NCBI GenBank assembly: GCA_028287895.1
Contig: JAQBOV010000091.1
Span: 1 to 64,000 of the forward strand
Direction: 5' to 3'
Source of the DNA: Mucilaginibacter sp.
GTDB lineage: Bacteria; Bacteroidota; Bacteroidia; Sphingobacteriales; Sphingobacteriaceae
DNA length: 64,000 nt
The position numbers and the translations under genes are program-made. The notes beneath the pieces are model-generated. The model did no database searches, was not told the origin of the DNA, and saw only the letters and a program-made list of their open reading frames with translations. Shown one piece after another: positions 1-64,000 of the stretch (its first letter is position 1; every line of letters begins with the position of its first letter).

Positions 1-675
1 GTAGTAGCCGAGATACCGGGTACCGATAAAAAATTAAAAGCCCAGGTAGTAATGATAGGCGGTCATCTGGACTCCTGGCATGCGGCTACCGGCGCAACTG
101 ATAATGGCGCGGGCAGTGCGGTGATGATGGAGGTGATGCGGATATTAAAAGCAATTGATTTTAAACCTAAACGTACCATACGTATTGCTTTATGGAGCTC
201 AGAAGAGCAGGGCTTGTTTGGCTCGCGGGGATATGTGCTTAATCACTTTGGCGACCCTAAAACTATGCTATTAAAACCAGAGCAGGCAAAAATATCAGCT
301 TATTACAACCTGGATAACGGTACGGGAAAAATACGCGGTATCTATTTGCAGGGAGATTCGGCAGCGGGACCTGTTTTCAAGCCATGGTTTGAACCATTTA
401 AGGATCTGGGCGCCGGCACTATTACCAGTAAAAATACAGGGGGCACTGATCATTTGTCATTTGATGCCGTCGGCATACCGGGCTTTCAGTTTATACAGGA
501 TGCGATGGACTATAGCACGCGGACACACCATAGTAACCAGGATACCTATGACCGCTTAAGTGAGGATGATCTGAAACAGGCTGCAATCATAGTAGCGTCG
601 TTCGTATATAATACCTCCCAACGACAGGAAATGATACCGCGGAAGGAGCTCCCTAAGGTGCTAAGTGCTAACTAA
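1..675 (+). CDS. M28 family zinc metallopeptidase, 5' end outside window
   Basis: The frame is open from base 1, so the gene starts upstream and only the C-terminal catalytic part is visible. M28 enzymes are co-catalytic di-zinc aminopeptidases or carboxypeptidases, usually exported in Bacteroidota. The first zinc-ligand segment reads [19 protein letters not shown] (His and Asp ligands), followed by the catalytic Glu pair in [10 protein letters not shown], an Asp ligand in YYNLDNGTG and a late His in the [10 protein letters not shown] segment. The stop at 673-675 is followed by a strong terminator. Two more M28 peptidases lie in the window (36444-37829 and 58564-59913). Substrate cannot be read from sequence. 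Confidence 0.9.
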
Positions 676-691
676 ATAAAGTTACGAAAGC

Positions 692-723
692 AAAAAACGC
701 CCATCCAGAACCGGGCGTTTTTT
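692..723 (+). terminator. Rho-independent terminator after the M28 gene
   Basis: An 11-bp perfect stem pairs AAAAAACGCCC (692-702) with GGGCGTTTTTT (713-723) across a 10-base loop. The T run makes it a classic intrinsic terminator 17 bases after the stop codon. Confidence 0.85.
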
Positions 724-734
724 GTTTTATAAAA

Positions 735-750
735 AACTAAAATTTTAGTT
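735..750. promoter_or_regulatory. Candidate BlaI operator, 16-bp perfect palindrome
   Basis: AACTAAAATTTTAGTT is a perfect palindrome 84 bases before the blaI start, and a further half-site TTTTAGTTT lies at 762-770. BlaI/MecI repressors bind AT-rich dyads in front of their own operon, so this is the likely autoregulatory site. The assignment is by position and symmetry only. Confidence 0.55.
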
Positions 751-833
751 GCGATTTGTTGTTTTAGTTTATAACTTAGAGTAACCAATCTGGGATAGGC
801 GCTGATATCCAATATCCAAAAGTTTTAAAAATC

Positions 834-1205
834 ATGGAAATAAAAGAATTAACCCGTGCAGAGGAGCAGATCATGCAGATGCTGTGGCTGCTAAAAAAAG
901 GTTTTGTAAAAGATGTGATCGATGCACTGCCGGAACCTAAGCCAGCTTATAATACGGTATCTACATTTATCCGTATCCTGGAAACAAAGGGCTTTGTTGA
1001 CCACACGGCTTTCGGGAAAAGTCATGAATATTTCCCGATCATCAGTAAAGAGCAATACCAGGGCTTTGCTACCGAGAAACTTTTAAGCGGGTATTTTGAT
1101 AATTCAGTGAAGCACATGTTTTCATTTTTTGTAAAAAAGGAGAAAATTGACCTTAAAGAGGCGGATGAGATCATGAAGCTGATTGAAAAACTTAAAGAAA
1201 AATAA
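834..1205 (+). CDS. BlaI/MecI/CopY family transcriptional repressor
   Basis: This 123-residue protein has the length and layout of BlaI/MecI repressors: an N-terminal winged helix (about residues 5-75, with LTRAEEQIMQMLW and the recognition-helix region PAYNTVSTFIRILETKGF) followed by a short helical dimerisation tail. Such repressors are inactivated by proteolysis triggered by a membrane M56 sensor. That partner begins 3 bases after this stop codon, so the two are almost certainly co-transcribed. In Bacteroidota these pairs are common and usually not tied to a beta-lactamase; none is seen here. A palindrome at 735-750 is the probable operator. Confidence 0.9.
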   Translation: MEIKELTRAEEQIMQMLWLLKKGFVKDVIDALPEPKPAYNTVSTFIRILETKGFVDHTAFGKSHEYFPIISKEQYQGFATEKLLSGYFDNSVKHMFSFFVKKEKIDLKEADEIMKLIEKLKEK

Positions 1206-1208
1206 GAT

Positions 1209-2861
1209 ATGGGCTGGTGGCAATATTTATTACTAGTAAATATATACCTGGTATTATTTTACGGGTTTTATACTTTATTGCTTCGCCGGGAAACTTTTTT
1301 TCATCTTAACCGCATTTATCTTGTAACATCAGCTTTGCTGTCTTTTTTTATCCCTGTAATACATTCCGGCTGGGTTAAAAATTTGTTTATCACCCAGCAG
1401 GTACAGCATACCTTATCGGTATATGCCAGCCCGATGATAGTCTATCAATATAAGCCTGGCGGAGACCAGCATATCACCATAGGGCAAATCACAGTAGTTA
1501 TTTACGCTATAGGGGCAGGTATATTGATGGCGAAATTCATATGGCAATTAATATCCCTTAAAAGGATCATTGACCGGCCGGAAGCAATTGGCGCCTTTTC
1601 ATTTTTTAAAAGTATCCGCCTGGGTACAAATTTAGACAAACAAGGCGTAATCGCCGCTCATGAACAGGTGCATGCCCGGCAATGGCATTCGGCAGATGTG
1701 CTGCTGATAGAGCTCATAGCCATTATTAACTGGTTTAATCCGGTAGTGTATTTTTACCGGTTTGGGATAAAGCATATCCATGAGTTTATCGCCGACCGGC
1801 AGGCATTAAAAAAAGGAATGGATAAAGCCGAATACGCCTTATTATTGCTGAGTCAAACTTTCCGGGCGCCGGCCCATCAGCTGGTAAATCCATTTTTTAA
1901 TCATAGCCTGCTCAAGCAGCGAATTGTCATGCTTCAAAAGAGTCATTCTCAGCGTGTAGCATTATTAAAATATGGACTTTCAGCGCCCCTGTTTATTTTA
2001 ATGCTGATATTATCAGCCGCTACGATAAGTAAAAGCACCACTGTTAACCTGCTCAGTAAAAAAGCCGGGGAAGTTTTTTTAATACCAGCGATCCGGGATA
2101 ACTCATCGGTTGAACCGGTGCCGGGACAAGGCGTAAAGGCGAATAAAACAGTAATAAAAACCAATCACCATGCATCTGTTTCCGTAAACAACCCAAAGGA
2201 TGATCCTATTTTTGTCACCGTAGAAAAAGAGCCCGAGTTTAAGGGCGGAATATCCGGGTTCTATCGTTTTTTGAGCAGAAATATAGCCTATCCCGACGCT
2301 ATGCTCAAAAAGAATGTTCAGGGTAAAGTATTTATTTCCCTGACCGTTGAAAAAGACGGGTCGCTTTCTGATATAAGGCCGGTAAGGGATATTGGTTTTG
2401 GGGCCGCAGGCGAAGCAATACGCGTCTTAAAATTATCGCCGAAATGGGAACCGGGCTATCAAAACGGCCAGCGGGTCAGGGTGAGGTATACCCTTCCGAT
2501 CAGTTTTGCCATTGTAAATACCCTTCCTGTAAAAGATACCCTGCCTGGGGCTGCAATTAACGATAAGAGGATGTCCGACCCTTCTGATAAGCCTTTTTAC
2601 CCCAAAACAAGGGACACCAGCCAAAGCCCGGGAACCACGCTGATCGGTTTAGACACCCAAATGAACCCGCTTTACGTTTTGGATGGTAAGGAAGTGGCAA
2701 ACCTGAACAATATAAATTCTGAAAACATTGAGTCGGTAACCGTACTAAAACAAAGATCTGAACAGGGCCTGTATGTTGCATTATATGGCAAAAAAGCGTT
2801 AAATGGAGTAGTAGTTATTAAAACAAAAAACACCGTTCAAAAACAGCTGCCGGCTCATTAG
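1209..2861 (+). CDS. M56 (BlaR1/MecR1-like) membrane peptidase with TonB C-terminal and plug-like modules
   Basis: The 550-residue protein starts with several membrane helices (first about 5-25, then 36-52 and 92-118). The M56 zinc motif HEQVH is at residues 151-155, with a downstream Glu in HEFIAD near 192. A further membrane helix lies near 250-270. From about residue 335 to 430 comes a TonB C-terminal-like domain (KEPEFKGGISGFYRFLSRNI, then YPDAMLKKNVQGKV). The last 70 residues resemble the plug start of SusC-type receptors (PLYVLDGKEV, then ALYGKKALNGVVVIKTK). It is coupled to blaI. The family role is sensing and repressor cleavage; the role of the TonB and plug-like parts is not known to me and may be periplasmic sensing of receptor status. 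Confidence 0.85.
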   Translation: MGWWQYLLLVNIYLVLFYGFYTLLLRRETFFHLNRIYLVTSALLSFFIPVIHSGWVKNLFITQQVQHTLSVYASPMIVYQYKPGGDQHITIGQITVVIYAIGAGILMAKFIWQLISLKRIIDRPEAIGAFSFFKSIRLGTNLDKQGVIAAHEQVHARQWHSADVLLIELIAIINWFNPVVYFYRFGIKHIHEFIADRQALKKGMDKAEYALLLLSQTFRAPAHQLVNPFFNHSLLKQRIVMLQKSHSQRVALLKYGLSAPLFILMLILSAATISKSTTVNLLSKKAGEVFLIPAIRDNSSVEPVPGQGVKANKTVIKTNHHASVSVNNPKDDPIFVTVEKEPEFKGGISGFYRFLSRNIAYPDAMLKKNVQGKVFISLTVEKDGSLSDIRPVRDIGFGAAGEAIRVLKLSPKWEPGYQNGQRVRVRYTLPISFAIVNTLPVKDTLPGAAINDKRMSDPSDKPFYPKTRDTSQSPGTTLIGLDTQMNPLYVLDGKEVANLNNINSENIESVTVLKQRSEQGLYVALYGKKALNGVVVIKTKNTVQKQLPAH

Positions 2862-2946
2862 CCCGCCTTATCCTATTTTCTTTGTTGGATGAAAATTTTT
2901 GTTGGTGAATGTTTCTTTATATTTATATCATTAAACCCTCAATCAG

Positions 2947-3357
2947 ATGAACTGGAAACTCATTTTTCAACTATCGGTCTTTGGATTGATCATGGCTTTT
3001 GCTACGGTATTTCTTATTCCCGAAATGATTGAACCCTGCTTTTGGCTGGCCATCTTTCTGTTTTGCGCTTATGTCATTGCTCAGCGGGTTGCGGGCAGAT
3101 ATTTTCTGCATGGTTTTTTTGTGAGCCTGGTTAATGGTATTTGGATTACAGCCGCTCATATCGTATTTTACAGTACCTATATTGCCCATCATCCAAATGT
3201 GACGAAAATGGCAGAGCAACACCCTTTTTTACCCGGACATCCACGATTGGCAATGCTGATCATGGGCCCGGTTTTGGCAGCAGCATTTGGCTTGATACTG
3301 GGCCTTTTTTCTTTTATTGCCTCATTAATTGTTAAAAGAAGAGTTGCGGTCCAATAA
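2947..3357 (+). CDS. Hypothetical four-helix membrane protein
   Basis: The 136-residue protein is strongly hydrophobic with about four predicted membrane segments (about residues 5-22, 28-46, 52-75 and 98-126), with a short polar loop containing HHPNVTKMAEQHPF between the third and fourth. I do not recognise a named family. It is preceded by an 85-base gap after the M56 gene and followed by a weak hairpin, so it may be a single-gene unit or the last gene of the blaI operon. Confidence 0.75.
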   Translation: MNWKLIFQLSVFGLIMAFATVFLIPEMIEPCFWLAIFLFCAYVIAQRVAGRYFLHGFFVSLVNGIWITAAHIVFYSTYIAHHPNVTKMAEQHPFLPGHPRLAMLIMGPVLAAAFGLILGLFSFIASLIVKRRVAVQ

Positions 3358-3385
3358 GATAGGATCTGTGATCTGATGATAAGTA

Positions 3386-3416
3386 GCTATCTGCTGACAC
3401 GTGGATAGCCCTTTTT
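3386..3416 (+). terminator. Weak intrinsic terminator after the membrane protein
   Basis: GCTATC (3386-3391) pairs with GATAGC (3404-3409) across a 12-base loop and is followed by CCTTTTT. The stem is short, so termination strength is uncertain. Confidence 0.4.
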
Positions 3417-3438
3417 ATTGTAAAGCTTTTAATTTGAA

Positions 3439-3469
3439 TTTGTAAACTTTAGAATAAACATTAGTTTTG
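3439..3469 (+). promoter_or_regulatory. Bacteroidota-type promoter for the SPW-repeat gene
   Basis: TTTG at 3439-3442 (-33) and TAGTTTTG at 3462-3469 (-7, consensus TAnnTTTG) are separated by 19 bases, matching the Bacteroidota sigma factor consensus. The start codon is 20 bases further on. Confidence 0.7.
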
Positions 3470-3489
3470 CACCATCAACACATATAGGA

Positions 3490-3936
3490 ATGAAACCATT
3501 CATATCAACATCATTATTCGGACTTTTAAATTACGTGGTGGCTATATCTTTAATGGCCTCACCCTGGCTGTTTGGCTTTTATCATGGCGCAGCGTTCTTT
3601 TTGCCTTTGATTTTCGGATGGCTTCAACTGATCATGGCAATTTTCAGCGATAACAAATTTGGTTTTGTCAAGCAATTCCCTGTGCCAATGCATTGCTTTA
3701 TTGATGTGATAGGTGGATCCTTTTTAATGGCATCACCTTTTGTATATGGTTATATATCACATGTGGATGGTCATCCATCACATATAGCGTGGCCTCAGTT
3801 ACTTTTGGGCGGGTTTGTATTTTTCATGGGCGTATTCACCCGAAAATCGCCGTTCACTGATGAGCCTCAGCATGTGTTTAAAGACGGTTTGCTCAACAAT
3901 GTTTCTGATATGGATGAGCCAATGGTGCATAATTAA
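3490..3936 (+). CDS. SPW-repeat integral membrane protein
   Basis: This 148-residue protein contains two copies of the SPW-type signature, SLMASPWLFGFY near residue 20 and SFLMASPFVYGY near residue 78, each inside a membrane helix pair. The layout of four helices with internal duplication fits the SPW-repeat family, whose function is unknown. It has its own promoter (3439-3469) and a terminator directly after it. The C-terminus from about residue 120 is polar and probably cytoplasmic. Confidence 0.75.
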   Translation: MKPFISTSLFGLLNYVVAISLMASPWLFGFYHGAAFFLPLIFGWLQLIMAIFSDNKFGFVKQFPVPMHCFIDVIGGSFLMASPFVYGYISHVDGHPSHIAWPQLLLGGFVFFMGVFTRKSPFTDEPQHVFKDGLLNNVSDMDEPMVHN

Positions 3937-3953
3937 TAGTTACCTCCTGAAAT

Positions 3954-3994
3954 AAAAAAAAGCAGATATCTCTCCTGGAGACATCTGCTTTTTT
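3954..3994. terminator. Bidirectional terminator between convergent genes
   Basis: AGCAGAT (3961-3967) pairs with ATCTGCT (3983-3989), with inner TCTCC/GGAGA pairing. An A run precedes it and a T run follows, so it can end transcription from both the SPW gene and the minus-strand gene at 4027. Confidence 0.85.
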
Positions 3995-4026
3995 AGTTTA
4001 GAAACATTTCCACGAAGAATGCCCGG

Positions 4027-4344
4027 CTAACGGTGCATTTTTGGATTAAAAGCAATCAGGTGTCTTACATTCTTATGGACCGTTGAATTGGCATCAAAGC
4101 CATATTCTTCCTTATTTAGCGGAAGCGTTAATTTATCTTTAACCAATTTCAGAAATTCAAATAAAACTTCCTGTGCCGGATGGGCTGAAATGGTAGGATA
4201 ATATTCTTTCTCAATTTTGGTCTTTTCTACATCGGTAACCAAACTAAATTGCCAGCCTTCCTGGTTATTGAAACCAAATTCACTTGCACAATTCTTCAGG
4301 TCATAGACATATTCCCTTGCCTGGGATTCTATTGTTTTGCTCAT
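4027..4344 (-). CDS. Hypothetical 105-residue soluble protein
   Basis: The protein is charged and without membrane segments or a signal peptide. It contains AREYVYDLKNCASEFGFNN near the N-terminus and an alternating hydrophobic pattern suggesting a small alpha/beta fold. I do not recognise the family. A lysine-rich 44-residue frame ends 5 bases upstream and is probably its operon partner. Downstream it ends at the bidirectional terminator 3954-3994. Confidence 0.6.
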   Translation of the reverse strand: MSKTIESQAREYVYDLKNCASEFGFNNQEGWQFSLVTDVEKTKIEKEYYPTISAHPAQEVLFEFLKLVKDKLTLPLNKEEYGFDANSTVHKNVRHLIAFNPKMHR

Positions 4345-4349
4345 ACTTG

Positions 4350-4484
4350 TTATTTTTTCTTGACCGGTATGATGTCTGATTTGGATACCGAGGATTTTCC
4401 GGCCTGGTAATCGGATGGCGCTTTTTTGCCAAGCGGGTTAGCCGGTTTCTTTTTATCTTTTATCATTTGTCTGTCCTTGCTCAT
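4350..4484 (-). CDS. Small lysine-rich protein, 44 residues
   Basis: A complete ATG-to-TAA frame below usual length cut-offs. The product starts MSKDRQMIKDKKKPANPLGK and continues with APSDYQAGKSSVSKSD, ending PVKKK. Eleven or so lysines and no hydrophobic stretch suggest a disordered, possibly nucleic-acid-binding protein. It sits 5 bases upstream of the 105-residue gene on the same strand, which supports real co-expression. Function unknown. Confidence 0.55.
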   Translation of the reverse strand: MSKDRQMIKDKKKPANPLGKKAPSDYQAGKSSVSKSDIIPVKKK

Positions 4485-4737
4485 GATCGTATTATTTTAA
4501 TGTTTTATAATAATGGTTTAAACTTTAGGTTGAACAAAATAAAGTTTAACGCAGCCGTTTTTAGAAGGTAAAAAAAGGATTACTGCAGAAGAAGTGAGCA
4601 GCAGGCCTTTACAGATTATATTGTCGATTTTACGAAAGGTAAGGTTTTAATACCGAATAGAAGCATTTGGCGGGAATATATTTTTTTGAGCAGATGCTTT
4701 TGCGGGCAGGCAGACAGGGCAAGCATGTTATTTTACC
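4485..4737. other. Noncoding interval before the DinB terminator
   Basis: About 250 bases (310 with the hairpin that follows) without a convincing reading frame. The part next to 4485 should hold the promoter of the small minus-strand genes; no clean TAnnTTTG box was seen on the minus strand. Confidence 0.5.
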
Positions 4738-4775
4738 TATAAAAGGGATTGTTTTGCCAGACAATCCCTTTTATA
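4738..4775 (-). terminator. Intrinsic terminator of the DinB-like gene
   Basis: A perfect 15-bp stem pairs 4738-4752 with 4761-4775 (core AAAAGGGATTGT / ACAATCCCTTTT) across an 8-base loop. It begins 19 bases after the minus-strand stop at 4795. Confidence 0.8.
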
Positions 4776-4794
4776 TATTTCTATATATTTTTGT

Positions 4795-5322
4795 TTAGAA
4801 TAATTTCTCAGCAGGCGGTGTTACCCCTTTTAAGCGAAGATAAGCAACTGTTTGCCCGCGGTGATGAGTTTGGTGTTCAAATGCTTTGCTGATAACCGTA
4901 GCTTTTGTTAGCTCCTGACCGGCAAACTTCATGGATTCCTGCAACTGGGCAGGCGTTATACCCTGGATGGCGCTAATTACGAAATCGTAACTGTCCATCA
5001 CCGCTTTGGTGGTGGCTTCTTTAGTTTGGGGGATTGTTTTTTCTGCGGATACTTTTCCAAGAGGATTTGCTTTACCGGAGGCAGCGCCAAGAAATCCATA
5101 ATTACCATCAGCCAGGTGCAGCATCTGGCCCGCAAATGAGCGCATTTCAGGTGTTGGTTTAAAGCTGTAGCCATTTTCAGGCATAGCATCGAGGTATTCT
5201 TTGGTATAGGCTTTGGCTCGTTGCCAGTCGGCAAGCATCTGGGCATTGCTCACCTGGGCATACGCGGATGCGCAAGTGAAAACAGTCACCAGTAAAGTAA
5301 ACAGTATGGTTAATCGTTTCAT
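4795..5322 (-). CDS. Secreted DinB-family protein
   Basis: The 175-residue protein has an N-terminal signal peptide (MKRLTILFTLLVTVFTCASA with cleavage near AYAQ, residue 23). The rest is a four-helix DinB/YfiT-type bundle with the expected metal-binding histidines: one in QMLHLADGN near residue 68 and a pair in FEHQTHHRGQTVAYLR near residues 149-153. DinB-like proteins bind a divalent metal and some act as thiol-dependent transferases; an exported copy is less usual but common in Bacteroidota. It is a single-gene unit with its own terminator. The biochemical activity is not predictable. Confidence 0.85.
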   Translation of the reverse strand: MKRLTILFTLLVTVFTCASAYAQVSNAQMLADWQRAKAYTKEYLDAMPENGYSFKPTPEMRSFAGQMLHLADGNYGFLGAASGKANPLGKVSAEKTIPQTKEATTKAVMDSYDFVISAIQGITPAQLQESMKFAGQELTKATVISKAFEHQTHHRGQTVAYLRLKGVTPPAEKLF

Positions 5323-5434
5323 AATTAATTTTGGTTTTAGTGGTTTTGATTTAAGCTAAGTTATTAAATATATCCCTTAAAACACTTAAACTATCCGAAA
5401 AGTGATTTAAGCCCATATATCAGTCTGTCTCCAT

Positions 5435-5462
5435 AAAAAAGCCCCGGCATCATGCCAGGGCT
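5435..5462 (-). terminator. Intrinsic terminator of nrdJ
   Basis: AGCCC(C)GGCAT (5440-5450) pairs with ATGCC(A)GGGCT (5452-5462). Read on the minus strand it is followed by six T, about 100 bases after the nrdJ stop. Confidence 0.8.
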
Positions 5463-5560
5463 CACACACATTAACTATATAAAACTGAACTTGCTAGTCA
5501 ACTTTATGGATCGCTTGTAATTAAAAGTTTCAGGTGCCTTTTGCCTTTATTCCTTCACTT

Positions 5561-8500
5561 CTAGGAGCAACCCATCGAGTTACCGCAGTTTAAACATTTA
5601 TAGCAGGTGCCTGAACGCACGGTCGTATGCCCGCACACATTGCATGATGGCGCATCGCTTTGCACGCCCATGCTTAGGTCAACGCTCATGCCTTGTTTCT
5701 TGCTGCCGGTATTCGCTGATACTTTTTCGGGAGCAGGCTGATAAACATTGCTGGTATCAGGGTTGGTGTCTTCATCCTCCATTTGCGGGTTGCCTATAAC
5801 ACCTTTTTGTTCGGTTATCACATGCACCAGGTCAGTACGGTCAAGGTACTCGTAACCCAGCATTCTGAAGATATAGTCGATAATTGAAGTAGCGCTCTTG
5901 ATGTTTGCATGACCAACTACCATACCGGCCGGCTCAAAGCGCGTGAAAGTAAATTTCTCCACATATTCTTCCAGCGGTACGCCATATTGTAAACCCACCG
6001 AAACGGCAATGGCAAAGCAGTTCATCAGCGAGCGGAAGGTTGCACCCTCTTTGTGCATATCCACAAAAATCTCGCCCAGTGTTCCATCTTCATACTCACC
6101 TGTGCGCACAAATACGGTTTGTCCGTCGATGCTGGCTTTTTGGGTATAGCCTCTGCGTTTGTAAGGCAAACTCTTTTTTTGTACTACGCGCGATAACTGA
6201 CGCATGAAATTGGTGTCTTTTGATTTTTCCATGATGGCCACCGCTGCTTCCAATACCTGTTCAGGGGTAAGGTCGCTTAATTTAACGTTGGCTGCTTCGC
6301 CTAAAACTTCTTCAACAGAATCCAGTTTATCATCCGCATCTTCTTTCTTGTCAGATTTGGTTGATAAAGGCTGGGAAAGTTTGCAACCATCGCGATAAAG
6401 CGCATTGGCTTTCAGCCCCAAAGTCCATGAAAGCTCGTAGCAGTCTTTTATTTCTTCAACCTTAGCCTCATTTGGCAGGTTGATAGTTTTTGAAATAGCG
6501 CCCGACAGGAACGGTTGTGCTGCTGCCATCATTTTGATGTGGCCGTGAGCATGGATATAACGTTCGCCTTTGGCGCCGCATTTGTTAGCACAATCAAATA
6601 TCGGGTAATGTTCAGGTTTTAGATATTGGGCACCTTCAATGGTCATCGTACCGCAGATGTATTCGTTAGCTTCAGCAATTTGTTTTCTGGTGAACCCTAA
6701 AGAACGCAATACATTAAAATCAGGTGCATTATATTGCTCGGCAGTTAATCCCAAACGTTTCAGGCAATCTTCGCCCAATGACCAGATGTTGAACGCAAAG
6801 CTGATCTCGAATGCAGATACCAGGCCTTTATCCAGTTTCTCCAGTTCATCATTCGTGAAGCCTTTTGCTTTAAGCGTATCCACATTAATATGCGGCGCAC
6901 CTTTTAAAGTGGCTGCTCCTTTTGCATAATTTACAATTGCGGTCACTTCATGCTCCTTGTAACCCAGGTTTTTCAATGCTTCAGGTACCGCCTGGTTGAT
7001 GATCTTGAAATAACCGCCACCCGATAATTTTTTGAATTTAACCAATGCAAAATCTGGCTCGATGCCGGTAGTATCGCAATCCATTACCAAACCGATTGTG
7101 CCCGTTGGCGCAATAACGGTGGTTTGTGCATTGCGGTAGCCATATTGTTCGCCCATTTCAACAGCTTTGTCCCATGCATTGCATGCTGCCGAAAGTAAAT
7201 AGTCCGGGCAATATTTTTGGTCGATGCCGGGAGGATGGATCTCCAGGTTTTCGTAGTTCTCAGTAGAGTTATACGCTGCATAGCGGTGGTTGCGCATTAC
7301 ACGCAGCATGTGTTTTTTATTTTCCTCGTACCTGCGGAACGGGCCTAATTCGCGGGCAAGCTCGGCCGATGTAGCATAAGCGGTACCGGTCATGATGGCC
7401 GTAATGGCACCACCGATGGCACGTGCTTTATCACTATCATAAGGGATCCCGTTCACCATTAAGGCTGAACCTAGGTTTGCATAGCCTAAACCAAGCGTGC
7501 GATAGTCATATGAAAGCTGTGCAACCTCTTTCGAGGGGAATTGCGCCATTAATACGGATATTTCCAACACGATGGTCCATACCCGGCAAGAATGTTCAAA
7601 GCCCCTTACGTCAAAAGTGCGTGTTTGTTCGTCAAAGAAATGGGCAAGATTAATAGATGCCAGGTTACATGCGGTATTATCCAGGAACATGTACTCGGAG
7701 CATGGATTAGAGGCATTAATGCGGCCGCCTTCAGGACAGGTATGCCATTCGTTGATCGTGCTGTCATACTGTATGCCCGGATCGGCACATGCCCATGCCG
7801 CAAAAGCGATATCATCCCATAACTTTTGTGAGGATATTGATTTTACAGTCTTACCATTCATCCGGCCGATAAGATCCCAGTCTTTGCCCGCTTTAAGGGC
7901 ATGAAAGAAGTGGTTAGGAACCCGTACCGAGTTATTCGAGTTCTGGCCGGATACGGTGCGGTAAGCTTCACCTTCGTAGTCTGATGAATAACCAGCAGCG
8001 ATTAGTGCAGCAACTTTTTTCTCTTCTTCCACTTTCCAGTTTACAAAACCTTCGATTTCAGGATGATCGAGATCCAGGCAAACCATTTTGGCTGCTCTTC
8101 GTGTAGTACCGCCTGATTTGATGGCACCTGCCGCACGGTCGCCTATTTTAAGGAACGACATCAAACCTGATGAATATCCGCCGCCGGATAATTTTTCGCT
8201 CTCACCACGTATTTTGGAGAAGTTGGTGCCTACACCTGAACCATATTTAAAAATGCGTGCCTCACGAACCCAAAGATCCATGATACCGCCTTCATTAACC
8301 AGGTCGTCTTCTACGGATAAAATAAAGCAGGCATGCGGCTGCGGACGCTCGTACGCAGACGTCGATTTGCTTAATACTTCGGTAATGGGGTCCACAAAAT
8401 AATGTCCCTGCGGCTTTCCGGTAATACCGTATGAAGTATGTAAACCGGTATTGAACCATTGTGGCGAGTTTGGCGCTGCCAGCTGACCAACAATAGTATA

Positions 8501-8887
8501 AACTATTTCATCATAAAATATTTCGGCATCCTTTGTTGAAGCGAAATAGCCATAACGCGTACCCCAGTCTTTCCAGCAATTAGCCATACGGTGGGCAACC
8601 TGCTTAATGCTTTTTTCAGAACCTGTTGAACCATCGGGCTGCGGAACCATTGCCTTGCGGAAATACTTTTGGGCCAGAATATCAGTTGCTACCTGCGACC
8701 AGGAAGCCGGCACTTCAACGTCGTTCATTTCAAATACAGCATCACCCGACGGGTTGCGTATCACTGAAGAGCGCTTTTCGTATTTGAACAGGTCATATAC
8801 GTTTTTTCCCTCTTTGCTAAAGTATCTGTCGATCTTTAGGCCTTTGCCGCCCGGAGCGGTTGCTTTTTTTGAAATGTTTTTGCCCAT
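5561..8887 (-). CDS. nrdJ: Adenosylcobalamin-dependent (class II) ribonucleotide reductase
   Basis: This 1108-residue enzyme reduces ribonucleotides to deoxyribonucleotides using a B12-derived radical, independent of oxygen. Visible landmarks are SPQWFNTGLH (141-150), Cys187 in HACFILS, the catalytic NPCSE motif at 394-398 with Asn394, Cys396 and Glu398, and Cys407 in TACNLAS as the second redox cysteine. APTGTIGLVMDCDTTGIEPD binds substrate phosphate. A TSCPD-type domain follows near residues 940-1030, and the C-terminus carries two CxxC pairs (CNVCGH and CYKCLNCG) forming a zinc-ribbon-like tail that probably shuttles electrons. No class I nrdAB genes are in the window. A -7 box lies at 8943-8950 and a long inverted repeat upstream of it. 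Confidence 0.97.
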   Translation of the reverse strand: MGKNISKKATAPGGKGLKIDRYFSKEGKNVYDLFKYEKRSSVIRNPSGDAVFEMNDVEVPASWSQVATDILAQKYFRKAMVPQPDGSTGSEKSIKQVAHRMANCWKDWGTRYGYFASTKDAEIFYDEIVYTIVGQLAAPNSPQWFNTGLHTSYGITGKPQGHYFVDPITEVLSKSTSAYERPQPHACFILSVEDDLVNEGGIMDLWVREARIFKYGSGVGTNFSKIRGESEKLSGGGYSSGLMSFLKIGDRAAGAIKSGGTTRRAAKMVCLDLDHPEIEGFVNWKVEEEKKVAALIAAGYSSDYEGEAYRTVSGQNSNNSVRVPNHFFHALKAGKDWDLIGRMNGKTVKSISSQKLWDDIAFAAWACADPGIQYDSTINEWHTCPEGGRINASNPCSEYMFLDNTACNLASINLAHFFDEQTRTFDVRGFEHSCRVWTIVLEISVLMAQFPSKEVAQLSYDYRTLGLGYANLGSALMVNGIPYDSDKARAIGGAITAIMTGTAYATSAELARELGPFRRYEENKKHMLRVMRNHRYAAYNSTENYENLEIHPPGIDQKYCPDYLLSAACNAWDKAVEMGEQYGYRNAQTTVIAPTGTIGLVMDCDTTGIEPDFALVKFKKLSGGGYFKIINQAVPEALKNLGYKEHEVTAIVNYAKGAATLKGAPHINVDTLKAKGFTNDELEKLDKGLVSAFEISFAFNIWSLGEDCLKRLGLTAEQYNAPDFNVLRSLGFTRKQIAEANEYICGTMTIEGAQYLKPEHYPIFDCANKCGAKGERYIHAHGHIKMMAAAQPFLSGAISKTINLPNEAKVEEIKDCYELSWTLGLKANALYRDGCKLSQPLSTKSDKKEDADDKLDSVEEVLGEAANVKLSDLTPEQVLEAAVAIMEKSKDTNFMRQLSRVVQKKSLPYKRRGYTQKASIDGQTVFVRTGEYEDGTLGEIFVDMHKEGATFRSLMNCFAIAVSVGLQYGVPLEEYVEKFTFTRFEPAGMVVGHANIKSATSIIDYIFRMLGYEYLDRTDLVHVITEQKGVIGNPQMEDEDTNPDTSNVYQPAPEKVSANTGSKKQGMSVDLSMGVQSDAPSCNVCGHTTVRSGTCYKCLNCGNSMGCS

Positions 8888-8942
8888 ATCTGTATGTCTA
8901 ATAAGTTATTATAATGTTAAAAAATCCCTAGGGGTTTTTAAC

Positions 8943-8950
8943 CAAATTTA
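8943..8950 (-). promoter_or_regulatory. nrdJ promoter -7 box
   Basis: Read on the minus strand this is TAAATTTG, a perfect TAnnTTTG box, about 55 bases upstream of the nrdJ ATG. The -33 position (about 8970-8973) reads TTGA, a partial match. Confidence 0.5.
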
Positions 8951-8979
8951 TTATTCTGAGCGAGCTAATTCAATTCAGA

Positions 8980-9068
8980 GTTTTCCACACGCTGTGGAGT
9001 CGAAGCTTATTGTTATTATTCTTATACTTTAAACAACTGCTTTACAGGTTATTGTGCGTGTGGAAAAC
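8980..9068. repeat. 13-bp perfect inverted repeat with DnaA-box-like cores
   Basis: GTTTTCCACACGC (8980-8992) and GCGTGTGGAAAAC (9056-9068) are exact reverse complements separated by 63 bases. Each contains TTTTCCACA, which fits the relaxed DnaA-box consensus TTWTNCACA. The left copy also forms a local dyad, TCCACA-CGC-TGTGGA. The left arm begins about 10 bases upstream of the expected -33 region of nrdJ. Confidence 0.75.
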
Positions 9069-9386
9069 TAAAGATTGAAAAATAAATCAGAAATTTTGAG
9101 TTAATTTTGCTATGTTTTTCACTAAATATAAAGATACCCTTTTCTATCAAAAATTTGGCCATTTTGAGATATGGCTGACCAAATTGGATACGAACCTGAT
9201 CTGTAAAATTTAAATAATAATTAAACTATATGAACGTTTTCCGGTATTAATTATAGCACCAAAATTTTACGGATATGGAGATGATAGGAATTTATTGGAA
9301 CTATTACTTTGTCAACCTTGATAAATTATTTCTGAAGGTATGCCAGGCAGAGATTTATTAGTTGTTGCCCCGAAGGCTGTAAAGCC

Positions 9387-9478
9387 CCGGGAAGGTTGGA
9401 AGGTTATTATAGCGGGCATTGTTTTATTTTAATAATTTATAAAACAAGTTTCAACTTTAAAACCTTCCAGCCTTACCG
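9387..9478. repeat. Long nested hairpin at the 3' end of pyk
   Basis: GGTTGGAAGGTT (9394-9405) pairs with AACCTTCCAGCC (9461-9472) with one G-U wobble, and outer bases extend the stem to about 17 pairs. Inside, TTGTTTTAT (9419-9427) pairs perfectly with ATAAAACAA (9439-9447). It begins only a few bases after the pyk stop and may terminate or protect that transcript. It shares its design with other junction hairpins in the window. Confidence 0.7.
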
Positions 9479-9482
9479 CAGC

Positions 9483-10919
9483 TTACTCTACAACACTTAC
9501 CTTAAGCATATTGGTTTTGCCCTGCTTATAGATAGGTACAGCCGCAGTGTTAATGACCACATCACCTACCTCAATCAGGTTCTCAGATTTAAGGATTTCG
9601 TTTACATCACTGATGGTTTGATCCGTGCTTTCCAGTTTATCATAGTAAAAAGCACGCACTCCCCAGACCAGGCTTAAAGCATTCAGCAGGTTTTTGTTGG
9701 ATGTAAATATATAAGTACTGGCTTTGGGCCTGTGGCTTGATATTTCGAACGCAGTATAACCGGATACAGTCATCGACACGATACCTACCGCATTGGTATG
9801 TTCGGCCAGGTAAACTGCCGATCCACATAGCGCATCACTAAGATAATTAGCCGGTGTTGGTGGTGTGATTGGTTCAACGGTGGTGTTAAAAGGATAACCC
9901 AGTTCTTCCACATTCCTTACAATTTTGGCCATTGTTTCAATAACGATCACCGGGAATTCACCTACCGAGGTTTCCCCGCTAAGCATTACCGCATCAGCGC
10001 CGTCCAGTACAGAATTGGCTACGTCATTCACCTCAGCCCTTGTAGGCCGTGGTGTAGTGATCATAGATTCGAGCATTTGGGTGGCAACTATTACCGGTTT
10101 TGACGCTGCACGACATTTCCGGGCGATCATTTTTTGCAGTAATGGAACTTCTTCAAGCGGCATTTCAACGCCCAGGTCGCCGCGGGCGACCATTACACCA
10201 TCGGATGCTTCAATAATGCCGTCAATATTATCAATAGCTTCCGGTTTTTCAACTTTAGCTATTACTCTTGCAGATTTACCGCTACGGGCGATAATGCGTT
10301 TGAGCTCAACAATATCTTCAGCTGTGCGGACAAACGAAAGCCCTATCCACTCCACATCATTTTGCAACGCAAATTCCAGGTTGATCAGGTCTTCTTCGGT
10401 TAAACTCGGGATAGAAACCTTGGTATTGGGCAGGTTAACACCTTTACGCGATGTTAATATACCACCATGAACCACTTCACAAAGCACGGTATCTTTCCGG
10501 TTGGTCTCGATCACCCGCATCTGTATTTTCCCATCATCCAATAAGATGATCTCATTGGGTTTCACATCCTGCGGGAAAGTTTCATAAGTAATGTATATCC
10601 GGTTATCGTCACCGATACATTCATGGGTAGTGATATTAATATGCGTGCCGTTAACAAGGTGGATACCGCCGTCTTTGACCAGTCCGATGCGGATCTTCGG
10701 GCCCTGCAGATCGGCAAGGATGCCTACATTTATTTTGTATTGTTCGTTAAGTTCGCGAATCGTGTCGATCGTTTTTTGATGATCTTCGGGTTTTCCGTGC
10801 GAAAAATTGAGGCGGCATACATTTACACCAGCCTTTATCATAGCTAATAAAATGTCTTTATTGGTTGATGCCGGACCCATTGTGGCAACAATTTTAGTAC
10901 GGTTATAGGATAATTTCAT
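9483..10919 (-). CDS. pyk: Pyruvate kinase
   Basis: The 478-residue enzyme converts phosphoenolpyruvate and ADP to pyruvate and ATP, the last step of glycolysis. The start is placed at the ATG giving MKLSYNRTKIVATMGPAS, which matches the conserved family N-terminus; a longer frame adds 11 non-family residues. Visible signatures are VCRLNFSHG, the active-site region with IIAKVEKPEAIDNIDGI, the MVARGDLGVEMP metal and substrate segment, and ATQMLESM. The A/B barrel is followed by the C-terminal alpha/beta domain. It lies 48 bases downstream of the IPExxxVDY gene on the same strand, a common Bacteroidota arrangement. Confidence 0.97.
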   Translation of the reverse strand: MKLSYNRTKIVATMGPASTNKDILLAMIKAGVNVCRLNFSHGKPEDHQKTIDTIRELNEQYKINVGILADLQGPKIRIGLVKDGGIHLVNGTHINITTHECIGDDNRIYITYETFPQDVKPNEIILLDDGKIQMRVIETNRKDTVLCEVVHGGILTSRKGVNLPNTKVSIPSLTEEDLINLEFALQNDVEWIGLSFVRTAEDIVELKRIIARSGKSARVIAKVEKPEAIDNIDGIIEASDGVMVARGDLGVEMPLEEVPLLQKMIARKCRAASKPVIVATQMLESMITTPRPTRAEVNDVANSVLDGADAVMLSGETSVGEFPVIVIETMAKIVRNVEELGYPFNTTVEPITPPTPANYLSDALCGSAVYLAEHTNAVGIVSMTVSGYTAFEISSHRPKASTYIFTSNKNLLNALSLVWGVRAFYYDKLESTDQTISDVNEILKSENLIEVGDVVINTAAVPIYKQGKTNMLKVSVVE

Positions 10920-10967
10920 ATTTATCAGTTTAAAACAGTGTAACGCATACACTTTTAAAATTTGGCG

Positions 10968-11393
10968 CTAAAATAGCAGATTTTCGCGTGATTTAATTTT
11001 TTTTGGATCAATCTTTACGGCGGCAACAATTTCGGGTATCCGGTTAAGGGCAGTTAACAGCTTATCCAGGTCGTCATCGTCTATGTAATTTTTTATCATC
11101 AAAAAATAATCTGCCTTACGCATTTCGGGCACAAGGTAGCCGTCCGATCCTTTATTGGCTATAAAAAAAAAATCTGTTTGGCTGGCTTCCCAGTGATATT
11201 GATATAATGAGAAAAATACCGGCCCGGATCCCTGAAGAATATCGACTTCAAGGTCAGCCATCTTTAAAAGACCGAAGTTTAAATACTTGTTAATGTGATG
11301 GCAAATACGGTAATCTTTCAGTGATGTTGTGATGGCAATTAACACAAAATCAAGATCGATCTCAAACTTTAAAATTTTCCTGTTCAAAATCAC
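10968..11393 (-). CDS. IPExxxVDY family protein
   Basis: The 141-residue protein carries the family signature in the form VPEMRKADYFLMIKN (about residues 92-106), preceded by a start typical of the family (ILKFEIDLDFVLIAITTSLKDYRICHHIN). The family is confined to Bacteroidota, is of unknown function, and commonly sits between acpP and pyk, as here. No membrane helix or signal peptide is present. It is divergent from acpP and probably co-transcribed with pyk. Confidence 0.85.
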   Translation of the reverse strand: MILNRKILKFEIDLDFVLIAITTSLKDYRICHHINKYLNFGLLKMADLEVDILQGSGPVFFSLYQYHWEASQTDFFFIANKGSDGYLVPEMRKADYFLMIKNYIDDDDLDKLLTALNRIPEIVAAVKIDPKKIKSRENLLF

Positions 11394-11470
11394 TACTTTT
11401 ACGCCGTCAAAAATACAAATTGAAACCCTTGCAATAAAATATTGTTACTTGTATGGCAAAAGTTTTTAGA

Positions 11471-11501
11471 TTTGATATTTGATAGATTTTATTTTTCTTT
11501 G
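11471..11501 (+). promoter_or_regulatory. Probable acpP promoter
   Basis: TTTG at 11471-11474 and TTTCTTTG at 11494-11501 (a one-mismatch TAnnTTTG) are 19 bases apart. The acpP start is 36 bases further. Confidence 0.45.
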
Positions 11502-11537
11502 CACTGAATTTTTATTAATCATTAAACTATAAAGAGT

Positions 11538-11774
11538 ATGTCTGATATCGCTTCAAGAGTAAAAGCTATTATCGTAGAAAAATTAGGTGTTGACGAAAGT
11601 GAAGTAACACCTGAAGCTAGCTTCACCAATGACCTTGGTGCAGATTCGTTAGACACCGTGGAATTAATCATGGAGTTTGAAAAAGAATTTAACGTGGCTA
11701 TTCCTGACGATCAGGCTGAAACTATAGGTACTGTAGGCCAGGCTATCGCTTACCTTGAAAAAAACGTTAAATAA
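11538..11774 (+). CDS. acpP: Acyl carrier protein
   Basis: The 78-residue acidic protein carries growing acyl chains in fatty acid synthesis. The phosphopantetheine attachment serine is Ser37 in [15 protein letters not shown]. Length and acidity are typical. It is the first gene of an acpP-fabF-rnc cluster, with 18 bases to fabF, the usual order in many bacteria. Confidence 0.98.
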
Positions 11775-11792
11775 GCTCCCTAATTTTACTAA

Positions 11793-13046
11793 ATGGAGTT
11801 TAAAAGAGTTGTAGTAACCGGGCTTGGGGCACTTACTCCAATTGGCAACAGCGTTCCTGAATATTGGAATTCATTGATCAATGGAGTGAGTGGCGCCGCC
11901 TTAATCAGGAGTTTTGACACCACAAATTTCAAAACCAAATTTGCTTGCGAGGTAAAGAATTTTGATGCGGATGCGTTTTTGGGCCGGAAAGACGCCCGAA
12001 AACTGGATCCCTTTGTTCAATATGCATTATTCTCAACGGAAGAAGCCGTAAAAGACGCTGGATTAGACTTTGAGAAGCTGGATACCAGCCGCATCGGCGT
12101 AATATGGGGATCGGGCATTGGCGGGCTGAAAACATTTTTAGACGAGGTCGTTAACTTTGCCAAAGGGGACGGAACACCACGTTTTAATCCGTTTTTCATT
12201 CCCAAGATGATAGCAGATATAGCTCCCGGCCATATCTCTATTAAATACGGTTTGCGCGGACCAAACTTTACCACGGTTTCCGCTTGTGCCTCATCCAATA
12301 ATTCGCTGATCGATTCATTTAACTATATCCGCCTGGGTAAAGCTAATATGTTTATAAGCGGCGGCTCTGAAGCCATTATTAATGAGGCAGGTATCGGCGG
12401 GTTTAACGCAATGCATGCTTTATCAACCCGTAATGATGATCCGGTTACGGCTTCACGCCCATTTGATCTTGACCGTGATGGATTTGTAGCGGGTGAAGGC
12501 GCCGGAACGATTATTCTGGAAGAATTGGAACATGCCAAAGCACGCGGTGCGAAAATTTATGCGGAAATGGTTGGCGGCGGCATGAGTGCTGATGCCTATC
12601 ACATGACCGCTCCGCATCCTGACGGCCTTGGTGCCGCACTGGTAATGAAAGCTGCCTTGGAAGATGCGGGCCTGAAACCATCTGATATCGATTATGTGAA
12701 TGTTCATGGCACATCGACGCCAATTGGTGATCCGCAGGAAGTTAAAGCGATACAGGATACGTTTGGCGATGATATTTATCGCATAAATATCAGCTCGACC
12801 AAATCTATGACCGGCCATTTGCTGGGTGCTGCGGGAGCTATTGAGGCTATCGCCGCTATATTAGCTACTAAAAATGATGTTATCCCCCCAACGATCAACC
12901 ATTTTACCGATGATCCGGCCTTTGATCCTAAAATAAACTTTACGTTTAATACTGCTCAAAAAAGAGTAGTCAGGGTAGCCCAAAGCAACGGATTTGGTTT
13001 TGGAGGCCATAACGCTTCAGTAATATTTAAAAAGTACGAAGATTAA
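11793..13046 (+). CDS. fabF: Beta-ketoacyl-ACP synthase II
   Basis: The 417-residue thiolase-fold enzyme condenses malonyl-ACP with acyl-ACP during chain elongation. The Cys-His-His triad is visible: Cys165 in TVSACASSNN, the first His in VNVHGTSTPIGD, and the second in STKSMTGHLLGAAGA. The C-terminal NGFGFGGHNAS motif is also present. It directly follows acpP and precedes rnc by 9 bases, consistent with one transcript. Confidence 0.98.
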   Translation: MEFKRVVVTGLGALTPIGNSVPEYWNSLINGVSGAALIRSFDTTNFKTKFACEVKNFDADAFLGRKDARKLDPFVQYALFSTEEAVKDAGLDFEKLDTSRIGVIWGSGIGGLKTFLDEVVNFAKGDGTPRFNPFFIPKMIADIAPGHISIKYGLRGPNFTTVSACASSNNSLIDSFNYIRLGKANMFISGGSEAIINEAGIGGFNAMHALSTRNDDPVTASRPFDLDRDGFVAGEGAGTIILEELEHAKARGAKIYAEMVGGGMSADAYHMTAPHPDGLGAALVMKAALEDAGLKPSDIDYVNVHGTSTPIGDPQEVKAIQDTFGDDIYRINISSTKSMTGHLLGAAGAIEAIAAILATKNDVIPPTINHFTDDPAFDPKINFTFNTAQKRVVRVAQSNGFGFGGHNASVIFKKYED

Positions 13047-13055
13047 ATATATTGA

Positions 13056-13781
13056 ATGCCAATAAGACGGTTTTACAAGCTTTATTTATCGCCCAATAGA
13101 AAATACGTAAAATCATTAAAGAATTTGCTCGGATTCGTACCGGGCAATTTATCGTTATACCGGTTGGCGTTTCGGCACAAGTCGGTTGCCCAGAATGTAA
13201 AAAAAGGTGTAAAGAACAGCAATGAACGCCTCGAATTTTTAGGTGATGCGGTATTGGGAAGTGTGGTGGCCGAAGTGCTTTTTAAGCTCTATCCTTATGA
13301 GGATGAAGGGTTTCTGACCGAACTGCGTTCGAAAATTGTTAACCGGGTAAACCTTAACCAGTTAGCCCGGAAGCTTGGTTTTGAACAACTCATACAGTAC
13401 GATAATCGTATGGTCAACTCCTCGCGCCAGGGCTCATTACTGGGCGATGCCTTTGAGGCTTTAATAGGCGCTGTTTATTTGGACAAGGGCTATGATTTTA
13501 CCCGGAACTTCCTTATTAACCATATTATCAAGTCGCATATTGATATTCACCGGCTTGAACAAACAGAGACTAATTTTAAGAGCAAACTGATAGAATGGTG
13601 CCAGCGCCACGGAAAGGATATTACTTTTGAACTGATAGAAAACCAGGAAGGCGAAAGCAATAAACTATTTACAGTGCAAGCCAGTATTGATGGCGAAATT
13701 ATGGGTCAGGGCAAAGAGTTTAATAAAAAGAATGCCGAAAAGCTGGCTGCTGAAAAAGCATGTGAGGTGTTGGCTATTTGA
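13056..13781 (+). CDS. rnc: Ribonuclease III
   Basis: This 241-residue enzyme cleaves double-stranded RNA in rRNA maturation and mRNA turnover. The catalytic signature NERLEFLGDAVLG lies near residues 52-64 and the second acidic cluster is in GDAFEALIGAVYLD. A C-terminal double-stranded RNA-binding domain spans about residues 170-240. The N-terminus has about 25 residues before the nuclease domain, usual for Bacteroidota. It is the last gene of the acpP-fabF-rnc operon. Confidence 0.97.
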   Translation: MPIRRFYKLYLSPNRKYVKSLKNLLGFVPGNLSLYRLAFRHKSVAQNVKKGVKNSNERLEFLGDAVLGSVVAEVLFKLYPYEDEGFLTELRSKIVNRVNLNQLARKLGFEQLIQYDNRMVNSSRQGSLLGDAFEALIGAVYLDKGYDFTRNFLINHIIKSHIDIHRLEQTETNFKSKLIEWCQRHGKDITFELIENQEGESNKLFTVQASIDGEIMGQGKEFNKKNAEKLAAEKACEVLAI

Positions 13782-13853
13782 TGAAGTCCGCAAGCCGCTA
13801 AAGCCGTCTGATGCAATGCACTTATAAGTTCAGAATCATCTTTCGGCCTTGTC

Positions 13854-14612
13854 TCAATAAAGCTTCTGCAAGTTAACCTCCGGCCTGTTTTTATTCTGCT
13901 GGTAATACGCCAGTGATTTTTTAATATACATTATTAATTGGTAATCGTTCCATTCTTTCAAATCCTCAAACGATGGAGTAAAAGTCTCCATAAACTTCTG
14001 CACCTCATTATCAGGCAGTTTGGTGATATTTTTTACCAGTTCTATAGTATATCTTCTATGTATCTCGCTATACTCCAGTTCATTTTTTGAGTAAGCTGCA
14101 AACCTGCGGGCATTGCCCGGTGTCTTGCCGAATAGTTCATAAAAGCCGGTTAATGGTGAATTTAAAAATGACCATACAGGTGGCTTGCCATTATAAAAAG
14201 TACCCTGGCTGCGGTATTGGCGCATTACCTCATTTAATTCCTGCTTTTTGGTTTGCTCCTTAATGGTCACCTCGTTCAGTTGTATCACCGGTTGCATATT
14301 TATGGCCAGTTCATATGAACTGGTCACAACTATTTTTTGCGGGGTGTATCCGATTTTGGTAATAAGTAAAGTGTCCCCGACCGATGCTTTGATGGCGAAC
14401 CCACCCAGTTCGTCGCTCATCATCTCTACCTGGCTTTTCATGTCGGTGATCACCGCCTGCGGTATTTTTTCTAATGAACTTTTTTTAAATACGACACCCT
14501 TTATGGTGAAAACCTGCCCGCCCCCTGCCGGACGGCCCTGCTGGGCATAGACAAAGCCATGCAGGCAATAAAGCATCAAAAGGGTTAAAAATATTTTATA
14601 GCGTAAGCGCAT
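13854..14612 (-). CDS. Secreted protein with carboxypeptidase-regulatory-like (CarboxypepD_reg-like) domain
   Basis: The start chosen (MRLRYKIFLTLLMLYCLHGF, cleavage near VYAQ) gives a clear signal peptide; the open frame extends 33 residues further upstream without one. Residues about 35-115 form a CarboxypepD_reg-like beta-sandwich of the kind found at the start of SusC-type receptors (FTIKGVVFKKSSLEKIPQ, then GDTLLITKIGYTPQKI). The remaining 130 residues are helical and charged and I do not recognise them. The domain points to an outer-membrane or periplasmic role; specific function unknown. It is convergent with rnc and divergent from yicC. Confidence 0.7.
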   Translation of the reverse strand: MRLRYKIFLTLLMLYCLHGFVYAQQGRPAGGGQVFTIKGVVFKKSSLEKIPQAVITDMKSQVEMMSDELGGFAIKASVGDTLLITKIGYTPQKIVVTSSYELAINMQPVIQLNEVTIKEQTKKQELNEVMRQYRSQGTFYNGKPPVWSFLNSPLTGFYELFGKTPGNARRFAAYSKNELEYSEIHRRYTIELVKNITKLPDNEVQKFMETFTPSFEDLKEWNDYQLIMYIKKSLAYYQQNKNRPEVNLQKLY

Positions 14613-14771
14613 CCATGGTTTAAAACGCAAAATTAGGAATTGTCGATGGTATATAATGTAAAAAGATGTTAAACTTAGCGCTGGAGTGACCGGCGACTGG
14701 TTGGGATGCAAGTTTATAATAAACGGGTAACTAATCTCTGATCTCCAATCAAATCTCTAACTCAAAAAACC

Positions 14772-14779
14772 TATCTTTG
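14772..14779 (+). promoter_or_regulatory. yicC promoter -7 box next to the start codon
   Basis: TATCTTTG is a perfect TAnnTTTG box ending 3 bases before the ATG at 14783. Transcription would begin about at the start codon, giving a leaderless or nearly leaderless mRNA. No good -33 TTTG was seen. Confidence 0.55.
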
Positions 14780-14782
14780 CGC

Positions 14783-15658
14783 ATGATAAAATCAATGACA
14801 GGGTATGGCATTGCCAGTTTCGACTCGGGCAGTACAAAATATACTGTTGAAATTAAATCTCTGAATAGTAAGTTTCTCGAACTTTCGCTTCGCATTCCCA
14901 AAGCCTTTTCTGAAAAAGAATTTCAGTTGCGTAATGAGTGCAACAAGCAAATAGAACGCGGAAAAGTAAACTTATCGATCAATGTTGAACAAGCAGATTC
15001 ATCCGTGAAGGCTGCCGGAATTGACGCCGATTTACTGAAAAATTACTACAACCAGCTAAAAAAGGTCAGCAATGATCTGGGCGAACCGACCGGCAATTTG
15101 CTCCAGTTGGCCCTTGGCCTGCCCGAAGTGGTGAAATATGATGAAGAAACGGTATCAGAAGAGGAGTGGCGCGTGGTTGAAAAAACCTTTCAGCAGGCTT
15201 TAACAGCTTTTCAGCAATTCAGGACCGATGAAGGGGGGGTGCTGGAGCAGGATGTAAAATATCGCATCGGCATCATCCTGAAAAATCTTGAACTGGTAGA
15301 GGTGGAAGAACCTAAACGTGTTCCGCTGATCAAAGAAAGATTGAACCAGTTTTTAATTGAAGCAGTAGCCCGCGAAAGCATAGACCAGAACCGTTTTGAG
15401 CAGGAATTGATCTATTACATTGATAAGCTCGATATTACAGAAGAAAAAATACGCCTGAAAAGTCACTGCGATTACTTTATTGAAACATTGAAAAACGCGG
15501 ATGCCAATGGTAAAAAGTTAGGTTTCATTTCCCAGGAGATAGGCCGTGAGATAAATACACTGGGCTCAAAAGCAAACGATGCCAATATCCAGAAACTGGT
15601 AGTCGGCATGAAAGAAGAGCTTGAAAAAATTAAAGAACAGTTACTTAATGTGTTGTAG
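14783..15658 (+). CDS. yicC: YicC/YloC family endoribonuclease
   Basis: The 291-residue protein begins MIKSMTGYGIASF, the family hallmark, and ends with the conserved region around QEIGREINTLGSKANDA near residues 252-268. YicC/YloC proteins are now regarded as endoribonucleases acting on mRNA or small RNA. An in-frame TTG six bases upstream lies inside the -7 box and is rejected as a start. It is followed by gmk after an 84-base gap that contains a hairpin; yicC-gmk linkage is widespread. Confidence 0.92.
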   Translation: MIKSMTGYGIASFDSGSTKYTVEIKSLNSKFLELSLRIPKAFSEKEFQLRNECNKQIERGKVNLSINVEQADSSVKAAGIDADLLKNYYNQLKKVSNDLGEPTGNLLQLALGLPEVVKYDEETVSEEEWRVVEKTFQQALTAFQQFRTDEGGVLEQDVKYRIGIILKNLELVEVEEPKRVPLIKERLNQFLIEAVARESIDQNRFEQELIYYIDKLDITEEKIRLKSHCDYFIETLKNADANGKKLGFISQEIGREINTLGSKANDANIQKLVVGMKEELEKIKEQLLNVL

Positions 15659-15660
15659 AC

Positions 15661-15722
15661 GTTGTAAAGTTGGAATGTTATTTCATAACGGGTAACCAAC
15701 GCGAACCTTTCAACTTTACAAC
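15661..15722. repeat. Hairpin between yicC and gmk
   Basis: GTTGTAAAGTTG (15661-15672) and CAACTTTACAAC (15711-15722) are a perfect 12-bp inverted repeat; inside, GTTAT (15677-15681) pairs with ATAAC (15685-15689). It lies directly after the yicC stop and 20 bases before gmk. There is no T run, so it may be a processing or stability element instead of a terminator. Confidence 0.7.
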
Positions 15723-15742
15723 CTTATGACCTTTCAACAAAA

Positions 15743-16312
15743 ATGAAAGAAGGAAAACTCATTATATTTTCGGCACCGTCAGGAGCAGGTAAAACAACTA
15801 TTGTACAGCATCTGCTTACTAAAACACCTGGCCTTGAATTTTCTATTTCTGCAACAACACGAAAAGCCCGCGGGGATGAAAGGGATGGCAAAGATTATTA
15901 TTTTATAAGTAAGGAAGAATTTTTGCACCTGATCGCTAAAAAGTATTTTGTGGAGTTTGAGGAAGTTTACTCGGGTACATTTTATGGTACGCTGCGTACT
16001 GAAATCGAACGTATCTGGAAAAAGGGTAAAACAGTCATATTCGATATTGATGTGGAGGGCGGCCTGCACCTCAAACGCAAATACGGCGAAGCGGCATTGG
16101 CCATCTTTGTTCAGCCGCCATCATTGGAGGTACTAAAGGAACGATTAGCCGGACGCGGTACTGACAGCGAAGAAAAATTGCAGGAAAGATTCGCAAAAGC
16201 AGAAAAAGAATTGAATTACGCCCCGCAATTTGATATTATCCTGAAAAATCACGATCTTCAAACGGCATGTGTTGAGGCGGAGGAATTGGTTCTAAATTTC
16301 CTTCAAAAGTAA
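15743..16312 (+). CDS. gmk: Guanylate kinase
   Basis: This 189-residue P-loop kinase phosphorylates GMP to GDP. The Walker A motif is SAPSGAGKTTIVQHLL near residues 9-24, followed by the GMP-binding ISATTRKARGDERDGKDYYF segment. VIFDIDVEGG holds the Walker B region. Length is typical. It follows yicC on the same strand. Confidence 0.97.
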   Translation: MKEGKLIIFSAPSGAGKTTIVQHLLTKTPGLEFSISATTRKARGDERDGKDYYFISKEEFLHLIAKKYFVEFEEVYSGTFYGTLRTEIERIWKKGKTVIFDIDVEGGLHLKRKYGEAALAIFVQPPSLEVLKERLAGRGTDSEEKLQERFAKAEKELNYAPQFDIILKNHDLQTACVEAEELVLNFLQK

Positions 16313-16797
16313 GTTCATCTAAATAGTTTGGAGTTTGCATTTTTTAGGTGTGGGCACATCCGTACAAGGATTTGTTATTATACAAAAAAAGCTTTGCCCT
16401 GGCCATGGAGATACCTGTTGTTACCAAACAAACTCAGAGGAACAGACTTATTCTCTGATAAATCAGGTTCGCAGATCTTCCCGTTCAGCAAGTATTTGTA
16501 TGATGGCGGCTTATCGTAAAAGCATTTATCCAAATCATTTTGTAAGCAAATTAACTGATGTGGATATGGACAATAGCGGGAGACAAGGGTGGCTGGAATC
16601 GCCCAAAGCATGCCATTACATTTCCAAAGAAGTTGATGATAAGTTATATGCCTTATCAGATGAAACAGGAAGAATTGTTCAATACATGATCGATAAGCCG
16701 GTAAGTTCGGCGCAGGATAAATTAATGGAGTTGCAAACCCCCTACTGCAAATTGCCAACCGTTCGCTGACCATGCTAACTAAAAACTGCAAACTAAA
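16313..16797 (+). other. Interval between gmk and nadD with doubtful coding content
   Basis: This 485-base stretch has overlapping open frames on both strands, none matching a family I know. The best candidate is listed separately at 16500-16769. The rest shows no promoter box, hairpin or repeat that I can support. The last 35 bases before nadD are C/A-rich (ACTAAAAACTGCAAACTAAA). Confidence 0.4.
16500..16769 (+). CDS. Doubtful hypothetical protein, 89 residues
   Basis: An ATG-to-stop frame giving a protein with a plausible charged, amphipathic pattern in its middle (VSKLTDVDMDNSG, then LSDETGRIVQYMIDKP). The frame stays open upstream to 16335 but that part (with CPGHGDTCCYQ) looks non-coding. 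A minus-strand frame covers the same bases. It may be a degraded gene or a chance frame. No function is suggested. Confidence 0.25.
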   Translation: MMAAYRKSIYPNHFVSKLTDVDMDNSGRQGWLESPKACHYISKEVDDKLYALSDETGRIVQYMIDKPVSSAQDKLMELQTPYCKLPTVR

Positions 16798-17376
16798 ATG
16801 AAAGTAGGTTTACTCTTCGGGTCGTTCAACCCAATACATATCGGACATTTGATCATAGCCAACTACATGGCCAACTATACCGAGCTTGATAAGGTATGGC
16901 TGGTCGTATCGCCACAAAATCCTTTGAAGAAATATGGCGACCTGATCAACACTTATGACCGCCTGGAGATGGCCAAACTGGCCACTGATAATTCAAACAA
17001 TATAGCTGTAAGCGATGTAGAGTTGAGGCTGCCGCAACCATCATACACTATTGATACGCTGGTTCATTTGAAAGAGAAATATCCCGAACATGAATTTGCT
17101 ATTATCATGGGATCGGATAACCTGGGCAGCTTACATAAGTGGAAAAATTATAAGATGATATTACGTGATTACCGTATTTATGTATATCCCAGACCCGGAT
17201 ATGAAAATGCAGAATTTGCTTCACACGCTTCGGTAACCATCACCATGACCCCTTTAATGGAGTTATCCGCCACGTTTATCCGTAAATCGTTGTCCGAAAA
17301 AAAGAACGTACAGTACTTTGTTCCTGATCCTGTGCTGGAGTTTATTGAAAGTAAGAATTTATACAGAAACGGGTAA
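16798..17376 (+). CDS. nadD: Nicotinate-nucleotide adenylyltransferase
   Basis: The 192-residue enzyme adenylates nicotinic acid mononucleotide in NAD synthesis. The nucleotidyltransferase motif GSFNPIHIGH is at residues 8-17 and the second signature is LSATFIRKSLSE near residues 156-167. The family's SD segment is seen in IIMGSDNLGSLHKWKN. Length is normal. It is on the same strand as yicC and gmk but separated from gmk by 485 bases. Confidence 0.96.
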   Translation: MKVGLLFGSFNPIHIGHLIIANYMANYTELDKVWLVVSPQNPLKKYGDLINTYDRLEMAKLATDNSNNIAVSDVELRLPQPSYTIDTLVHLKEKYPEHEFAIIMGSDNLGSLHKWKNYKMILRDYRIYVYPRPGYENAEFASHASVTITMTPLMELSATFIRKSLSEKKNVQYFVPDPVLEFIESKNLYRNG

Positions 17377-17461
17377 TTTTAATTCGCCCCCCTGTATAAC
17401 TTTCACAGGTTTAAAACCGTAAAAAGATATTTAAATCTGTTTGTCTAAAAATACGGTAGTT

Positions 17462-17644
17462 ATGCAGCTCTCAAAAGAAAATTTACAACACTTTATAAAC
17501 AACATGCCCGAAAAAATTGATGTTTTAGAGCTTTTTGATAAATTATTATTAATGGTCCGGATCGAACAATCTAATCGTCAGAAGCCGGTAGATAATTATC
17601 CGATTGAGGATGAGGCAGATAAGGAAATTGACCTTTGGGGTTAA
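17462..17644 (+). CDS. Small acidic hypothetical protein, 60 residues
   Basis: Starts MQLSKENLQHFINNMPEKID and ends with an acidic tail (PIEDEADKEIDLWG). The frame is open from a TTG at 17441, but the ATG at 17462 is preferred. It is predicted helical, soluble and acidic, resembling small antitoxin-like proteins, yet the following gene is miaE and not a toxin. Its stop lies 95 bases before the preferred miaE start and its 3' half contains no obvious terminator. Function unknown. Confidence 0.5.
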   Translation: MQLSKENLQHFINNMPEKIDVLELFDKLLLMVRIEQSNRQKPVDNYPIEDEADKEIDLWG

Positions 17645-17702
17645 CCGAAGCAGAAAGCCTAAAGCTTAATGCTTTTTTCGGAACGGAGCTTCCGCTTTGG
17701 CC

Positions 17703-17734
17703 TTTCGGCTTTAAGCTAAATAACCCTATTTTTG
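17703..17734 (+). promoter_or_regulatory. miaE promoter
   Basis: TATTTTTG at 17727-17734 is a perfect -7 box; TTCG at 17704-17707, 19 bases upstream, is a partial -33. The box ends 5 bases before the GTG at 17740, which shifts the miaE start downstream of the longer open frame. Confidence 0.55.
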
Positions 17735-17739
17735 CGCCC

Positions 17740-18339
17740 GTGAGCGAAAGAACCATCCTTAAATTACAATTACCCACCGATCCGCTATGGGTAAAGAATG
17801 TTGTAGAAAGTAATATTGAAGAGATCCTGACCGACCATGCCTTCTGCGAGCAGAAAGCCGCAAGCAATGCCATTACTTTAATCGTTCAGAATCCAAACCT
17901 TTCAGACCTGGTGCAGGAAATGACCGCCCTGGTGCAGGAAGAAATGGATCATTTTAAACGCGTGCATGATATTATATTGGAGCGCGGATATGTATTGGGC
18001 CGCGAGCGCAAAGATAATTATGTCAATGAGCTGCGAAAATTTATCATCACAGGTGGCCGCAGGGCGGATCAGTTGGTTGATCGTTTGCTTTTTTCGGCCA
18101 TGATAGAGGCGCGCAGTTGCGAGCGTTTTAAGGTAATGTCTGAGCACATCAATGATCAGCAGCTGGCTGAATTTTATCGTGAACTGATGATAAGCGAAGC
18201 AACGCATTACAGCACTTTTATCCGCCTGGCTAAGAAGTATGGTGATGGGATAAATGTAGACAAACGCTGGAAAGAATTTTTAGCTTACGAAGCGCAGGTA
18301 ATACAAAACTATGGCAAAGGCGAAACCATACACGGTTAG
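17740..18339 (+). CDS. miaE: tRNA-(ms2io6A)-hydroxylase
   Basis: The 199-residue di-iron enzyme hydroxylates the isopentenyl group of ms2i6A37 in tRNA. Ferritin-like Glu and ExxH ligands appear in EEILTDHAFCEQKAASNA, ALVQEEMDHFKRVHD and the later MISEATHYSTF helix. The open frame extends 35 residues upstream from a TTG, but that stretch is not family-like and spans the promoter; the GTG start (encoding VSERTILKLQLPTDPLW as MSERT...) fits the conserved N-terminus. A terminator follows the stop. The miaA and miaB genes are not in the window. Confidence 0.9.
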   Translation: MSERTILKLQLPTDPLWVKNVVESNIEEILTDHAFCEQKAASNAITLIVQNPNLSDLVQEMTALVQEEMDHFKRVHDIILERGYVLGRERKDNYVNELRKFIITGGRRADQLVDRLLFSAMIEARSCERFKVMSEHINDQQLAEFYRELMISEATHYSTFIRLAKKYGDGINVDKRWKEFLAYEAQVIQNYGKGETIHG

Positions 18340-18416
18340 TTCGTCCATACAAATACCCTGATTAAGAATGCTGCCGTTCAGCGTTGCCGCTTTTGATGAC
18401 CGCGTTTTGGTTTCGG

Positions 18417-18448
18417 GCGTCTGCAGATGATCTGCCGGCGCTTTTTTT
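18417..18448 (+). terminator. Intrinsic terminator after miaE
   Basis: GCAGAT (18423-18428) pairs with ATCTGC (18430-18435), extended by GCGTC/GGCGC pairing with one G-U, and followed by seven T at 18442-18448. Confidence 0.75.
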
Positions 18449-18455
18449 ATTGGAG

Positions 18456-20060
18456 CTAACAGGAAACAATGCCTGCCACGTTTTGCAGATAATTATCCAG
18501 CATACCAATATCTACCACATCATTCAGATAGCCGATATACATATCAGGACGTACAATGATGGCTTTTTGCCGACCAGGGTCGGCTTCAAAAGTGTTAAAA
18601 ACATCCACGTTTTTGCCCGATGGCGGCAGGTAAAAGAAATTCAGGATACCCGGGTATTTATTAGTGATCCATTTGGCAAGCGTAAACAAATACATTTCGT
18701 CAAATTTTCCTAAGATAATCAGTGTAAAACCTGGTTTGCTGCACCATTCGTGCAGGTCGGTTTCCGTTTCTTTTTTCTGATCATAAACCTTTAAATAAGG
18801 GAGCCTGTCGCCCGCCTTGATTTTGGTGGCCTTGCTTAAATGGAGGTTGATATTACTGTGGCGATAAGAGATGGCAATTTGAGAAATACGCTTAAAAAAC
18901 AGCGTTCTTAACCTTTTGCTTTTCCAGGCCGCGGTTAAAACTTCAGGTAATATCCATTTTTTAAACAGGCGGACGAGCCAGTTGGTTGACATGATTATAT
19001 TAAATGCCCTGTCGGTACTGTTCAACAAGTTTTTTGCTACGGGCATGCGCTCATTGGCATAGCTATCTAAAATGTTACCCCTGATCTGGCCACCGACAAC
19101 CCCGGCCAGTTTCCATGCCAGGTTGTAAGCATCCTGCAGGCCGGTGTTCATGCCCTGTCCGCCAACCGGCGAGTGGATATGTGCCGCATCGCCGATCAGA
19201 AAACACCGTTGGTCGCGAAATTTATCGGCCATGCGATGATGCAGTTTATAGGTAGTAAACCAGTTGTTAGCTATTATTTTTATATTGGATTTAGTGAGCC
19301 CGGTTAAATAAGGCAAAACCTCTGCTGCTTCAACGTCCTGCCTTTTATTAAATTCTTCAGGCAAATTGCCAATTATGCGGTAGCAGTCATCCCCGGGCAT
19401 AGGGAAAAAGCCTGCAAGGTCATTCCTGCCGAGAAATAATTGAATATAGTCGCCGGTCAAAAAAGTGGTGTCAAGTTTCAAGTCAGCCAGATAAAAAAAA
19501 CGCGCATAGGCGTCACCATTAAAAGCTATCTGCAATTCTTTGCGTACGGTGCTGTGTGCCCCGTCTGCACCTATTACCCAGTCGCATTTTAAGGTGTATT
19601 CTCCCTTGTCATTCTTTAGTTGCACCTCGATGTCATCGGCTTTTTGCGTTAGAGAGATTAAAGAAGTATTCCAGTAAACCGGGCAGCAGTTTTGGGTTAA
19701 GTAATCAAGTAACAGGCGCTCGTTCCTGCTTTGCTGGTAAAGTAACAAATATGGAAACGCGGTTAAGCCCTGGCCGATATCAGTGAATGACAGGGAGGTT
19801 ACTTCTATCCCGTCCCGGTTAAAGGCAATCCCTTTTGCGGGCTTTCCGCTGGTAATGACTTTATCGATCACGCCCATTTGACGATAGATTTCGAGTGAGC
19901 GGGCTTGCACGGCCAATGCATTGGAATGATTGGTTGGGCCCTGCTTATTGTCGATAATTAAGGGTTGAATACCATAACGCAGCAATTGCGAGGCCATCAT
20001 TAAACCCGATGGTCCGGCGCCTACGATCAATACCTGGGTATGTTGCTCCGTAATCAGCAT
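18456..20060 (-). CDS. FAD-dependent aromatic-ring-type monooxygenase (class A flavoprotein hydroxylase)
   Basis: The 534-residue protein has the FAD-binding GxGxxG motif VLIVGAGPSGLMMASQLL at residues 9-26, the DG motif in WVIGADGAHSTVRK, and the GD motif CFLIGDAAHIHSPVGGQG that contacts the FAD ribose and flavin. This is the p-hydroxybenzoate-hydroxylase fold; the extra C-terminal 150 residues resemble the thioredoxin-like tail of phenol hydroxylase or pentachlorophenol monooxygenase types. It would hydroxylate an aromatic or polyketide substrate using NAD(P)H and oxygen. The start lies 5 bases downstream of the RsmI-like gene's end, so the two are co-transcribed. Substrate unknown. Confidence 0.88.
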   Translation of the reverse strand: MLITEQHTQVLIVGAGPSGLMMASQLLRYGIQPLIIDNKQGPTNHSNALAVQARSLEIYRQMGVIDKVITSGKPAKGIAFNRDGIEVTSLSFTDIGQGLTAFPYLLLYQQSRNERLLLDYLTQNCCPVYWNTSLISLTQKADDIEVQLKNDKGEYTLKCDWVIGADGAHSTVRKELQIAFNGDAYARFFYLADLKLDTTFLTGDYIQLFLGRNDLAGFFPMPGDDCYRIIGNLPEEFNKRQDVEAAEVLPYLTGLTKSNIKIIANNWFTTYKLHHRMADKFRDQRCFLIGDAAHIHSPVGGQGMNTGLQDAYNLAWKLAGVVGGQIRGNILDSYANERMPVAKNLLNSTDRAFNIIMSTNWLVRLFKKWILPEVLTAAWKSKRLRTLFFKRISQIAISYRHSNINLHLSKATKIKAGDRLPYLKVYDQKKETETDLHEWCSKPGFTLIILGKFDEMYLFTLAKWITNKYPGILNFFYLPPSGKNVDVFNTFEADPGRQKAIIVRPDMYIGYLNDVVDIGMLDNYLQNVAGIVSC

Positions 20061-20065
20061 TTAAA

Positions 20066-20776
20066 TCAGGAACGAAATAAGAGGAAAATGGTTGGACGTT
20101 TATGCAGATCCGGCACTCTTTGTTTCCACCCGGCAATGGTTTTGGTCTGCACAAACTCATTAGCTGAAGTGAGATCGCAGGCGATACAAAGCCTTGTTTT
20201 AGGCGAGCATGACCTTAAAATTTCCTCAAGCATGGGATTATTGCGGAAAGGGGTTTCGATAAATAGCTGTGTTTGATTATTACGTTGGGCAAGTGCTTCC
20301 AGCTCTTTTATTCGTTTGCTTCGCTCGATCTTGTCAATAGGCAGATAACCGTGGAAGGTAAAGCTTTGCCCGTTAAAACCCGAGGCCATTATGGACAGCA
20401 GGATAGAACTTGGTCCTACTAAAGGCACTACTTTTATACCCTTGCGGTGTGCCTCGGCTACAATTTCAGCGCCGGGATCGGCAACACCGGGGCAGCCGGC
20501 TTCACTCATTAAACCGACATCATTACCTGCAACTAATCCTGTAAAAAACCCGTTTAGATTATGATCGCGGTTATGTTTACCATAATCATGAATGATTAGT
20601 TCGCTTTGCGGCGTTTTTAAGCCGGCTTCTTTTAAAAAGCGACGGGCAGTTTTTTCGTTCTCTACAATGTATTCTTTCACCTGGTTAATGGTATCAACCA
20701 GATAAGGCGTGAATGATTTGGCTGCCGCTTGTTCAGCAAGCGGCGCGGGTATTAAATAAAGTGTTCCAAAGGGCAT
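20066..20776 (-). CDS. RsmI-like SAM-dependent methyltransferase (tetrapyrrole methylase fold)
   Basis: The 236-residue protein has the tetrapyrrole-methylase architecture: GTLYLIPAPLAE at the N-terminus, GLMSEAGCPGVADPG in the SAM-binding region (about 90-104), and VVPLVGPSSILLSIMASG. RsmI methylates the ribose of C1402 in 16S rRNA. This is the shorter form found in Bacteroidota (usual RsmI is about 275-290 residues), so the target is not certain. The downstream FAD monooxygenase starts 5 bases after this stop. Confidence 0.85.
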   Translation of the reverse strand: MPFGTLYLIPAPLAEQAAAKSFTPYLVDTINQVKEYIVENEKTARRFLKEAGLKTPQSELIIHDYGKHNRDHNLNGFFTGLVAGNDVGLMSEAGCPGVADPGAEIVAEAHRKGIKVVPLVGPSSILLSIMASGFNGQSFTFHGYLPIDKIERSKRIKELEALAQRNNQTQLFIETPFRNNPMLEEILRSCSPKTRLCIACDLTSANEFVQTKTIAGWKQRVPDLHKRPTIFLLFRS

Positions 20777-20830
20777 ATTGCAAAGTTGGTTTTTTTGTTG
20801 TAATTTAAGCTATCCGAAATTTGTTTGCGT

Positions 20831-21547
20831 ATGAAATCATTAGGCATCAACTGGTTTATAGAAGGTTCGATAGATTTTGAGCATAAAAAATACATCCTGC
20901 TTGATTATCTGCAGGAGATCAACCGCCATTTTGACCGGAGTAAATTGTACCCGAATTTGACCGACCTGATATTTCATTACAACAATCTGCTCGATTTCAA
21001 ACGAAATAAGACGGTTTTGCAGCAAGCCTTTCCACAACAAATGACCAAAGCGGATATTGAAGCCGTAAAACTCACCTATCAAAAAATTATTCAGGATGAC
21101 AGCTCGATGAAGGAGATAGAAAGCATCATTTCCTACGCCCTTTATAAGATGGACCCTGCTATTCAGACCGGCAAGGAAATATATGATTTTGTAGAAAGCC
21201 ACCTGAATATCGATCCGGTAGGGGTCGTTCCGCTGATGCCTTACAGCGGTTATTTTTCATTGCGCAACGGCAGGGAGAGAACCAATTGGGTGTATGAATA
21301 CCAAATCACCATTTTTGAGAACAAGGACGACAAATTCAGGGGGATCAATATCCAGTTTGTAGATACTTATGAGCAAAGCATTACCAATACGCCCGAAGCG
21401 ATAAAACTCGACCTCATCAGCAGGCATAAGCATTTATCAAATCCGGCGGTGTATTATGTAGCAAGCGATATCAGTTTCCCGCTGGAGCAAACTTTGCTGC
21501 CGGTAGCAAAGCGGAGTTTGGTAAAGTTTATATCGAGAGCAGCCTAA
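20831..21547 (+). CDS. Hypothetical protein, 238 residues
   Basis: A soluble alpha/beta protein beginning MKSLGINWFIEGSIDFEHKK. The N-terminal half is helical (LDYLQEINRHFD, DLIFHYNNLLDFKRN) and the C-terminal half is beta-rich with YSGYFSLRNGRERTNWVYEY. I know similar proteins only as conserved hypothetical proteins of Bacteroidota. A TTG six bases upstream is the other possible start. It is divergent from the RsmI-like gene with 54 bases between the starts. Confidence 0.75.
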   Translation: MKSLGINWFIEGSIDFEHKKYILLDYLQEINRHFDRSKLYPNLTDLIFHYNNLLDFKRNKTVLQQAFPQQMTKADIEAVKLTYQKIIQDDSSMKEIESIISYALYKMDPAIQTGKEIYDFVESHLNIDPVGVVPLMPYSGYFSLRNGRERTNWVYEYQITIFENKDDKFRGINIQFVDTYEQSITNTPEAIKLDLISRHKHLSNPAVYYVASDISFPLEQTLLPVAKRSLVKFISRAA

Positions 21548-21607
21548 GCCTGGGAACTGGGGAGCCCTCAGCAACTCATTTAAAAATCAAACAGCAGGTG
21601 AATGATC

Positions 21608-21702
21608 TCCTCCCCCCTGAGGGAAGGGAAGACTTAAAAACAGGTCATTATAAAATTACCTGTTTTTAAAACTGAATTTAAACTCCTTCCCACCGGGGAG
21701 GA
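21608..21702. repeat. Three-tier nested hairpin between convergent genes
   Basis: Arms pair in order: TCCTCCCC (21608-21615) with GGGGAGGA (21695-21702); GGGAAGG (21621-21627) with CCTTCCC (21685-21691); TTAAAAACAGGT (21634-21645) with ACCTGTTTTTAA (21658-21669). All three are perfect. It sits between convergent stops at 21547 and 21715 and could end both transcripts, but the outer GC-rich arms are more than a terminator needs. Confidence 0.8.
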
Positions 21703-21714
21703 TGTAGGCGGAGC

Positions 21715-22290
21715 TTATTTAGCTTCTTTCTTATACTCCTCATTAAGGCCGGCAACCACATCTTTTGTCACATCAAGGCTTTCATCGCCATAGAGCATGG
21801 ATGGATTTGCTTTTGAATAGGTCAGCACAATTTTGTAGCCCTTTAGCTTAGTATAGGTTTTTAAAAACATGGCAATACGATCGTAGAGCTTTGAATTTTG
21901 ATCAGCTTCTTCATCCTGCAGCTGCTTGCCGGTATTTTGGGTAAGCGCCTGCAAATCCTGTTGTTTTTTTGCCAGGCGTTTTTCGGTGGCGGTACGTTGT
22001 ACCAGGTTAAGCGAGGATGCACTTTTTTGATAAATCGCCACTTCTTTTTGGAAAGCCTGTCCTTTTGCCGCAATTTCTGCCTGCGCTTTTTGGGAAAGGT
22101 CCTGCAATTTTGTTTTTACTGCCTTATAATAATCGTAATTATTAAGCAGTGTATCCGAATTAACAAATACAACGGTAGTGGAGGGCTTGGTATCATCAGT
22201 TTTTACTGCCGGGTTAGCGGCGGGTGCATTTTGCGCATTGGCGGCAACTGATGCCAGGAGGATAGAGACGGCGATGATGAATGACCTCAT
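21715..22290 (-). CDS. OmpH/Skp-like periplasmic chaperone
   Basis: The start is placed at the ATG giving MRSFIIAVSILLASVAANAQ, a clear signal peptide; the longer frame adds 8 residues. After the signal comes a strand segment (TTVVFVNSDTLLNNYDYYKAV) and a long charged helical region with repeated Q/K/E (KLQDLSQKAQAEIAAKGQAF), the coiled-coil tentacle of Skp-family proteins, then a closing KGYKIVLTYSKANPSMLYGD strand. Skp-like proteins escort outer-membrane proteins through the periplasm. Total length of 191 residues fits. The usual bamA partner is not adjacent. Confidence 0.85.
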   Translation of the reverse strand: MRSFIIAVSILLASVAANAQNAPAANPAVKTDDTKPSTTVVFVNSDTLLNNYDYYKAVKTKLQDLSQKAQAEIAAKGQAFQKEVAIYQKSASSLNLVQRTATEKRLAKKQQDLQALTQNTGKQLQDEEADQNSKLYDRIAMFLKTYTKLKGYKIVLTYSKANPSMLYGDESLDVTKDVVAGLNEEYKKEAK

Positions 22291-22622
22291 ATATTCTTGC
22301 TTATTAAGTTTCAATTTAAGAGCTGCGAATTTACATCTTAAAACCTAAATCAGCAATGTTTCCGGCGTTTCGGTGTTTCAGGGTTGCACTATATATTTTG
22401 GGGAACAGCTGTTCGCCCGGGTGGGAGGGAATCGGATACGCCCCCGCCCAAGGTCCTATGCACCTTGAAAAGATCGCTCAGCGCCGTTGGAGATGACAGG
22501 CGTGGCAAAACGAAGTGACGGTACTGTTTCGCTGTTTGCTGTGGTGTTTCAAGGGGTTTGGAGCTTCGATGGGTTACGGGCTCCAAAAATAGCACCGGCT
22601 GATCAGCGCGTCGCGCCTAAAC
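22291..22622. repeat. GC-rich structured noncoding segment
   Basis: From about 22380 to 22620 the DNA is visibly richer in G+C than its surroundings and packed with inverted repeats: GAACAGCTGTTC (22403-22414), CAAGGT/ACCTTG (22449-22454, 22462-22467) and TTTGGAGC/GCTCCAAA (22557-22564, 22580-22587). The 68-residue minus-strand frame through it has no protein-like pattern. It looks like a dispersed repeat or structured RNA. Bases 22291-22379 should hold the promoter of the OmpH-like gene. Confidence 0.5.
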
Positions 22623-23879
22623 CTATTTCAGCTTTGCAAGCGCTTCGCTGATCCTCGGTGCCAAACCTTTGATATCATCCAAAGTGCTGGCGCCTACTGA
22701 AACTCTGAACCAGTTTACGTCATCTTCGGTGCCAAAGGCCGAGAATGGCACCAAGGCCACTTTTGCTTCCTTTATTAAATAGAAGTTAATATCAGCTGAT
22801 GTTTTCAATAAATCGCCATCCGGCGTTGTTTTACCGGCATAATCTACCTTAACCGTCAAATAAATAGCGCCCATGGGCGCTATTGAATCCACATTGAAGC
22901 CTTCTGCCTTTAACTGCTGGAAGCCTTCGTGCAGGGTATTCAAACTGTTCTGAAGGTTTGTTTTGATCCCGGTTAAATAGCTGTTCACCTCATTTTCCTG
23001 TTTCAGGAATTTGGCCATAGCTACCTGTTCGGCTTTTGGCGACCATGCACCCATATGGCCCACAATAGCTTTCATGTTAGTGATAATGTTTGCCGGGCCA
23101 AATCCCCATCCTACACGTACGCCGGTTGCGGCAAAGCATTTGGAAGCGCCATCTACAAATATCACATAATCCTTCAGTTCGGGGCGCAGACTAACCGGAT
23201 TAACATGCTCATGACTGCCAAATGTTAATTGCGAGTAGATTTGGTCATAAAGCAGGTACAATGGTTTTTCGCCCGCTGCACGGCTTTTATTTTCGGCTAT
23301 TACCAGGTCGCATATTTCTTCCAGGTCTTTTCTGGTGAACATGGTGCCGGTCGGGTTCAATGGAGAACATAATGCCAATAAAGCCGCACCCTTGATATGC
23401 GGACGTATATCATCCGCTGCAGGCATAAAATTATGTTCAGGATGGGTTTGTATGATCACCGCTTCGGCTCCGGTAAGGTCGCAATAGTGATTGTTGTTCC
23501 ATGATGGTACAGGAAAAACCACTCTGTCACCGGGGTCAACCACGGCAAGGTAAGCGGAATAGATCAGCGGCCTGGAACCCCCGGAGATCAGTATCTGGTT
23601 GGCATTGTAATCTAAATCGTACCTGTCTTTGAGAAACTCGGAAACACTTTCGCGCAGATTGAGCATGCCGTCAGCAGGAGGATAGTTAGTTTGATTTGCA
23701 TGGTATGCCTCTACAATGCCTTCTTTTAATTGCTTTGGTATAGGGTAGATGTTCGCATCAAAATCGCCGATAGTTAAATTGGCGATGTCTTGCCCTTGTC
23801 TTTTTAATTCGTTTATTTCGCCGGCTATTTTTATAATTTCAGAACCACTTAGGTTTTGCGCTAATACAGATACTGTCAT
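22623..23879 (-). CDS. Class I PLP-dependent aminotransferase
   Basis: The 418-residue fold-type I enzyme shows the usual segments: NYPPADGMLNLRESVSEFL near residue 72, the LCSPLNPTGTMF motif near 172-183, YDQIYSQLTFG, and the PLP lysine in FVDGASKCFAATGVRVGWGFG (Lys near 246). It belongs to the aspartate-aminotransferase-like group; amino acid specificity cannot be assigned. The N-terminus MTVSVLAQNLSGSEI is slightly unusual but starts the family pattern. It is a single gene flanked by structured noncoding sequence on both sides. Confidence 0.9.
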   Translation of the reverse strand: MTVSVLAQNLSGSEIIKIAGEINELKRQGQDIANLTIGDFDANIYPIPKQLKEGIVEAYHANQTNYPPADGMLNLRESVSEFLKDRYDLDYNANQILISGGSRPLIYSAYLAVVDPGDRVVFPVPSWNNNHYCDLTGAEAVIIQTHPEHNFMPAADDIRPHIKGAALLALCSPLNPTGTMFTRKDLEEICDLVIAENKSRAAGEKPLYLLYDQIYSQLTFGSHEHVNPVSLRPELKDYVIFVDGASKCFAATGVRVGWGFGPANIITNMKAIVGHMGAWSPKAEQVAMAKFLKQENEVNSYLTGIKTNLQNSLNTLHEGFQQLKAEGFNVDSIAPMGAIYLTVKVDYAGKTTPDGDLLKTSADINFYLIKEAKVALVPFSAFGTEDDVNWFRVSVGASTLDDIKGLAPRISEALAKLK

Positions 23880-23883
23880 GATG

Positions 23884-24016
23884 GATGTGCAAATTTGAGC
23901 TGTGCAAATGTGCAGATTTTAATTTGAAGATTTTATGGTGCAGCAGCTTGAAAATGGAGTCATATGCTGACTGAATGTAAATTTTCAGATCAGCACATTC
24001 CCAAATTTTCAAATCA
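23884..24016. repeat. Imperfect nested inverted repeat between desaturase and aminotransferase
   Basis: Colinear pairs are ATTTGA (23893-23898) with TCAAAT (24009-24014), AATGTGC (23907-23913) with GCACATT (23993-23999), and ATTTGAAGATTT (23922-23933) with the near-complement around 23980-23991. The left arm is built of varying short words such as GTGCAAAT and ATTTGAAG. Confidence 0.55.
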
Positions 24017-24017
24017 T

Positions 24018-24752
24018 TTATAAATAGGCTTTACGCAGCTTAATGATACGTACCCAGTGCATCAATTTCATGATGGGGTAAACCGGGTCGAACTCAAACC
24101 ACCTGAAACCAAAGTTGGCGCTGTTAGGGCGTTTATGGTGATTATTCTGAAACAATTCGCCCAGCATTAAAAAATCAAACGGGGTGGTATTTTTCGATTT
24201 ATCGTTATTGTCAAAATTGGCATAACCATATTTGTGACCACACCAGTTTACAATAGCGCCATGTATCGGGCCCATCATAAAATGAATAGGCAACAATAAA
24301 AACATCCACCAATGGGCAGCGAAAAATATATAAAACACTACATATAATGCACCAAACAATAGGCGTGATAGCATCGTGGAGCCCCAGTAATCCAGCAGAC
24401 GCCACTCGGGATAGTTGCCTTTAAATTGTGCTTCCGGCTCCTTTAAGCGTTTTTCGTAAAGCTTATAACTTTGCGCGGTGCGCCACATCATTTGGAAAAC
24501 ATCCTTAAAAAAATAGGGAGAATGCGGGTCTTTTTCGGTATCACTGAACGCATGGTGCTCACGGTGCATAATGGCGTATGCACGCGGATTTAAATACGAA
24601 GAGCCCTGACAAATGAATGTCAGGATATGAAAACAACGTTCGTAAAATATATTGGTCGTAAACATCTTATGAGATGCGTACCTGTGCAGGAAAAATGTTT
24701 GAAAAAACAGGGACAAGAACCAGTGGCCGAGAAAAAAAATTAAAATATACAC
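24018..24752 (-). CDS. Acyl-CoA/fatty acid desaturase
   Basis: This 244-residue membrane di-iron enzyme has the three histidine boxes: HRYASH near residue 23, HREHH near residue 64, and NNHHK with flanking residues near 202. Four hydrophobic segments frame them. The short form is typical of bacterial delta-9-type desaturases that introduce a double bond into saturated acyl chains. A minus-strand -7 box lies at 24790-24797. Exact acyl carrier and position specificity are inferred from family only. Confidence 0.92.
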   Translation of the reverse strand: MYILIFFLGHWFLSLFFQTFFLHRYASHKMFTTNIFYERCFHILTFICQGSSYLNPRAYAIMHREHHAFSDTEKDPHSPYFFKDVFQMMWRTAQSYKLYEKRLKEPEAQFKGNYPEWRLLDYWGSTMLSRLLFGALYVVFYIFFAAHWWMFLLLPIHFMMGPIHGAIVNWCGHKYGYANFDNNDKSKNTTPFDFLMLGELFQNNHHKRPNSANFGFRWFEFDPVYPIMKLMHWVRIIKLRKAYL

Positions 24753-24789
24753 TTAACGGGGGGAATTAACAGGGTAAAAAAATGTGCTG

Positions 24790-24797
24790 CAAAGATA
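24790..24797 (-). promoter_or_regulatory. Desaturase promoter -7 box
   Basis: Reads TATCTTTG on the minus strand, a perfect TAnnTTTG, 37 bases upstream of the desaturase start. The -33 region is not a good match. Confidence 0.5.
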
Positions 24798-24844
24798 CAA
24801 CTTATTATTAAACGTAAATAGGATGATCTTTGGTATAAACATAA

Positions 24845-24881
24845 ATATAAAGGCCACCGAAAACCGGTAAGACCTTTATAT
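24845..24881 (-). terminator. Hairpin terminator after the four-helix-bundle gene
   Basis: ATATAAAGG (24845-24853) pairs with CCTTTATAT (24873-24881), with inner ACCG/CGGT pairing. It begins 11 bases after the minus-strand stop at 24892. There is no long T run. Confidence 0.6.
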
Positions 24882-24891
24882 CCGTTTTAAA

Positions 24892-25347
24892 TCAGGATTG
24901 ACTGTCGCGCAATCTTTTGATCGTGTCATGCGAAGCTTCGATGACCTGTTGCTGCCGCCAAATTATTGAAATTATTTCAGGAGGTAAATCATTTTCAGAC
25001 AATGCATCGCCATAGGTGCCCTTAATAGCATCTTCGCCACGTTCACATTCTGCTAAAATACTTTTGCGATCATGTCCGCTAAAGGTGGCTTTCACGTTGA
25101 TCCAGGCGCGGTGAAGGGCGCCGGTCCCACTTGTCCCTGTTTCTGCCTCCCGGCCCAATTTATTTACTGCGGCGGTTAGTTCTTTAACATTCTGGCGGCT
25201 TTCTCTGGCGGAGCTTTCAAACAGTGTCCGTAAATCCGAATCGCCGCTGTCCAGCTGTTTTGCAGCCCGCTCAAATCCTGCAGCGCGATCATTGTTGATC
25301 TCGATCAGATCATTCAATACTTCAACTGATCTTTCAATGGTTTCCAT
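24892..25347 (-). CDS. PA2169-family four-helix-bundle protein (DUF2383)
   Basis: The 151-residue soluble protein is a ferritin-like helical bundle: EVLNDLIEINNDRAAGFERA, a second helix with LFESSARESRQNVKELT, the KATFSGHDRKSILAECERGED segment, and a last helix ending IIWRQQQVIEASHDTIKRLRD. The PA2169 family is defined by structure and has no established biochemical role; stress-related expression is reported in general for such proteins. It is a single-gene unit. Confidence 0.85.
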   Translation of the reverse strand: METIERSVEVLNDLIEINNDRAAGFERAAKQLDSGDSDLRTLFESSARESRQNVKELTAAVNKLGREAETGTSGTGALHRAWINVKATFSGHDRKSILAECERGEDAIKGTYGDALSENDLPPEIISIIWRQQQVIEASHDTIKRLRDSQS

Positions 25348-25500
25348 GATGATAGTTTATTTAATAGTCTCTTTTGCAGAACAAGTAAATATCCCTATGG
25401 TTTCGGAAATTAATTTAAAAATGACGCTGTTTTCCCTGTTTGTTCGGGCTCACACTGCCCGCAGGGAAAAACCAACCGATCGCTGATCACCAATCGCTCA

Positions 25501-26517
25501 TCACTGAGGGGATCCAAACTGTTCAGCCAGTAAACGGTATGAATTTAGCCTGTCGTTAAAATCCTCGGTTATGGTAACTGCAATGATCTCGTCAACCTGG
25601 TATTCATCAGCCAGCCGGGTCAATTTCGATTTTATTTCTTCAGGATTGCCGGTAATTACCCGTTTCCGGTTGTGCATAATGCGCTCCTGCTCATTGACGG
25701 TATAGGTAACGTTTCGGATGTCCTGGTACCCTACAGGCACAATTCCCTTTCCCTGTTCAAACTGGTTAAAGCGAAAATCCATTAAAGCCTGGTGCCGCCT
25801 GATCTTTTCTTCGTCCTGGGAGCAATAAACAAAAATGGCAACACTGGCCGCTGGTTCTGCCTGGTCTTCCGAAGGCTGAAAGCGAGCCCTGTACGCGGCG
25901 ACTGCCTGCGGACCGCCAATCGGATTAATGAAATGTGCGAAGGAAAGCCCCATGCCAAAATGCGCAGCAAACAAACCACTCTCACCGCTTGAACTGAGCA
26001 GCCACATGGCAGGGACCGTTTGTACCTGCGGTATCGCCCTTATCCGCGATTGAGGCTTTTGCGGGTCACCCCTGTCATGAAAGTAGTTAATCAGATCATA
26101 TAGCTGTTCAATAAAATCCTGCTCTCTGAACTGGTTGGATGGATTAAGCATCGCGGCGGTCAAACGGTCGGTACCCGGTGCGCGGCCCATGCCCAGATCC
26201 ACACGGCCGGGGAATAAGGCTTCCAGCATCCGAACGTTCTCAGCCACCTTCAATGCACTGTGATTGGGCATCATTACACCGCCTGAGCCTATGCGTATAT
26301 TTTTGGTTTGACTGCCCAGGTAGGCCAGAAGCACTTCGGGTGTTGAACCGGCCAGGCTGCCGGTATTATGATGTTCGGATATCCAAAAACGGGTATAACC
26401 AAGCTGATCGGTATATTTTGCCAATTCAATAGTTTCCTTAACGGCTTGCTCGGCCGTAACGCCCTTGCGTACCGGCGATTGGTCCAATACGCTGATACGG
26501 ATATTCTTTGTGTTCAT
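25501..26517 (-). CDS. LLM-class flavin-dependent oxidoreductase (luciferase-like, MsnO8-type group)
   Basis: The 338-residue TIM-barrel flavoprotein starts IRISVLDQSPVRKG, and has YTRFWISEHHNTGSLAGSTP and IRIGSGGVMMPNHSALKVAE followed by FPGRVDLGMGRAPGTD, all typical of the luciferase-family group 1. Such enzymes use FMNH2 and oxygen to oxidise small organic substrates. Substrate is unknown. A minus-strand -7 box (26535-26542) lies just upstream. Confidence 0.9.
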   Translation of the reverse strand: MNTKNIRISVLDQSPVRKGVTAEQAVKETIELAKYTDQLGYTRFWISEHHNTGSLAGSTPEVLLAYLGSQTKNIRIGSGGVMMPNHSALKVAENVRMLEALFPGRVDLGMGRAPGTDRLTAAMLNPSNQFREQDFIEQLYDLINYFHDRGDPQKPQSRIRAIPQVQTVPAMWLLSSSGESGLFAAHFGMGLSFAHFINPIGGPQAVAAYRARFQPSEDQAEPAASVAIFVYCSQDEEKIRRHQALMDFRFNQFEQGKGIVPVGYQDIRNVTYTVNEQERIMHNRKRVITGNPEEIKSKLTRLADEYQVDEIIAVTITEDFNDRLNSYRLLAEQFGSPQ

Positions 26518-26916
26518 ATCATATTATAAAAGCACAAAAATACGGAAGGGGTTGTTGAGGGATTGTAAAGATTTGCGGGGCGTTATAAGACAGGTTCCGG
26601 TCGGTGTCCAAAAAGAATAATATCGCTATAGGCGATGCATGCACTTTATAAAACATAGCGCTCTGCCGAGTTATAAAAGCCTTGCCGTAATTCCTGTATA
26701 TGAAGCTTTAAAGCCGAGCAGCAATCGTATGGATTATTTTAGGTGCATTCCGGACAAACTTTCTGCTGAATGAATGCCCCGCTTATTTTCAATTTGATTG
26801 ACAGTAAGCCCGAATGTTTGCTGGGATTCATTTAGTCCGGACGCAGTTATACGCATCGCTGCTCAGTATACTTTTTCATACGATGTAAGTAAGCCGGCTT
26901 TGACTTGTTTTGCTCC
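26518..26916. other. Noncoding interval with a long imperfect inverted repeat
   Basis: About 400 bases with no credible frame. Bases 26535-26542 read TATTTTTG on the minus strand and are the likely -7 box of the LLM oxidoreductase gene. The rest includes a long imperfect inverted repeat (26697-26881), listed separately. No terminator for the MaoC gene was found. Confidence 0.5.
26697..26881. repeat. Imperfect 185-base inverted repeat
   Basis: Colinear matching pieces: GTATATGAA (26697-26705) with TTCATAC near 26875-26881; GAGCAGC (26716-26722) with GCTGCTC (26858-26864); the AATCGTAT region with ATACGCAT near 26849-26856; TCCGGAC (26749-26755) with GTCCGGA (26835-26841); GAATGAAT with ATTCATT. 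The arms have diverged and contain indels, as in an old palindromic element or a structured RNA. Confidence 0.55.
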
Positions 26917-27378
26917 CTACCCATTAAAATGATACAGGAAAACGACCTCACCGGTATAGGCCGGTTTTTTTTCGCCCTCAATTTCCATTTCAACCCCTAT
27001 AGTGGCTTTGGTAATGCCTCTTAAATTTACAATGGCTACCAGCTTTGCTTTAAGCCTTACCCGGCTGTCAACGACTACTGCCTGGGCAAACCTTATGTTT
27101 TCAATGCTGTAATTAATCTGCATTTTCAGGTTTTGCACGTCAGCAATCTGATGCCAGAAGTAAGGCAGCAGCGATACCGTTAAATACCCATGCGCAATGG
27201 TTGCCTTAAAAGGACCTTCATTTTGTGCTCTTTCGGGATCGGTGTGTATCCATTGATGATCAATGGTTGCATCAGCAAACTGGTTTATTTGCTGCTGGGT
27301 AATCGTATGCCAGCCCGATATGCCAATTTCCTGGCCCAGATGGGATTCAAATTCGGCGTAGTTTTTAATAATTATCAT
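26917..27378 (-). CDS. MaoC-like hot-dog-fold dehydratase
   Basis: The 153-residue protein is a single hot-dog domain with the (R)-hydratase motif: Asp and His in DATIDHQWIHTDPERA (about residues 35-50) and the GPFKATIAHGYLTVSLLPYF helix. Family members hydrate (R)-specific enoyl-CoA esters. The start ATG is preceded by a gap facing rplM. It is a single gene, divergent from the ribosomal operon. Its physiological pathway cannot be inferred from neighbours. Confidence 0.88.
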   Translation of the reverse strand: MIIIKNYAEFESHLGQEIGISGWHTITQQQINQFADATIDHQWIHTDPERAQNEGPFKATIAHGYLTVSLLPYFWHQIADVQNLKMQINYSIENIRFAQAVVVDSRVRLKAKLVAIVNLRGITKATIGVEMEIEGEKKPAYTGEVVFLYHFNG

Positions 27379-27482
27379 AGAACAGTTGTTGGTGCAGGTT
27401 AAAAATTGTGATGTAAAATTAGTAAACCGAAGGGTATTGCAAAATTAATCGACGGCAGACGCTTAAAATTCCTCAGAAACCA

Positions 27483-27513
27483 CTTGCTAATTAAACAAAT
27501 AGCCGTATCTTTG
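27483..27513 (+). promoter_or_regulatory. Promoter of the rplM-rpsI-rpsB operon
   Basis: CTTG at 27483-27486 (-33) and TATCTTTG at 27506-27513 (-7) are separated by exactly 19 bases. Transcription should start near 27520. This rules out the longer reading frame that begins inside the promoter. Confidence 0.75.
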
Positions 27514-27567
27514 CAGTCCCGAAATTACGGGGTAAAGAATACGTTTAATAAATTTAATTTAAAGCAA

Positions 27568-28005
27568 GTGAATACGTTAAGTTACAAATCTGTCTCAGCC
27601 AATAAAAAGACCGTTAACAAAGAATGGGTTGTTGTTGACGCTCAAGGCGAGATTTTGGGGCGCTTGTCCACTAAGATCGCAATGATCATTAGGGGAAAAC
27701 ACAAGCCAGGGTTCACCCCACACGTAGACTGCGGAGATAATGTAATAGTTATTAATGCAGACAAGGTAAAACTGACCGGAAACAAATTCGCCGAAAAGCA
27801 ATATGTTTCTTACACTGGTTACCCAGGGGGTCAGCGTTTCATTTCTCCTAAGGAGTTAATGGCAAAACATCCTACAAGAGTGGTTGAAAAAGCCGTTCGT
27901 GGTATGTTACCTAAATATCGTTTGGGCCGCGCCTTATTTGGTAACCTGCTTGTTTATGCGGGCGCCGAGCATCCTCATGCAGCACAGAACCCTAAAGCCA
28001 TTTAA
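27568..28005 (+). CDS. rplM: 50S ribosomal protein L13
   Basis: The 145-residue protein is a large-subunit component. I place the start at the GTG that yields MNTLSYKSVSANKKTVNKEW, the Bacteroidota L13 N-terminus. The open frame reaches back to 27484, but those 28 codons overlap the promoter -7 box and are not translated. Visible features include VVDAQGEILGRLSTKIAMII and the C-terminal region with AVRGMLPKYRLGR. It is followed 25 bases later by rpsI, the conserved L13-S9 pair. Confidence 0.96.
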   Translation: MNTLSYKSVSANKKTVNKEWVVVDAQGEILGRLSTKIAMIIRGKHKPGFTPHVDCGDNVIVINADKVKLTGNKFAEKQYVSYTGYPGGQRFISPKELMAKHPTRVVEKAVRGMLPKYRLGRALFGNLLVYAGAEHPHAAQNPKAI

Positions 28006-28030
28006 CTGTTAATTTTAAAGGAGAAAAGAA

Positions 28031-28417
28031 ATGCCAACAACTAACACTTCAGGCAGAAGAAAAACCGCTGTTGCCCGCATCTATCTGAGCGAAGGCAATG
28101 GTGCCATTACCGTAAACGGTAAAGATTACAAAGAGTACTTCCCTACCTTACCATTACAATACATCGTTACCCAGTCAACCGAAGTTTCTGGTTCAACAGG
28201 TAAATTTGACGTGATCGTAAATGTTGCAGGTGGTGGTGTAAAAGGACAGGCAGAAGCTGTTCGTTTAGCGATTGCTAAAGCTATTGTTGAACTGGATGCT
28301 GAAAAGAAACCTGCACTACGTGCCAAAGGTATCATGACCCGCGATGACCGTATGGTTGAGCGTAAAAAACCGGGACGCAAGAAAGCACGTAAGAGATTCC
28401 AATTCAGTAAACGTTAA
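28031..28417 (+). CDS. rpsI: 30S ribosomal protein S9
   Basis: The 128-residue protein has the S9 signature GGGVKGQAEAVRLAIAKAIV and the basic C-terminal tail KPGRKKARKRFQFSKR that reaches the decoding centre. Start follows GGAGAAAAGAA, a visible Shine-Dalgarno-like sequence, unusual among its neighbours. It is between rplM and rpsB. Confidence 0.98.
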   Translation: MPTTNTSGRRKTAVARIYLSEGNGAITVNGKDYKEYFPTLPLQYIVTQSTEVSGSTGKFDVIVNVAGGGVKGQAEAVRLAIAKAIVELDAEKKPALRAKGIMTRDDRMVERKKPGRKKARKRFQFSKR

Positions 28418-28437
28418 AATTTAAGGAGGACACAACA

Positions 28438-29316
28438 ATGGCAAGAACAACATATCAGGATTTACTGGATGCAGGTGTACACTTTGGTCACCTTACCCGC
28501 AAATGGGACCCGAAAATGTCACAGTACATTTTCATGGAGCGCAACGGTATCCATATCATCGATCTAAACAAAACATTAACTAAAGTTGAAGAAGCTGCTT
28601 CAGCCATAAAACAAATTGTAAAATCAGGCCGTAAGGTATTATTTGTTGCTACTAAAAAGCAGGCAAAAGATATCGTAGCTGACTATGCAAAAACAGTGAA
28701 TATGCCTTTCGTAACCGAGCGTTGGTTGGGTGGTATGTTAACCAACTTTGCTACCGTGCGTAAGTCGATCAAAAAGATGTCAAACATCGATAAATTGACC
28801 AAAGACGGTACATACAGCAACCTTTCTAAAAAAGAAAGACTGATGATACAGCGTGAGCGTATCAAATTGGAAACATTATTAGGTGGTATTGCGGATCTTA
28901 ACCGTTTACCGGCTGCCTTGTTCCTGATCGACGTAAAGAAAGAACATATTGCGGTTTCGGAAGCATTAAAGTTGAATATCCCTACTTTTGCTATGGTTGA
29001 TACCAACTCTGATCCGTCAAATATCGATTTTCCTATCCCGGCAAATGATGATGCTACAAAATCAATTTCATTGATCACCGGCATTATTATCAAAGCGATA
29101 GAAGAAGGTTTGGATGAGCGTAAACGCGAGAAAGAAGATGAAGCTGAAAAGGAAGCAGCCTTAGCGAAAGCTAAAGCCGACAGCCCTAAAGCAGAAGCTC
29201 CTGCTGCCGCGCCGGCCGCACCTGCGGAAGGTGGCAAAAGAAAAAGAGTAGCTGCAGAAGCAGAAGCTGCTCCATCTGCTGCTGCCCCTGCTGCTGATGA
29301 TAAGACCGAGGAATAA
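28438..29316 (+). CDS. rpsB: 30S ribosomal protein S2 with Ala/Glu-rich tail
   Basis: The S2 core is clear (GVHFGHLTRKWDPKMSQYIF near residues 13-32, TERWLGGMLTNFATVRKSI, and FAMVDTNSDPSNIDFPIPAN). At 292 residues it is longer than the usual 230-260; the last 60 residues are a low-complexity tail alternating Ala, Lys, Glu and Pro, probably disordered. An AAGGAGG-type site precedes the ATG. It is followed by a 154-base gap with a hairpin, then tsf. Confidence 0.97.
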   Translation: MARTTYQDLLDAGVHFGHLTRKWDPKMSQYIFMERNGIHIIDLNKTLTKVEEAASAIKQIVKSGRKVLFVATKKQAKDIVADYAKTVNMPFVTERWLGGMLTNFATVRKSIKKMSNIDKLTKDGTYSNLSKKERLMIQRERIKLETLLGGIADLNRLPAALFLIDVKKEHIAVSEALKLNIPTFAMVDTNSDPSNIDFPIPANDDATKSISLITGIIIKAIEEGLDERKREKEDEAEKEAALAKAKADSPKAEAPAAAPAAPAEGGKRKRVAAEAEAAPSAAAPAADDKTEE

Positions 29317-29329
29317 TTTTTAAAAAGTC

Positions 29330-29382
29330 GCGGGTTGTAAATTGTGAGTTATAAGTTTTATAATACACAACTTACAGCCCGC
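29330..29382. repeat. Hairpin in the rpsB-tsf gap
   Basis: GCGGGTTGTAA (29330-29340) pairs with TTACAGCCCGC (29372-29382) with one G-U wobble, then TTGTG (29342-29346) with CACAA (29366-29370), giving about 17 pairs with one mismatch. It lies 14 bases after the rpsB stop and has no T run. Confidence 0.7.
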
Positions 29383-29470
29383 AACAATATTCACAATATT
29401 TGGTTATAGTTTTTGGGGTTGGGGTTTTAAAACTCATCACTCAAAACTCAATACTTAAAACTAAAAAGAC

Positions 29471-30322
29471 ATGTCTACATTACAAATAACTGCATCCGAT
29501 GTAAATAAGCTGCGCCAGCAAACAGGCGCGGGCATGATGGATTGCAAAAAGGCTTTGACGGAAACAAATGGTGATTTTGAAGCTGCAATCGACGTTTTAA
29601 GAAAAAAAGGCGCTAAAGTTGCTGCAAGCCGTCAGGATCGTGAATCCAACGAAGGGGTGGTCATTGCCCGTACATCTGAAGATGGAAAACGCGGTGTGAT
29701 TATCGAGCTGAATTGTGAAACTGATTTCGTGGCAAAAAATGCTGAGTTCATTGCTTTTGCTAACGCGATTGCTAACGAAGCTGTTGAACATAAACCTGCT
29801 GATATTGAGGCATTAAATCAGTTACCGATTGATGTTGAGAATATCCGCATAACAATTGGTGAAGCTACAATCGACAAAACAGGTAAGATCGGCGAGAAGA
29901 TCGGCGTATCTAAATATGAAGTTGTTGAGGGCGAGAAAGTGATCGCTTATATACATGGTAATTTCCGTTTAGGGGTATTGGTTGCTTTAAGTGCTAATGC
30001 TGCCGGAGCTGAAGAAGCCGGAAAAGATGTGGCCATGCAAATTGCAGCTATGAATCCCGTTGCGATTGATAAAGACGGTGTTGATGCTACAACGGTTCAG
30101 CGGGAGCTGGAAATTGCTAAAGAGCAAATTCGTGCTGAAGGCAAACCGGAAGAAATGGTTGAAAAGATATCGGCGGGTAAGCTGAACAAATTCTACAAGG
30201 ACTCAACCCTGTTGAACCAGGAATTTGTAAAAGATCCATCCAAAAGCGTTGCCCAGTTTTTGAGTACGATCGAAAAAGGATTAACCGTTACCGCATTTAA
30301 GCGGGTAGCTTTAGGAGCTTAA
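29471..30322 (+). CDS. tsf: Elongation factor Ts
   Basis: This 283-residue guanine nucleotide exchange factor recycles EF-Tu. The N-terminal UBA-like domain contains VNKLRQQTGAGMMDCKKALT near residues 10-29, and the core has NCETDFVAKNAEF and VAMQIAAMNPVAI. Length is typical. It follows rpsB as usual, but with a long gap holding a hairpin, so its expression may be set separately. A strong terminator follows. Confidence 0.97.
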   Translation: MSTLQITASDVNKLRQQTGAGMMDCKKALTETNGDFEAAIDVLRKKGAKVAASRQDRESNEGVVIARTSEDGKRGVIIELNCETDFVAKNAEFIAFANAIANEAVEHKPADIEALNQLPIDVENIRITIGEATIDKTGKIGEKIGVSKYEVVEGEKVIAYIHGNFRLGVLVALSANAAGAEEAGKDVAMQIAAMNPVAIDKDGVDATTVQRELEIAKEQIRAEGKPEEMVEKISAGKLNKFYKDSTLLNQEFVKDPSKSVAQFLSTIEKGLTVTAFKRVALGA

Positions 30323-30330
30323 AAATTTTA

Positions 30331-30363
30331 ATCCCCACCGAATGATCGGTGGGGATTTTTTTT
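30331..30363 (+). terminator. Intrinsic terminator after tsf
   Basis: ATCCCCACCGA (30331-30341) pairs perfectly with TCGGTGGGGAT (30346-30356), followed by a T run to 30363. It closes the ribosomal protein cluster. Confidence 0.9.
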
Positions 30364-30384
30364 GCAATAATATTTCTGTTGCAC

Positions 30385-30404
30385 AGCGGCAATGCATTGC
30401 CGCT
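30385..30404. repeat. 20-bp perfect palindrome upstream of nagA
   Basis: AGCGGCAATGCATTGCCGCT is a perfect palindrome ending 16 bases before the nagA ATG. Its core AGCGGCAAYGCRTTGCCGCT recurs at 58524-58551, again just upstream of a start codon. Confidence 0.8.
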
Positions 30405-30420
30405 TGCGTAATATTGTAAT

Positions 30421-31530
30421 ATGATAACAGTTCTTCACAACCTGCAGATCGTCTCAGATGGTCAAATTTCCCAAGGCAAAGCCATTTTAATTTCAGACGA
30501 AAAAATTATTGATGTCATTTCAGTTGCTGCTATTCCGCAGGACGGGGAAAAGATCGATCTGAAGGGCGCATTTGTAGCGCCCGGATTGATCGACCTGCAA
30601 ATCTACGGAACGGGCGGCAAGCTATTTGCCGGAACACCCGTTGTTGAAGCGTTGGAACAAATGGAAAACGATATGCTCAGCCAGGGTACGGTAGGTTTTT
30701 TTGCAACCATAGGTACCAACAGTAACGATATCGTAGAACAGGGAATCGAGTCAGCAAAGGCTTATCGTGATCGTTGCAGGGGAAATTTTTGGGGCTTGCA
30801 CCTGGAAGGGCCTTATCTGAACCCCATTAAAAAAGGGGCTCATCCCGAAAAATACATCAAAAAGGGCACACTGTACGAGGTACAACGTTGGATAGAAATG
30901 GCTGACGGGGTGATCAAAATGATGACCATCGCTCCCGAATTGCAGGATAAGGAAGTAATAGACTACTTGAACGATAAGGGTGTTATTTTATCATCGGGCC
31001 ATAGCAATGCTACTTACCAGCAGGGAAAATCATTTTTAAATAACCCCATAAAAGCGGTTACGCATTTATACAATGCTATGCCGCAGATGCACCATCGCGA
31101 ACCCGGATATATTCCGGCAATATTTGAAGAAAGGCCATATACCAGCGTTGTAGCTGATGGTATCCATGTCGATTTTGCGATGATCCGCTTAGCTAAACGA
31201 GAGTTAGGTGATAAATTATTTCTGATTACCGATGCAGTTACTGCTGCTAATGAGGGAACCTATCAGCACCAGTTTACCGGCGACAGATATGTAATGCCTG
31301 ACGGTACCTTATCAGGATCGTGCCTGACGATGCTCAAAGCAGTTGAAAATTGCGTAACACATTTGGATATCACACTGGCCGAAGCAATTAACATGGCATC
31401 CTTATATCCTGCTCAATTGGCGGGGGTAAATAAAGGAAAAGTACAGGCCGGTTTTGATGCAGATTTGATCGTGTTTGATGACACTTATACCGCTGAAACA
31501 ACTTTTCTGGCAGGCAGATCGGTGCGTTAA
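30421..31530 (+). CDS. nagA: N-acetylglucosamine-6-phosphate deacetylase
   Basis: The 369-residue amidohydrolase removes acetate from GlcNAc-6-phosphate in amino sugar recycling. The metal and substrate segments are visible: LIDLQIYGTGG near 56-66, LHLEGPYLNPIKKGAHP near 125-141, SSGHSNATYQQG, THLYNAMPQMHHREPG and the catalytic Asp in LITDAVTAANEG. The palindrome at 30385-30404 lies just upstream. A GH3 hydrolase resembling beta-N-acetylhexosaminidases is encoded elsewhere in the window (52637) and could feed the same pathway. Confidence 0.95.
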   Translation: MITVLHNLQIVSDGQISQGKAILISDEKIIDVISVAAIPQDGEKIDLKGAFVAPGLIDLQIYGTGGKLFAGTPVVEALEQMENDMLSQGTVGFFATIGTNSNDIVEQGIESAKAYRDRCRGNFWGLHLEGPYLNPIKKGAHPEKYIKKGTLYEVQRWIEMADGVIKMMTIAPELQDKEVIDYLNDKGVILSSGHSNATYQQGKSFLNNPIKAVTHLYNAMPQMHHREPGYIPAIFEERPYTSVVADGIHVDFAMIRLAKRELGDKLFLITDAVTAANEGTYQHQFTGDRYVMPDGTLSGSCLTMLKAVENCVTHLDITLAEAINMASLYPAQLAGVNKGKVQAGFDADLIVFDDTYTAETTFLAGRSVR

Positions 31531-31541
31531 ACTGCATACTA

Positions 31542-31572
31542 TTTTAACACTGAATTTAAATTAATACTTTTG
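31542..31572 (+). promoter_or_regulatory. pyrH promoter
   Basis: TTTT at 31542-31545 (one off TTTG) and TACTTTTG at 31565-31572 are 19 bases apart; the pyrH ATG follows 14 bases later, giving a very short leader. Confidence 0.55.
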
Positions 31573-31586
31573 ACAAACCACCCCAA

Positions 31587-32291
31587 ATGAAATACAAAAG
31601 AGTTCTACTTAAGTTAAGCGGCGAGTCGTTAATGGGCGACAGACAATACGGCATTGATAATAACCAGGTTTTACAGTATGCGCGGGATATAAAAGGCGTT
31701 TATGACGCCGGAATTGAGATCGCAGTGGTTGTCGGCGGCGGTAATATTTTCAGAGGCTTAAGTGCGGAAAAATCGGGAATGGAGCGTGCGCAGGCTGACT
31801 ATATGGGGATGCTGGCAACAGTGATTAATTGTATGGCACTGCAAAATGCGCTGGAAAGCATAGGGGTTGAAACACGTTTGCAATCGGCCATCAAGATGGA
31901 ACAGATCTGCGAACCTTACATTCGCCGTCGGGCAATGCACCATCTTGAGGTAGGAAAGATCGTCATATTTGGCGCAGGTACCGGCAATCCTTATTTTACC
32001 ACGGATACGGCGGCCTCACTGCGTGCCATTGAAATTAAAGCAGATGTAGTTTTAAAAGGAACGCGGGTTGACGGTATTTATACTGCCGACCCTGAAAAAG
32101 ACTCATTAGCCACACGTTATGACGAGATATCTTTCCAGGAAGTATATGACAAAGGTTTAAACGTAATGGATATGACCGCCATCACTCTTTGCCAGGAAAA
32201 CAAGTTGCCTATTATCGTATTTGATATGAACAAACCCGGCAACTTTATGAAAATCGCTAAGGGCGAAAAGGTGGGGACGCTGGTGAGATAA
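31587..32291 (+). CDS. pyrH: UMP kinase
   Basis: The 234-residue amino-acid-kinase-fold enzyme phosphorylates [19 protein letters not shown] at the N-terminus, [11 protein letters not shown] near residues 48-58, and [17 protein letters not shown] are the phosphate-binding and UMP-binding segments. Length is normal. The next gene is frr, the usual neighbour, but separated by 128 bases with a repeat and a second promoter. Confidence 0.97.
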
Positions 32292-32295
32292 TTAG

Positions 32296-32367
32296 AATCA
32301 GGCATTGAGAGTCAGGATGATTTGTGTAGGGTCAGAAAGTTTTTTTAATTCCTGATTTTCGACTCTT
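32296..32367. repeat. Degenerate inverted repeat between pyrH and frr
   Basis: AATCAGG (32296-32302) and TCAGGA (32312-32317) on the left compete for CCTGATT (32351-32357) and TCCTGA (32350-32355) on the right; GAGAGTC (32307-32313) matches GACTCTT (32361-32367). The left arm repeats the word TCAGG. A T run at 32340-32346 lies in the loop. Confidence 0.45.
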
Positions 32368-32371
32368 GTTT

Positions 32372-32400
32372 CTTGCATCTGCACTAAATTTCTATTTTTG
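32372..32400 (+). promoter_or_regulatory. frr promoter
   Basis: CTTG at 32372-32375 and TATTTTTG at 32393-32400 (perfect TAnnTTTG) with a 17-base spacer; the frr ATG is 19 bases after the -7 box. Confidence 0.55.
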
Positions 32401-32419
32401 TTGACAAAATATTAAAAAG

Positions 32420-32983
32420 ATGAGCGAACTCATTAAAAAACAACTGATTGATGTAAAGGCCTTGATGGATAAAGCCCTTGATCATGCAGATAATGAACTG
32501 ACCAAGATACGCGCCGGAAAGGCAAGTCCATCCATGCTTGATGGCATTGCAGTTGACTATTATGGTACACCAACACCATTGAGCCAGGTGGGTAATGTAA
32601 ATACGCCTGATGCACGTACTTTGGTGATACAGCCCTGGGAAAAATCACTGCTCGGCCCCATAGAAAAAGCGATAATGGAGGCCAATTTAGGGATGAACCC
32701 TCAAAATGACGGGGTAATTATCCGTATCAATGTTCCGCCATTGACCGAAGAACGCCGCCGCGACCTGGTAAAAAAGGTAAAGGCAGAAGTTGAAGTTGGT
32801 AAAGTGGCTATCCGTAATATCCGCAAGGATGCCAATGAAAAGATCAGGAAACTGAAATCTGATGGCGTTTCGGAAGACGAGATGAAGACCGGCGAAAACG
32901 AGGTGCAGAAGCTAACTGATGCTTACATTGTAAAGATCGATCTGCTGTCGGACGCTAAAGAAAAAGATATAATGACCGTTTAA
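32420..32983 (+). CDS. frr: Ribosome recycling factor
   Basis: The 187-residue protein splits post-termination ribosomes together with EF-G. Conserved segments are RAGKASPSMLDGIAVDYYG (residues about 31-49), NVNTPDARTLVIQPW, NDGVIIRINVPPLTEERRRDLVKK and VRNIRKDAN-like VAIRNIRKDANEKIRKL. Length is typical. A strong terminator ends the unit. Confidence 0.97.
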   Translation: MSELIKKQLIDVKALMDKALDHADNELTKIRAGKASPSMLDGIAVDYYGTPTPLSQVGNVNTPDARTLVIQPWEKSLLGPIEKAIMEANLGMNPQNDGVIIRINVPPLTEERRRDLVKKVKAEVEVGKVAIRNIRKDANEKIRKLKSDGVSEDEMKTGENEVQKLTDAYIVKIDLLSDAKEKDIMTV

Positions 32984-33004
32984 ATATTAAGGCAATGTCA
33001 AATT

Positions 33005-33040
33005 AAAGGGAATGAGCTGTTTAAGCCGTTCCCTTTTTTT
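33005..33040 (+). terminator. Intrinsic terminator after frr
   Basis: AAAGGGAA (33005-33012) pairs with TTCCCTTT (33029-33036), with inner GCT/AGC pairing, followed by a T run to 33040. Confidence 0.8.
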
Positions 33041-33055
33041 AATTTTACCCTAATC

Positions 33056-34819
33056 ATGAAAGTACTCTTATCCTATCTGTCAGCTCACCGCTGGGTGGTT
33101 GTTTTGGCCCTTGTGCTTGCTGCCTTTAATATTGGATTTTCTTTAGTTGATCCTTTGATTACCAGGAATATTTTCGACAAGTATGTTGTTCCTGTTGACC
33201 ATAAAACTTATAGTTTCGATCATAGGTTTTATGGGGCGCTGGGATTGGTTGGATTAGCTATAGGTGCGGCCATGGTATCGCGTATAGCAAAAAACTTCCA
33301 GGACTATTTTACCAATATCATTGTCCAAAAAACTGGCGCTAAAATGTATGCTGACGGATTAAAACATTCTCTTGAGCTGCCTTACCAGGTCTTTGAGGAT
33401 CAGCGGAGCGGGGAGACCCTGGGCATCTTACAAAAAGTACGTTTAGATTGTGAAAAATTTATCACTTCGTTTATCAGCGTGCTGTTTGTGAGCCTAGTGG
33501 GTATGGTATTTGTAATGGTGCTCTCGGTAAAAATAAACTATCAGGTTACCTTAGTTTATTTAGGGGCGATGCCGGTTATTATGCTGGTAAGTATGGCCCT
33601 GAGCAAACAAATAAAAATGATACAAAAGAAGATCGTATCGCAAACTACAGCTTTAGCGGGATCAACTACCGAATCGTTACGAAATATTGAGCTGGTAAAA
33701 AGCCTTGGGCTTGCCAAACAAGAGATAGAACGATTAAATAAAACTACCTATAAAATACTTGACCTGGAGCTTACCAAGGTTAAGTATGTGCGCAGCATGA
33801 GTTTTGTTCAGGGTACAGTGGTGAACCTGGTACGAAGTATAATGGTGGTAATATTGCTGGTCCTTATTTTTAAGGGAACGCTGACACCGGGCAGCTACCT
33901 TATGTTTTTATTTTATTCATTCTTCCTTTTCAATCCGCTGCAGGAATTGGGTACGGTAATACAGGCATGGAGGGAAGCCGAGGTATCACTTGGCAATTTT
34001 AAAAGCATTCTCAGTACACCCATTGATGCCAAACCGGAGAACCCTGTCATTATTGAAGATGTAGAAAAACTAACTTTCAATAATGTAAGTTTCAGGCATT
34101 TAACTGCTAACCGTAATGCATTGGATAATATCAGCTTTGAAACGGTTACCGGTGAAACCATCGCCTTTGTGGGTCCTTCCGGTTCGGGTAAGACTACACT
34201 GGTTAAACTGCTGGTTGGCTTATATCAGCCGATTGAAGGAGACATTTTGTATAATGATGTGCCGAGCAAGGAAATAGACCTTGATCAATTGCGCGAGAAA
34301 ATAGGCTTTGTTACACAGGATACCCAGTTATTTTCAGGTTCGATCCGCGAGAATCTGCTGTTTGTGCGCCCGGATGCTACGGATGAGGAATGTATGCTGG
34401 CTTTGCAGCGCGCAGCTTGCGGGAGCTTGCTTGCCCGGGCTTCCAATGGCTTGGATACGGTCATAGGCGAGGGTGGAGTGAAAGTTTCCGGTGGCGAAAA
34501 GCAGCGTTTGTCTATCGCCCGGGCCTTATTGCGCAGGCCGGATCTGCTGGTTTTTGATGAGGCCACATCCTCGCTCGACTCAATAACGGAGGAGGAGATC
34601 ACCGAAACCATCAGAGATGTATCTGTTTTGAAAGATCATATCACAATTTTAATTGCACACCGTTTATCAACTATCATGCATGCCGATACAATTTATGTTC
34701 TTGAAAAGGGTAACATTATTGAATCCGGCAAGCATATTGACCTCCTGTTACAAAAAGGCTTGTACTATGCGATGTGGCGGCAACAGATCGGCGAGAAAGT
34801 TACCGAGGACAGTTATTAA
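33056..34819 (+). CDS. ABC transporter, fused permease and ATPase (type IV exporter half-transporter)
   Basis: The 587-residue protein has six membrane helices (about residues 8-300) and a nucleotide-binding domain with Walker A GPSGSGKTTLVKLLVG near 375-390, signature VSGGEKQRLSIARALL near 480-495 and Walker B LLVFDEATSSLDS. It would act as a homodimeric exporter of lipids, peptides or drugs; the substrate cannot be told. It starts 15 bases after the frr terminator and is followed by the PLDc_N gene after 17 bases. Confidence 0.92.
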   Translation: MKVLLSYLSAHRWVVVLALVLAAFNIGFSLVDPLITRNIFDKYVVPVDHKTYSFDHRFYGALGLVGLAIGAAMVSRIAKNFQDYFTNIIVQKTGAKMYADGLKHSLELPYQVFEDQRSGETLGILQKVRLDCEKFITSFISVLFVSLVGMVFVMVLSVKINYQVTLVYLGAMPVIMLVSMALSKQIKMIQKKIVSQTTALAGSTTESLRNIELVKSLGLAKQEIERLNKTTYKILDLELTKVKYVRSMSFVQGTVVNLVRSIMVVILLVLIFKGTLTPGSYLMFLFYSFFLFNPLQELGTVIQAWREAEVSLGNFKSILSTPIDAKPENPVIIEDVEKLTFNNVSFRHLTANRNALDNISFETVTGETIAFVGPSGSGKTTLVKLLVGLYQPIEGDILYNDVPSKEIDLDQLREKIGFVTQDTQLFSGSIRENLLFVRPDATDEECMLALQRAACGSLLARASNGLDTVIGEGGVKVSGGEKQRLSIARALLRRPDLLVFDEATSSLDSITEEEITETIRDVSVLKDHITILIAHRLSTIMHADTIYVLEKGNIIESGKHIDLLLQKGLYYAMWRQQIGEKVTEDSY

Positions 34820-34836
34820 TTTTTAGAACATCGAAT

Positions 34837-35046
34837 ATGTACCTGATCACGTCCGCAATAGGTGGAACTTTTGGATTAATATTTCTTATTTTATGGGCTT
34901 TGCTAAGCCTGTATTCACTCGTTGGTGTACTCGGGAACGGGAATATCAATGCCGGGACAAAAATTTTGTGGATCGTGATTATTATAGTGGTACCCATTTT
35001 AGGGTCGCTGATCTACTTGTTCTGGCGAAGCGTGAAAGAAATTTAA
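34837..35046 (+). CDS. PLDc_N-domain small membrane protein
   Basis: The 69-residue protein has two membrane helices (about residues 4-27 and 42-62). The second, GTKILWIVIIIVVPILGSLIYLFW, matches the phospholipase D nuclease N-terminal (PLDc_N) domain. No nuclease domain follows. The start ATG is preferred over an open frame reaching 63 bases upstream into the ABC gene's end. The last 4 bases overlap the convergent MFS gene's stop. Function unknown. Confidence 0.75.
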   Translation: MYLITSAIGGTFGLIFLILWALLSLYSLVGVLGNGNINAGTKILWIVIIIVVPILGSLIYLFWRSVKEI

Positions 35047-36329
35047 ACCGCATTTATGCCGGCTGTATTGATCTCATGTAAAGTTAATGGGATCAATTTT
35101 TTTGTTTTAAGATAGGTGACGGTCACAATAAGCATGGTCATGGTTCCGCCAAAAATAACTGAAGGGACTGTCCCCAATAATTTAGCGGCCGATCCTGATT
35201 CAAAAGCACCGATCTCATTGGATGAGCCGATAAACATGGAATTTACTGCTGATACCCGCCCGCGCATATGGTCGGGGGTTAATAGCTGCATAATTGTACC
35301 CCGTATGATTACGCTAATGCTGTCGAAGGCGCCTTCTGTAAATAAAAAAACGAGGGAAAGATAAAAATTACGCGACAGCGCAAAGCAGATAATAGAGCAG
35401 CCGAAACCGGTTACCGCAATAAGCAGGTTGCGCCAGGGCCTTCCCATGGGTGAAAACCTTGCCATTGCCAGCATGGTTAAAACTGCCCCCAGCGAAGACA
35501 TCGCACGCATAACGCCTAAGCCCTCGGCGCCTACTTTTAGTATCTCATTTGCGAAAACAGGCAGTAATGCGACCGCGCCGCCAAAGAACACCGAAAAAAG
35601 ATCGAGGCTCATAGCGCCTATCATCATCTTGTTTTTAAGTACAAAACGAATTCCTTCTGAAAGACTTTTCCAAATATCTTCTTTCGGAATAAATACCGGA
35701 GGATAAGGCCGTAACAGGTATATTAAAAAAATGGAAAATACCAGGAATATAATGATGACGCTAAATGCCGCCGTGATGCCATAGAAGCCATAAATTAATC
35801 CACCCGCCGCAGGGCCGAGTATGGATGCGATCTGCCACGTTGAACTGCTCCATGTACTTCCATTGGGATAAAGCTCTTTGGGGATGCTATGGGCGTAGAT
35901 GGTAAAAGTAGCCGGGCCATAAAAAGCACGGGCCAGGCCATTTAAAAATATCATAAAGTAAATAATTGGCACTATCCACCCTTTATGAATTTGTGGGGCA
36001 GCGCTTTTCATGGTAACTAAAAACATAATCATAGAAGCAAAGAACACCAGTGCAGATATGACGAGGAGCATTTTCCTTTTCTCGGATTTATCGGCTATAT
36101 AACCGCCATAAAGGGCAATTCCGATAGCAGGTATGGCTTCGCAAAGGCCAACCATGCCTAAGGCAAAAGCGCTTTTTGTTAACTGGTAAATGTAAAAACC
36201 AACAACAACTGCCTGCATTTGATAGGCAAAAGTGAAGAAAAATCGCATGCCGAGATAGGAGCGAAAATCCTTGTATCGCAATGCTGCGAAAGAATCTTTT
36301 TTGAGTTGACTATTTCCTTCTTCGGGCAT
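35043..36329 (-). CDS. MFS transporter (EntS-like / MFS_3 group)
   Basis: The 428-residue protein has about 12 membrane helices and begins FAALRYKDFRSYLGMRFFFT, the typical start of MFS_3 exporters, with the loop motif GGYIADKSEKRKMLLV after helix 2 (near residues 75-90). The later MRGRVSAVNSMFIGSSNEIGAFESG is also characteristic. The group includes enterobactin exporter EntS and macrolide exporters; substrate here is unknown. It is convergent with the PLDc_N gene. Confidence 0.9.
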   Translation of the reverse strand: MPEEGNSQLKKDSFAALRYKDFRSYLGMRFFFTFAYQMQAVVVGFYIYQLTKSAFALGMVGLCEAIPAIGIALYGGYIADKSEKRKMLLVISALVFFASMIMFLVTMKSAAPQIHKGWIVPIIYFMIFLNGLARAFYGPATFTIYAHSIPKELYPNGSTWSSSTWQIASILGPAAGGLIYGFYGITAAFSVIIIFLVFSIFLIYLLRPYPPVFIPKEDIWKSLSEGIRFVLKNKMMIGAMSLDLFSVFFGGAVALLPVFANEILKVGAEGLGVMRAMSSLGAVLTMLAMARFSPMGRPWRNLLIAVTGFGCSIICFALSRNFYLSLVFLFTEGAFDSISVIIRGTIMQLLTPDHMRGRVSAVNSMFIGSSNEIGAFESGSAAKLLGTVPSVIFGGTMTMLIVTVTYLKTKKLIPLTLHEINTAGINAV

Positions 36330-36443
36330 TAAGTATTTTCACGCTTCAATTTACAATTATACGTTAATATGATGCTTTGCAGAAACGCAATATATAGCAT
36401 TTCTCCTTCTGTTTATTGCAAGTGTTACACCAACAACACCTAA

Positions 36444-37829
36444 TCAGTTAAAACCATGCTGGTCTATCAGGTACACAAGGGCGGCCATTGAGGCTGCGCC
36501 CAATTCCAGTTCGCGCTTGTTCACATTCTCGAAAACATCGTTAGGGGTATGATGTACATCAAAATACCGTTGTGAATCAGGCAGGTAACCTATTAGTACC
36601 ACACCCGGTGTTTTATCTTTTAAGGGCCCGATATCGCTTCCTCCGCCTCCGGCAATGAGACGATCCGGGCCATAAGGCTCCAGAAGTTTTTTCCATTGCA
36701 AGTTTATATTTTTAATCATATCGGGTGAAGCGCCACTGAAGCCAAATCCCCGGGGTGTAAAACCGCCAAGGTCAGATTCAATGGCCGCAAGGTGCGTTTC
36801 ATTGTTTTGCGCAGCAAGTTCGGCATATTTAATACCACCCCTGTCGCCGTTCTCCTCGTTCATGAAAAATACTGCGCGGATAGTGTTTTTAGGATGATAT
36901 CCTAAGGCTTTGAATATGCGTAGCGCTTCAACCGATTGCATTACGCCTGTTCCATCATCATGTGCACCTTCTGCCAGATCCCATGAATCAAGGTGACCGC
37001 CAACGGTGATATATTTATTAGGATTCTCGGAGCCTCTCAGCTCGCCTACCACATTATATGACAGTGCATCAGGCAGGGTTTGGCAATTTTGCTTAAAATA
37101 GAATTTGATCAGCGGCCGGTTTCTTTTTCTTAACAGATTACTGAGGCGGTCGGCAGCTTTGGTCGATATAGCAGCAGCAGGGACCTTAATGCCATCCGGG
37201 GCATAACGGGTTGCACCGGTATGCGGATAATTGTCAAGTGTTTCGGTTAAAGACCGCACAATTACACCCACGGCGCCATATTTGGCTGCAGCCGCAGGGC
37301 CTGCATTACGCTGGTCGCCGGCTGTACCATAAGCCTGAAGCGTTTCGATAAAGCGCGAATCGAAAGGACGGTTGAAAAAAACGATCTTGCCTTTGATCGC
37401 ACTTTCACCCAGGGAATCCAGCTCTTTTAAACTGCGCACCTCAATCACATTAGCCGCAATGCCCCCCTTTGGGGTGGCCACTGACATTCCCAATGCAGCA
37501 ATTGGCACCGAAATTCTTTTTTTTCCATCTATAATTACACCTGCTTCCTTAGCTCCTCTAACCCAATGAGGGACCATTACTTCCTGAAGGAAAACATGGT
37601 CGAAACCATAACTTTCCATCAATTTTTTGCCCCATTCTACGGCTTTCTGCGCGTTTGCTGATCCGCTTAAGCGAGGGCCAATACTTTTACACAGATAGTG
37701 CAGATTGCCATAACATTGCCCGCTTACGAGTTCTTCATCATATATTTTTCGGAGCATCAGTGAATCCTGCGCTTTGAGTGAAACTGTTGAAAAAATAAGA
37801 GATAAAATGAGCGTAATTCTTAATTTCAT
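36444..37829 (-). CDS. Secreted M28 peptidase with PA-type insertion
   Basis: The 461-residue protein has a signal peptide (MKLRITLILSLIFSTVSLKAQ). Residues about 110-240 look like a protease-associated insert. The di-zinc catalytic domain has the first ligand block GGHLDSWDLAEGAHDDGTG near 270-288, the Glu pair in FFMNEENGDRGG, an Asp in IESDLGGFTPRG and a His in DVHHTPNDVFENV. It is related to the plasma glutamate carboxypeptidase-like group of M28B. A perfect -7 box (TACATTTG on the minus strand, 37850-37857) precedes it. Confidence 0.93.
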   Translation of the reverse strand: MKLRITLILSLIFSTVSLKAQDSLMLRKIYDEELVSGQCYGNLHYLCKSIGPRLSGSANAQKAVEWGKKLMESYGFDHVFLQEVMVPHWVRGAKEAGVIIDGKKRISVPIAALGMSVATPKGGIAANVIEVRSLKELDSLGESAIKGKIVFFNRPFDSRFIETLQAYGTAGDQRNAGPAAAAKYGAVGVIVRSLTETLDNYPHTGATRYAPDGIKVPAAAISTKAADRLSNLLRKRNRPLIKFYFKQNCQTLPDALSYNVVGELRGSENPNKYITVGGHLDSWDLAEGAHDDGTGVMQSVEALRIFKALGYHPKNTIRAVFFMNEENGDRGGIKYAELAAQNNETHLAAIESDLGGFTPRGFGFSGASPDMIKNINLQWKKLLEPYGPDRLIAGGGGSDIGPLKDKTPGVVLIGYLPDSQRYFDVHHTPNDVFENVNKRELELGAASMAALVYLIDQHGFN

Positions 37830-38198
37830 TTGAAAAAATAGCTTTTTGACAAATGTAATATTTTGAAGGAAATTAGGATAGCAGTAAATATTATTGTAAA
37901 TAATTGAAGGCGGTTAGAAATCGTATCGCCTTTCGGAAATGAGGCATAAAATGTATCACTTGGGATCATATTGAAAAAAAACCTATCATTTTAAGCTGTT
38001 TTTATTGGCCTATCCTGATCATTCATTTAAAATCTTCACTTAGATGTAAAGGCATCCTTAAAGCCTTTTTTGAAGCCTGGGTATTCTTTTGGTATGTTGA
38101 AGGGTTCAGTGGTCTTTAGTGCCCTGCAAATTAGCGGACCATTAAAGCTTAATCGTTGCTTAAAATACTACTCGATCAGCGCTGGTATTCACAAATAT
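37830..38198. other. Noncoding interval between recG and the M28 gene
   Basis: About 370 bases with no credible gene. It contains the M28 promoter box at 37850-37857 and, on the plus strand, a hairpin AAAGGC (38048-38053) / GCCTTT (38063-38068) followed by a T run, which would terminate plus-strand transcription although no plus-strand gene is seen upstream. Nothing else could be supported. Confidence 0.45.
37850..37857 (-). promoter_or_regulatory. M28 gene promoter -7 box
   Basis: TACATTTG on the minus strand, a perfect TAnnTTTG, 20 bases upstream of the start codon. No clear -33. Confidence 0.5.
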
Positions 38199-40307
38199 TC
38201 AGGAAATCTTATCCCAGCTTAACCCGGCATTTTGTAGCTGAAAAGCGAGTTGTAATATTTGATTTTCAGGATGCGAAAGCTCAGGATCTTTAGCAAAGAT
38301 ATCCTCCACACATTTACGGGCCTGCAGCAGTAATTGCTGGTCAGTTGCCAGGTCGGCCACTTTCAGATCAAGTACTCCGCTTTGTTGCGTCCCTTCAATA
38401 TTACCGGGGCCGCGTAGTTGCAGATCGATTTCGGATATTTCAAAACCATTATTAGTTTTAACCATCGTATCCAGCCTGATTTTGCCATCGTAGCTTAATT
38501 TGTGTGTGCTCATCAATAAACAATAAGATTGTTCAGCTCCGCGGCCTACGCGCCCCCGCAGCTGGTGCAGTTGTGAAAGGCCGAAACGTTCCGCATTTTC
38601 GATGATCATCACTGATGCATTAGGAATATTCACGCCTACCTCGATAACTGTTGTAGCCACCATGATCTGGGTTTCATGCCTTACAAAACGCTGCATTTCA
38701 AAATCTTTATCGCCAGGTTTCATTTTCCCGTGTACGATGCTGATGCGATAATCAGGCAGCGGGAATTCACGTGCCATAACTTCGGTACCGTCGATCAAAT
38801 TTTTAAGATCCAATTTTTCACTTTCCTGTATCAGCGGATAAACCACATATATCTGCCGGCCTTTGGCTATTTCCTGTTTCATGAAGCCAAACATCCGCAG
38901 ACGTTGGTTTTCGTAAAAATGAAGGGTTTGGATGGGTTTTCGTCCTGCCGGTAATTCGTCTATAACGGAAATATCAAGATCGCCGTAGAGCGTCATAGCC
39001 AGTGTGCGCGGGATGGGCGTTGCTGTCATCACCAAAATGTGAGGAGGCACTATGTTTTTGCGCCATAGCTTAGCACGCTGTTCTACTCCGAAACGGTGCT
39101 GCTCGTCGATGACAACAAAGCCAAGATTTTGGAACTGTACTTTGTCTTCAATCAGCGCATGGGTACCAATCAGTATCTTTAACTGTCCGTTTTCCAGCTT
39201 TTCATGTAATGTATTTCTATCCTTTTTTTTGGTTGAGCCAGTGAGCAGGGCTATCTCAATAAAACCATCACCGACCAGGTTCTTAATGGTTTGGTAGTGC
39301 TGATTGGCCAGTATTTCTGTAGGGGCCATAATACAGGTTTGGAAGCCGTTATCAATAGCGATCAGCATACTCATAAGAGCAACCACTGTTTTGCCGCTAC
39401 CTACATCGCCCTGCAGCAAACGGTTCATTTGTACTCCGCGTTGGGTGTCCTGGCGTATTTCCTTTAGCACTTTTTTTTGCGAATTAGTCAGTTCAAACGG
39501 CAGCTTATGATGATAAAACTCACCAAAGTAATGCCCCACGCTTTCAAACACATGGCCTCTGAACTTTTGTATTCGCAACAGCTTGTTTTTAAGCAGTTTA
39601 AGCTGGATAAGAAACAGCTCTTCGAATTTTAAACGGTGTGTGGCTTCGTTTAGCATTACAGCGTCTTCTGGGAAGTGCATATTGCGATAAGCATCAGCAC
39701 GACCCATCAGTTTAAAACGGTTGAGAACGTATAAGGGCAAATTTTCGTGAATATCCTTTTCATGCTGTTCTAACAGGGGAGCAGTAAGCTTTTGAATACC
39801 TTTGCTATCTAAACCGAACTGCTTTAATTTTTCTGTTGAACTATAAGCGGGCTGTAGTGTTAAATTACCTTTTTGCTTTAATACGGCTGGCGAATACAAC
39901 TCCATTTCGGGGTGTGCCATTTGTGGCTTACCATTGAATGAGCCGGGTTTACCAAAAATGATATATACCTTGCCGGTTATCAGGTATTTTTCTATCCATT
40001 TAATACCCTGGAACCAAACCAGCTCCATCACACCGGTATCATCCTGTACCTGGGCAACAAGGCGTTTAGTACGTTTATCGCCGATAATCTCCTTGTGTGT
40101 CAGTCTTGCCAGCACCTGTACATAAGGCAAGTCGGTTTGCGTACCGCTGATTTTATAGAAGCGGGTACGGTCAATATGTTTATAAGGAAAATGTTGCAGC
40201 AGGTCTTCAAACGTGAATATTTTCAGTTCTTTTTTAAGGACATCGGCACGTGTGACACCAACACCTTTTAAATATTCAATAGGAGTTTGAAATATTTGTC
40301 TGTTCAA
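38199..40307 (-). CDS. recG: ATP-dependent DNA helicase RecG
   Basis: The 702-residue helicase remodels stalled forks and branched DNA. The N-terminal wedge domain starts YLKGVGVTRADVLKKEL, followed by an OB-like region. Helicase motifs are visible: LLQGDVGSGKTVVALMSM (motif I, near 290-307), VVIDEQHRFGVEQR (motif II), MTATPIPRTLAMTLYGDLD (motif III) and LHQLRGRVGRG (motif VI). Length is typical. It starts 10 bases after ridA, so both are one operon. Confidence 0.97.
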   Translation of the reverse strand: MNRQIFQTPIEYLKGVGVTRADVLKKELKIFTFEDLLQHFPYKHIDRTRFYKISGTQTDLPYVQVLARLTHKEIIGDKRTKRLVAQVQDDTGVMELVWFQGIKWIEKYLITGKVYIIFGKPGSFNGKPQMAHPEMELYSPAVLKQKGNLTLQPAYSSTEKLKQFGLDSKGIQKLTAPLLEQHEKDIHENLPLYVLNRFKLMGRADAYRNMHFPEDAVMLNEATHRLKFEELFLIQLKLLKNKLLRIQKFRGHVFESVGHYFGEFYHHKLPFELTNSQKKVLKEIRQDTQRGVQMNRLLQGDVGSGKTVVALMSMLIAIDNGFQTCIMAPTEILANQHYQTIKNLVGDGFIEIALLTGSTKKKDRNTLHEKLENGQLKILIGTHALIEDKVQFQNLGFVVIDEQHRFGVEQRAKLWRKNIVPPHILVMTATPIPRTLAMTLYGDLDISVIDELPAGRKPIQTLHFYENQRLRMFGFMKQEIAKGRQIYVVYPLIQESEKLDLKNLIDGTEVMAREFPLPDYRISIVHGKMKPGDKDFEMQRFVRHETQIMVATTVIEVGVNIPNASVMIIENAERFGLSQLHQLRGRVGRGAEQSYCLLMSTHKLSYDGKIRLDTMVKTNNGFEISEIDLQLRGPGNIEGTQQSGVLDLKVADLATDQQLLLQARKCVEDIFAKDPELSHPENQILQLAFQLQNAGLSWDKIS

Positions 40308-40317
40308 TGGATATTTA

Positions 40318-40698
40318 TCAGGACTTTATTGCTATAACTGAGATTTCAACATTTACATTTTTTGGCAAAGCGGCTACCTGTATGGTTTCACGCGCTGGAA
40401 ACTGATCAGTAAAGTATGTTCCGTATACTTCATTAACCTGTGCAAAGCTTTGCATATCGGTCAAAAAAATGCTGGTCTTAACTATGTTGTTAAAATCCAC
40501 GCCTGCTTCTGATAATACTGCCCTGATATTTTCCATTACCTGTTTGGTTTCGGCTTTTATATTTTCAGAAATTATTTCGCCTGTAGAAGGATCAAGGGCT
40601 ATCTGTCCCGAAACGAAGATAAAATTTCCTGCAGCTATGGCCTGGCTGTATGGACCGATCGGGGCCGGAGCGCTACCGGTATTAATTACTTTTTTCAT
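40318..40698 (-). CDS. ridA: RidA family enamine/imine deaminase
   Basis: The 126-residue trimeric protein hydrolyses reactive enamine and imine intermediates such as 2-aminoacrylate. Features: GSAPAPIGPYSQAIAAGNFI at the N-terminus, VSGQIALDP, and the C-terminal FPARETIQVAALPKNVNVEI with the key Arg of the family. It is the first gene of a ridA-recG operon. Confidence 0.93.
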   Translation of the reverse strand: MKKVINTGSAPAPIGPYSQAIAAGNFIFVSGQIALDPSTGEIISENIKAETKQVMENIRAVLSEAGVDFNNIVKTSIFLTDMQSFAQVNEVYGTYFTDQFPARETIQVAALPKNVNVEISVIAIKS

Positions 40699-40799
40699 TA
40701 GCGTAAATTATTTTTAAATGCAATAAGGCCGTCGTAAGCTATTCATTCATTTTGGTTTGTCAGTGGTAGCTTATGATGGCCTGCATCGGAATAGTATTA

Positions 40800-40943
40800 T
40801 TATTTTTTCAATATGAACCAGTCGATCAATTTCCAGATAATGCCTGCCACAAACATAATTATTGCAATCGCATTAATTACATGCATCACTTTAAGATTAA
40901 AGCTGGTTGGCCTGTTAGGATCTTTCTTTCTGAAAAAATACAT
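40800..40943 (-). CDS. Small single-span membrane protein, 47 residues
   Basis: A complete ATG-to-TAA frame: start MYFFRKKDPNRPTSFNLKVM, then a hydrophobic helix (INAIAIIMFVAGIIWKLIDW) ending WFILKK. The basic N-terminus and charged helix ends suggest an inner-membrane peptide with the N-terminus inside. It has its own -7 box ending 3 bases before the ATG and lies just past the ompA terminator. I recall similar short proteins in related bacteria but cannot verify it. An overlapping plus-strand frame (40813-41013) runs through the terminator and is rejected. Confidence 0.65.
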   Translation of the reverse strand: MYFFRKKDPNRPTSFNLKVMHVINAIAIIMFVAGIIWKLIDWFILKK

Positions 40944-40946
40944 GAA

Positions 40947-40954
40947 CAAATTTA
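40947..40954 (-). promoter_or_regulatory. -7 box of the 47-residue membrane protein gene
   Basis: Reads TAAATTTG on the minus strand (perfect TAnnTTTG), 3 bases from the ATG. The -33 position (about 40974-40977) falls in the loop of the ompA terminator and reads TTCG. Transcription would start about at the start codon. Confidence 0.5.
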
Positions 40955-40956
40955 AT

Positions 40957-40991
40957 AAAAAAAGAAGGCTCTCCGAACCGGAGAGCCTTCT
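40957..40991 (-). terminator. Intrinsic terminator of ompA
   Basis: AGAAGGCTCTCC (40963-40974) and GGAGAGCCTTCT (40980-40991) form a perfect 12-bp stem with a 5-base loop; on the minus strand seven T follow. It lies 22 bases after the ompA stop. Confidence 0.9.
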
Positions 40992-41013
40992 GCCTTATTA
41001 TTTTAATGAATAA

Positions 41014-42453
41014 TTATTTTTGTTTGAACTCAACACGACGGTTTAATACACGTCCTTCCTCTGTTGAGTTATCAGCAATTGGATGAGTTTCACCAAATGC
41101 TTTTACTTTAACACGTTTTGAATCAACACCCGAGTTAACTAAGTAAGTTTTTACTGAGTTAGCACGATCTTTTGATAAACGCAAGTTGTGAGCTGCAGTA
41201 CCTTCAGATGAAGCGAAACCATCTAATTCGATTTTCTTATCAGCAGCAGAGCGTAAGTCAGCTGACGTAGCATCTAAAATAGGGTAAGAAGAAGTTCTTA
41301 ACACTGAACTATCGAATTCGAACTGGATGTTTGAGTAAGCAGTTCCTGAACCTGCAACTGGTTTCCTAACGAACAATGAAGTATCGATTTTAGGGAATAC
41401 AATTGGACAACCAGAACCGTCAACAACCGTACCGGCAGGAGTATTTGGACATTTGTCGAATTGGTCAGCAACACCGTCACCGTCAGAATCTTTCTTCAGG
41501 TCGTTAACTGCATTTTCAACATTACCTACGCGGCCTTTTAACGCTTCAACTTCCTGGCGAAGAGCTGCATCATACAGTTCGTCATACATCATAGCTACCG
41601 GGTTTACCCAATCCAGGTTCGGTTTTGATTTTGGACCAAAAGTATATTCTAAACCAGCATAACCGTACGAGTATTTGTTTTCGGCAGGGTAACCGGCATG
41701 TACTCCGGAGAAATTAAAGCCGTCAATGAAGTTTTCAGTATAGCCAAGATTAAGGGCCAATGCATCGCTTAATTTAAATTTAACGCCTGCACCAACGGGA
41801 ATTACTAACTCTTTAACATATTTGCTGTTATGATCCTTACCTGCTATCCCTTTGTAATCAAGTATAAGATTGGATTGGTTGTTATCAGAATAAAGTTTAG
41901 GCGCATAAAGTGCTAAACCGGCACCGCCTGATAAGAAGAAATTAATCGCATTTGTACGGTGAAGAAAGCTCAGTGAACCAACGTTTACAACACCACTTAA
42001 AGTACCTTGCCAGAATTGAGTCTTAAAACTTCCAACCTGAAGGCCGGATTCGGAGTCAACGGTATAACCCGGATTTAAGAATTTAGGATTATCGCTGCCT
42101 TTAACATTACCACCGCGTACATCCAGCTGTAAGCCGAAAGCATGGGATAATTGATCCCTTAAGCTTAGGCCATACCCTAATGAGGGTTGGTTGTGGTTAA
42201 AAGTGTTAACCCCGCCGGTTGCTACCGAAGGTGCGGTTAAACCGGCATTAAGGCCGATACTAAATTTGTTGTACTGTTTTGTACCACCAAATACCTTGGC
42301 AGTAGTTGCTGCAGGCGACGTTTTTGTTGAATCTGTAGTAGTTGTTGTGGTTTTTACTTTACTGGTTGAATCAGTTTGAGCATTTACCACACCAACAGCC
42401 ATCACAGATACCAATAATAAAGCGACTGTTTTTTTTAATGTAGAATAGTTCAT
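41014..42453 (-). CDS. OmpA-family outer-membrane protein with TSP3 repeat
   Basis: The start giving MNYSTLKKTVALLLVSVMAV (cleavage near VNAQ) is chosen over a 6-residue longer frame. After a Thr/Ser-rich linker, residues about 45-290 form a beta-barrel-like domain; residues about 310-345 are a thrombospondin type 3 calcium-binding repeat (DSDGDGVADQFDKCPNTPAG); the C-terminal 105 residues are the peptidoglycan-binding OmpA domain (LRLSKDRANSVKTYLVNSG, then FGETHPIADNSTEEGRVLNR). It anchors the outer membrane to the wall and is probably abundant. Promoter and a dyad lie upstream. Confidence 0.93.
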   Translation of the reverse strand: MNYSTLKKTVALLLVSVMAVGVVNAQTDSTSKVKTTTTTTDSTKTSPAATTAKVFGGTKQYNKFSIGLNAGLTAPSVATGGVNTFNHNQPSLGYGLSLRDQLSHAFGLQLDVRGGNVKGSDNPKFLNPGYTVDSESGLQVGSFKTQFWQGTLSGVVNVGSLSFLHRTNAINFFLSGGAGLALYAPKLYSDNNQSNLILDYKGIAGKDHNSKYVKELVIPVGAGVKFKLSDALALNLGYTENFIDGFNFSGVHAGYPAENKYSYGYAGLEYTFGPKSKPNLDWVNPVAMMYDELYDAALRQEVEALKGRVGNVENAVNDLKKDSDGDGVADQFDKCPNTPAGTVVDGSGCPIVFPKIDTSLFVRKPVAGSGTAYSNIQFEFDSSVLRTSSYPILDATSADLRSAADKKIELDGFASSEGTAAHNLRLSKDRANSVKTYLVNSGVDSKRVKVKAFGETHPIADNSTEEGRVLNRRVEFKQK

Positions 42454-42490
42454 AGTTTTAAGATTAAACAATTTAATTGTGATTTTTTTT

Positions 42491-42528
42491 CAAAATTAGT
42501 AATTATGTTTGGATTCATTACCAAACAT
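42491..42528 (-). promoter_or_regulatory. ompA promoter with overlapping dyad
   Basis: TAATTTTG (minus strand, 42491-42498) is a perfect -7 box. Upstream, ATGTTTGG (42505-42512) and CCAAACAT (42521-42528) form a perfect 8-bp dyad with an 8-base spacer; its right arm supplies a TTTG on the minus strand at 42522-42525, 23 bases from the -7 box. Confidence 0.5.
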
Positions 42529-42603
42529 TGTTCCAAATTTTATAATAGATAATACAAATAAATAAAAAAAATTGTTTTAGAAAAATAAATAATCCTGTTA
42601 ATA

Positions 42604-43893
42604 ATGAAATACCTACCTATAAGCAATATTTTATTTACAAATAATAGAAAAAATTTCGTTTCGCGCACAAAACCGGATTCAATTGCTATTTTTCATGCTA
42701 ACGATGAGTTCCCAAAGAATGGCGATCAAACATTCATTTTTAAACAAAATGCCGATTTTTTTTATCTCACGGGGATCGATCAGGAGCAAAGTGTTCTGAT
42801 TTTATATCCGGATTGTCCTAATCCGCTATACAAAGAAGTACTCTTTTTAAGACAAACCAATGAATATATAGCCGTTTGGGAAGGACATAAGTACACCAAA
42901 GAGGAAGCCAGAAAAGTTTCGGGCATTGAAAATATACAGTGGTTGGATGAATTTGACAATATATTGCATACAATAATAAACTATGCAAATAATATTTATA
43001 TTAATACGAATGAAAATGACCGTTACAGCCATTCGGTACCCTACCGTGATCTGCGGATGTTCGAACAGTTACGTCTGAAATATCCGCTGCACCATTATGA
43101 ACGTTCGGCTGTTATTTTGCGCGATCTGCGGGCGGTAAAATCGGATATTGAAGTGGAACTAACGCAAAAAGCATCTTCAATTACAAGGGATGCGTTTATA
43201 CGTGTGCTGAAATTTATAAAGCCGGGTGTAACCGAATATGAAATTGAAGCGGAAATAACTCATGAATTTTTGCGCAGCAGGGCTACCGGGCATGCCTACA
43301 GCCCTATTATTGCTTCCGGACCAAACGCCAATGTGTTACACTACGTAGATAATAACCAGATTTGCCGTGATGGTGACGTAGCGCTTTTTGACTTTGGTGC
43401 TGAATATGCCAATTACAATGCAGACATGACCCGTTCGGTACCAGTGAACGGCCGCTTTACCAAACGTCAACGTGAGGTATATGACGCGGTATTGCGTGTG
43501 ATGCGTGCTGCAACAGGTTTGATACAGGCCGGGACCGCATTAACGGACTATCATCAAGAAGTGGGAAAGATCATGACCAGCGAACTGATCGGTTTAAAAT
43601 TATTAGACCAGCATGATGTTGAAAAGCAGGATGCCAAAATGCCTTTATACAAAAAATATTTTATGCATGGCACTTCGCACCACCTGGGTTTGGATGTGCA
43701 TGATTTTGCCAACCGGTATAAACCATTTGAAGTTGGTAATATTCTGACCTGCGAGCCTGGCATTTATATACCGCAGGAAGGTTTGGGCATAAGACTGGAG
43801 AATGATATTCTGATCACACAAGGCGGGAATGTTGACCTGATGGCCGGCATCCCTATCGAAGCGGCGCATATTGAGGAGATTATGAATAGCTGA
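42604..43893 (+). CDS. pepP: Xaa-Pro aminopeptidase (M24B)
   Basis: The 429-residue protein has an N-terminal creatinase-like domain (NGDQTFIFKQNADFFYLTG) and a C-terminal pita-bread domain. The five metal ligands are visible: two Asp in ALFDFGAEYANYNADMTRSVP-like text (residues about 262 and 273), His in HGTSHHLGLDVHD, Glu in LTCEPGIYIP, and Glu in GIRLENDILIT. It removes N-terminal residues next to proline. It is cytoplasmic (no signal peptide) and a single gene. Confidence 0.95.
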   Translation: MKYLPISNILFTNNRKNFVSRTKPDSIAIFHANDEFPKNGDQTFIFKQNADFFYLTGIDQEQSVLILYPDCPNPLYKEVLFLRQTNEYIAVWEGHKYTKEEARKVSGIENIQWLDEFDNILHTIINYANNIYINTNENDRYSHSVPYRDLRMFEQLRLKYPLHHYERSAVILRDLRAVKSDIEVELTQKASSITRDAFIRVLKFIKPGVTEYEIEAEITHEFLRSRATGHAYSPIIASGPNANVLHYVDNNQICRDGDVALFDFGAEYANYNADMTRSVPVNGRFTKRQREVYDAVLRVMRAATGLIQAGTALTDYHQEVGKIMTSELIGLKLLDQHDVEKQDAKMPLYKKYFMHGTSHHLGLDVHDFANRYKPFEVGNILTCEPGIYIPQEGLGIRLENDILITQGGNVDLMAGIPIEAAHIEEIMNS

Positions 43894-43970
43894 CTAAGCT
43901 GCGATAAGTCGGATTCGGTTGATTAAATTGGCGGCAAGCACGCATATAGGCAGCTCAACCAGCTATTTAA

Positions 43971-44858
43971 CTATAAATATTCTTCCACAAAGCTATACAG
44001 GTTAAACTGCGCGCCGGACATGGCTTTGGCTATGGCCTGTTGCAGCTTTGTCTTGTCAACCCCGGCCATGCGTTTATGTCGGATTAACTTATAGGCTTTT
44101 TCGGTTAACAAAAACTCCTTACGGGTATTTTTTTTATCACCAGATGCTAAAATAAAATTTGCAACTACGGCAATACCATCGTTTTGCGAGGCAATTGTTT
44201 TAAAAATGGGGATTTGCGCACCTTTTTGTTGAACCATCTTTTTTAAATTATTGGCAAAAACGTCTGCGCCCTCCCGGTCAGCTTTATTCACAATAAAAGC
44301 ATCGGCAATTTCCATTAACCCAGATTTAATACTTTGTATCTCATCGCCTGCTTCGGGTACCAGCACGACAAAGGTAATATCAGCAAGCCCGGCTATTTCA
44401 ATTTCCGATTGTCCTACCCCAACCGTTTCTATCAAAACATAATCAAAGCCTGCCGCGCGTAATACATCCGACATTTCGATAGTTTTAGCAGATAGCCCTC
44501 CAAGGGAGCCGCGGGTGGCCAGCGAACGGATAAATACTCCGGGGTGGTTAAAATGTGTTGCCATCCTGATCCTGTCGCCAAGCAGAGAGCCGAGGTTAAA
44601 TGGTGAAGTGGGGTCGATAGCCAGAATGGCTATTTTTTTGTCATGGTTTACCAGGTTACTTATAAGGCTGTTTACCAATGTGCTTTTGCCGGCTCCAGGT
44701 GGCCCTGTGATGCCGATAACAGGTGTGTTTTTGGTAAAACTAAGATCTTTTAAAATTTGTCCGGCACTTCTCAGATCGTTCTCAACAATAGTTAAGGCGC
44801 GTGCAACTGATCTGAAATCATTACAACTGAGCTTAATATTGCTGTTTGTGCCCGGCAT
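43971..44858 (-). CDS. meaB: MeaB/ArgK-family GTPase (methylmalonyl-CoA mutase chaperone)
   Basis: The 295-residue G3E GTPase has Walker A GITGPPGAGKSTLVNSLI near residues 48-65, the AIDPTSPFNLGSLLGDRIRM switch I region, IETVGVGQSEIEIA and the NKADREGAD specificity motif. MeaB protects and reloads adenosylcobalamin-dependent methylmalonyl-CoA mutase. The mutase genes are not in the window, so the partner must lie elsewhere; the other B12 enzyme here is nrdJ. Convergent with pepP. Confidence 0.93.
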   Translation of the reverse strand: MPGTNSNIKLSCNDFRSVARALTIVENDLRSAGQILKDLSFTKNTPVIGITGPPGAGKSTLVNSLISNLVNHDKKIAILAIDPTSPFNLGSLLGDRIRMATHFNHPGVFIRSLATRGSLGGLSAKTIEMSDVLRAAGFDYVLIETVGVGQSEIEIAGLADITFVVLVPEAGDEIQSIKSGLMEIADAFIVNKADREGADVFANNLKKMVQQKGAQIPIFKTIASQNDGIAVVANFILASGDKKNTRKEFLLTEKAYKLIRHKRMAGVDKTKLQQAIAKAMSGAQFNLYSFVEEYL

Positions 44859-44962
44859 TTATTATATGCAGTTAAGGTAGCAAAAATATAATGTATTTAG
44901 AGAAACACACTATCAGGGCCATGTATTGCTTATAATAAACTGTTAGGAGTATAGGATATAAT

Positions 44963-44970
44963 TATATTTG
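44963..44970 (+). promoter_or_regulatory. -7 box at the head of the glycan cluster
   Basis: TATATTTG is a perfect TAnnTTTG box, 27 bases before the ATG at 44998. It overlaps the TTG of a longer open frame and so supports the downstream start. Confidence 0.5.
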
Positions 44971-44997
44971 GCATTCAAAAATCAGATAGAAAGCCTG

Positions 44998-45993
44998 ATG
45001 GATATCAAAAAAAGCGTTTCAATAATTATTCCTAATTACAATGGCAGGCATTTGCTCAAAGAGTATCTGCCCCACGCAGTAGAAGCTATTAAAAAGGCGG
45101 AAGCCGTTTATGAAATAATTATTGTGGATGATTGCTCAACAGATGATTCTGTTGAACTGGTCAGGACAGATTTTCCATGGGCGAAGCTGATTTTGAATCC
45201 GCAGAATAAAGGGTTCTCACATGCTTGTAATCAAGGAATAGCAGCTGCGCAATATGAATTGATATTTCTGTTGAATTCCGATGTTAAACTTACGCCGGAT
45301 TATTTTGAGCATCAATGGAAATATTTTTCCCTGCCCGATACGTTTGGTGTAATGGGCCGTATCATTGATATGGAAGCAGATCATATTCAGGACGCTGCAC
45401 GAATGCCGAAGTTTAACGGACTAAAGTTAAAGACAGGATATTTTTACTATACCGATAATGCGGATGACCGGTTGTATACCATGTACCTGTCAGGGGCCAA
45501 TGCGTTGATCGATGCGTTAAAGCTGAAAGAGATGGGCGGATTTGATGAAATATTTTCACCATTTTACAGTGAGGATATGGAATTGAGTATAAGGGCCTGG
45601 AGGCTGAACTGGAAATGTTATTATGAGCATCAGGCTATATGCAGGCATAGGCTGTCGGCAACTACAAAAAACTATAAAACCCCCCAATGGGTAAAGCGCG
45701 TTTATTTTCGCAACCGGTTTTATTTCCATGTGATCCATTACAATGGCCTGGCCTCCATTGCCTACTATTGCCAGATCACCCTGATCGATCTGTTGCCAAA
45801 ACTGCTGGCCGGGCAATTCTGGATATGGAAAAGCTACGTGGAACTGTTTAAAAACCGGCGCGCTATTCAACTGCGCAAGGCAGGTTTTAAAAATTTGATG
45901 ATTAAAAATAATAGCACTACCTCAATTTTTGATGTAGTAGCTCATATCAAAAAATCGGTGGAAGCTAAAAAAATAACCCGTTTCAAAGCCTGA
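44998..45993 (+). CDS. Family 2 glycosyltransferase
   Basis: The 331-residue inverting GT-A enzyme begins MDIKKSVSIIIPNYNGRHLL, with VDDCSTDDSVELV (first acidic motif, near 42) and the DxD-like FLLNSDVKLTPDYF near residue 100. A later acidic motif is in SPFYSEDMELSIRAWRLNW. It transfers a sugar from a nucleotide donor, probably to a lipid-linked glycan. A short C-terminal amphipathic stretch may touch the membrane. First gene of the plus-strand glycan block. Confidence 0.92.
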   Translation: MDIKKSVSIIIPNYNGRHLLKEYLPHAVEAIKKAEAVYEIIIVDDCSTDDSVELVRTDFPWAKLILNPQNKGFSHACNQGIAAAQYELIFLLNSDVKLTPDYFEHQWKYFSLPDTFGVMGRIIDMEADHIQDAARMPKFNGLKLKTGYFYYTDNADDRLYTMYLSGANALIDALKLKEMGGFDEIFSPFYSEDMELSIRAWRLNWKCYYEHQAICRHRLSATTKNYKTPQWVKRVYFRNRFYFHVIHYNGLASIAYYCQITLIDLLPKLLAGQFWIWKSYVELFKNRRAIQLRKAGFKNLMIKNNSTTSIFDVVAHIKKSVEAKKITRFKA

Positions 45994-46026
45994 CAACCGC
46001 TGATTACGTATTTATTTAATTACTGT

Positions 46027-46034
46027 TAGCTTTG
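46027..46034 (+). promoter_or_regulatory. -7 box before the MsbA-like gene
   Basis: TAGCTTTG, perfect TAnnTTTG, 17 bases before the ATG at 46051; -33 is poor (TTAC). Confidence 0.45.
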
Positions 46035-46050
46035 CATTTTAAAATTTTTG

Positions 46051-47889
46051 ATGAAGACTTATTTCCGGTTATTATCTTTTGCCAAGCCAATTGAGAAGTT
46101 TGCTATACCGTATATCCTGTTTACTTTACTTTATGTCGTTTTTAGTTCGATGGTATTTGTATTGCTGCCATCGCTGCTGAACACACTTTTTCAAAACAAT
46201 GCCGGTGCGGCGCCCAGTATTTCGCATGTTGCAACCATGGTAAAGCAGCCCGGCTGGTACGATATGCAAGGCTGGTTCAAACTTTATTTGAACTATTTTA
46301 TAAGAACGCACGGCGAATGGGGTGCCCTGCAATTTGTATGCGCGCTGATTATTGTTACCATTCTGATCGGCAACCTTTTCAGATATCTCTCTGCCCGCAC
46401 GATGGAAAATCTAAGGGTGCATACATTACTCAACCTGCGCCGCAGGGTTTTTAATAATGTAATGGATATGCACCTGGGTTATTTTAATAATGAGCGTAAG
46501 GGGAATATAATTTCCAAAATAGCTTCAGATGTACAGGTGGTGCAGTTTTCGGTTACGGCAACTTTACAGGTTATTTTTAAGGAGCCGGCGACTATGATCG
46601 CCTTTTTGGTGATTCTTTTTATTTATTCGGTAAAACTTACTTTATATTCACTGCTCGTTGTTCCTGTATCAGCCTTCATTATCTCAAAAATTGTGAAGCG
46701 CCTTAAAACGCAGGCAACTTCAGCGCAGCAAACTTATGCCAATATGATAAGTTATCTTGACGAAGCGTTGTCAGGAGTGAGGATTATAAAAGCATTTAAT
46801 GCAACGAATTTCATAAAAGAACGATTTGACAGGGAGAACAGCAGGTATTCAAAAATAATGCGTTCAATGGCAAGGCGCCAGCAATCCGCATCACCGGTTT
46901 CCGAAACGCTGTCAGTTACCATGATTTCATGTATAGTATTATACGGCGGATACCTGATCCTTAACAAAAAATCCACTTTAAATGCCGGTCAGTTTATTGC
47001 TTATATCGCTGTATTTTCGCAGCTGATGCGTCCTGCCAAGGCTATCTCCGACTCATTCAGCAACATACACTCGGGCATAGCAGCCGGCGAGCGTGTACTG
47101 GCGCTTATCGATGAAAAACCGGAAATTACTGATGCACCAAACGCTAAGCCTATTAATGAGTTTAAAGAAAGTATAACGTTTAAGAATGTATCATTTGCCT
47201 ATAGGGAAAGAGTCGTGCTATCAAACATTAACTTAACTGTCCCCAAAGGTAAAACAATAGCCCTGGTAGGCCCCTCAGGCGGCGGTAAATCCACGCTGAT
47301 GGACCTTATACCAAGATTTATCGAACCAAAATCAGGCCAGGTATTGGTTGATGGTATAAATATTCAAAACGTTACTGCCGATTCGCTAAGAGCGTTGCTC
47401 GGCATAGTAAACCAGGAATCGATACTATTTAATGACACTATTTTTAACAATATTGCCTTTGGTAAAACGGATGTAAGTCAGCAGCGGGTAGAAGAAGCCG
47501 CACGTATTGCCAATGCACATAACTTTATTATGGAAACCGATGATGGTTATAAAACCAATATTGGTGACAGAGGTACCAAACTTTCGGGCGGACAAAGGCA
47601 GCGCATTTGTATCGCCAGGGCTGTTTTAAATAATCCGCCTATCATGCTGCTTGACGAGGCTACCTCAGCTTTGGATACTGAATCAGAAAAATTGGTTCAG
47701 GATGCATTGAATAATCTGATGAAAAACCGCACCTCTCTTATCATAGCGCACAGGCTAAGCACTATTCAAAATGCGGATGTTATTATTGTGTTAGAGAGTG
47801 GGGTAATAGTTGAGCAGGGTAATCATCACCAGCTGATGATGAATAATGGCTTGTATAAAAGACTGATAGATATGCAAACTTTTCAATAA
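46051..47889 (+). CDS. MsbA-like ABC exporter (lipid/glycolipid flippase candidate)
   Basis: The 612-residue half-transporter has six membrane helices (about 20-330, with a long insertion between helices 1 and 2) and an ATPase domain: Walker A GPSGGGKSTLMDLIPRF near 409-425, signature LSGGQRQRICIARAVL near 510-525, Walker B IMLLDEATSALDTES. Because glycosyltransferases lie on both sides, export or flipping of a glycolipid such as lipid A-core is a reasonable inference. A second ABC exporter of this type at 33056 has a slightly different signature. Start is the ATG; the frame also allows a TTG 3 bases upstream. Confidence 0.9.
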   Translation: MKTYFRLLSFAKPIEKFAIPYILFTLLYVVFSSMVFVLLPSLLNTLFQNNAGAAPSISHVATMVKQPGWYDMQGWFKLYLNYFIRTHGEWGALQFVCALIIVTILIGNLFRYLSARTMENLRVHTLLNLRRRVFNNVMDMHLGYFNNERKGNIISKIASDVQVVQFSVTATLQVIFKEPATMIAFLVILFIYSVKLTLYSLLVVPVSAFIISKIVKRLKTQATSAQQTYANMISYLDEALSGVRIIKAFNATNFIKERFDRENSRYSKIMRSMARRQQSASPVSETLSVTMISCIVLYGGYLILNKKSTLNAGQFIAYIAVFSQLMRPAKAISDSFSNIHSGIAAGERVLALIDEKPEITDAPNAKPINEFKESITFKNVSFAYRERVVLSNINLTVPKGKTIALVGPSGGGKSTLMDLIPRFIEPKSGQVLVDGINIQNVTADSLRALLGIVNQESILFNDTIFNNIAFGKTDVSQQRVEEAARIANAHNFIMETDDGYKTNIGDRGTKLSGGQRQRICIARAVLNNPPIMLLDEATSALDTESEKLVQDALNNLMKNRTSLIIAHRLSTIQNADVIIVLESGVIVEQGNHHQLMMNNGLYKRLIDMQTFQ

Positions 47890-47940
47890 ATGATTTTTTA
47901 GGTAAAGCGTGACAATAGCAAATAATTTATACAAAATTTA

Positions 47941-48759
47941 ATGGTAAAACCTTCAGTTGTTAGTATTGCAAAAAAAGAGGTGCGGTCACTTTATAAGTTT
48001 CAATATGCCATTTGTACATTAGTGACTGATTTGGATGAATACAGCCGCATGCTTGATTCATTTATAGCAGCAGGTTTTACGCCGGATGATTGTGAATACA
48101 GGTACATTGACAACACCAATGGAAATACTTTTGATGCTTACCAGGGGATAAACCAGTTCCTTCAGAATGCAGACGCCAGGTACATTGTTATCTGCCATCA
48201 GGATATATTACTGAAATTTGATAAAAGGGAACAGTTGGGCGAACGCATTAGTGAGCTCGATAAAGCGGATAAAAACTGGGCTGTATTGGGTAATGCCGGC
48301 GCTAATAATCTTTACCTGGCATCGATGAAGGTTACTCATGCCGACATGGTCTGCGACAAAAAAGGTATTTTACCCTCCAAAGTAGGTTCGCTTGATGAGA
48401 ACTTTATATTAATAAAAAAGTCAGCCAATATTGCTTTATCGGGGGACCTCGCCGGTTTCCACTTGTATGGGACCGATATATGTTTAATTGCTGAATGCTT
48501 AGGTTATACCGCTTATGTAATCGAGTTTAACCTGATACATTTAAGCAATGGTAAAATGGATCCTTCTTTTTATTCTTTATCCAAAAAGGTACAAAGGAAA
48601 TATTCCTCATTCTTCAGAAGCCGTTACATAAAAACTACCATTACCCGTTTTTATTTAAGCTCAAGCAGTATTTTAAGATGTATCATGAACATTTCTTTAG
48701 TTCAGAATATGGTACGTTTGTATTATAAATACGAGTATAAATTGTTTAAGAAATACTAA
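47941..48759 (+). CDS. Glycosyltransferase-like protein (HQD-motif type)
   Basis: The 272-residue protein has a GT-A-like fold with VICHQDILLKFDKRE near residue 88, the HQD motif typical of the GT2-like subgroup 5 family, plus WAVLGNAGAN and a later LYGTDICLIAECLGYTAYVI. The C-terminal 60 residues are basic and hydrophobic (SRYIKTTITRFYLSS), probably membrane-associated. Donor and acceptor unknown. Second glycosyltransferase of the cluster. Confidence 0.75.
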   Translation: MVKPSVVSIAKKEVRSLYKFQYAICTLVTDLDEYSRMLDSFIAAGFTPDDCEYRYIDNTNGNTFDAYQGINQFLQNADARYIVICHQDILLKFDKREQLGERISELDKADKNWAVLGNAGANNLYLASMKVTHADMVCDKKGILPSKVGSLDENFILIKKSANIALSGDLAGFHLYGTDICLIAECLGYTAYVIEFNLIHLSNGKMDPSFYSLSKKVQRKYSSFFRSRYIKTTITRFYLSSSSILRCIMNISLVQNMVRLYYKYEYKLFKKY

Positions 48760-48808
48760 AGGAATTTTGCCTGAGACAACCTCTAATTCTATAAGCTATT
48801 TTAAATCT

Positions 48809-49702
48809 ATGGAAGAACCATTGATATCAATTGCGCTTTGCACATACAATGGTGAAAAATACCTAAAAGAGCAGATGGATAGCATAATAAATCAAACTTA
48901 TAAAAAGCTTGAGATAATTGTTGTTGACGATGATTCGACGGATAATACATTTGATATTTTGAGCAATTATGCCAAAGTGGATGTCAGGGTAAAATGCATT
49001 AAAAATAGTGCTAACCTTGGCTTCAATAAAAATTTTGAGAAAGCCCTCAAACTAACGTCGGGGGAATATATTGCAATAAGCGACCAGGATGATATATGGT
49101 TACCGGATAAGTTACAATCGTTATTAATTAATATCGGAGACAACTGGCTAATATTTTCAAATTCAAATTTTATAGGCGATAGAGAGCCGGGAACATTATT
49201 GAAAGATTTCAAATTGCCGGTTAATTACAAAGGATTTTTGTTCCGTAATTATGTTACCGGTCATACCGTGCTTATGCGACGGGAGTTTTTACACTTTATT
49301 TTACCATTTCCTCAAAAAGGATTTTATGACTGGTGGATGGGATTTGTAGCTGCTTACCACCATAAAATGACTTTTTATGATGAGGTACTTACTTATTACA
49401 GAGTACATAATGAATCGGTGATACAAAGACGACAGGATTTAGGTAAGGCAATATTGGTAGAATTTGAAACTAACGCTATAATGCTCAATAATTTTTCTGG
49501 TTATAAGCACTTAAAACTGGCAGATAAGGTTTTTATAGATCAACTGAAAGGTGCGTATCAATTGAAAGGATCAAAGTCAAGGTCTGTTCCATTGATCAAA
49601 ATGATTTACAAATATTATCATGAGCTTTTTCCTAACCGGAAACCATGGAAATCATTAACCAAGCTCATTTTTGCCTTTAAGTTTTCAAAAGGAGTCAGAT
49701 AA
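48809..49702 (+). CDS. Family 2 glycosyltransferase (rhamnosyltransferase-like)
   Basis: The 297-residue enzyme starts MEEPLISIALCTYNGEKYLK; an upstream TTG at 48767 would add 14 residues without family match. Motifs: VVDDDSTDNTFDIL near 40 and the DQDD signature in YIAISDQDDIWLPDK near 85-99, typical of WcaA/RfbF-type rhamnosyltransferases. DWWMGF near 178 and HNESVIQRR follow. It is the most diverged member of three consecutive paralogues. Confidence 0.9.
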   Translation: MEEPLISIALCTYNGEKYLKEQMDSIINQTYKKLEIIVVDDDSTDNTFDILSNYAKVDVRVKCIKNSANLGFNKNFEKALKLTSGEYIAISDQDDIWLPDKLQSLLINIGDNWLIFSNSNFIGDREPGTLLKDFKLPVNYKGFLFRNYVTGHTVLMRREFLHFILPFPQKGFYDWWMGFVAAYHHKMTFYDEVLTYYRVHNESVIQRRQDLGKAILVEFETNAIMLNNFSGYKHLKLADKVFIDQLKGAYQLKGSKSRSVPLIKMIYKYYHELFPNRKPWKSLTKLIFAFKFSKGVR

Positions 49703-49717
49703 ACCGTTGAATCATTT

Positions 49718-50638
49718 ATGAACCCCATAGTTTCTATAGCGCTGTGTACCTATAATGGTGACAAGTTCCTTGCAAAGCAATTAGATAGTCTCTTGACCCA
49801 GGAATACGCCAATATTGAAATAATTGCGGTTGATGATTGTTCGGCTGACGACACCTGGAATATACTCAGAGATTATGCACGGAAAGACAAAAGGTTGCAG
49901 CTATATCAAAATGACCAAAATATCGGATATACCCGCAATTTTGAAAGAGCCATAAATCTATGCAATGGAGAATATATAGCCTTGGCCGATCAGGATGACA
50001 TTTGGGAAAAAAGCAAGATCAAAATTATGGTAGAATCCATTGAAGGTTATGTGATGGTTTATCACGACTCGGATTTTATAGATGAACATGACAGAAGTAT
50101 CGGGCACAGTACTATGGCCTCCAAACACAGGATGTATGATGGGGAAAGCTGCCTGCCCATTATCCTTGCCAACAGTATACACGGGCATGCTATTTTATTT
50201 GACAGCAAACTGAAAAATTACCTTTTTCCGTTTAATGGGAACTTTTCGCATGACTGGGCGATCGCTTATGTTGCTTTTAACATAGGTTCAGTAAAATATG
50301 TAGATAAGGTGTTAGCTCACTATCGTCAGCATCCACGCAGCATAACCGATTTTTTGGGGCGGCGGCAAAGAGGTGTTGCCTCGAAAAAAAGAAATCTTGA
50401 GCGGCTGCCTGTTAATGCAGACTGGTTGAACTATTGCTTAAAATTTAAATATAAAAGAGAGCCTGCTTTAGTTGATGAGGCATGCATCCTATTTTCAGAT
50501 TTAACCAAAGGAAAAAACAAGCTTAGGTGCTTTATTTTCATGATGAAATACTTTGACCTGTTATTTTATACTATGGGTCATAACAAGAGAGGATTTTTTA
50601 GCAAAGTCAACTTTGTCAGAAAACTATGTTTTAGTTAA
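49718..50638 (+). CDS. Family 2 glycosyltransferase, tandem copy 1
   Basis: The 306-residue enzyme is closely similar over its whole length to the next gene. Motifs: VSIALCTYNGDKFLAKQLDS at the N-terminus, AVDDCSADDTWNIL, ALADQDDIWEKSKI with the DQDD signature, and the shared block STMASKHRMYDGESCLP. Where the neighbours have DWW it has HDWAIAYVAF, so one conserved Trp is lost. Fifteen bases separate it from the previous gene. Confidence 0.92.
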   Translation: MNPIVSIALCTYNGDKFLAKQLDSLLTQEYANIEIIAVDDCSADDTWNILRDYARKDKRLQLYQNDQNIGYTRNFERAINLCNGEYIALADQDDIWEKSKIKIMVESIEGYVMVYHDSDFIDEHDRSIGHSTMASKHRMYDGESCLPIILANSIHGHAILFDSKLKNYLFPFNGNFSHDWAIAYVAFNIGSVKYVDKVLAHYRQHPRSITDFLGRRQRGVASKKRNLERLPVNADWLNYCLKFKYKREPALVDEACILFSDLTKGKNKLRCFIFMMKYFDLLFYTMGHNKRGFFSKVNFVRKLCFS

Positions 50639-50723
50639 AGCGAGTCCAGGTTAGGAGAAACAGTTTATTCCCTAAAACATAAACTGTAATCATGCGGTTA
50701 TTCTGAATATATCACTATGACTT

Positions 50724-51656
50724 ATGAATATTACCATACAGCCGTTGGTTTCAATTGCTTTATGTACTTATAACGGCGAAAAATTTTTGAAAAAACAGTT
50801 GGATAGTATTTTATCACAGGATTATAACAATATTGAAATAATCGCGGTTGACGATTGTTCGGGTGATAGTACCTGGGACATACTTCAGGCTTATTCCCGG
50901 TTGGATAACCGGTTAAAACCTCACAAAAATGATCAGAATATCGGGTATATCCGTAATTTTGAGAAGGCGATAAGTTTGTGTGGCGGAGATTTTATCGCCC
51001 TGGCGGACCAGGATGATATCTGGAAAAAGGACAAAATAAAAATTTCAGTTAAATCCATCAAAGACTGTATTTTGGTTTATCATAATTCGGATTTCATAGA
51101 TGAGAATGATAAACGCATAGGACACAGCACCATGGCGTCAAAACACCGGATGTATGACGGGGAAAGCTGCCTGCCATTAATTCTTTCCAATTGTATATCG
51201 GGGCATGCCACTTTGTTTAAGAAGGAGTTGATCCAATATGTTTTACCGCTCGATAGTAATTATTATCACGATTGGTGGATATCCTATGTCGCATTTAATA
51301 TCGGCAAGGTAAAATTTATTAATAAAGTATTGGTTCATTATCGCCAGCACAAGGATAGCATCACCGATTTACTGGGATTACGCAAGAGTATTGTCTACCA
51401 CAGGAAATTAAGGCGCCTGGAAAGATTAACAATTAATTTTGCCTGGCTGAATTATTGCTCCAACTTTAAATATAACAAGGAATCAAGTTTGATAAAAGGG
51501 GCTTACCTATCGTTAAAAAACCTTAAGGAAGGTAAAAACAGGTTCCGAAGTTTAATATTTATAGTGAAATATTTCGATCTGCTGTTTTATATAATCGATA
51601 AGCCGCGAAGTTTTTTCAGTAAAGTTAATTTTGCCAGAAAATTATGTTTCCGGTAA
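50724..51656 (+). CDS. Family 2 glycosyltransferase, tandem copy 2
   Basis: The 310-residue enzyme shares most positions with the preceding gene, including STMASKHRMYDGESCLP and the C-terminus ending FFSKVNFARKLCF. The DQDD signature is in ALADQDDIWKKDKI. It keeps HDWWISYVAF. The similarity and adjacency show a tandem duplication followed by divergence, presumably giving different sugar or acceptor specificity. Last gene of the glycan block. Confidence 0.92.
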   Translation: MNITIQPLVSIALCTYNGEKFLKKQLDSILSQDYNNIEIIAVDDCSGDSTWDILQAYSRLDNRLKPHKNDQNIGYIRNFEKAISLCGGDFIALADQDDIWKKDKIKISVKSIKDCILVYHNSDFIDENDKRIGHSTMASKHRMYDGESCLPLILSNCISGHATLFKKELIQYVLPLDSNYYHDWWISYVAFNIGKVKFINKVLVHYRQHKDSITDLLGLRKSIVYHRKLRRLERLTINFAWLNYCSNFKYNKESSLIKGAYLSLKNLKEGKNRFRSLIFIVKYFDLLFYIIDKPRSFFSKVNFARKLCFR

Positions 51657-51718
51657 AGAAGAAGTTTTACAGAACGATTAGATCAGGGAATTCTGAATTA
51701 CAGTTATTAAGGATGAAC

Positions 51719-51747
51719 AAAGTAGCTGCAAAAGGAGCAGCTACTTT
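51719..51747. terminator. Hairpin between convergent genes
   Basis: AAAGTAGCTGC (51719-51729) pairs perfectly with GCAGCTACTTT (51737-51747) across 7 bases. It lies between the last glycosyltransferase and the minus-strand barrel gene and can serve both, though T runs are short. Confidence 0.7.
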
Positions 51748-51756
51748 AAACGTATC

Positions 51757-52440
51757 TTACTGAAACTTAATACCTATACCAAACTGCCAAATCTGGTTGC
51801 GGTAATCAGGTATCGGTGAGTTTGCATCGTAGGTATTTGATGAAAGATCCAACACATAACGTGCATGGATATCCACATTAGGGTTTAAATCTATGCTGAA
51901 CCCAACGACCCCTGCAACATAGCTTTTATTGCCGTTGTCGCCATAATAGCTTTCGCGGCTAACCGCAAATCCGTTGTCAAAAGTGTTGGTGGTTGATACC
52001 GGAATATTTATCTGCGGGCCTACCAGGAAATTAAAGCCTCTCACCAGCCGGAAGTTTGCCAGCAAAGGGATATCAATATAATTGTTGCGCTGAGTAAAGG
52101 TACCATCGGTGGTAAAAGCCTTGTACCCTTTCTGCGAAAACAGAATTTCGGGTTGGAAAGAAAAGGGATATACGATCGGCAACGTAGCAGTTATCCCGGC
52201 GTGAAAGCCTAAAATATTATTCGTGCTGTAACCGGCGTCATAAGTGTCAACAGTATTGGCAATGCTCAATCCACCCTCAATACCAACGCGCGGGCGGTAA
52301 AAATCGTCCAATTGCCGATGTTGTACCTGACGACGTTCTACCGGACGACGATGTACACGGCGTGGAGGATAATAATAATCTTGAGCGCTTACAGAGCCTG
52401 CAACCAGCAGGCATATTGTTAAAATAAAAATGTGTTTCAT
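51757..52440 (-). CDS. Outer-membrane beta-barrel protein (porin family / PorT-like)
   Basis: The 227-residue protein has a signal peptide (MKHIFILTICLLVAGSVSAQ) and a very basic Arg/His-rich segment (RRVHRRPVERRQVQHRQLDD) after it. The rest alternates hydrophobic strands with GIEGGLSIANTVD, FSFQPEILFSQKGYKAF and a final aromatic IWQFGIGIKFQ, the closing strand signal of an outer-membrane barrel. This matches the small PorT/OmpW-like barrels of Bacteroidota. Function unknown. Single gene. Confidence 0.85.
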   Translation of the reverse strand: MKHIFILTICLLVAGSVSAQDYYYPPRRVHRRPVERRQVQHRQLDDFYRPRVGIEGGLSIANTVDTYDAGYSTNNILGFHAGITATLPIVYPFSFQPEILFSQKGYKAFTTDGTFTQRNNYIDIPLLANFRLVRGFNFLVGPQINIPVSTTNTFDNGFAVSRESYYGDNGNKSYVAGVVGFSIDLNPNVDIHARYVLDLSSNTYDANSPIPDYRNQIWQFGIGIKFQ

Positions 52441-52620
52441 TGGAATAAGTTTTTATAGTTAATTGTTTCTGCCTTTTAGAATAAAAGATAACGAATAGGT
52501 TTAGTCTTTTGTTGGTTTTTTTTTAACCGGGGCTAAAGAGTGGCAATGTTTAAGCCGGTAAGAGATTGAATTTTACAGGCTTTTAACTTTTATAACACTT
52601 ACAACTAAACCACAATTAGT

Positions 52621-52628
52621 TACATTTG
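52621..52628 (+). promoter_or_regulatory. GH3 gene promoter -7 box
   Basis: TACATTTG is a perfect TAnnTTTG box, 8 bases before the start codon; CTTA at 52598-52601 is a partial -33 at 19 bases. Confidence 0.5.
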
Positions 52629-52636
52629 AAACCAAT

Positions 52637-54367
52637 ATGAAGCGATTTGAGAGCAGTTTAAAATATACTTTCCTGTGTTTTTTGATCATTAATGGTTTTA
52701 CTGCTTTTGCACAGCAAAAAACAGGTTACCTATCATCGCTAAACCGGCAGAACCATTGGGTGGATTCTGTGTACAAAAAATTAAGTCGCAAGCAAAGAAT
52801 AGCACAATTGTTTTTTGTAAGGGCGCATACCGACCGCGGACAAGCCTACGAAGATTCTGTAGGGAATGTGATAGAAGACGAAAAGGTTGGCGGTTTGGTG
52901 TTTTTTCAGGGAGGGCCGGTGAGGCAGTTAGATCTTATCAATAAATATCAAAAACTGGCTAAAGTGCCTTTGCTCATAGCAATGGACGGGGAATGGGGCG
53001 TGGGTATGCGTTTGGATTCAACTATATCCTACCCTTACCAGATGACGCTGGGCGCCATACAGGATAATTCGCTGATCTATAAAATGGGCCAGTTTGTAGC
53101 CTATGATTTTAAACGGCTGGGTATGCAAATAAATCTGGCGCCGGATATGGATGTGAACAATAATCCCAATAACCCTGTAATTAATTATCGTTCGTTCGGG
53201 GATAACAAATACAATGTGGCAGCAAAGGGTATAGCTTATATGAAAGGGATGCAGGACGCAGGCTTGCTTACTACCGCCAAACATTTTCCGGGGCACGGAG
53301 ATACGAACGTAGATTCACATCTTGAGCTGCCTTCATTACCTTTTAGCCGGCAGCGGCTGGATACGCTGGAGGAATATCCTTTCAGGCAAGCTATTAAAGC
53401 AGGCATAAGCGGAGTGATGATCGCTCACATGGATATCCCGGCTTTGGATACCACGAAAAACCTGCCTTCAACCCTATCCAGACCAATTGTTACGGGGGTT
53501 TTAAAAGATTCGCTGGGTTTTAAAGGCCTGGTGGTATCGGATGCCATGGAAATGAAAGCAGTAGTCAAGTATTTTCCGGATGGAGAAGCTGATCTTCGCG
53601 CTTTTTTAGCGGGTAATGATATTATAGAATTATCCGAAAATTCACAGAAAGCAATAAAAACTATACGTAAAGCGGTAAGGAAAGAGCAGATTTCAAAAGA
53701 AGAATTTGAAACAAAAGTAAAAAAAGTGCTGGCTGCCAAATACTGGGCGGGATTAAATCATTATCGTGACATCTCACCTGAACATTTAGTTGAAGATCTG
53801 AACAGGGAAAGTGCCAAAGCATTGGTGCAGCAGTTGAGCGATGCTGCAGTTACGCTGGTAAAAGGCGATGCACCGGCGGTCCAACTAAACCCGATTGCGA
53901 AAACAGCGATTATCAGCATCGGCGTTAATCAGATAACCCCTTTTCAGCAGGAATTGTCACAATGGTATCTGAACAGTGATACTTTCATTGTTGGAAAAGG
54001 CACACCGGCTGATGATCTGCTTAAATTATTAGGGAAATTAAGGCAATACGACCAGGTATTTGTTAGCATTAATGACACCCGTGCACGCCCTGCAAGCAAG
54101 CTGGATTACAGCCGCGGCGTGAGGTTATTTATAGCTGAAGTTGCGGCCCATCAACAGTCGGTAGTTTGTGTTTTTGCTAATCCATATACCTTGGCCGGGC
54201 TGCCCGGCATTGAAAAAAGCGGTGCGTTGATAGCCTGCTATCAAATGAGTAATGAGTTACAGCATTCGGCAGTAAAGGTGATCACACGTCTTATCAATCC
54301 GAAAGGAAAATTGCCGGTAAATGTGAATATGTTTTTTCCTTACGGAACCGGCGTAAGTTTGAAATAA
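52637..54367 (+). CDS. Exported glycoside hydrolase family 3 protein (beta-N-acetylhexosaminidase-like)
   Basis: The 576-residue protein has a signal peptide (cleavage near FAQ, residue 27). The GH3 barrel carries GLVFFQGGPV, LLIAMDGEWGVGMRL and the NagZ-type motif AKHFPGHGDTNVDSHLELP near 212-230, whose His/Asp pair is the acid-base dyad in NagZ-like enzymes. The catalytic nucleophile Asp is in VVSDAMEMKAV. A C-terminal domain of about 170 residues follows. It may release GlcNAc from cell-wall fragments; nagA in the window could use the product after phosphorylation. Followed 11 bases later by the next gene. Confidence 0.9.
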   Translation: MKRFESSLKYTFLCFLIINGFTAFAQQKTGYLSSLNRQNHWVDSVYKKLSRKQRIAQLFFVRAHTDRGQAYEDSVGNVIEDEKVGGLVFFQGGPVRQLDLINKYQKLAKVPLLIAMDGEWGVGMRLDSTISYPYQMTLGAIQDNSLIYKMGQFVAYDFKRLGMQINLAPDMDVNNNPNNPVINYRSFGDNKYNVAAKGIAYMKGMQDAGLLTTAKHFPGHGDTNVDSHLELPSLPFSRQRLDTLEEYPFRQAIKAGISGVMIAHMDIPALDTTKNLPSTLSRPIVTGVLKDSLGFKGLVVSDAMEMKAVVKYFPDGEADLRAFLAGNDIIELSENSQKAIKTIRKAVRKEQISKEEFETKVKKVLAAKYWAGLNHYRDISPEHLVEDLNRESAKALVQQLSDAAVTLVKGDAPAVQLNPIAKTAIISIGVNQITPFQQELSQWYLNSDTFIVGKGTPADDLLKLLGKLRQYDQVFVSINDTRARPASKLDYSRGVRLFIAEVAAHQQSVVCVFANPYTLAGLPGIEKSGALIACYQMSNELQHSAVKVITRLINPKGKLPVNVNMFFPYGTGVSLK

Positions 54368-54378
54368 ATTAAAACAAC

Positions 54379-55050
54379 ATGGATACAAAAATAAGAGCGA
54401 TTGTAACCGGAGCTACCGGAATGGTTGGCGAAGGCGTATTGCATGAATGTTTACTACACCCGCAAGTGGAAGCGGTTTTGGTGGTCAATAGAAGTCCCTG
54501 TGGTGTGGTGCATCCCAAACTAAAAGAGATCATTCATCCGGATTTTTTTGACCTTTCAGTTATTGAAGACCAGCTTTCGGGTTATAACGCCTGTTATTTT
54601 TGTTCAGGTGTTTCATCCGTTGGGATGAAGGAACCTGAATATTATAAGCTGACTTATACTTTAACACTCAATGTTGCCCGGACTTTGAGCCGGCTTAACC
54701 CTGAGATGGCCTTCTGCTATGTATCAGGCGGCGGTACCGACGGTACTGAAAAAGGCAGGTCTATGTGGGCCAGGGTAAAAGGCAAGACGGAAAATGATTT
54801 GATGAAATTGCCCTTTAAGCAGGTATTCAACTTCAGGCCCGGCTATATGCATCCTACCAAAGGATTGAAAAATACCTTGCCGTATTATAAATACCTGAGC
54901 TGGATGTATCCGTTTTTCCGCAGGTTTTTTTCCGGATTAGTAAGCACGCTGGCCGAGCTTGGCCTTCCGATGATCAATGTGACCCGGTTTGGGTATGAAA
55001 AGCAGGTTCTCGAGGTGAGGGATATTGTGGCTGTGGCCAAGGCAAGTTAG
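54379..55050 (+). CDS. NAD(P)-binding Rossmann-fold protein (atypical SDR / epimerase-like)
   Basis: The 223-residue protein has the dinucleotide motif VTGATGMVGEGVLHECLLH near residues 9-27 and FCYVSGGGTDGTEKGRSMW, a YxxxK-like variant being absent in the usual position. It resembles short atypical SDRs of the HTATIP2/YwnB type. Located 11 bases after the GH3 gene, so co-transcribed, but no functional link is evident. A 298-base gap follows. Confidence 0.8.
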   Translation: MDTKIRAIVTGATGMVGEGVLHECLLHPQVEAVLVVNRSPCGVVHPKLKEIIHPDFFDLSVIEDQLSGYNACYFCSGVSSVGMKEPEYYKLTYTLTLNVARTLSRLNPEMAFCYVSGGGTDGTEKGRSMWARVKGKTENDLMKLPFKQVFNFRPGYMHPTKGLKNTLPYYKYLSWMYPFFRRFFSGLVSTLAELGLPMINVTRFGYEKQVLEVRDIVAVAKAS

Positions 55051-55348
55051 TGAAAGGCCCAATCAATCATATTTTATGATTTAGGGTCCCGCCTGTTATC
55101 CCAGAATGCTGTCACTATGAGGAATCATCATCTGTGATCCAGGGTCAGCCATTGTTACTTGATTGTAAATCATACTGCCGAACCTCGAGTATTGGATTCT
55201 CAAAAGGACAATAACCAGAAGGTAACTTATAAAATTTAAGTTGACCGGTCATTTTTTAAATAAACATGAATTTTCAATATTTGAGACATTCATTACCTGA
55301 AATTATCGGTAAGTATATTCTCTTTTCCTTACATTTACTTCTATAAGT
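55051..55348. other. Noncoding interval before the helicase gene
   Basis: About 300 bases with no credible frame. A weak dyad TTACC/GGTAA occurs around 55299-55316. No terminator or clear TAnnTTTG promoter was found. Confidence 0.4.
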
Positions 55349-58300
55349 ATGCAGCCCAACCCCAATAAATACAACAAAGAATTTCAGCAGGCCCTGGCCC
55401 GGCTTAACCCCGAACAAATGGCGGCTGTCGAGCAAATGGATGGTCCGGTTCTGGTGATTGCCGGGCCAGGCACGGGTAAAACACAGATATTGGCGGCACG
55501 CATAGGCAAGATACTGACCGAGACCGACGCCAGTGCGCACGAAATTTTGTGTCTCACTTATACCGACGCAGGTGCAGTAGCCATGCGGAAGCGATTATTC
55601 GAATTTATAGGGCCGGATGCCTACCGTGTAAACATTTACACCTTCCATGCTTTTTGCAACGAGATCATACAGGAGAACCTGGAATATTTTGGAAAACTTA
55701 ACCTGGAGCCGTTGTCGGACCTGGAATCAGCTATTTTGTTCAGGGAATTGATCGATGATTTTCCAAACGATCATGTGTTGAAGCGTTTTACGGGAGAGGT
55801 ATATTATGACGTTCCACGTCTCAAGGAGCTTTTTTCCACCATGAAAAAAGAGGACTGGAACAGGGAAACGATCAGTGCAGCAATTGATGAATACCTGAGT
55901 GATATTCATCTGCGCGAAGGGTTCTTCTATAAACGTGCCAACGCTACAAAAGGGATAAAGATAGGCGACCCTCACCCGGATAAAATTGAAAAGGCCCGTG
56001 AGGCCATGGCCAAGCTACTGTCTGCTGTTAGTGAATACGAGAATTTCGATAAAAAAATGAAGGACCGCGGCCGCTATGATTATGATGACATGATTATCTG
56101 GGTGTTGAAGGCCTTTCGGGAAAATCAAGAGATGTTGCGCAGGTATCAGGAGCGTTATCAATATATTTTGGTGGATGAGTTCCAGGATACCAGCGGATCA
56201 CAAAATGAGTTGCTTAAATTTTTGCTGAATTATTGGGACACCCCCAACGTGTTTGTAGTGGGTGATGATGACCAATCGATATTCAAGTTCCAGGGTGCAA
56301 ATATGAAGAACATCCTGGATTTTACCGCTGAATATTCCAATGCCTTGAAAATAGTGGTGCTCAAAGATAATTACCGCTCCAATCAGCACATTCTGAATAT
56401 ATCCAAAGCGCTGATCGGTAATAACAATGAGCGTTTGACACAGCAGCTCAGTTTGAATAAAAACCTGGAGGCAGCGCATCCCCGGTTTAATGAAATAGCC
56501 GTTGAACCGGTTATCCGTGAATATGAAAATCCCGACCAGGAACTGGTGCATGTGGCCGAACAGATCAAACAGTTAATTGACAGCCGAACAGAGCCGGGAG
56601 AGATCGCTGTGATCTATCGCAACCACAACCAGGTAGAGGAGTTGGTGCACTACATCGATGTGCAAAAAATATCGGTAAATATTAAACGAAAGATCGATAT
56701 CCTAAGCCTGCCTTTCGGCGAAAAGATCATTAATATCCTGCGCTATCTGGCTATGGAAATGGATTCGCCCTATAGTGGCGATGAGTTGCTGTTCGAGATC
56801 ATGCATTATGACTTCTTTGGTGTTCCGCCCATCGAGATAGCCAAGGCAAGCATAACAGTGACCAGCGAAAATTATAAAGTATCAAACAGTAACACCGCTA
56901 AGACCTCGTTGCGGCGGCATATCAGTGAACTACGGTCGCCTGCCCAACCAGGTTTGTTTGATCACGTGCAGAACCCGGAGATGAAAAATCTCATCACCCA
57001 TATCGATGATCTGTTAAAAGCATCAGTGAGCGTTACCCTGCAGCAGCTTTTCCAGTCTGTCATTACTAAAATGGGCATCCTGCGCTATGTGATGCTGCAA
57101 CCGGATAAGGGATGGTATATGCAGGTACTCACCAACTTCTTTGACTTTTTGAAGGACGAAAGCCGCAAAAATCCTGATATCAAATTAGCCGACCTGATCG
57201 CGACAATTGACCTGATGAAGAAAAATAACATCAGACTGGCATTGAACCAGGTAATATTTTCGGACAATGGCGTTAATTTTTTAACGGCCCACGGCTCAAA
57301 AGGCCTGGAGTTTGAGCATGTGTTCCTGATCGGCTGTAATAAAAAAACATGGGACAGTAAAGGACGCAACCACGGCTTTAGCTATCCCGATACATTGACT
57401 CAGGCTTCGGCAGATGATCTTGCACAGATGGAAGAATCGCGACGTTTGTTTTATGTAGCGCTTACCCGTGCCAAACAATGCCTCACCATATCGTATGCCA
57501 CTAAGGATAAAAATGGGAAGGATCAGGAGTCCTCACAGTTTGTTGGAGAGATATTAGCCAATACGCATTTGCAGGTGCACTATCCTAAAGTAAGTACAGA
57601 TGCCATGACGGATTTTTACCTTACCCAGTTAAGTGAGGAGGATAAACCTAAAGTTGAATTGATCGACAGTAATTTTATTGACCAACTGCTGCAAAACTAT
57701 ACGCTGTCAGTCACGCATTTAAACAATTACTTAGATTGCCCCTTGCGATTTTATTTCCAGTGTCTGATCAGGGTGCCTTCCGGTAAAAGTCCGGCAGCAA
57801 CATTTGGGTCGGCTGTACATGATGCACTGAGAAAAGCTTTCAAGAATCTGAAAGAAAATGAAAATGAATTTATGCCGGTAGAAAATTTCATGAAAGATTT
57901 CAATAGGTATATGTTCCGCAACCGCGACTCATTTACAAAGGACGATTTTAAACGCAGGCTGGCTTACGGGGAAAAGATATTGCCGCCATTTTATGAATTA
58001 AATATACTTACCTGGAACAAGATAGCCCTGGTTGAATTGCCAGTAAAAAATATTGAAGTTCAGGGCGTACCGATAAAAGGAAACCTGGACAAGGTGGAAT
58101 TTACCGGAAAGCAGGTGAACGTAGTGGATTACAAAACAGGCAATCTGAAATATGCTAAAGAAAAATTTCTGCGGCCAAATGACAATAATCCTAACGGCGG
58201 AGATTATTGGCGCCAGGCTGTTTTTTATAAGTTGCTGGTAGAACATGATCGTACCAAGGACTGGCAGGTGGTTGATAGCGTATTTGATTTTGTTGAACCG

Positions 58301-58519
58301 ATAAATGTTGGAGAATATCATAAGGAACATATTACCATATCGCAGGAGGATATCGCTATAGTTACCGATCAGATAAAAACGGTGTACCAGAAAATAATGG
58401 CGCATGATTTTAATACGGGCTGCGGTAAAAAGGATTGTGAATGGTGCCATTTTGTGCGGAGTAATTTTACACAGCCAGGAAATATAATGGAATTGGCTGC
58501 AGAACAGGATTTGAATTAA
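55349..58519 (+). CDS. UvrD/Rep-type helicase fused to PD-(D/E)XK nuclease with Fe-S cysteines
   Basis: The 1056-residue protein joins a superfamily 1A helicase (Walker A GPGTGKTQILAARI near 32-45; Walker B VDEFQDTSGSQNE near 273; motif III VVGDDDQSIFKFQGAN; motif VI ESRRLFYVALTRAKQ near 693) to a C-terminal PD-(D/E)XK nuclease with Asp914, and Asp927 and Lys929 in VVDYKTGN. Cysteines at 797, 1025, 1030 and 1033 fit the AddB-type iron-sulfur staple around the nuclease. It would unwind and process DNA ends in repair. No AddA or RecC partner is adjacent. A palindrome follows at once. Confidence 0.92.
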   Translation: MQPNPNKYNKEFQQALARLNPEQMAAVEQMDGPVLVIAGPGTGKTQILAARIGKILTETDASAHEILCLTYTDAGAVAMRKRLFEFIGPDAYRVNIYTFHAFCNEIIQENLEYFGKLNLEPLSDLESAILFRELIDDFPNDHVLKRFTGEVYYDVPRLKELFSTMKKEDWNRETISAAIDEYLSDIHLREGFFYKRANATKGIKIGDPHPDKIEKAREAMAKLLSAVSEYENFDKKMKDRGRYDYDDMIIWVLKAFRENQEMLRRYQERYQYILVDEFQDTSGSQNELLKFLLNYWDTPNVFVVGDDDQSIFKFQGANMKNILDFTAEYSNALKIVVLKDNYRSNQHILNISKALIGNNNERLTQQLSLNKNLEAAHPRFNEIAVEPVIREYENPDQELVHVAEQIKQLIDSRTEPGEIAVIYRNHNQVEELVHYIDVQKISVNIKRKIDILSLPFGEKIINILRYLAMEMDSPYSGDELLFEIMHYDFFGVPPIEIAKASITVTSENYKVSNSNTAKTSLRRHISELRSPAQPGLFDHVQNPEMKNLITHIDDLLKASVSVTLQQLFQSVITKMGILRYVMLQPDKGWYMQVLTNFFDFLKDESRKNPDIKLADLIATIDLMKKNNIRLALNQVIFSDNGVNFLTAHGSKGLEFEHVFLIGCNKKTWDSKGRNHGFSYPDTLTQASADDLAQMEESRRLFYVALTRAKQCLTISYATKDKNGKDQESSQFVGEILANTHLQVHYPKVSTDAMTDFYLTQLSEEDKPKVELIDSNFIDQLLQNYTLSVTHLNNYLDCPLRFYFQCLIRVPSGKSPAATFGSAVHDALRKAFKNLKENENEFMPVENFMKDFNRYMFRNRDSFTKDDFKRRLAYGEKILPPFYELNILTWNKIALVELPVKNIEVQGVPIKGNLDKVEFTGKQVNVVDYKTGNLKYAKEKFLRPNDNNPNGGDYWRQAVFYKLLVEHDRTKDWQVVDSVFDFVEPINVGEYHKEHITISQEDIAIVTDQIKTVYQKIMAHDFNTGCGKKDCEWCHFVRSNFTQPGNIMELAAEQDLN

Positions 58520-58523
58520 ACCC

Positions 58524-58551
58524 GCAGAGCGGCAACGCGTTGCCGCTCTGC
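58524..58551. repeat. 28-bp perfect palindrome upstream of the M28 gene
   Basis: A perfect palindrome whose half reads GCAGAGCGGCAACG. Its central 20 bases match the nagA-upstream palindrome at 30385-30404 with two compensating changes at the centre. It ends 12 bases before the M28 start codon and begins 4 bases after the helicase stop. Confidence 0.85.
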
Positions 58552-58563
58552 ACGATTATTATT

Positions 58564-59913
58564 ATGAAATATCTTTTTATTCTGCCATTATTTTTCAGCC
58601 TTTCATCAATTGCCCAAACCGTCATCAAACCGGATGCCGGCATACAGCAAATGACCGGTGAGGTGTCGTCGAAAAATGTTGAAGCGATCATCCGAAGATT
58701 GGTGAATTTTAAAACACGCCATACCTTGAGTGATACCACAAGTAAAACCATCGGCAGTGGCGCTGCCCGTAACTGGATAAAAGCAGAATATGAAAAATAT
58801 GCTGCAGAATCCCATGGCAGAATGACTGTAAAGTTTGACACCTTTACACAACCGAAAGGTAACCGCGTAGATAAGCCCGTGCAATTGAAGAATGTTTTGG
58901 CTGTATTGAAAGGAACTGATCCGAAGGATACAAGAGTATACATCGTATCGGGGCATTATGATTCGCGCGTAACTGATGTCATGGCCCCCAATGGCGATGA
59001 GCCGGGTGCTAATGATGATGCTTCAGGTACGGCGGTATCGATGGAGCTGGCCCGGGTAATGGCCAAACGCTCATTTCCGGCTACCATTATTTTTATGGCG
59101 GTTGTGGGCGAAGAGCAGGGTTTGTACGGCTCAACCCATGTAGCAAAACGGGCAAAGGCTGAAAACTGGAATGTAGACGCCATGCTGAATAATGATATTG
59201 TGGGCAATACGAATGGCATGGAAACTGACCTGAAAGATAACCGAAGTGTGCGGGTATTCAGTGAAGGTGTGCCAACCGTTGCAGCTGCGAGTGAAAAACA
59301 ATTAGCATCCTTAATCTCATTGGGAGGCGAGAACGACAGTCCCTCACGCGAGCTTGCTCGGTATATAAAAGAAACCGCCGAGCGGTATGTTGACCAATTG
59401 GACGTAAAATTGATCTACCGGCGCGACCGCTACTTGCGCGGAGGCGACCATGTTCCATTTTTACAGCAGGGCTTCGCGGCGGTCCGTTTTACAGAAATGA
59501 ATGAGGATTTTAACCGGCAGCATCAAAATGTCCGAACAGAAAATGGCGTGAATTACGGTGATTTGCCAGACTATGTTGATTTTAACTATGTGCAAAAAGT
59601 AGCCCGCATGAATCTTTCCGTTTTGGCTAACCTTGCATTGGCTCCTGCCGAAGCTCAAAATGTTGGTATTGTGGCCAGTGGCCTGACTAATCGTACCCAA
59701 CTGAAATGGGATGCACCCGCTAACGGTAAAAAACCCGCAGGTTATTATATACTGATGCGCGAAAGCGTGAGTCCTTACTGGGAGAAGAAATTTTATGTGA
59801 CAGATACTCATGCTGAGCTGGCTTACTCAAAGGATAACTACTTTTTTGCAGTGCAGTCAGTGGACGCGGAAGGACACGAAAGTTTGCCGGTGTATCCCAA
59901 GCCGGTCAGGTAG
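58564..59913 (+). CDS. Secreted M28 peptidase with C-terminal fibronectin-like segment
   Basis: Start MKYLFILPLFFSLSSIAQTV gives a signal peptide; an upstream TTG at 58540 lies inside the palindrome and is rejected. Zinc ligands: VSGHYDSRVTDVMAPNGDEP followed by GANDDASGTA (His, Asp near 130-155), catalytic Glu in VVGEEQGLYGS, Asp in MLNNDIVGN, and His in GGDHVPFLQQ. The last 100 residues (VASGLTNRTQLKWDAP) look like a fibronectin type III-like domain. Total 449 residues. Substrate unknown. Confidence 0.9.
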   Translation: MKYLFILPLFFSLSSIAQTVIKPDAGIQQMTGEVSSKNVEAIIRRLVNFKTRHTLSDTTSKTIGSGAARNWIKAEYEKYAAESHGRMTVKFDTFTQPKGNRVDKPVQLKNVLAVLKGTDPKDTRVYIVSGHYDSRVTDVMAPNGDEPGANDDASGTAVSMELARVMAKRSFPATIIFMAVVGEEQGLYGSTHVAKRAKAENWNVDAMLNNDIVGNTNGMETDLKDNRSVRVFSEGVPTVAAASEKQLASLISLGGENDSPSRELARYIKETAERYVDQLDVKLIYRRDRYLRGGDHVPFLQQGFAAVRFTEMNEDFNRQHQNVRTENGVNYGDLPDYVDFNYVQKVARMNLSVLANLALAPAEAQNVGIVASGLTNRTQLKWDAPANGKKPAGYYILMRESVSPYWEKKFYVTDTHAELAYSKDNYFFAVQSVDAEGHESLPVYPKPVR

Positions 59914-59974
59914 TCTTTAGGTATCAGCGAAGGCGATAGGAGATTAGTTTTGAACCGGGACTGCTTTTGCAAAA

Positions 59975-60781
59975 TTATTTCACACTCTTCCTCAACAGGA
60001 TAAAATAGCCCAGTATAAAAACTGCCACTGCTACGGCCATGCTTACCAAGATATCTTTGGTGAACAAATCGACCGTTATTTGAGGTATGCCCGGCCCGTT
60101 GCCCATTTTATTTTTTAAAAGGCTTTTTATAGTAAGCATCGGGTGAGCATATGGGAACAGGTAAGCATATTTCCAATCTACATTAGCCAGAATAACGCCG
60201 GCAATGGTAGCAGTAAAACCGATACCCATTGGTTTTAAAAAATCCTGAAAAAGCAAACTCAATAAAAATTGTATGGATAATATTCCTAATGCGGAAAACA
60301 GGAGCTTGAGATAGGTCTGTGCCAGTATACTTTCTATATGGTATTCATTGAATTTTAAAACAGGTTTGAGCACGCTCAATAAATTGCCAAATCCAATAGT
60401 GAACAGCAGGAACAATCCGAGACATAACAATACGAGGGAAAATGCATAAACATATTTAGCTGTATATACGGACCATTTTGGAATAGGCAGACTGAAAAGT
60501 GATTTCCAGGTATCTGCCTTATGTTCAATGCTATTGACTGAATAGGCGATGAACACAATGAGCATAGGTAATAGTAAAGAACCCATTACTGCTAATATTG
60601 CTCCCGCAAACTGCAGCCATACTACAACACCGGGCAGATTTGCAAGGTGTTCGCTTTTGTTAAAAAAGCCGGTAAACAACAAAAGGCATATAAGCAACGG
60701 TAACAGAACAGCGCTCCAAAACCCCATTGTTTTACGCGTTTTATAAAACTCTGACCGAAATGATCGTATAAATCCGCTCAT
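59975..60781 (-). CDS. ABC-2 type transporter permease
   Basis: The 268-residue protein has six membrane helices and starts with the charged segment IRSFRSEFYKTRKTMGFW usual for ABC-2 permeases; it contains EHKADTWKSLFSLPIPKWSVYTAKY typical of bacteriocin/lantibiotic immunity-type permeases. It follows the ATPase gene by 4 bases. It probably exports or excludes peptides or other hydrophobic compounds. Confidence 0.88.
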   Translation of the reverse strand: MSGFIRSFRSEFYKTRKTMGFWSAVLLPLLICLLLFTGFFNKSEHLANLPGVVVWLQFAGAILAVMGSLLLPMLIVFIAYSVNSIEHKADTWKSLFSLPIPKWSVYTAKYVYAFSLVLLCLGLFLLFTIGFGNLLSVLKPVLKFNEYHIESILAQTYLKLLFSALGILSIQFLLSLLFQDFLKPMGIGFTATIAGVILANVDWKYAYLFPYAHPMLTIKSLLKNKMGNGPGIPQITVDLFTKDILVSMAVAVAVFILGYFILLRKSVK

Positions 60782-60785
60782 TTGC

Positions 60786-61685
60786 TCAGGCTTGTTGGGT
60801 GATGTCTAAAAATAGTTTTTCCAGATCCTGATGTATTTTGTGGATACTATAAATCATATGCCCGTTCTTATTAAGTAAAGTGTTGATCTCGCCCATTTGG
60901 ATTTTTGAAGCGTATGGGACAGATAAATGTTTGTCATTAATATCGGTTATAACAAAACCATGTTTTTTCAAAAAGTTAGCTGCATCAACGGCGTTATCCA
61001 ATTCGATATGTACCTGTGGCTGACTGATGGCTTCCAGGTCCTGAATGCTTCCCTGAAAAAGTAATTCGCCCTTATCGATAATGCCTACATGCGTAGCCAT
61101 ACGCTCTACTTCCCCCAGCAGGTGGCTTGATATAAAAACGGTTTTACTATGCCGGGTAACCAACCTGATCAATAATTCACGCACTTCAATAATACCGTTT
61201 GGATCAAGGCCGTTAGTAGGCTCGTCAAGAATAAGTAGTTTAGGGTCGGACAGTAAAGCCAGGGCAATGCCGAGGCGCTGTTTCATCCCTGATGAATATT
61301 TGCCGGCTTTTTTGTGCGCTGCATCGGTTAAATGCACCAGTGCAAGCATCTCATCAACTCTTTGTTCGGATATCTGCAGCAGCAAAGCCCGGTTCATCAG
61401 GTTTTCTTTGCCCGAAAGATGAAGATATATGGCAGGCTGCTCAATCAGCGAGCCTATTTGCGAAAGAATAGTAATGCGATTGCTTTTCAACTCCTTACCA
61501 AAAATATGAATGCTGCCCTGATCTGTTTTTAACAGATTGAGCAGCAATTTTATGGTAGTGGTTTTACCGGCGCCGTTCGGCCCCAGGAAACCGTAAATAC
61601 TGCCTTCGGGCACTTGCAGGGATAGCGATTTTACAACTTGCTGGTTGCCAAAATGAAAACTAAGCCCTTCGGTGCTAATTACCAT
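60786..61685 (-). CDS. ABC transporter ATP-binding protein (CcmA/NatA-type)
   Basis: The 299-residue ATPase begins MVISTEGLSFHFGNQQVVKS; the longer open frame is rejected because this ATG overlaps the previous stop by 7 bases (translational coupling). Walker A is GPNGAGKTTTIKLLLNL near residues 38-54, signature YSSGMKQRLGIALALLSDP, Walker B LLILDEPTNGLDPNG. The C-terminal 80 residues are the domain seen in immunity-type ATPases. It pairs with the permease at 59975. Confidence 0.93.
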   Translation of the reverse strand: MVISTEGLSFHFGNQQVVKSLSLQVPEGSIYGFLGPNGAGKTTTIKLLLNLLKTDQGSIHIFGKELKSNRITILSQIGSLIEQPAIYLHLSGKENLMNRALLLQISEQRVDEMLALVHLTDAAHKKAGKYSSGMKQRLGIALALLSDPKLLILDEPTNGLDPNGIIEVRELLIRLVTRHSKTVFISSHLLGEVERMATHVGIIDKGELLFQGSIQDLEAISQPQVHIELDNAVDAANFLKKHGFVITDINDKHLSVPYASKIQMGEINTLLNKNGHMIYSIHKIHQDLEKLFLDITQQA

Positions 61686-61885
61686 AGTTTTTCTTTGGCA
61701 ATCGAGCAAACGGTTTTTACCAAAGTTATGCCTTTGTAAAAAAGCGATGTTGCATGTACAACCGTATTCCCTTCGTTGTAATCCTTTTTTTGTTGAGATT
61801 GATAACTTATCCCCATTATTAAAGCAAATACCACAGGTAACAACAGTAAAATAAATGGATTCGAATTTGAGATCAGCCTTTTCAT
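61679..61885 (-). CDS. Small membrane protein preceding the ABC transporter, 68 residues
   Basis: MKRLISNSNPFILLLLPVVF begins a protein with one strong helix (about residues 9-29) and a second weaker hydrophobic stretch near 45-60. The stop overlaps the ATPase start by 7 bases, which strongly supports translation. It is the first gene of the operon and could be an accessory subunit or the sensed element of the transporter. I do not recognise the family. Confidence 0.6.
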   Translation of the reverse strand: MKRLISNSNPFILLLLPVVFALIMGISYQSQQKKDYNEGNTVVHATSLFYKGITLVKTVCSIAKEKLW

Positions 61886-61991
61886 TGTGTGATGATTTAT
61901 GATACAAAAGAATAGCTAATTTTTAACCTGCTAAAAAGTATTAGACCAACAGACCGGATTTGTAGATGAACCGGCGTTTTGACCTATAAAA

Positions 61992-62022
61992 GCGTTCATC
62001 GTAAATATTAAGGCGTTTATCG
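61992..62022. promoter_or_regulatory. Direct repeats resembling LytTR regulator sites
   Basis: GCGTTCATCG (61992-62001) and GCGTTTATCG (62013-62022) match at 9 of 10 positions with a start-to-start spacing of 21 bases, two helical turns. A weaker third copy (GCGTTTTG) starts at 61974. They lie between the divergent ABC operon and the LytTR two-component genes. Confidence 0.55.
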
Positions 62023-62087
62023 GCAAAAAGAGATACTATATATAAATATTGAGTAATAAAGCATACAAAAATATTACTTTAGATGCG

Positions 62088-63101
62088 ATGAAGCGCAATT
62101 GGCAGATATTTTGGCATATTATTTTTTGGGTGAGTATCATATCGTATTTTATGGTAGTTACCCATAATAACAGTAAGTTAAGCCTTGCAAGCCTGTTTGC
62201 AATATTTGTGGCATTTGGATTTGTGAATATTGGGTTATTTTACCTCAACTTTTTATACCTCATTCCCAAATTTCTGGACAACAAAAAGTATAAGGCTTAT
62301 ACGCTCACCTTAATAATCTGCATTATTGCTTTTGCATTAGGGAAATACGGACTGACAACTTTTTTTAAATCCGTTATAAACAGATATGACGAGGGGCACC
62401 AGAGCTCATTCGGATCATATTTTATTGGCTCAGTACTCACCAATATCTTTTTTCTGTTTTTAAGCACAGCGTTGAAATTTAGTATAGACTGGTTCTTGAA
62501 TGAGCGTGTTCAGCGTGATCTTGAAAACCAGCGGTTGAGCGCCGAATTGGCCTTTTTAAAATCGCAGATCAATCCTCATTTTTTATTTAATTCATTGAAC
62601 AGTATTTATTCCCTTGCTTACCAGAAATCGGATACTGCGCCCGAAGCGATTTTGAAGCTGTCGGAAATTATGCGGTATATGCTTTACGAGAGCAATGACA
62701 ACAAAGTGGATCTGGCAAAGGAATTACAGTACCTGCAAAATTATATCGACCTGCAAAAAATACGATTTGGCAATAAAGCCTTTGTCGATTTTAAAATAAC
62801 GGGAGATATAGGAAATCAAAAGATAGTACCTTTATTACTGATCGCATTTATTGAAAATGCTTTTAAACATGGAGTAGCCAATGACCCTTCCTCGCCGATA
62901 CGATTGCTTATTAACCTTGATGGAACTCATCTTCACTTTTATATGGAGAATAAAAAACATACACTCAACCGGGATAATGAAGGAGGGATAGGGTTAAATA
63001 ATGTTAAACGCAGGCTCGATTTGCTTTATCCAGGCAAATATGGCCTGGCTATACAGGATAAAACCAATACTTATACTTGTGAATTATCATTAGTTTTATA
63101 A
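62088..63101 (+). CDS. LytS/YehU-type membrane sensor histidine kinase
   Basis: The 337-residue kinase has four membrane helices (about residues 5-145), then the His_kinase domain: SQINPHFLFNSLNSIYSLA with phosphoacceptor His near residue 164, ENAFKHGVAND (N box) and GGIGLNNVKRRLDLLYPG (G box). It lacks a long extracellular sensor loop, as usual for this group. An upstream TTG at 62049 would add 13 residues. One base separates its stop codon from the response regulator start. Confidence 0.92.
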   Translation: MKRNWQIFWHIIFWVSIISYFMVVTHNNSKLSLASLFAIFVAFGFVNIGLFYLNFLYLIPKFLDNKKYKAYTLTLIICIIAFALGKYGLTTFFKSVINRYDEGHQSSFGSYFIGSVLTNIFFLFLSTALKFSIDWFLNERVQRDLENQRLSAELAFLKSQINPHFLFNSLNSIYSLAYQKSDTAPEAILKLSEIMRYMLYESNDNKVDLAKELQYLQNYIDLQKIRFGNKAFVDFKITGDIGNQKIVPLLLIAFIENAFKHGVANDPSSPIRLLINLDGTHLHFYMENKKHTLNRDNEGGIGLNNVKRRLDLLYPGKYGLAIQDKTNTYTCELSLVL

Positions 63102-63102
63102 C

Positions 63103-63828
63103 ATGATCAGATGCCTTGTAGTTGATGATGAGCCTTTAGCGCTCCATATATTGGAAGATTACATATCCAAAATGCCTTTTTTAACTTTGGTGAAGGCAAC
63201 CACCAATCCTATTGAGGCATTGCAATTGGTGCAGGAAGGGCGTGTTGACCTGGTTTTTTTGGATGTGCAGATGCCCGAATTGACCGGCATACAGTTTTTG
63301 CGCATAGCTAATGGCAAAGCCAAAGTGATATTGACCACCGCTTACTCTCAATATGCGCTGGAAGGCTATGAACTTGATGTGATCGATTACCTGCTTAAAC
63401 CGATCGCATTCGACCGGTTTTTTAAAGCGGTGCAAAAGGCACAGGCCATCTTACAACCATCGTCAAAGCCCGAAGTAAAAGCAGAAACCGCCCCTCAAAG
63501 TGATTTTTTGAGTGATTTTATTTTTGTAAAAACAGAGCATAAGATTCAAAAGGTGTACCTGAATGACATTTTGTTTATTGAGGGTCTGAAAGATTACATT
63601 TCGATATTTACACGGGCCGAGCGCATTATCACCCTGCAGAATATGAAAAAAATGGAGGATGCCTTACCCGATAAGCATTTTATCAGGGTGCATAAATCAT
63701 ATATCGTATCATTAAATAAGATCGACAGTATCGAGCGAAGCCGCATTTTTATTGGCGACAAAATTATCCCGGTGGGAGATACCTATCGTGAAGAGTTTTT
63801 TAAAATAGTGGACGGGAAGAACATTTAG
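63103..63828 (+). CDS. LytTR-family response regulator
   Basis: The 241-residue regulator has a receiver domain with phosphoacceptor Asp54 in VFLDVQMPELTG, acidic DDE at 8-10 and Lys in YLLKPIAFDRFF, and a C-terminal LytTR DNA-binding domain (IFVKTEHKIQKVYLNDILFI, then HKSYIVSLNKIDSIE). LytTR proteins bind pairs of direct repeats about 21 bp apart. It partners with the histidine kinase just upstream. Candidate targets lie at 61974-62022, between the kinase and the divergent ABC operon. Confidence 0.95.
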   Translation: MIRCLVVDDEPLALHILEDYISKMPFLTLVKATTNPIEALQLVQEGRVDLVFLDVQMPELTGIQFLRIANGKAKVILTTAYSQYALEGYELDVIDYLLKPIAFDRFFKAVQKAQAILQPSSKPEVKAETAPQSDFLSDFIFVKTEHKIQKVYLNDILFIEGLKDYISIFTRAERIITLQNMKKMEDALPDKHFIRVHKSYIVSLNKIDSIERSRIFIGDKIIPVGDTYREEFFKIVDGKNI

Positions 63829-64000
63829 TTGGCGGTTGCCGGTTCCTGCCCGAGTGCTTTCCTTATCTTATTTTCAGCTTCCATTACTACTTCTTCAACC
63901 GGTCTTTTTTCCGGTTCAATAGGCTTAAGCACTTCCCATGTCATACGTTGAAATGTACTTAGGGGGTAAGCGCCGTAACGTACCATTTTCCATGAATTGT
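63825..64000 (-). CDS. C-terminus of a probable 1-acyl-glycerol-phosphate acyltransferase, 5' end outside window
   Basis: The minus-strand frame is open to the window edge, giving 57 residues ending QEPATAN. Readable pieces are SWKMVRYGAYPLSTFQRMTW, EVLKPIEPEKRPVEE and AENKIRKALG, which resemble the end of PlsC-type acyltransferases. The identification rests on this short tail only. Its stop codon overlaps the response regulator stop by 3 bases (convergent). Confidence 0.45.
   Translation of the reverse strand, partial: NSWKMVRYGAYPLSTFQRMTWEVLKPIEPEKRPVEEVVMEAENKIRKALGQEPATAN

Follow-up and report, generated by a model that had tools for sequence, protein, structure and literature searches.

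The intergenic region upstream of nrdJ, the gene of a B12-dependent ribonucleotide reductase in Mucilaginibacter sp., holds a perfect inverted repeat, and the question that it raises is which protein reads the two arms and whether this protein acts on the nrdJ promoter. The first-pass annotation of this DNA had read the arms as DnaA boxes and had named an NrdR-type repressor site as an alternative. We followed up both readings in the window (the whole stretch of 64,000 nucleotides that was analysed), in the genome from which it comes, in other genomes of the genus and in more distant bacteria.

Inverted repeat between nrdJ and pyk

The repeat sits within the 595-bp intergenic region between nrdJ and its upstream neighbour pyk, and the features of this region are as follows.

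5561..8887, minus strand: nrdJ, B12-dependent (class II) ribonucleotide reductase of 1108 aa (NCBIfam TIGR02504 NrdJ_Z, 584.9 bits; NF005122, 1246.5 bits; both above cut-offs)
8943..8950, minus strand: −7 element TAAATTTG (TAnnTTTG), at 39 bp counted from the near-box start
8971..8973, minus strand: putative −33 element TTG (columns A46 T50 T40 G45 of 58 genomes)
8979-8992, no strand: near arm of the perfect inverted repeat (14 bp), AGTTTTCCACACGC, read from the sequence
8979..8989, minus strand: near box TGTGGAAAACT (reverse complement of AGTTTTCCACA)
8993..9001, minus strand: degenerate box GACTCCACA, which faces the near box head-to-head across a 3-bp gap (local dyad)
9056-9069, no strand: far arm of the perfect inverted repeat (14 bp), GCGTGTGGAAAACT, exact reverse complement of the near arm
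9059..9069, plus strand: far box, in inverted orientation to the near box, with 69 bp between the two 11-mers
9483-10952, minus strand: pyk

The perfect inverted repeat claimed earlier is real, with arms of 14 bp (one more than the 13 bp given at first) and a spacer of 63 nt, and it can be extended to 24 nt at 83%. Bacteroidota promoters have a −7 element TAnnTTTG and a −33 element TTG, and the near arm lies directly upstream of the expected −33 element, as had been noted, with TTG at 8971-8973 and TAAATTTG at 8943-8950. Both arms contain TTTTCCACA, which is identical in 8 of 9 positions to the DnaA box TTATCCACA; DnaA boxes are 9-mers near this sequence, that is TTWTNCACA. The two arms hold the only copies of TTTTCCACA in the window, a count that is unremarkable (1.25 copies expected, and at least two in 38 of 100 shuffles). 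Dinucleotide shuffling of the 595-bp region gave perfect inverted repeats of at least 14 bp in 7 of 1000 sequences and of at least 13 bp in 18 of 1000, which makes the repeat by itself no more than moderately unusual, and the decisive evidence had to come from conservation. An Rfam scan of window positions 4000-12000 returned no RNA element at the gathering threshold.

The near arm had also been described as a local dyad, and this was confirmed: 3 bp away from the near box lies a second, degenerate box that points the opposite way. When scored as TTNTNMACA over 58 genomes, the dyad position had a mean of 4.83 of 7 matches, whereas the other tested offsets averaged 2.40 (sd 0.57), and 25 of the 58 genomes had 6 or 7 matches at the dyad. 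The offset that came second (4.24 of 7) is 20 bp from the far box, in the conserved patch on its inner side.

A dyad in the near arm is what would speak for the inverted arms as an NrdR operator. NrdR controls reductases in many bacteria, and the consensus of its box is a 16-bp palindrome, whereas the box found here is an asymmetric 11-mer. The search for the regulator itself found NrdR in none of 100 genomes of the genus, against 9 of 14 control genomes that were positive, so the NrdR alternative of the first-pass annotation falls for this genus, save for a divergent NrdR too remote for the search model to detect, and we give it practically no weight.

Conservation and fixed placement of the boxes in Mucilaginibacter

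nrdJ is carried by 62 of 100 Mucilaginibacter genomes (including the window's own), and the upstream region was read in 58 of them; G009, G015, G040 and G072 were left out of this set, and G009 and G015 still have the box and the −7 element. Alignment of these upstream regions, the comparison proposed at the outset, showed both arms in a fixed geometry in 58 of 58 genomes. The best near-box match was exact (TGTGGAAAACT) in 45 promoters and had 1-2 mismatches in the other 13. The best far-arm match was in the opposite orientation and 66-69 bp from the near box in all 58 promoters, with spacings of 68 bp (31 promoters), 69 bp (15), 67 bp (11) and 66 bp (1). Both arms were located as the best match within a range (70 positions for the far arm), a procedure that always yields some match, so the claim is carried by the spacing, the mismatches and the shuffle control: the far arm had 0-5 mismatches of 13 and the strict form AGTTWTNMACA in 34 of 58 genomes, and the 58 upstream regions together held 89 strict boxes, compared with 0.63 expected from shuffles, with at least two boxes in 31 of them.

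Information content over the 58 genomes was 1.2-2.0 bits in the near-box columns and 0.55-2.0 bits in the far-box columns, and mostly below 0.6 bits between the boxes, with the exception of up to 1.75 bits in a patch that lies 5-20 bp inward of the far box. Position 6 of the box was C or A in the relatives. By sequence, the likeness of the arm consensus TGTKNAWAACT, that is AG + TTWTNMACA, to DnaA boxes is supported.

The distance to the promoter was as regular as the spacing of the arms, because TAnnTTTG or TAnnTTTA followed the start of the near box by 39 bp in 53 promoters, by 40 bp in 3 and by 38 bp in 2, which is 58 of 58. Among 37 hand-selected loci of Sphingobacteriales (two of them Mucilaginibacter), 35 had TAnnTTT(G/A) at 38-39 bp from where one arm starts, the two without it being L283 and L323. 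Immediately behind the −7 element, where the nrdJ transcript should start, the window has a further inverted repeat of an A-run with CCC and a T-run (8915-8944), and its A-C and T runs are conserved across the genus.

Another arrangement that would give two inverted boxes is a divergent-promoter element, with one arm for each of two back-to-back promoters. The plus strand does carry TAATTTTG at 9102-9109, 43 bp outward of the far box, but conservation over the 58 genomes is poor in the columns that lie farther out than approximately 17 bp from the far box, no long gene follows in that direction and pyk faces the opposite way. Thus, a shared divergent element is very improbable. As a separate observation, the TAATTTTG at 9102-9109 (plus) may be a divergent promoter in close relatives.

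The same box and a cobalamin riboswitch upstream of nrdBA

The nrdBA operon encodes the class Ia, B12-independent reductase, and NrdB of the window's genome was assigned by Pfam PF00268. TGTNNAWAACT was present upstream of the class Ia nrdB in 30 of 30 genomes of the genus searched, and in 26 of them the last box lay 39-40 bp before TAnnTTTG, which is the same place as that of the near box at nrdJ. The four nrdBA promoters without this spacing (G002, G048, G064 and G070) belong to genomes that are also without nrdJ. The sites are real, they are conserved and their placement is precise, and both reductase promoters have a box of the same consensus at the same place.

At nrdBA the boxes are direct repeats spaced 19-20 bp start to start: at least two direct copies preceded nrdB in 23 of 30 genomes, and the last two were 19-20 bp apart in 22 of these and 21 bp apart in one. 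Two direct boxes within 30 bp occurred once in the window's genome, at nrdBA. The same search in 20 genomes of the genus gave 20 matches, 16 of them at nrdBA by position, compared with one control match; no match in these 20 genomes was recognizable as an origin, which counts against DnaA as the binder.

These distances also bear on the idea that the sites are DnaA boxes that titrate DnaA or serve replication in another way, without control of the nrdJ promoter. E. coli work can be cited in favour of such a role (PMC12371093), but the 38-40 bp to the −7 element in 58 of 58 nrdJ promoters and the 39-40 bp in 26 of 30 nrdBA promoters are fixed distances that point to contact with RNA polymerase. 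We therefore regard titration alone as improbable.

The nrdBA leader of the window's genome (G000:C19, locus L084, 2573-2832, minus strand) also contains a cobalamin riboswitch (RF00174, 49.0 bits). RF00174 reached the gathering threshold at 5 of 11 nrdB loci from nrdJ-bearing genomes and at none of 8 from nrdJ-less genomes, and a relaxed search (E up to 0.5) of the 14 RF00174-negative nrdB loci found no further riboswitch. Cobalamin riboswitches of the Streptomyces type are known on class I nrd operons. RF00174 upstream of nrdBA in the window's genome resembles this type, and differs from it in being combined with a DnaA-type box that is shared with nrdJ.

Other occurrences of the box with a −7 element

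The combination of the box and TAnnTTTG with a gap of 27-30 bp was searched genome-wide. Among the matches listed, the window's genome had two, nrdJ and nrdBA, and the 100 genomes of the genus had 170 in 92 genomes, compared with 25 for the reversed pattern. A third target in the genus was purA (adenylosuccinate synthase), where the same box lies 39 bp before TAnnTTTG in at least 8 congeners (L211, L215, L232, L233, L234, L235, L238 and L241; one copy confirmed by NCBIfam); the window's genome is not among them. In three genomes without detected nrdJ, the box with a −7 element was also seen at L227 (G056), L228 (G020) and L217/L246 (G061), with other genes or no long gene behind it. For 8 genomes that represent other genera of the family, the matches listed were 5, compared with 3 in the control, so the sharing of the box with nrdBA is demonstrated for the genus only.

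In 395 genomes of the class, the box with a −7 element gave 152 matches in 120 genomes, compared with 65 for the reversed control (among the matches listed). We examined 50 of these loci, of which 30 were picked by the tool and 20 by hand for recurrence. Of the 30 tool-picked loci, two precede dnaB and two recA, five from a single family have ung in divergent orientation, and the remaining 21 are of other kinds or unclear. Over all 50 loci, the box is followed by dnaN in four genomes (all of one family), by dnaB and by recA in two each and by purL in one; one locus has the start of dinB close to the box, and the divergent ung is seen in five loci of one family. NCBIfam confirmed one copy of each of these genes, and for dnaB both copies. 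Because the 20 loci were chosen for being recurrent, the dnaN, purL and dinB cases are subject to selection bias, and the wider pattern is a lead. It suggests, tentatively and at somewhat less than even odds in our judgement, a Bacteroidota regulon for replication and dNTP supply that works through promoter-locked DnaA boxes, with nrdJ, nrdBA and purA as its members in the NrdR-lacking genus Mucilaginibacter, and dnaN, dnaB, recA and purL in other families; TGTKNAWAACT would lie approximately 39 bp before TAnnTTTG, and DnaA would be an activator at one fixed position.

Single boxes of the form TGTKGAWAACT occurred at 16 places in the window's genome, compared with 12 for the reversed pattern. 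Two of them are the nrdJ arms, and about half of the other 14 are inside open frames. A box before mraZ was not counted because it sits in GTGG repeats, which we take to resemble MraZ boxes, and the box before dnaE is in the opposite orientation. Some side observations were made in the same searches. TTTTCCACA occurs 44 times in the window's genome and the reversed word 87 times, which may reflect avoidance of stray boxes. DUF3127 genes lie near such boxes at L079 in the window's genome and at L356, L359 and L360 in another Bacteroidia family. L073 and L082 of the window's genome are two copies of a repeat that contains TGTKGATAACTCAACGCTAAT, with similar flanks.

DnaA, the origin and the arm pair in distant genomes

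The window's genome encodes DnaA, including its C-terminal DNA-binding domain (TIGR00362, 532.1 bits; PF08299, 101 bits), and DnaA was found in 24 of 24 genomes of the genus searched. The surroundings of dnaA were surveyed at 19 of these 24 loci (the five at contig starts were left out), and they contained no box cluster, with 0-6 scattered boxes per 4.4 kb and none at a consistent place. In the close relative G097, of which approximately 1.2 Mb was sampled, there is a weak GC-skew minimum near 1.2-1.32 Mb, and the 0.8 Mb around it held no box cluster (at most 3 boxes per 600 bp). TTWTCCACA occurs at 131 places in G097, of which 100 were listed, and direct pairs of TTATCCACA within 30 bp were found in none of 16 genomes. 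The lack of a box cluster by dnaA or by the skew minimum counts against DnaA, which must bind an origin somewhere.

The arm pair was then considered by itself, as the pattern AGTTTTCMACA-N66..70-TGTGGAAAACT, and a scan of a named genome collection gave 109 loci, which were classed by the nearest of five query proteins (NrdJ, NrdA, NrdB, DnaA and PurA). NrdJ was nearest in 57 of the 109, with the centre of the pair 128-284 bp upstream of its start, and by record titles all 57 loci are from Bacteroidota. The identity to NrdJ was 77-96% at 52 of these loci and 26-27% at five, and NCBIfam assigned these five to class II as well. The five distant nrdJ promoters have the pair and also a perfect head-to-head pair of TTTTCCACA 3 bp apart; they have no TAnnTTTG at 38-40 bp, which counts against the DnaA reading. 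In 28 of the 109 loci a DnaA homologue lay within 3 kb of the pair, and at 18 of these the pair was 63-326 bp upstream of dnaA; three of the DnaA-side matches were weak, with 25-29% identity (L285, L321 and L325). No title among the 28 was Bacteroidota (mostly Firmicutes, with a few Actinobacteria), which also counts against DnaA here. The remaining 24 loci were neither: L265, L324 and L339 adjoin pyk at the edge of the fetched piece, L305 and L342 are origin-like by eye, and the other 19 were left without an assignment, which is a further point against the DnaA reading.

The boxes around dnaA in these other phyla vary in the same way as those at nrdJ. In 30 dnaA-type loci, TTWTCCACA was 17 times, TTWTCAACA 13 times and TTWTTAACA 10 times commoner within 400 bp of the pair (arms included) than in the rest of the locus; absolute numbers from these loci are biased because they were picked for containing the pair. 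With the arms masked, the 30 loci held 218 TTWTNMACA boxes, of which 105 had the AG prefix and 174 had C at position 5, and position 6, where the pattern allowed only A or C, was C in 137 and A in 81. When any letter was allowed at position 6 and the arms were included, C (188) and A (97) still led.

An alternative to DnaA is a different Bacteroidota transcription factor that reads TGTKNAWAACT and runs a regulon for replication and dNTP supply, with a convergent likeness to DnaA boxes. It would accommodate the absence of a DnaA-box cluster near dnaA or the skew minimum of the genus and of Bacteroidota among the dnaA-side matches, the strict ACT extension and the direct repeats of 19-20 bp. The same geometry before dnaN, dnaB, recA and purL, with dinB and ung nearby, in other Bacteroidia families would fit it too and could also be that of a damage-type regulon. 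However, around dnaA in other phyla the motif is enriched and tolerates the same changes at the same positions, and in two genomes of one Bacteroidia family a dozen or more DnaA-type boxes are densely clustered upstream of nadA, as at an origin (L386, 1758-2066; L387, 1774-2066); no candidate for such a factor was identified. We consider a different factor unlikely, at roughly one chance in four.

The arms are probably extended DnaA boxes that co-regulate both reductases. The first reading of them as DnaA boxes gains support from the comparison of genomes, through the fixed geometry in 58 of 58 promoters, the enrichment of the 11-mer around dnaA in other phyla and the box at nrdBA. A further point counted against it is that position 6 of the box is often A, off the E. 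coli consensus.

Proposed mechanism and comparison with known systems

In the mechanism that we propose, DnaA, as the presumed binder, would occupy the near box at about −50 to −40 (as estimated from the −7 element), helped by the head-to-head half site, and from there, directly upstream of the −33 element, it would touch RNA polymerase. A protein at about −50 to −40 would contact the polymerase, so activation seems likelier than occlusion or repression. The inverted far box, approximately 79 bp away centre to centre, may add cooperative binding by an oligomer or a loop, and its fixed distance suggests such a cooperative complex. At nrdBA, a second box lies 19-20 bp upstream of the box at the shared position. 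Since the box is common to both promoters and nrdBA has the riboswitch in addition, DnaA would set the total supply of reductase and match it to replication status, and B12 would choose which enzyme is made.

The nearest known system is nrdAB of E. coli, whose promoter has three DnaA boxes and, according to PMC8203912, is activated at low DnaA-ATP or by DnaA-ADP and repressed at high DnaA-ATP. DnaA-type boxes in a reductase promoter are common to that system and to nrdJ and nrdBA, where they are known from the sequence. The present case differs in that the class II, B12-dependent enzyme also carries boxes, the box is at a fixed distance from the Bacteroidota −7 element, an inverted partner lies 66-69 bp upstream and NrdR was not found in 100 genomes. 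E. coli DnaA prefers double boxes with a gap of 2-3 bp (PMC11317965). Similarly, a degenerate partner stands 3 bp from the near box, and the five distant nrdJ promoters have perfect partners; unlike the E. coli double box, the partner at nrdJ is head-to-head and the nrdBA pair is 19-20 bp apart start to start, which was counted against DnaA. Regulation of reductase genes by DnaA has also been proposed in Bacillus subtilis and Caulobacter (PMC8203912); these proposals share the idea of replication-linked reductase control and concern a different phylum and promoter type. In the open-access literature, as far as search listings represent it, we found no report of DnaA boxes at Bacteroidetes reductase genes or at nrdJ, and in the listed work on the DnaA regulon or NrdR in Bacteroidetes no report of such control.

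For the matching of dNTP supply to replication in bacteria without NrdR, these results point to a cis-element that the two reductase promoters of one genus have in common, and they suggest a logic of two layers, with a replication-linked box on both enzymes and a B12 riboswitch on the B12-independent one. If the DnaA reading is true, the known range of DnaA control over reductases would grow to include a class II enzyme as well as promoters of the Bacteroidota.
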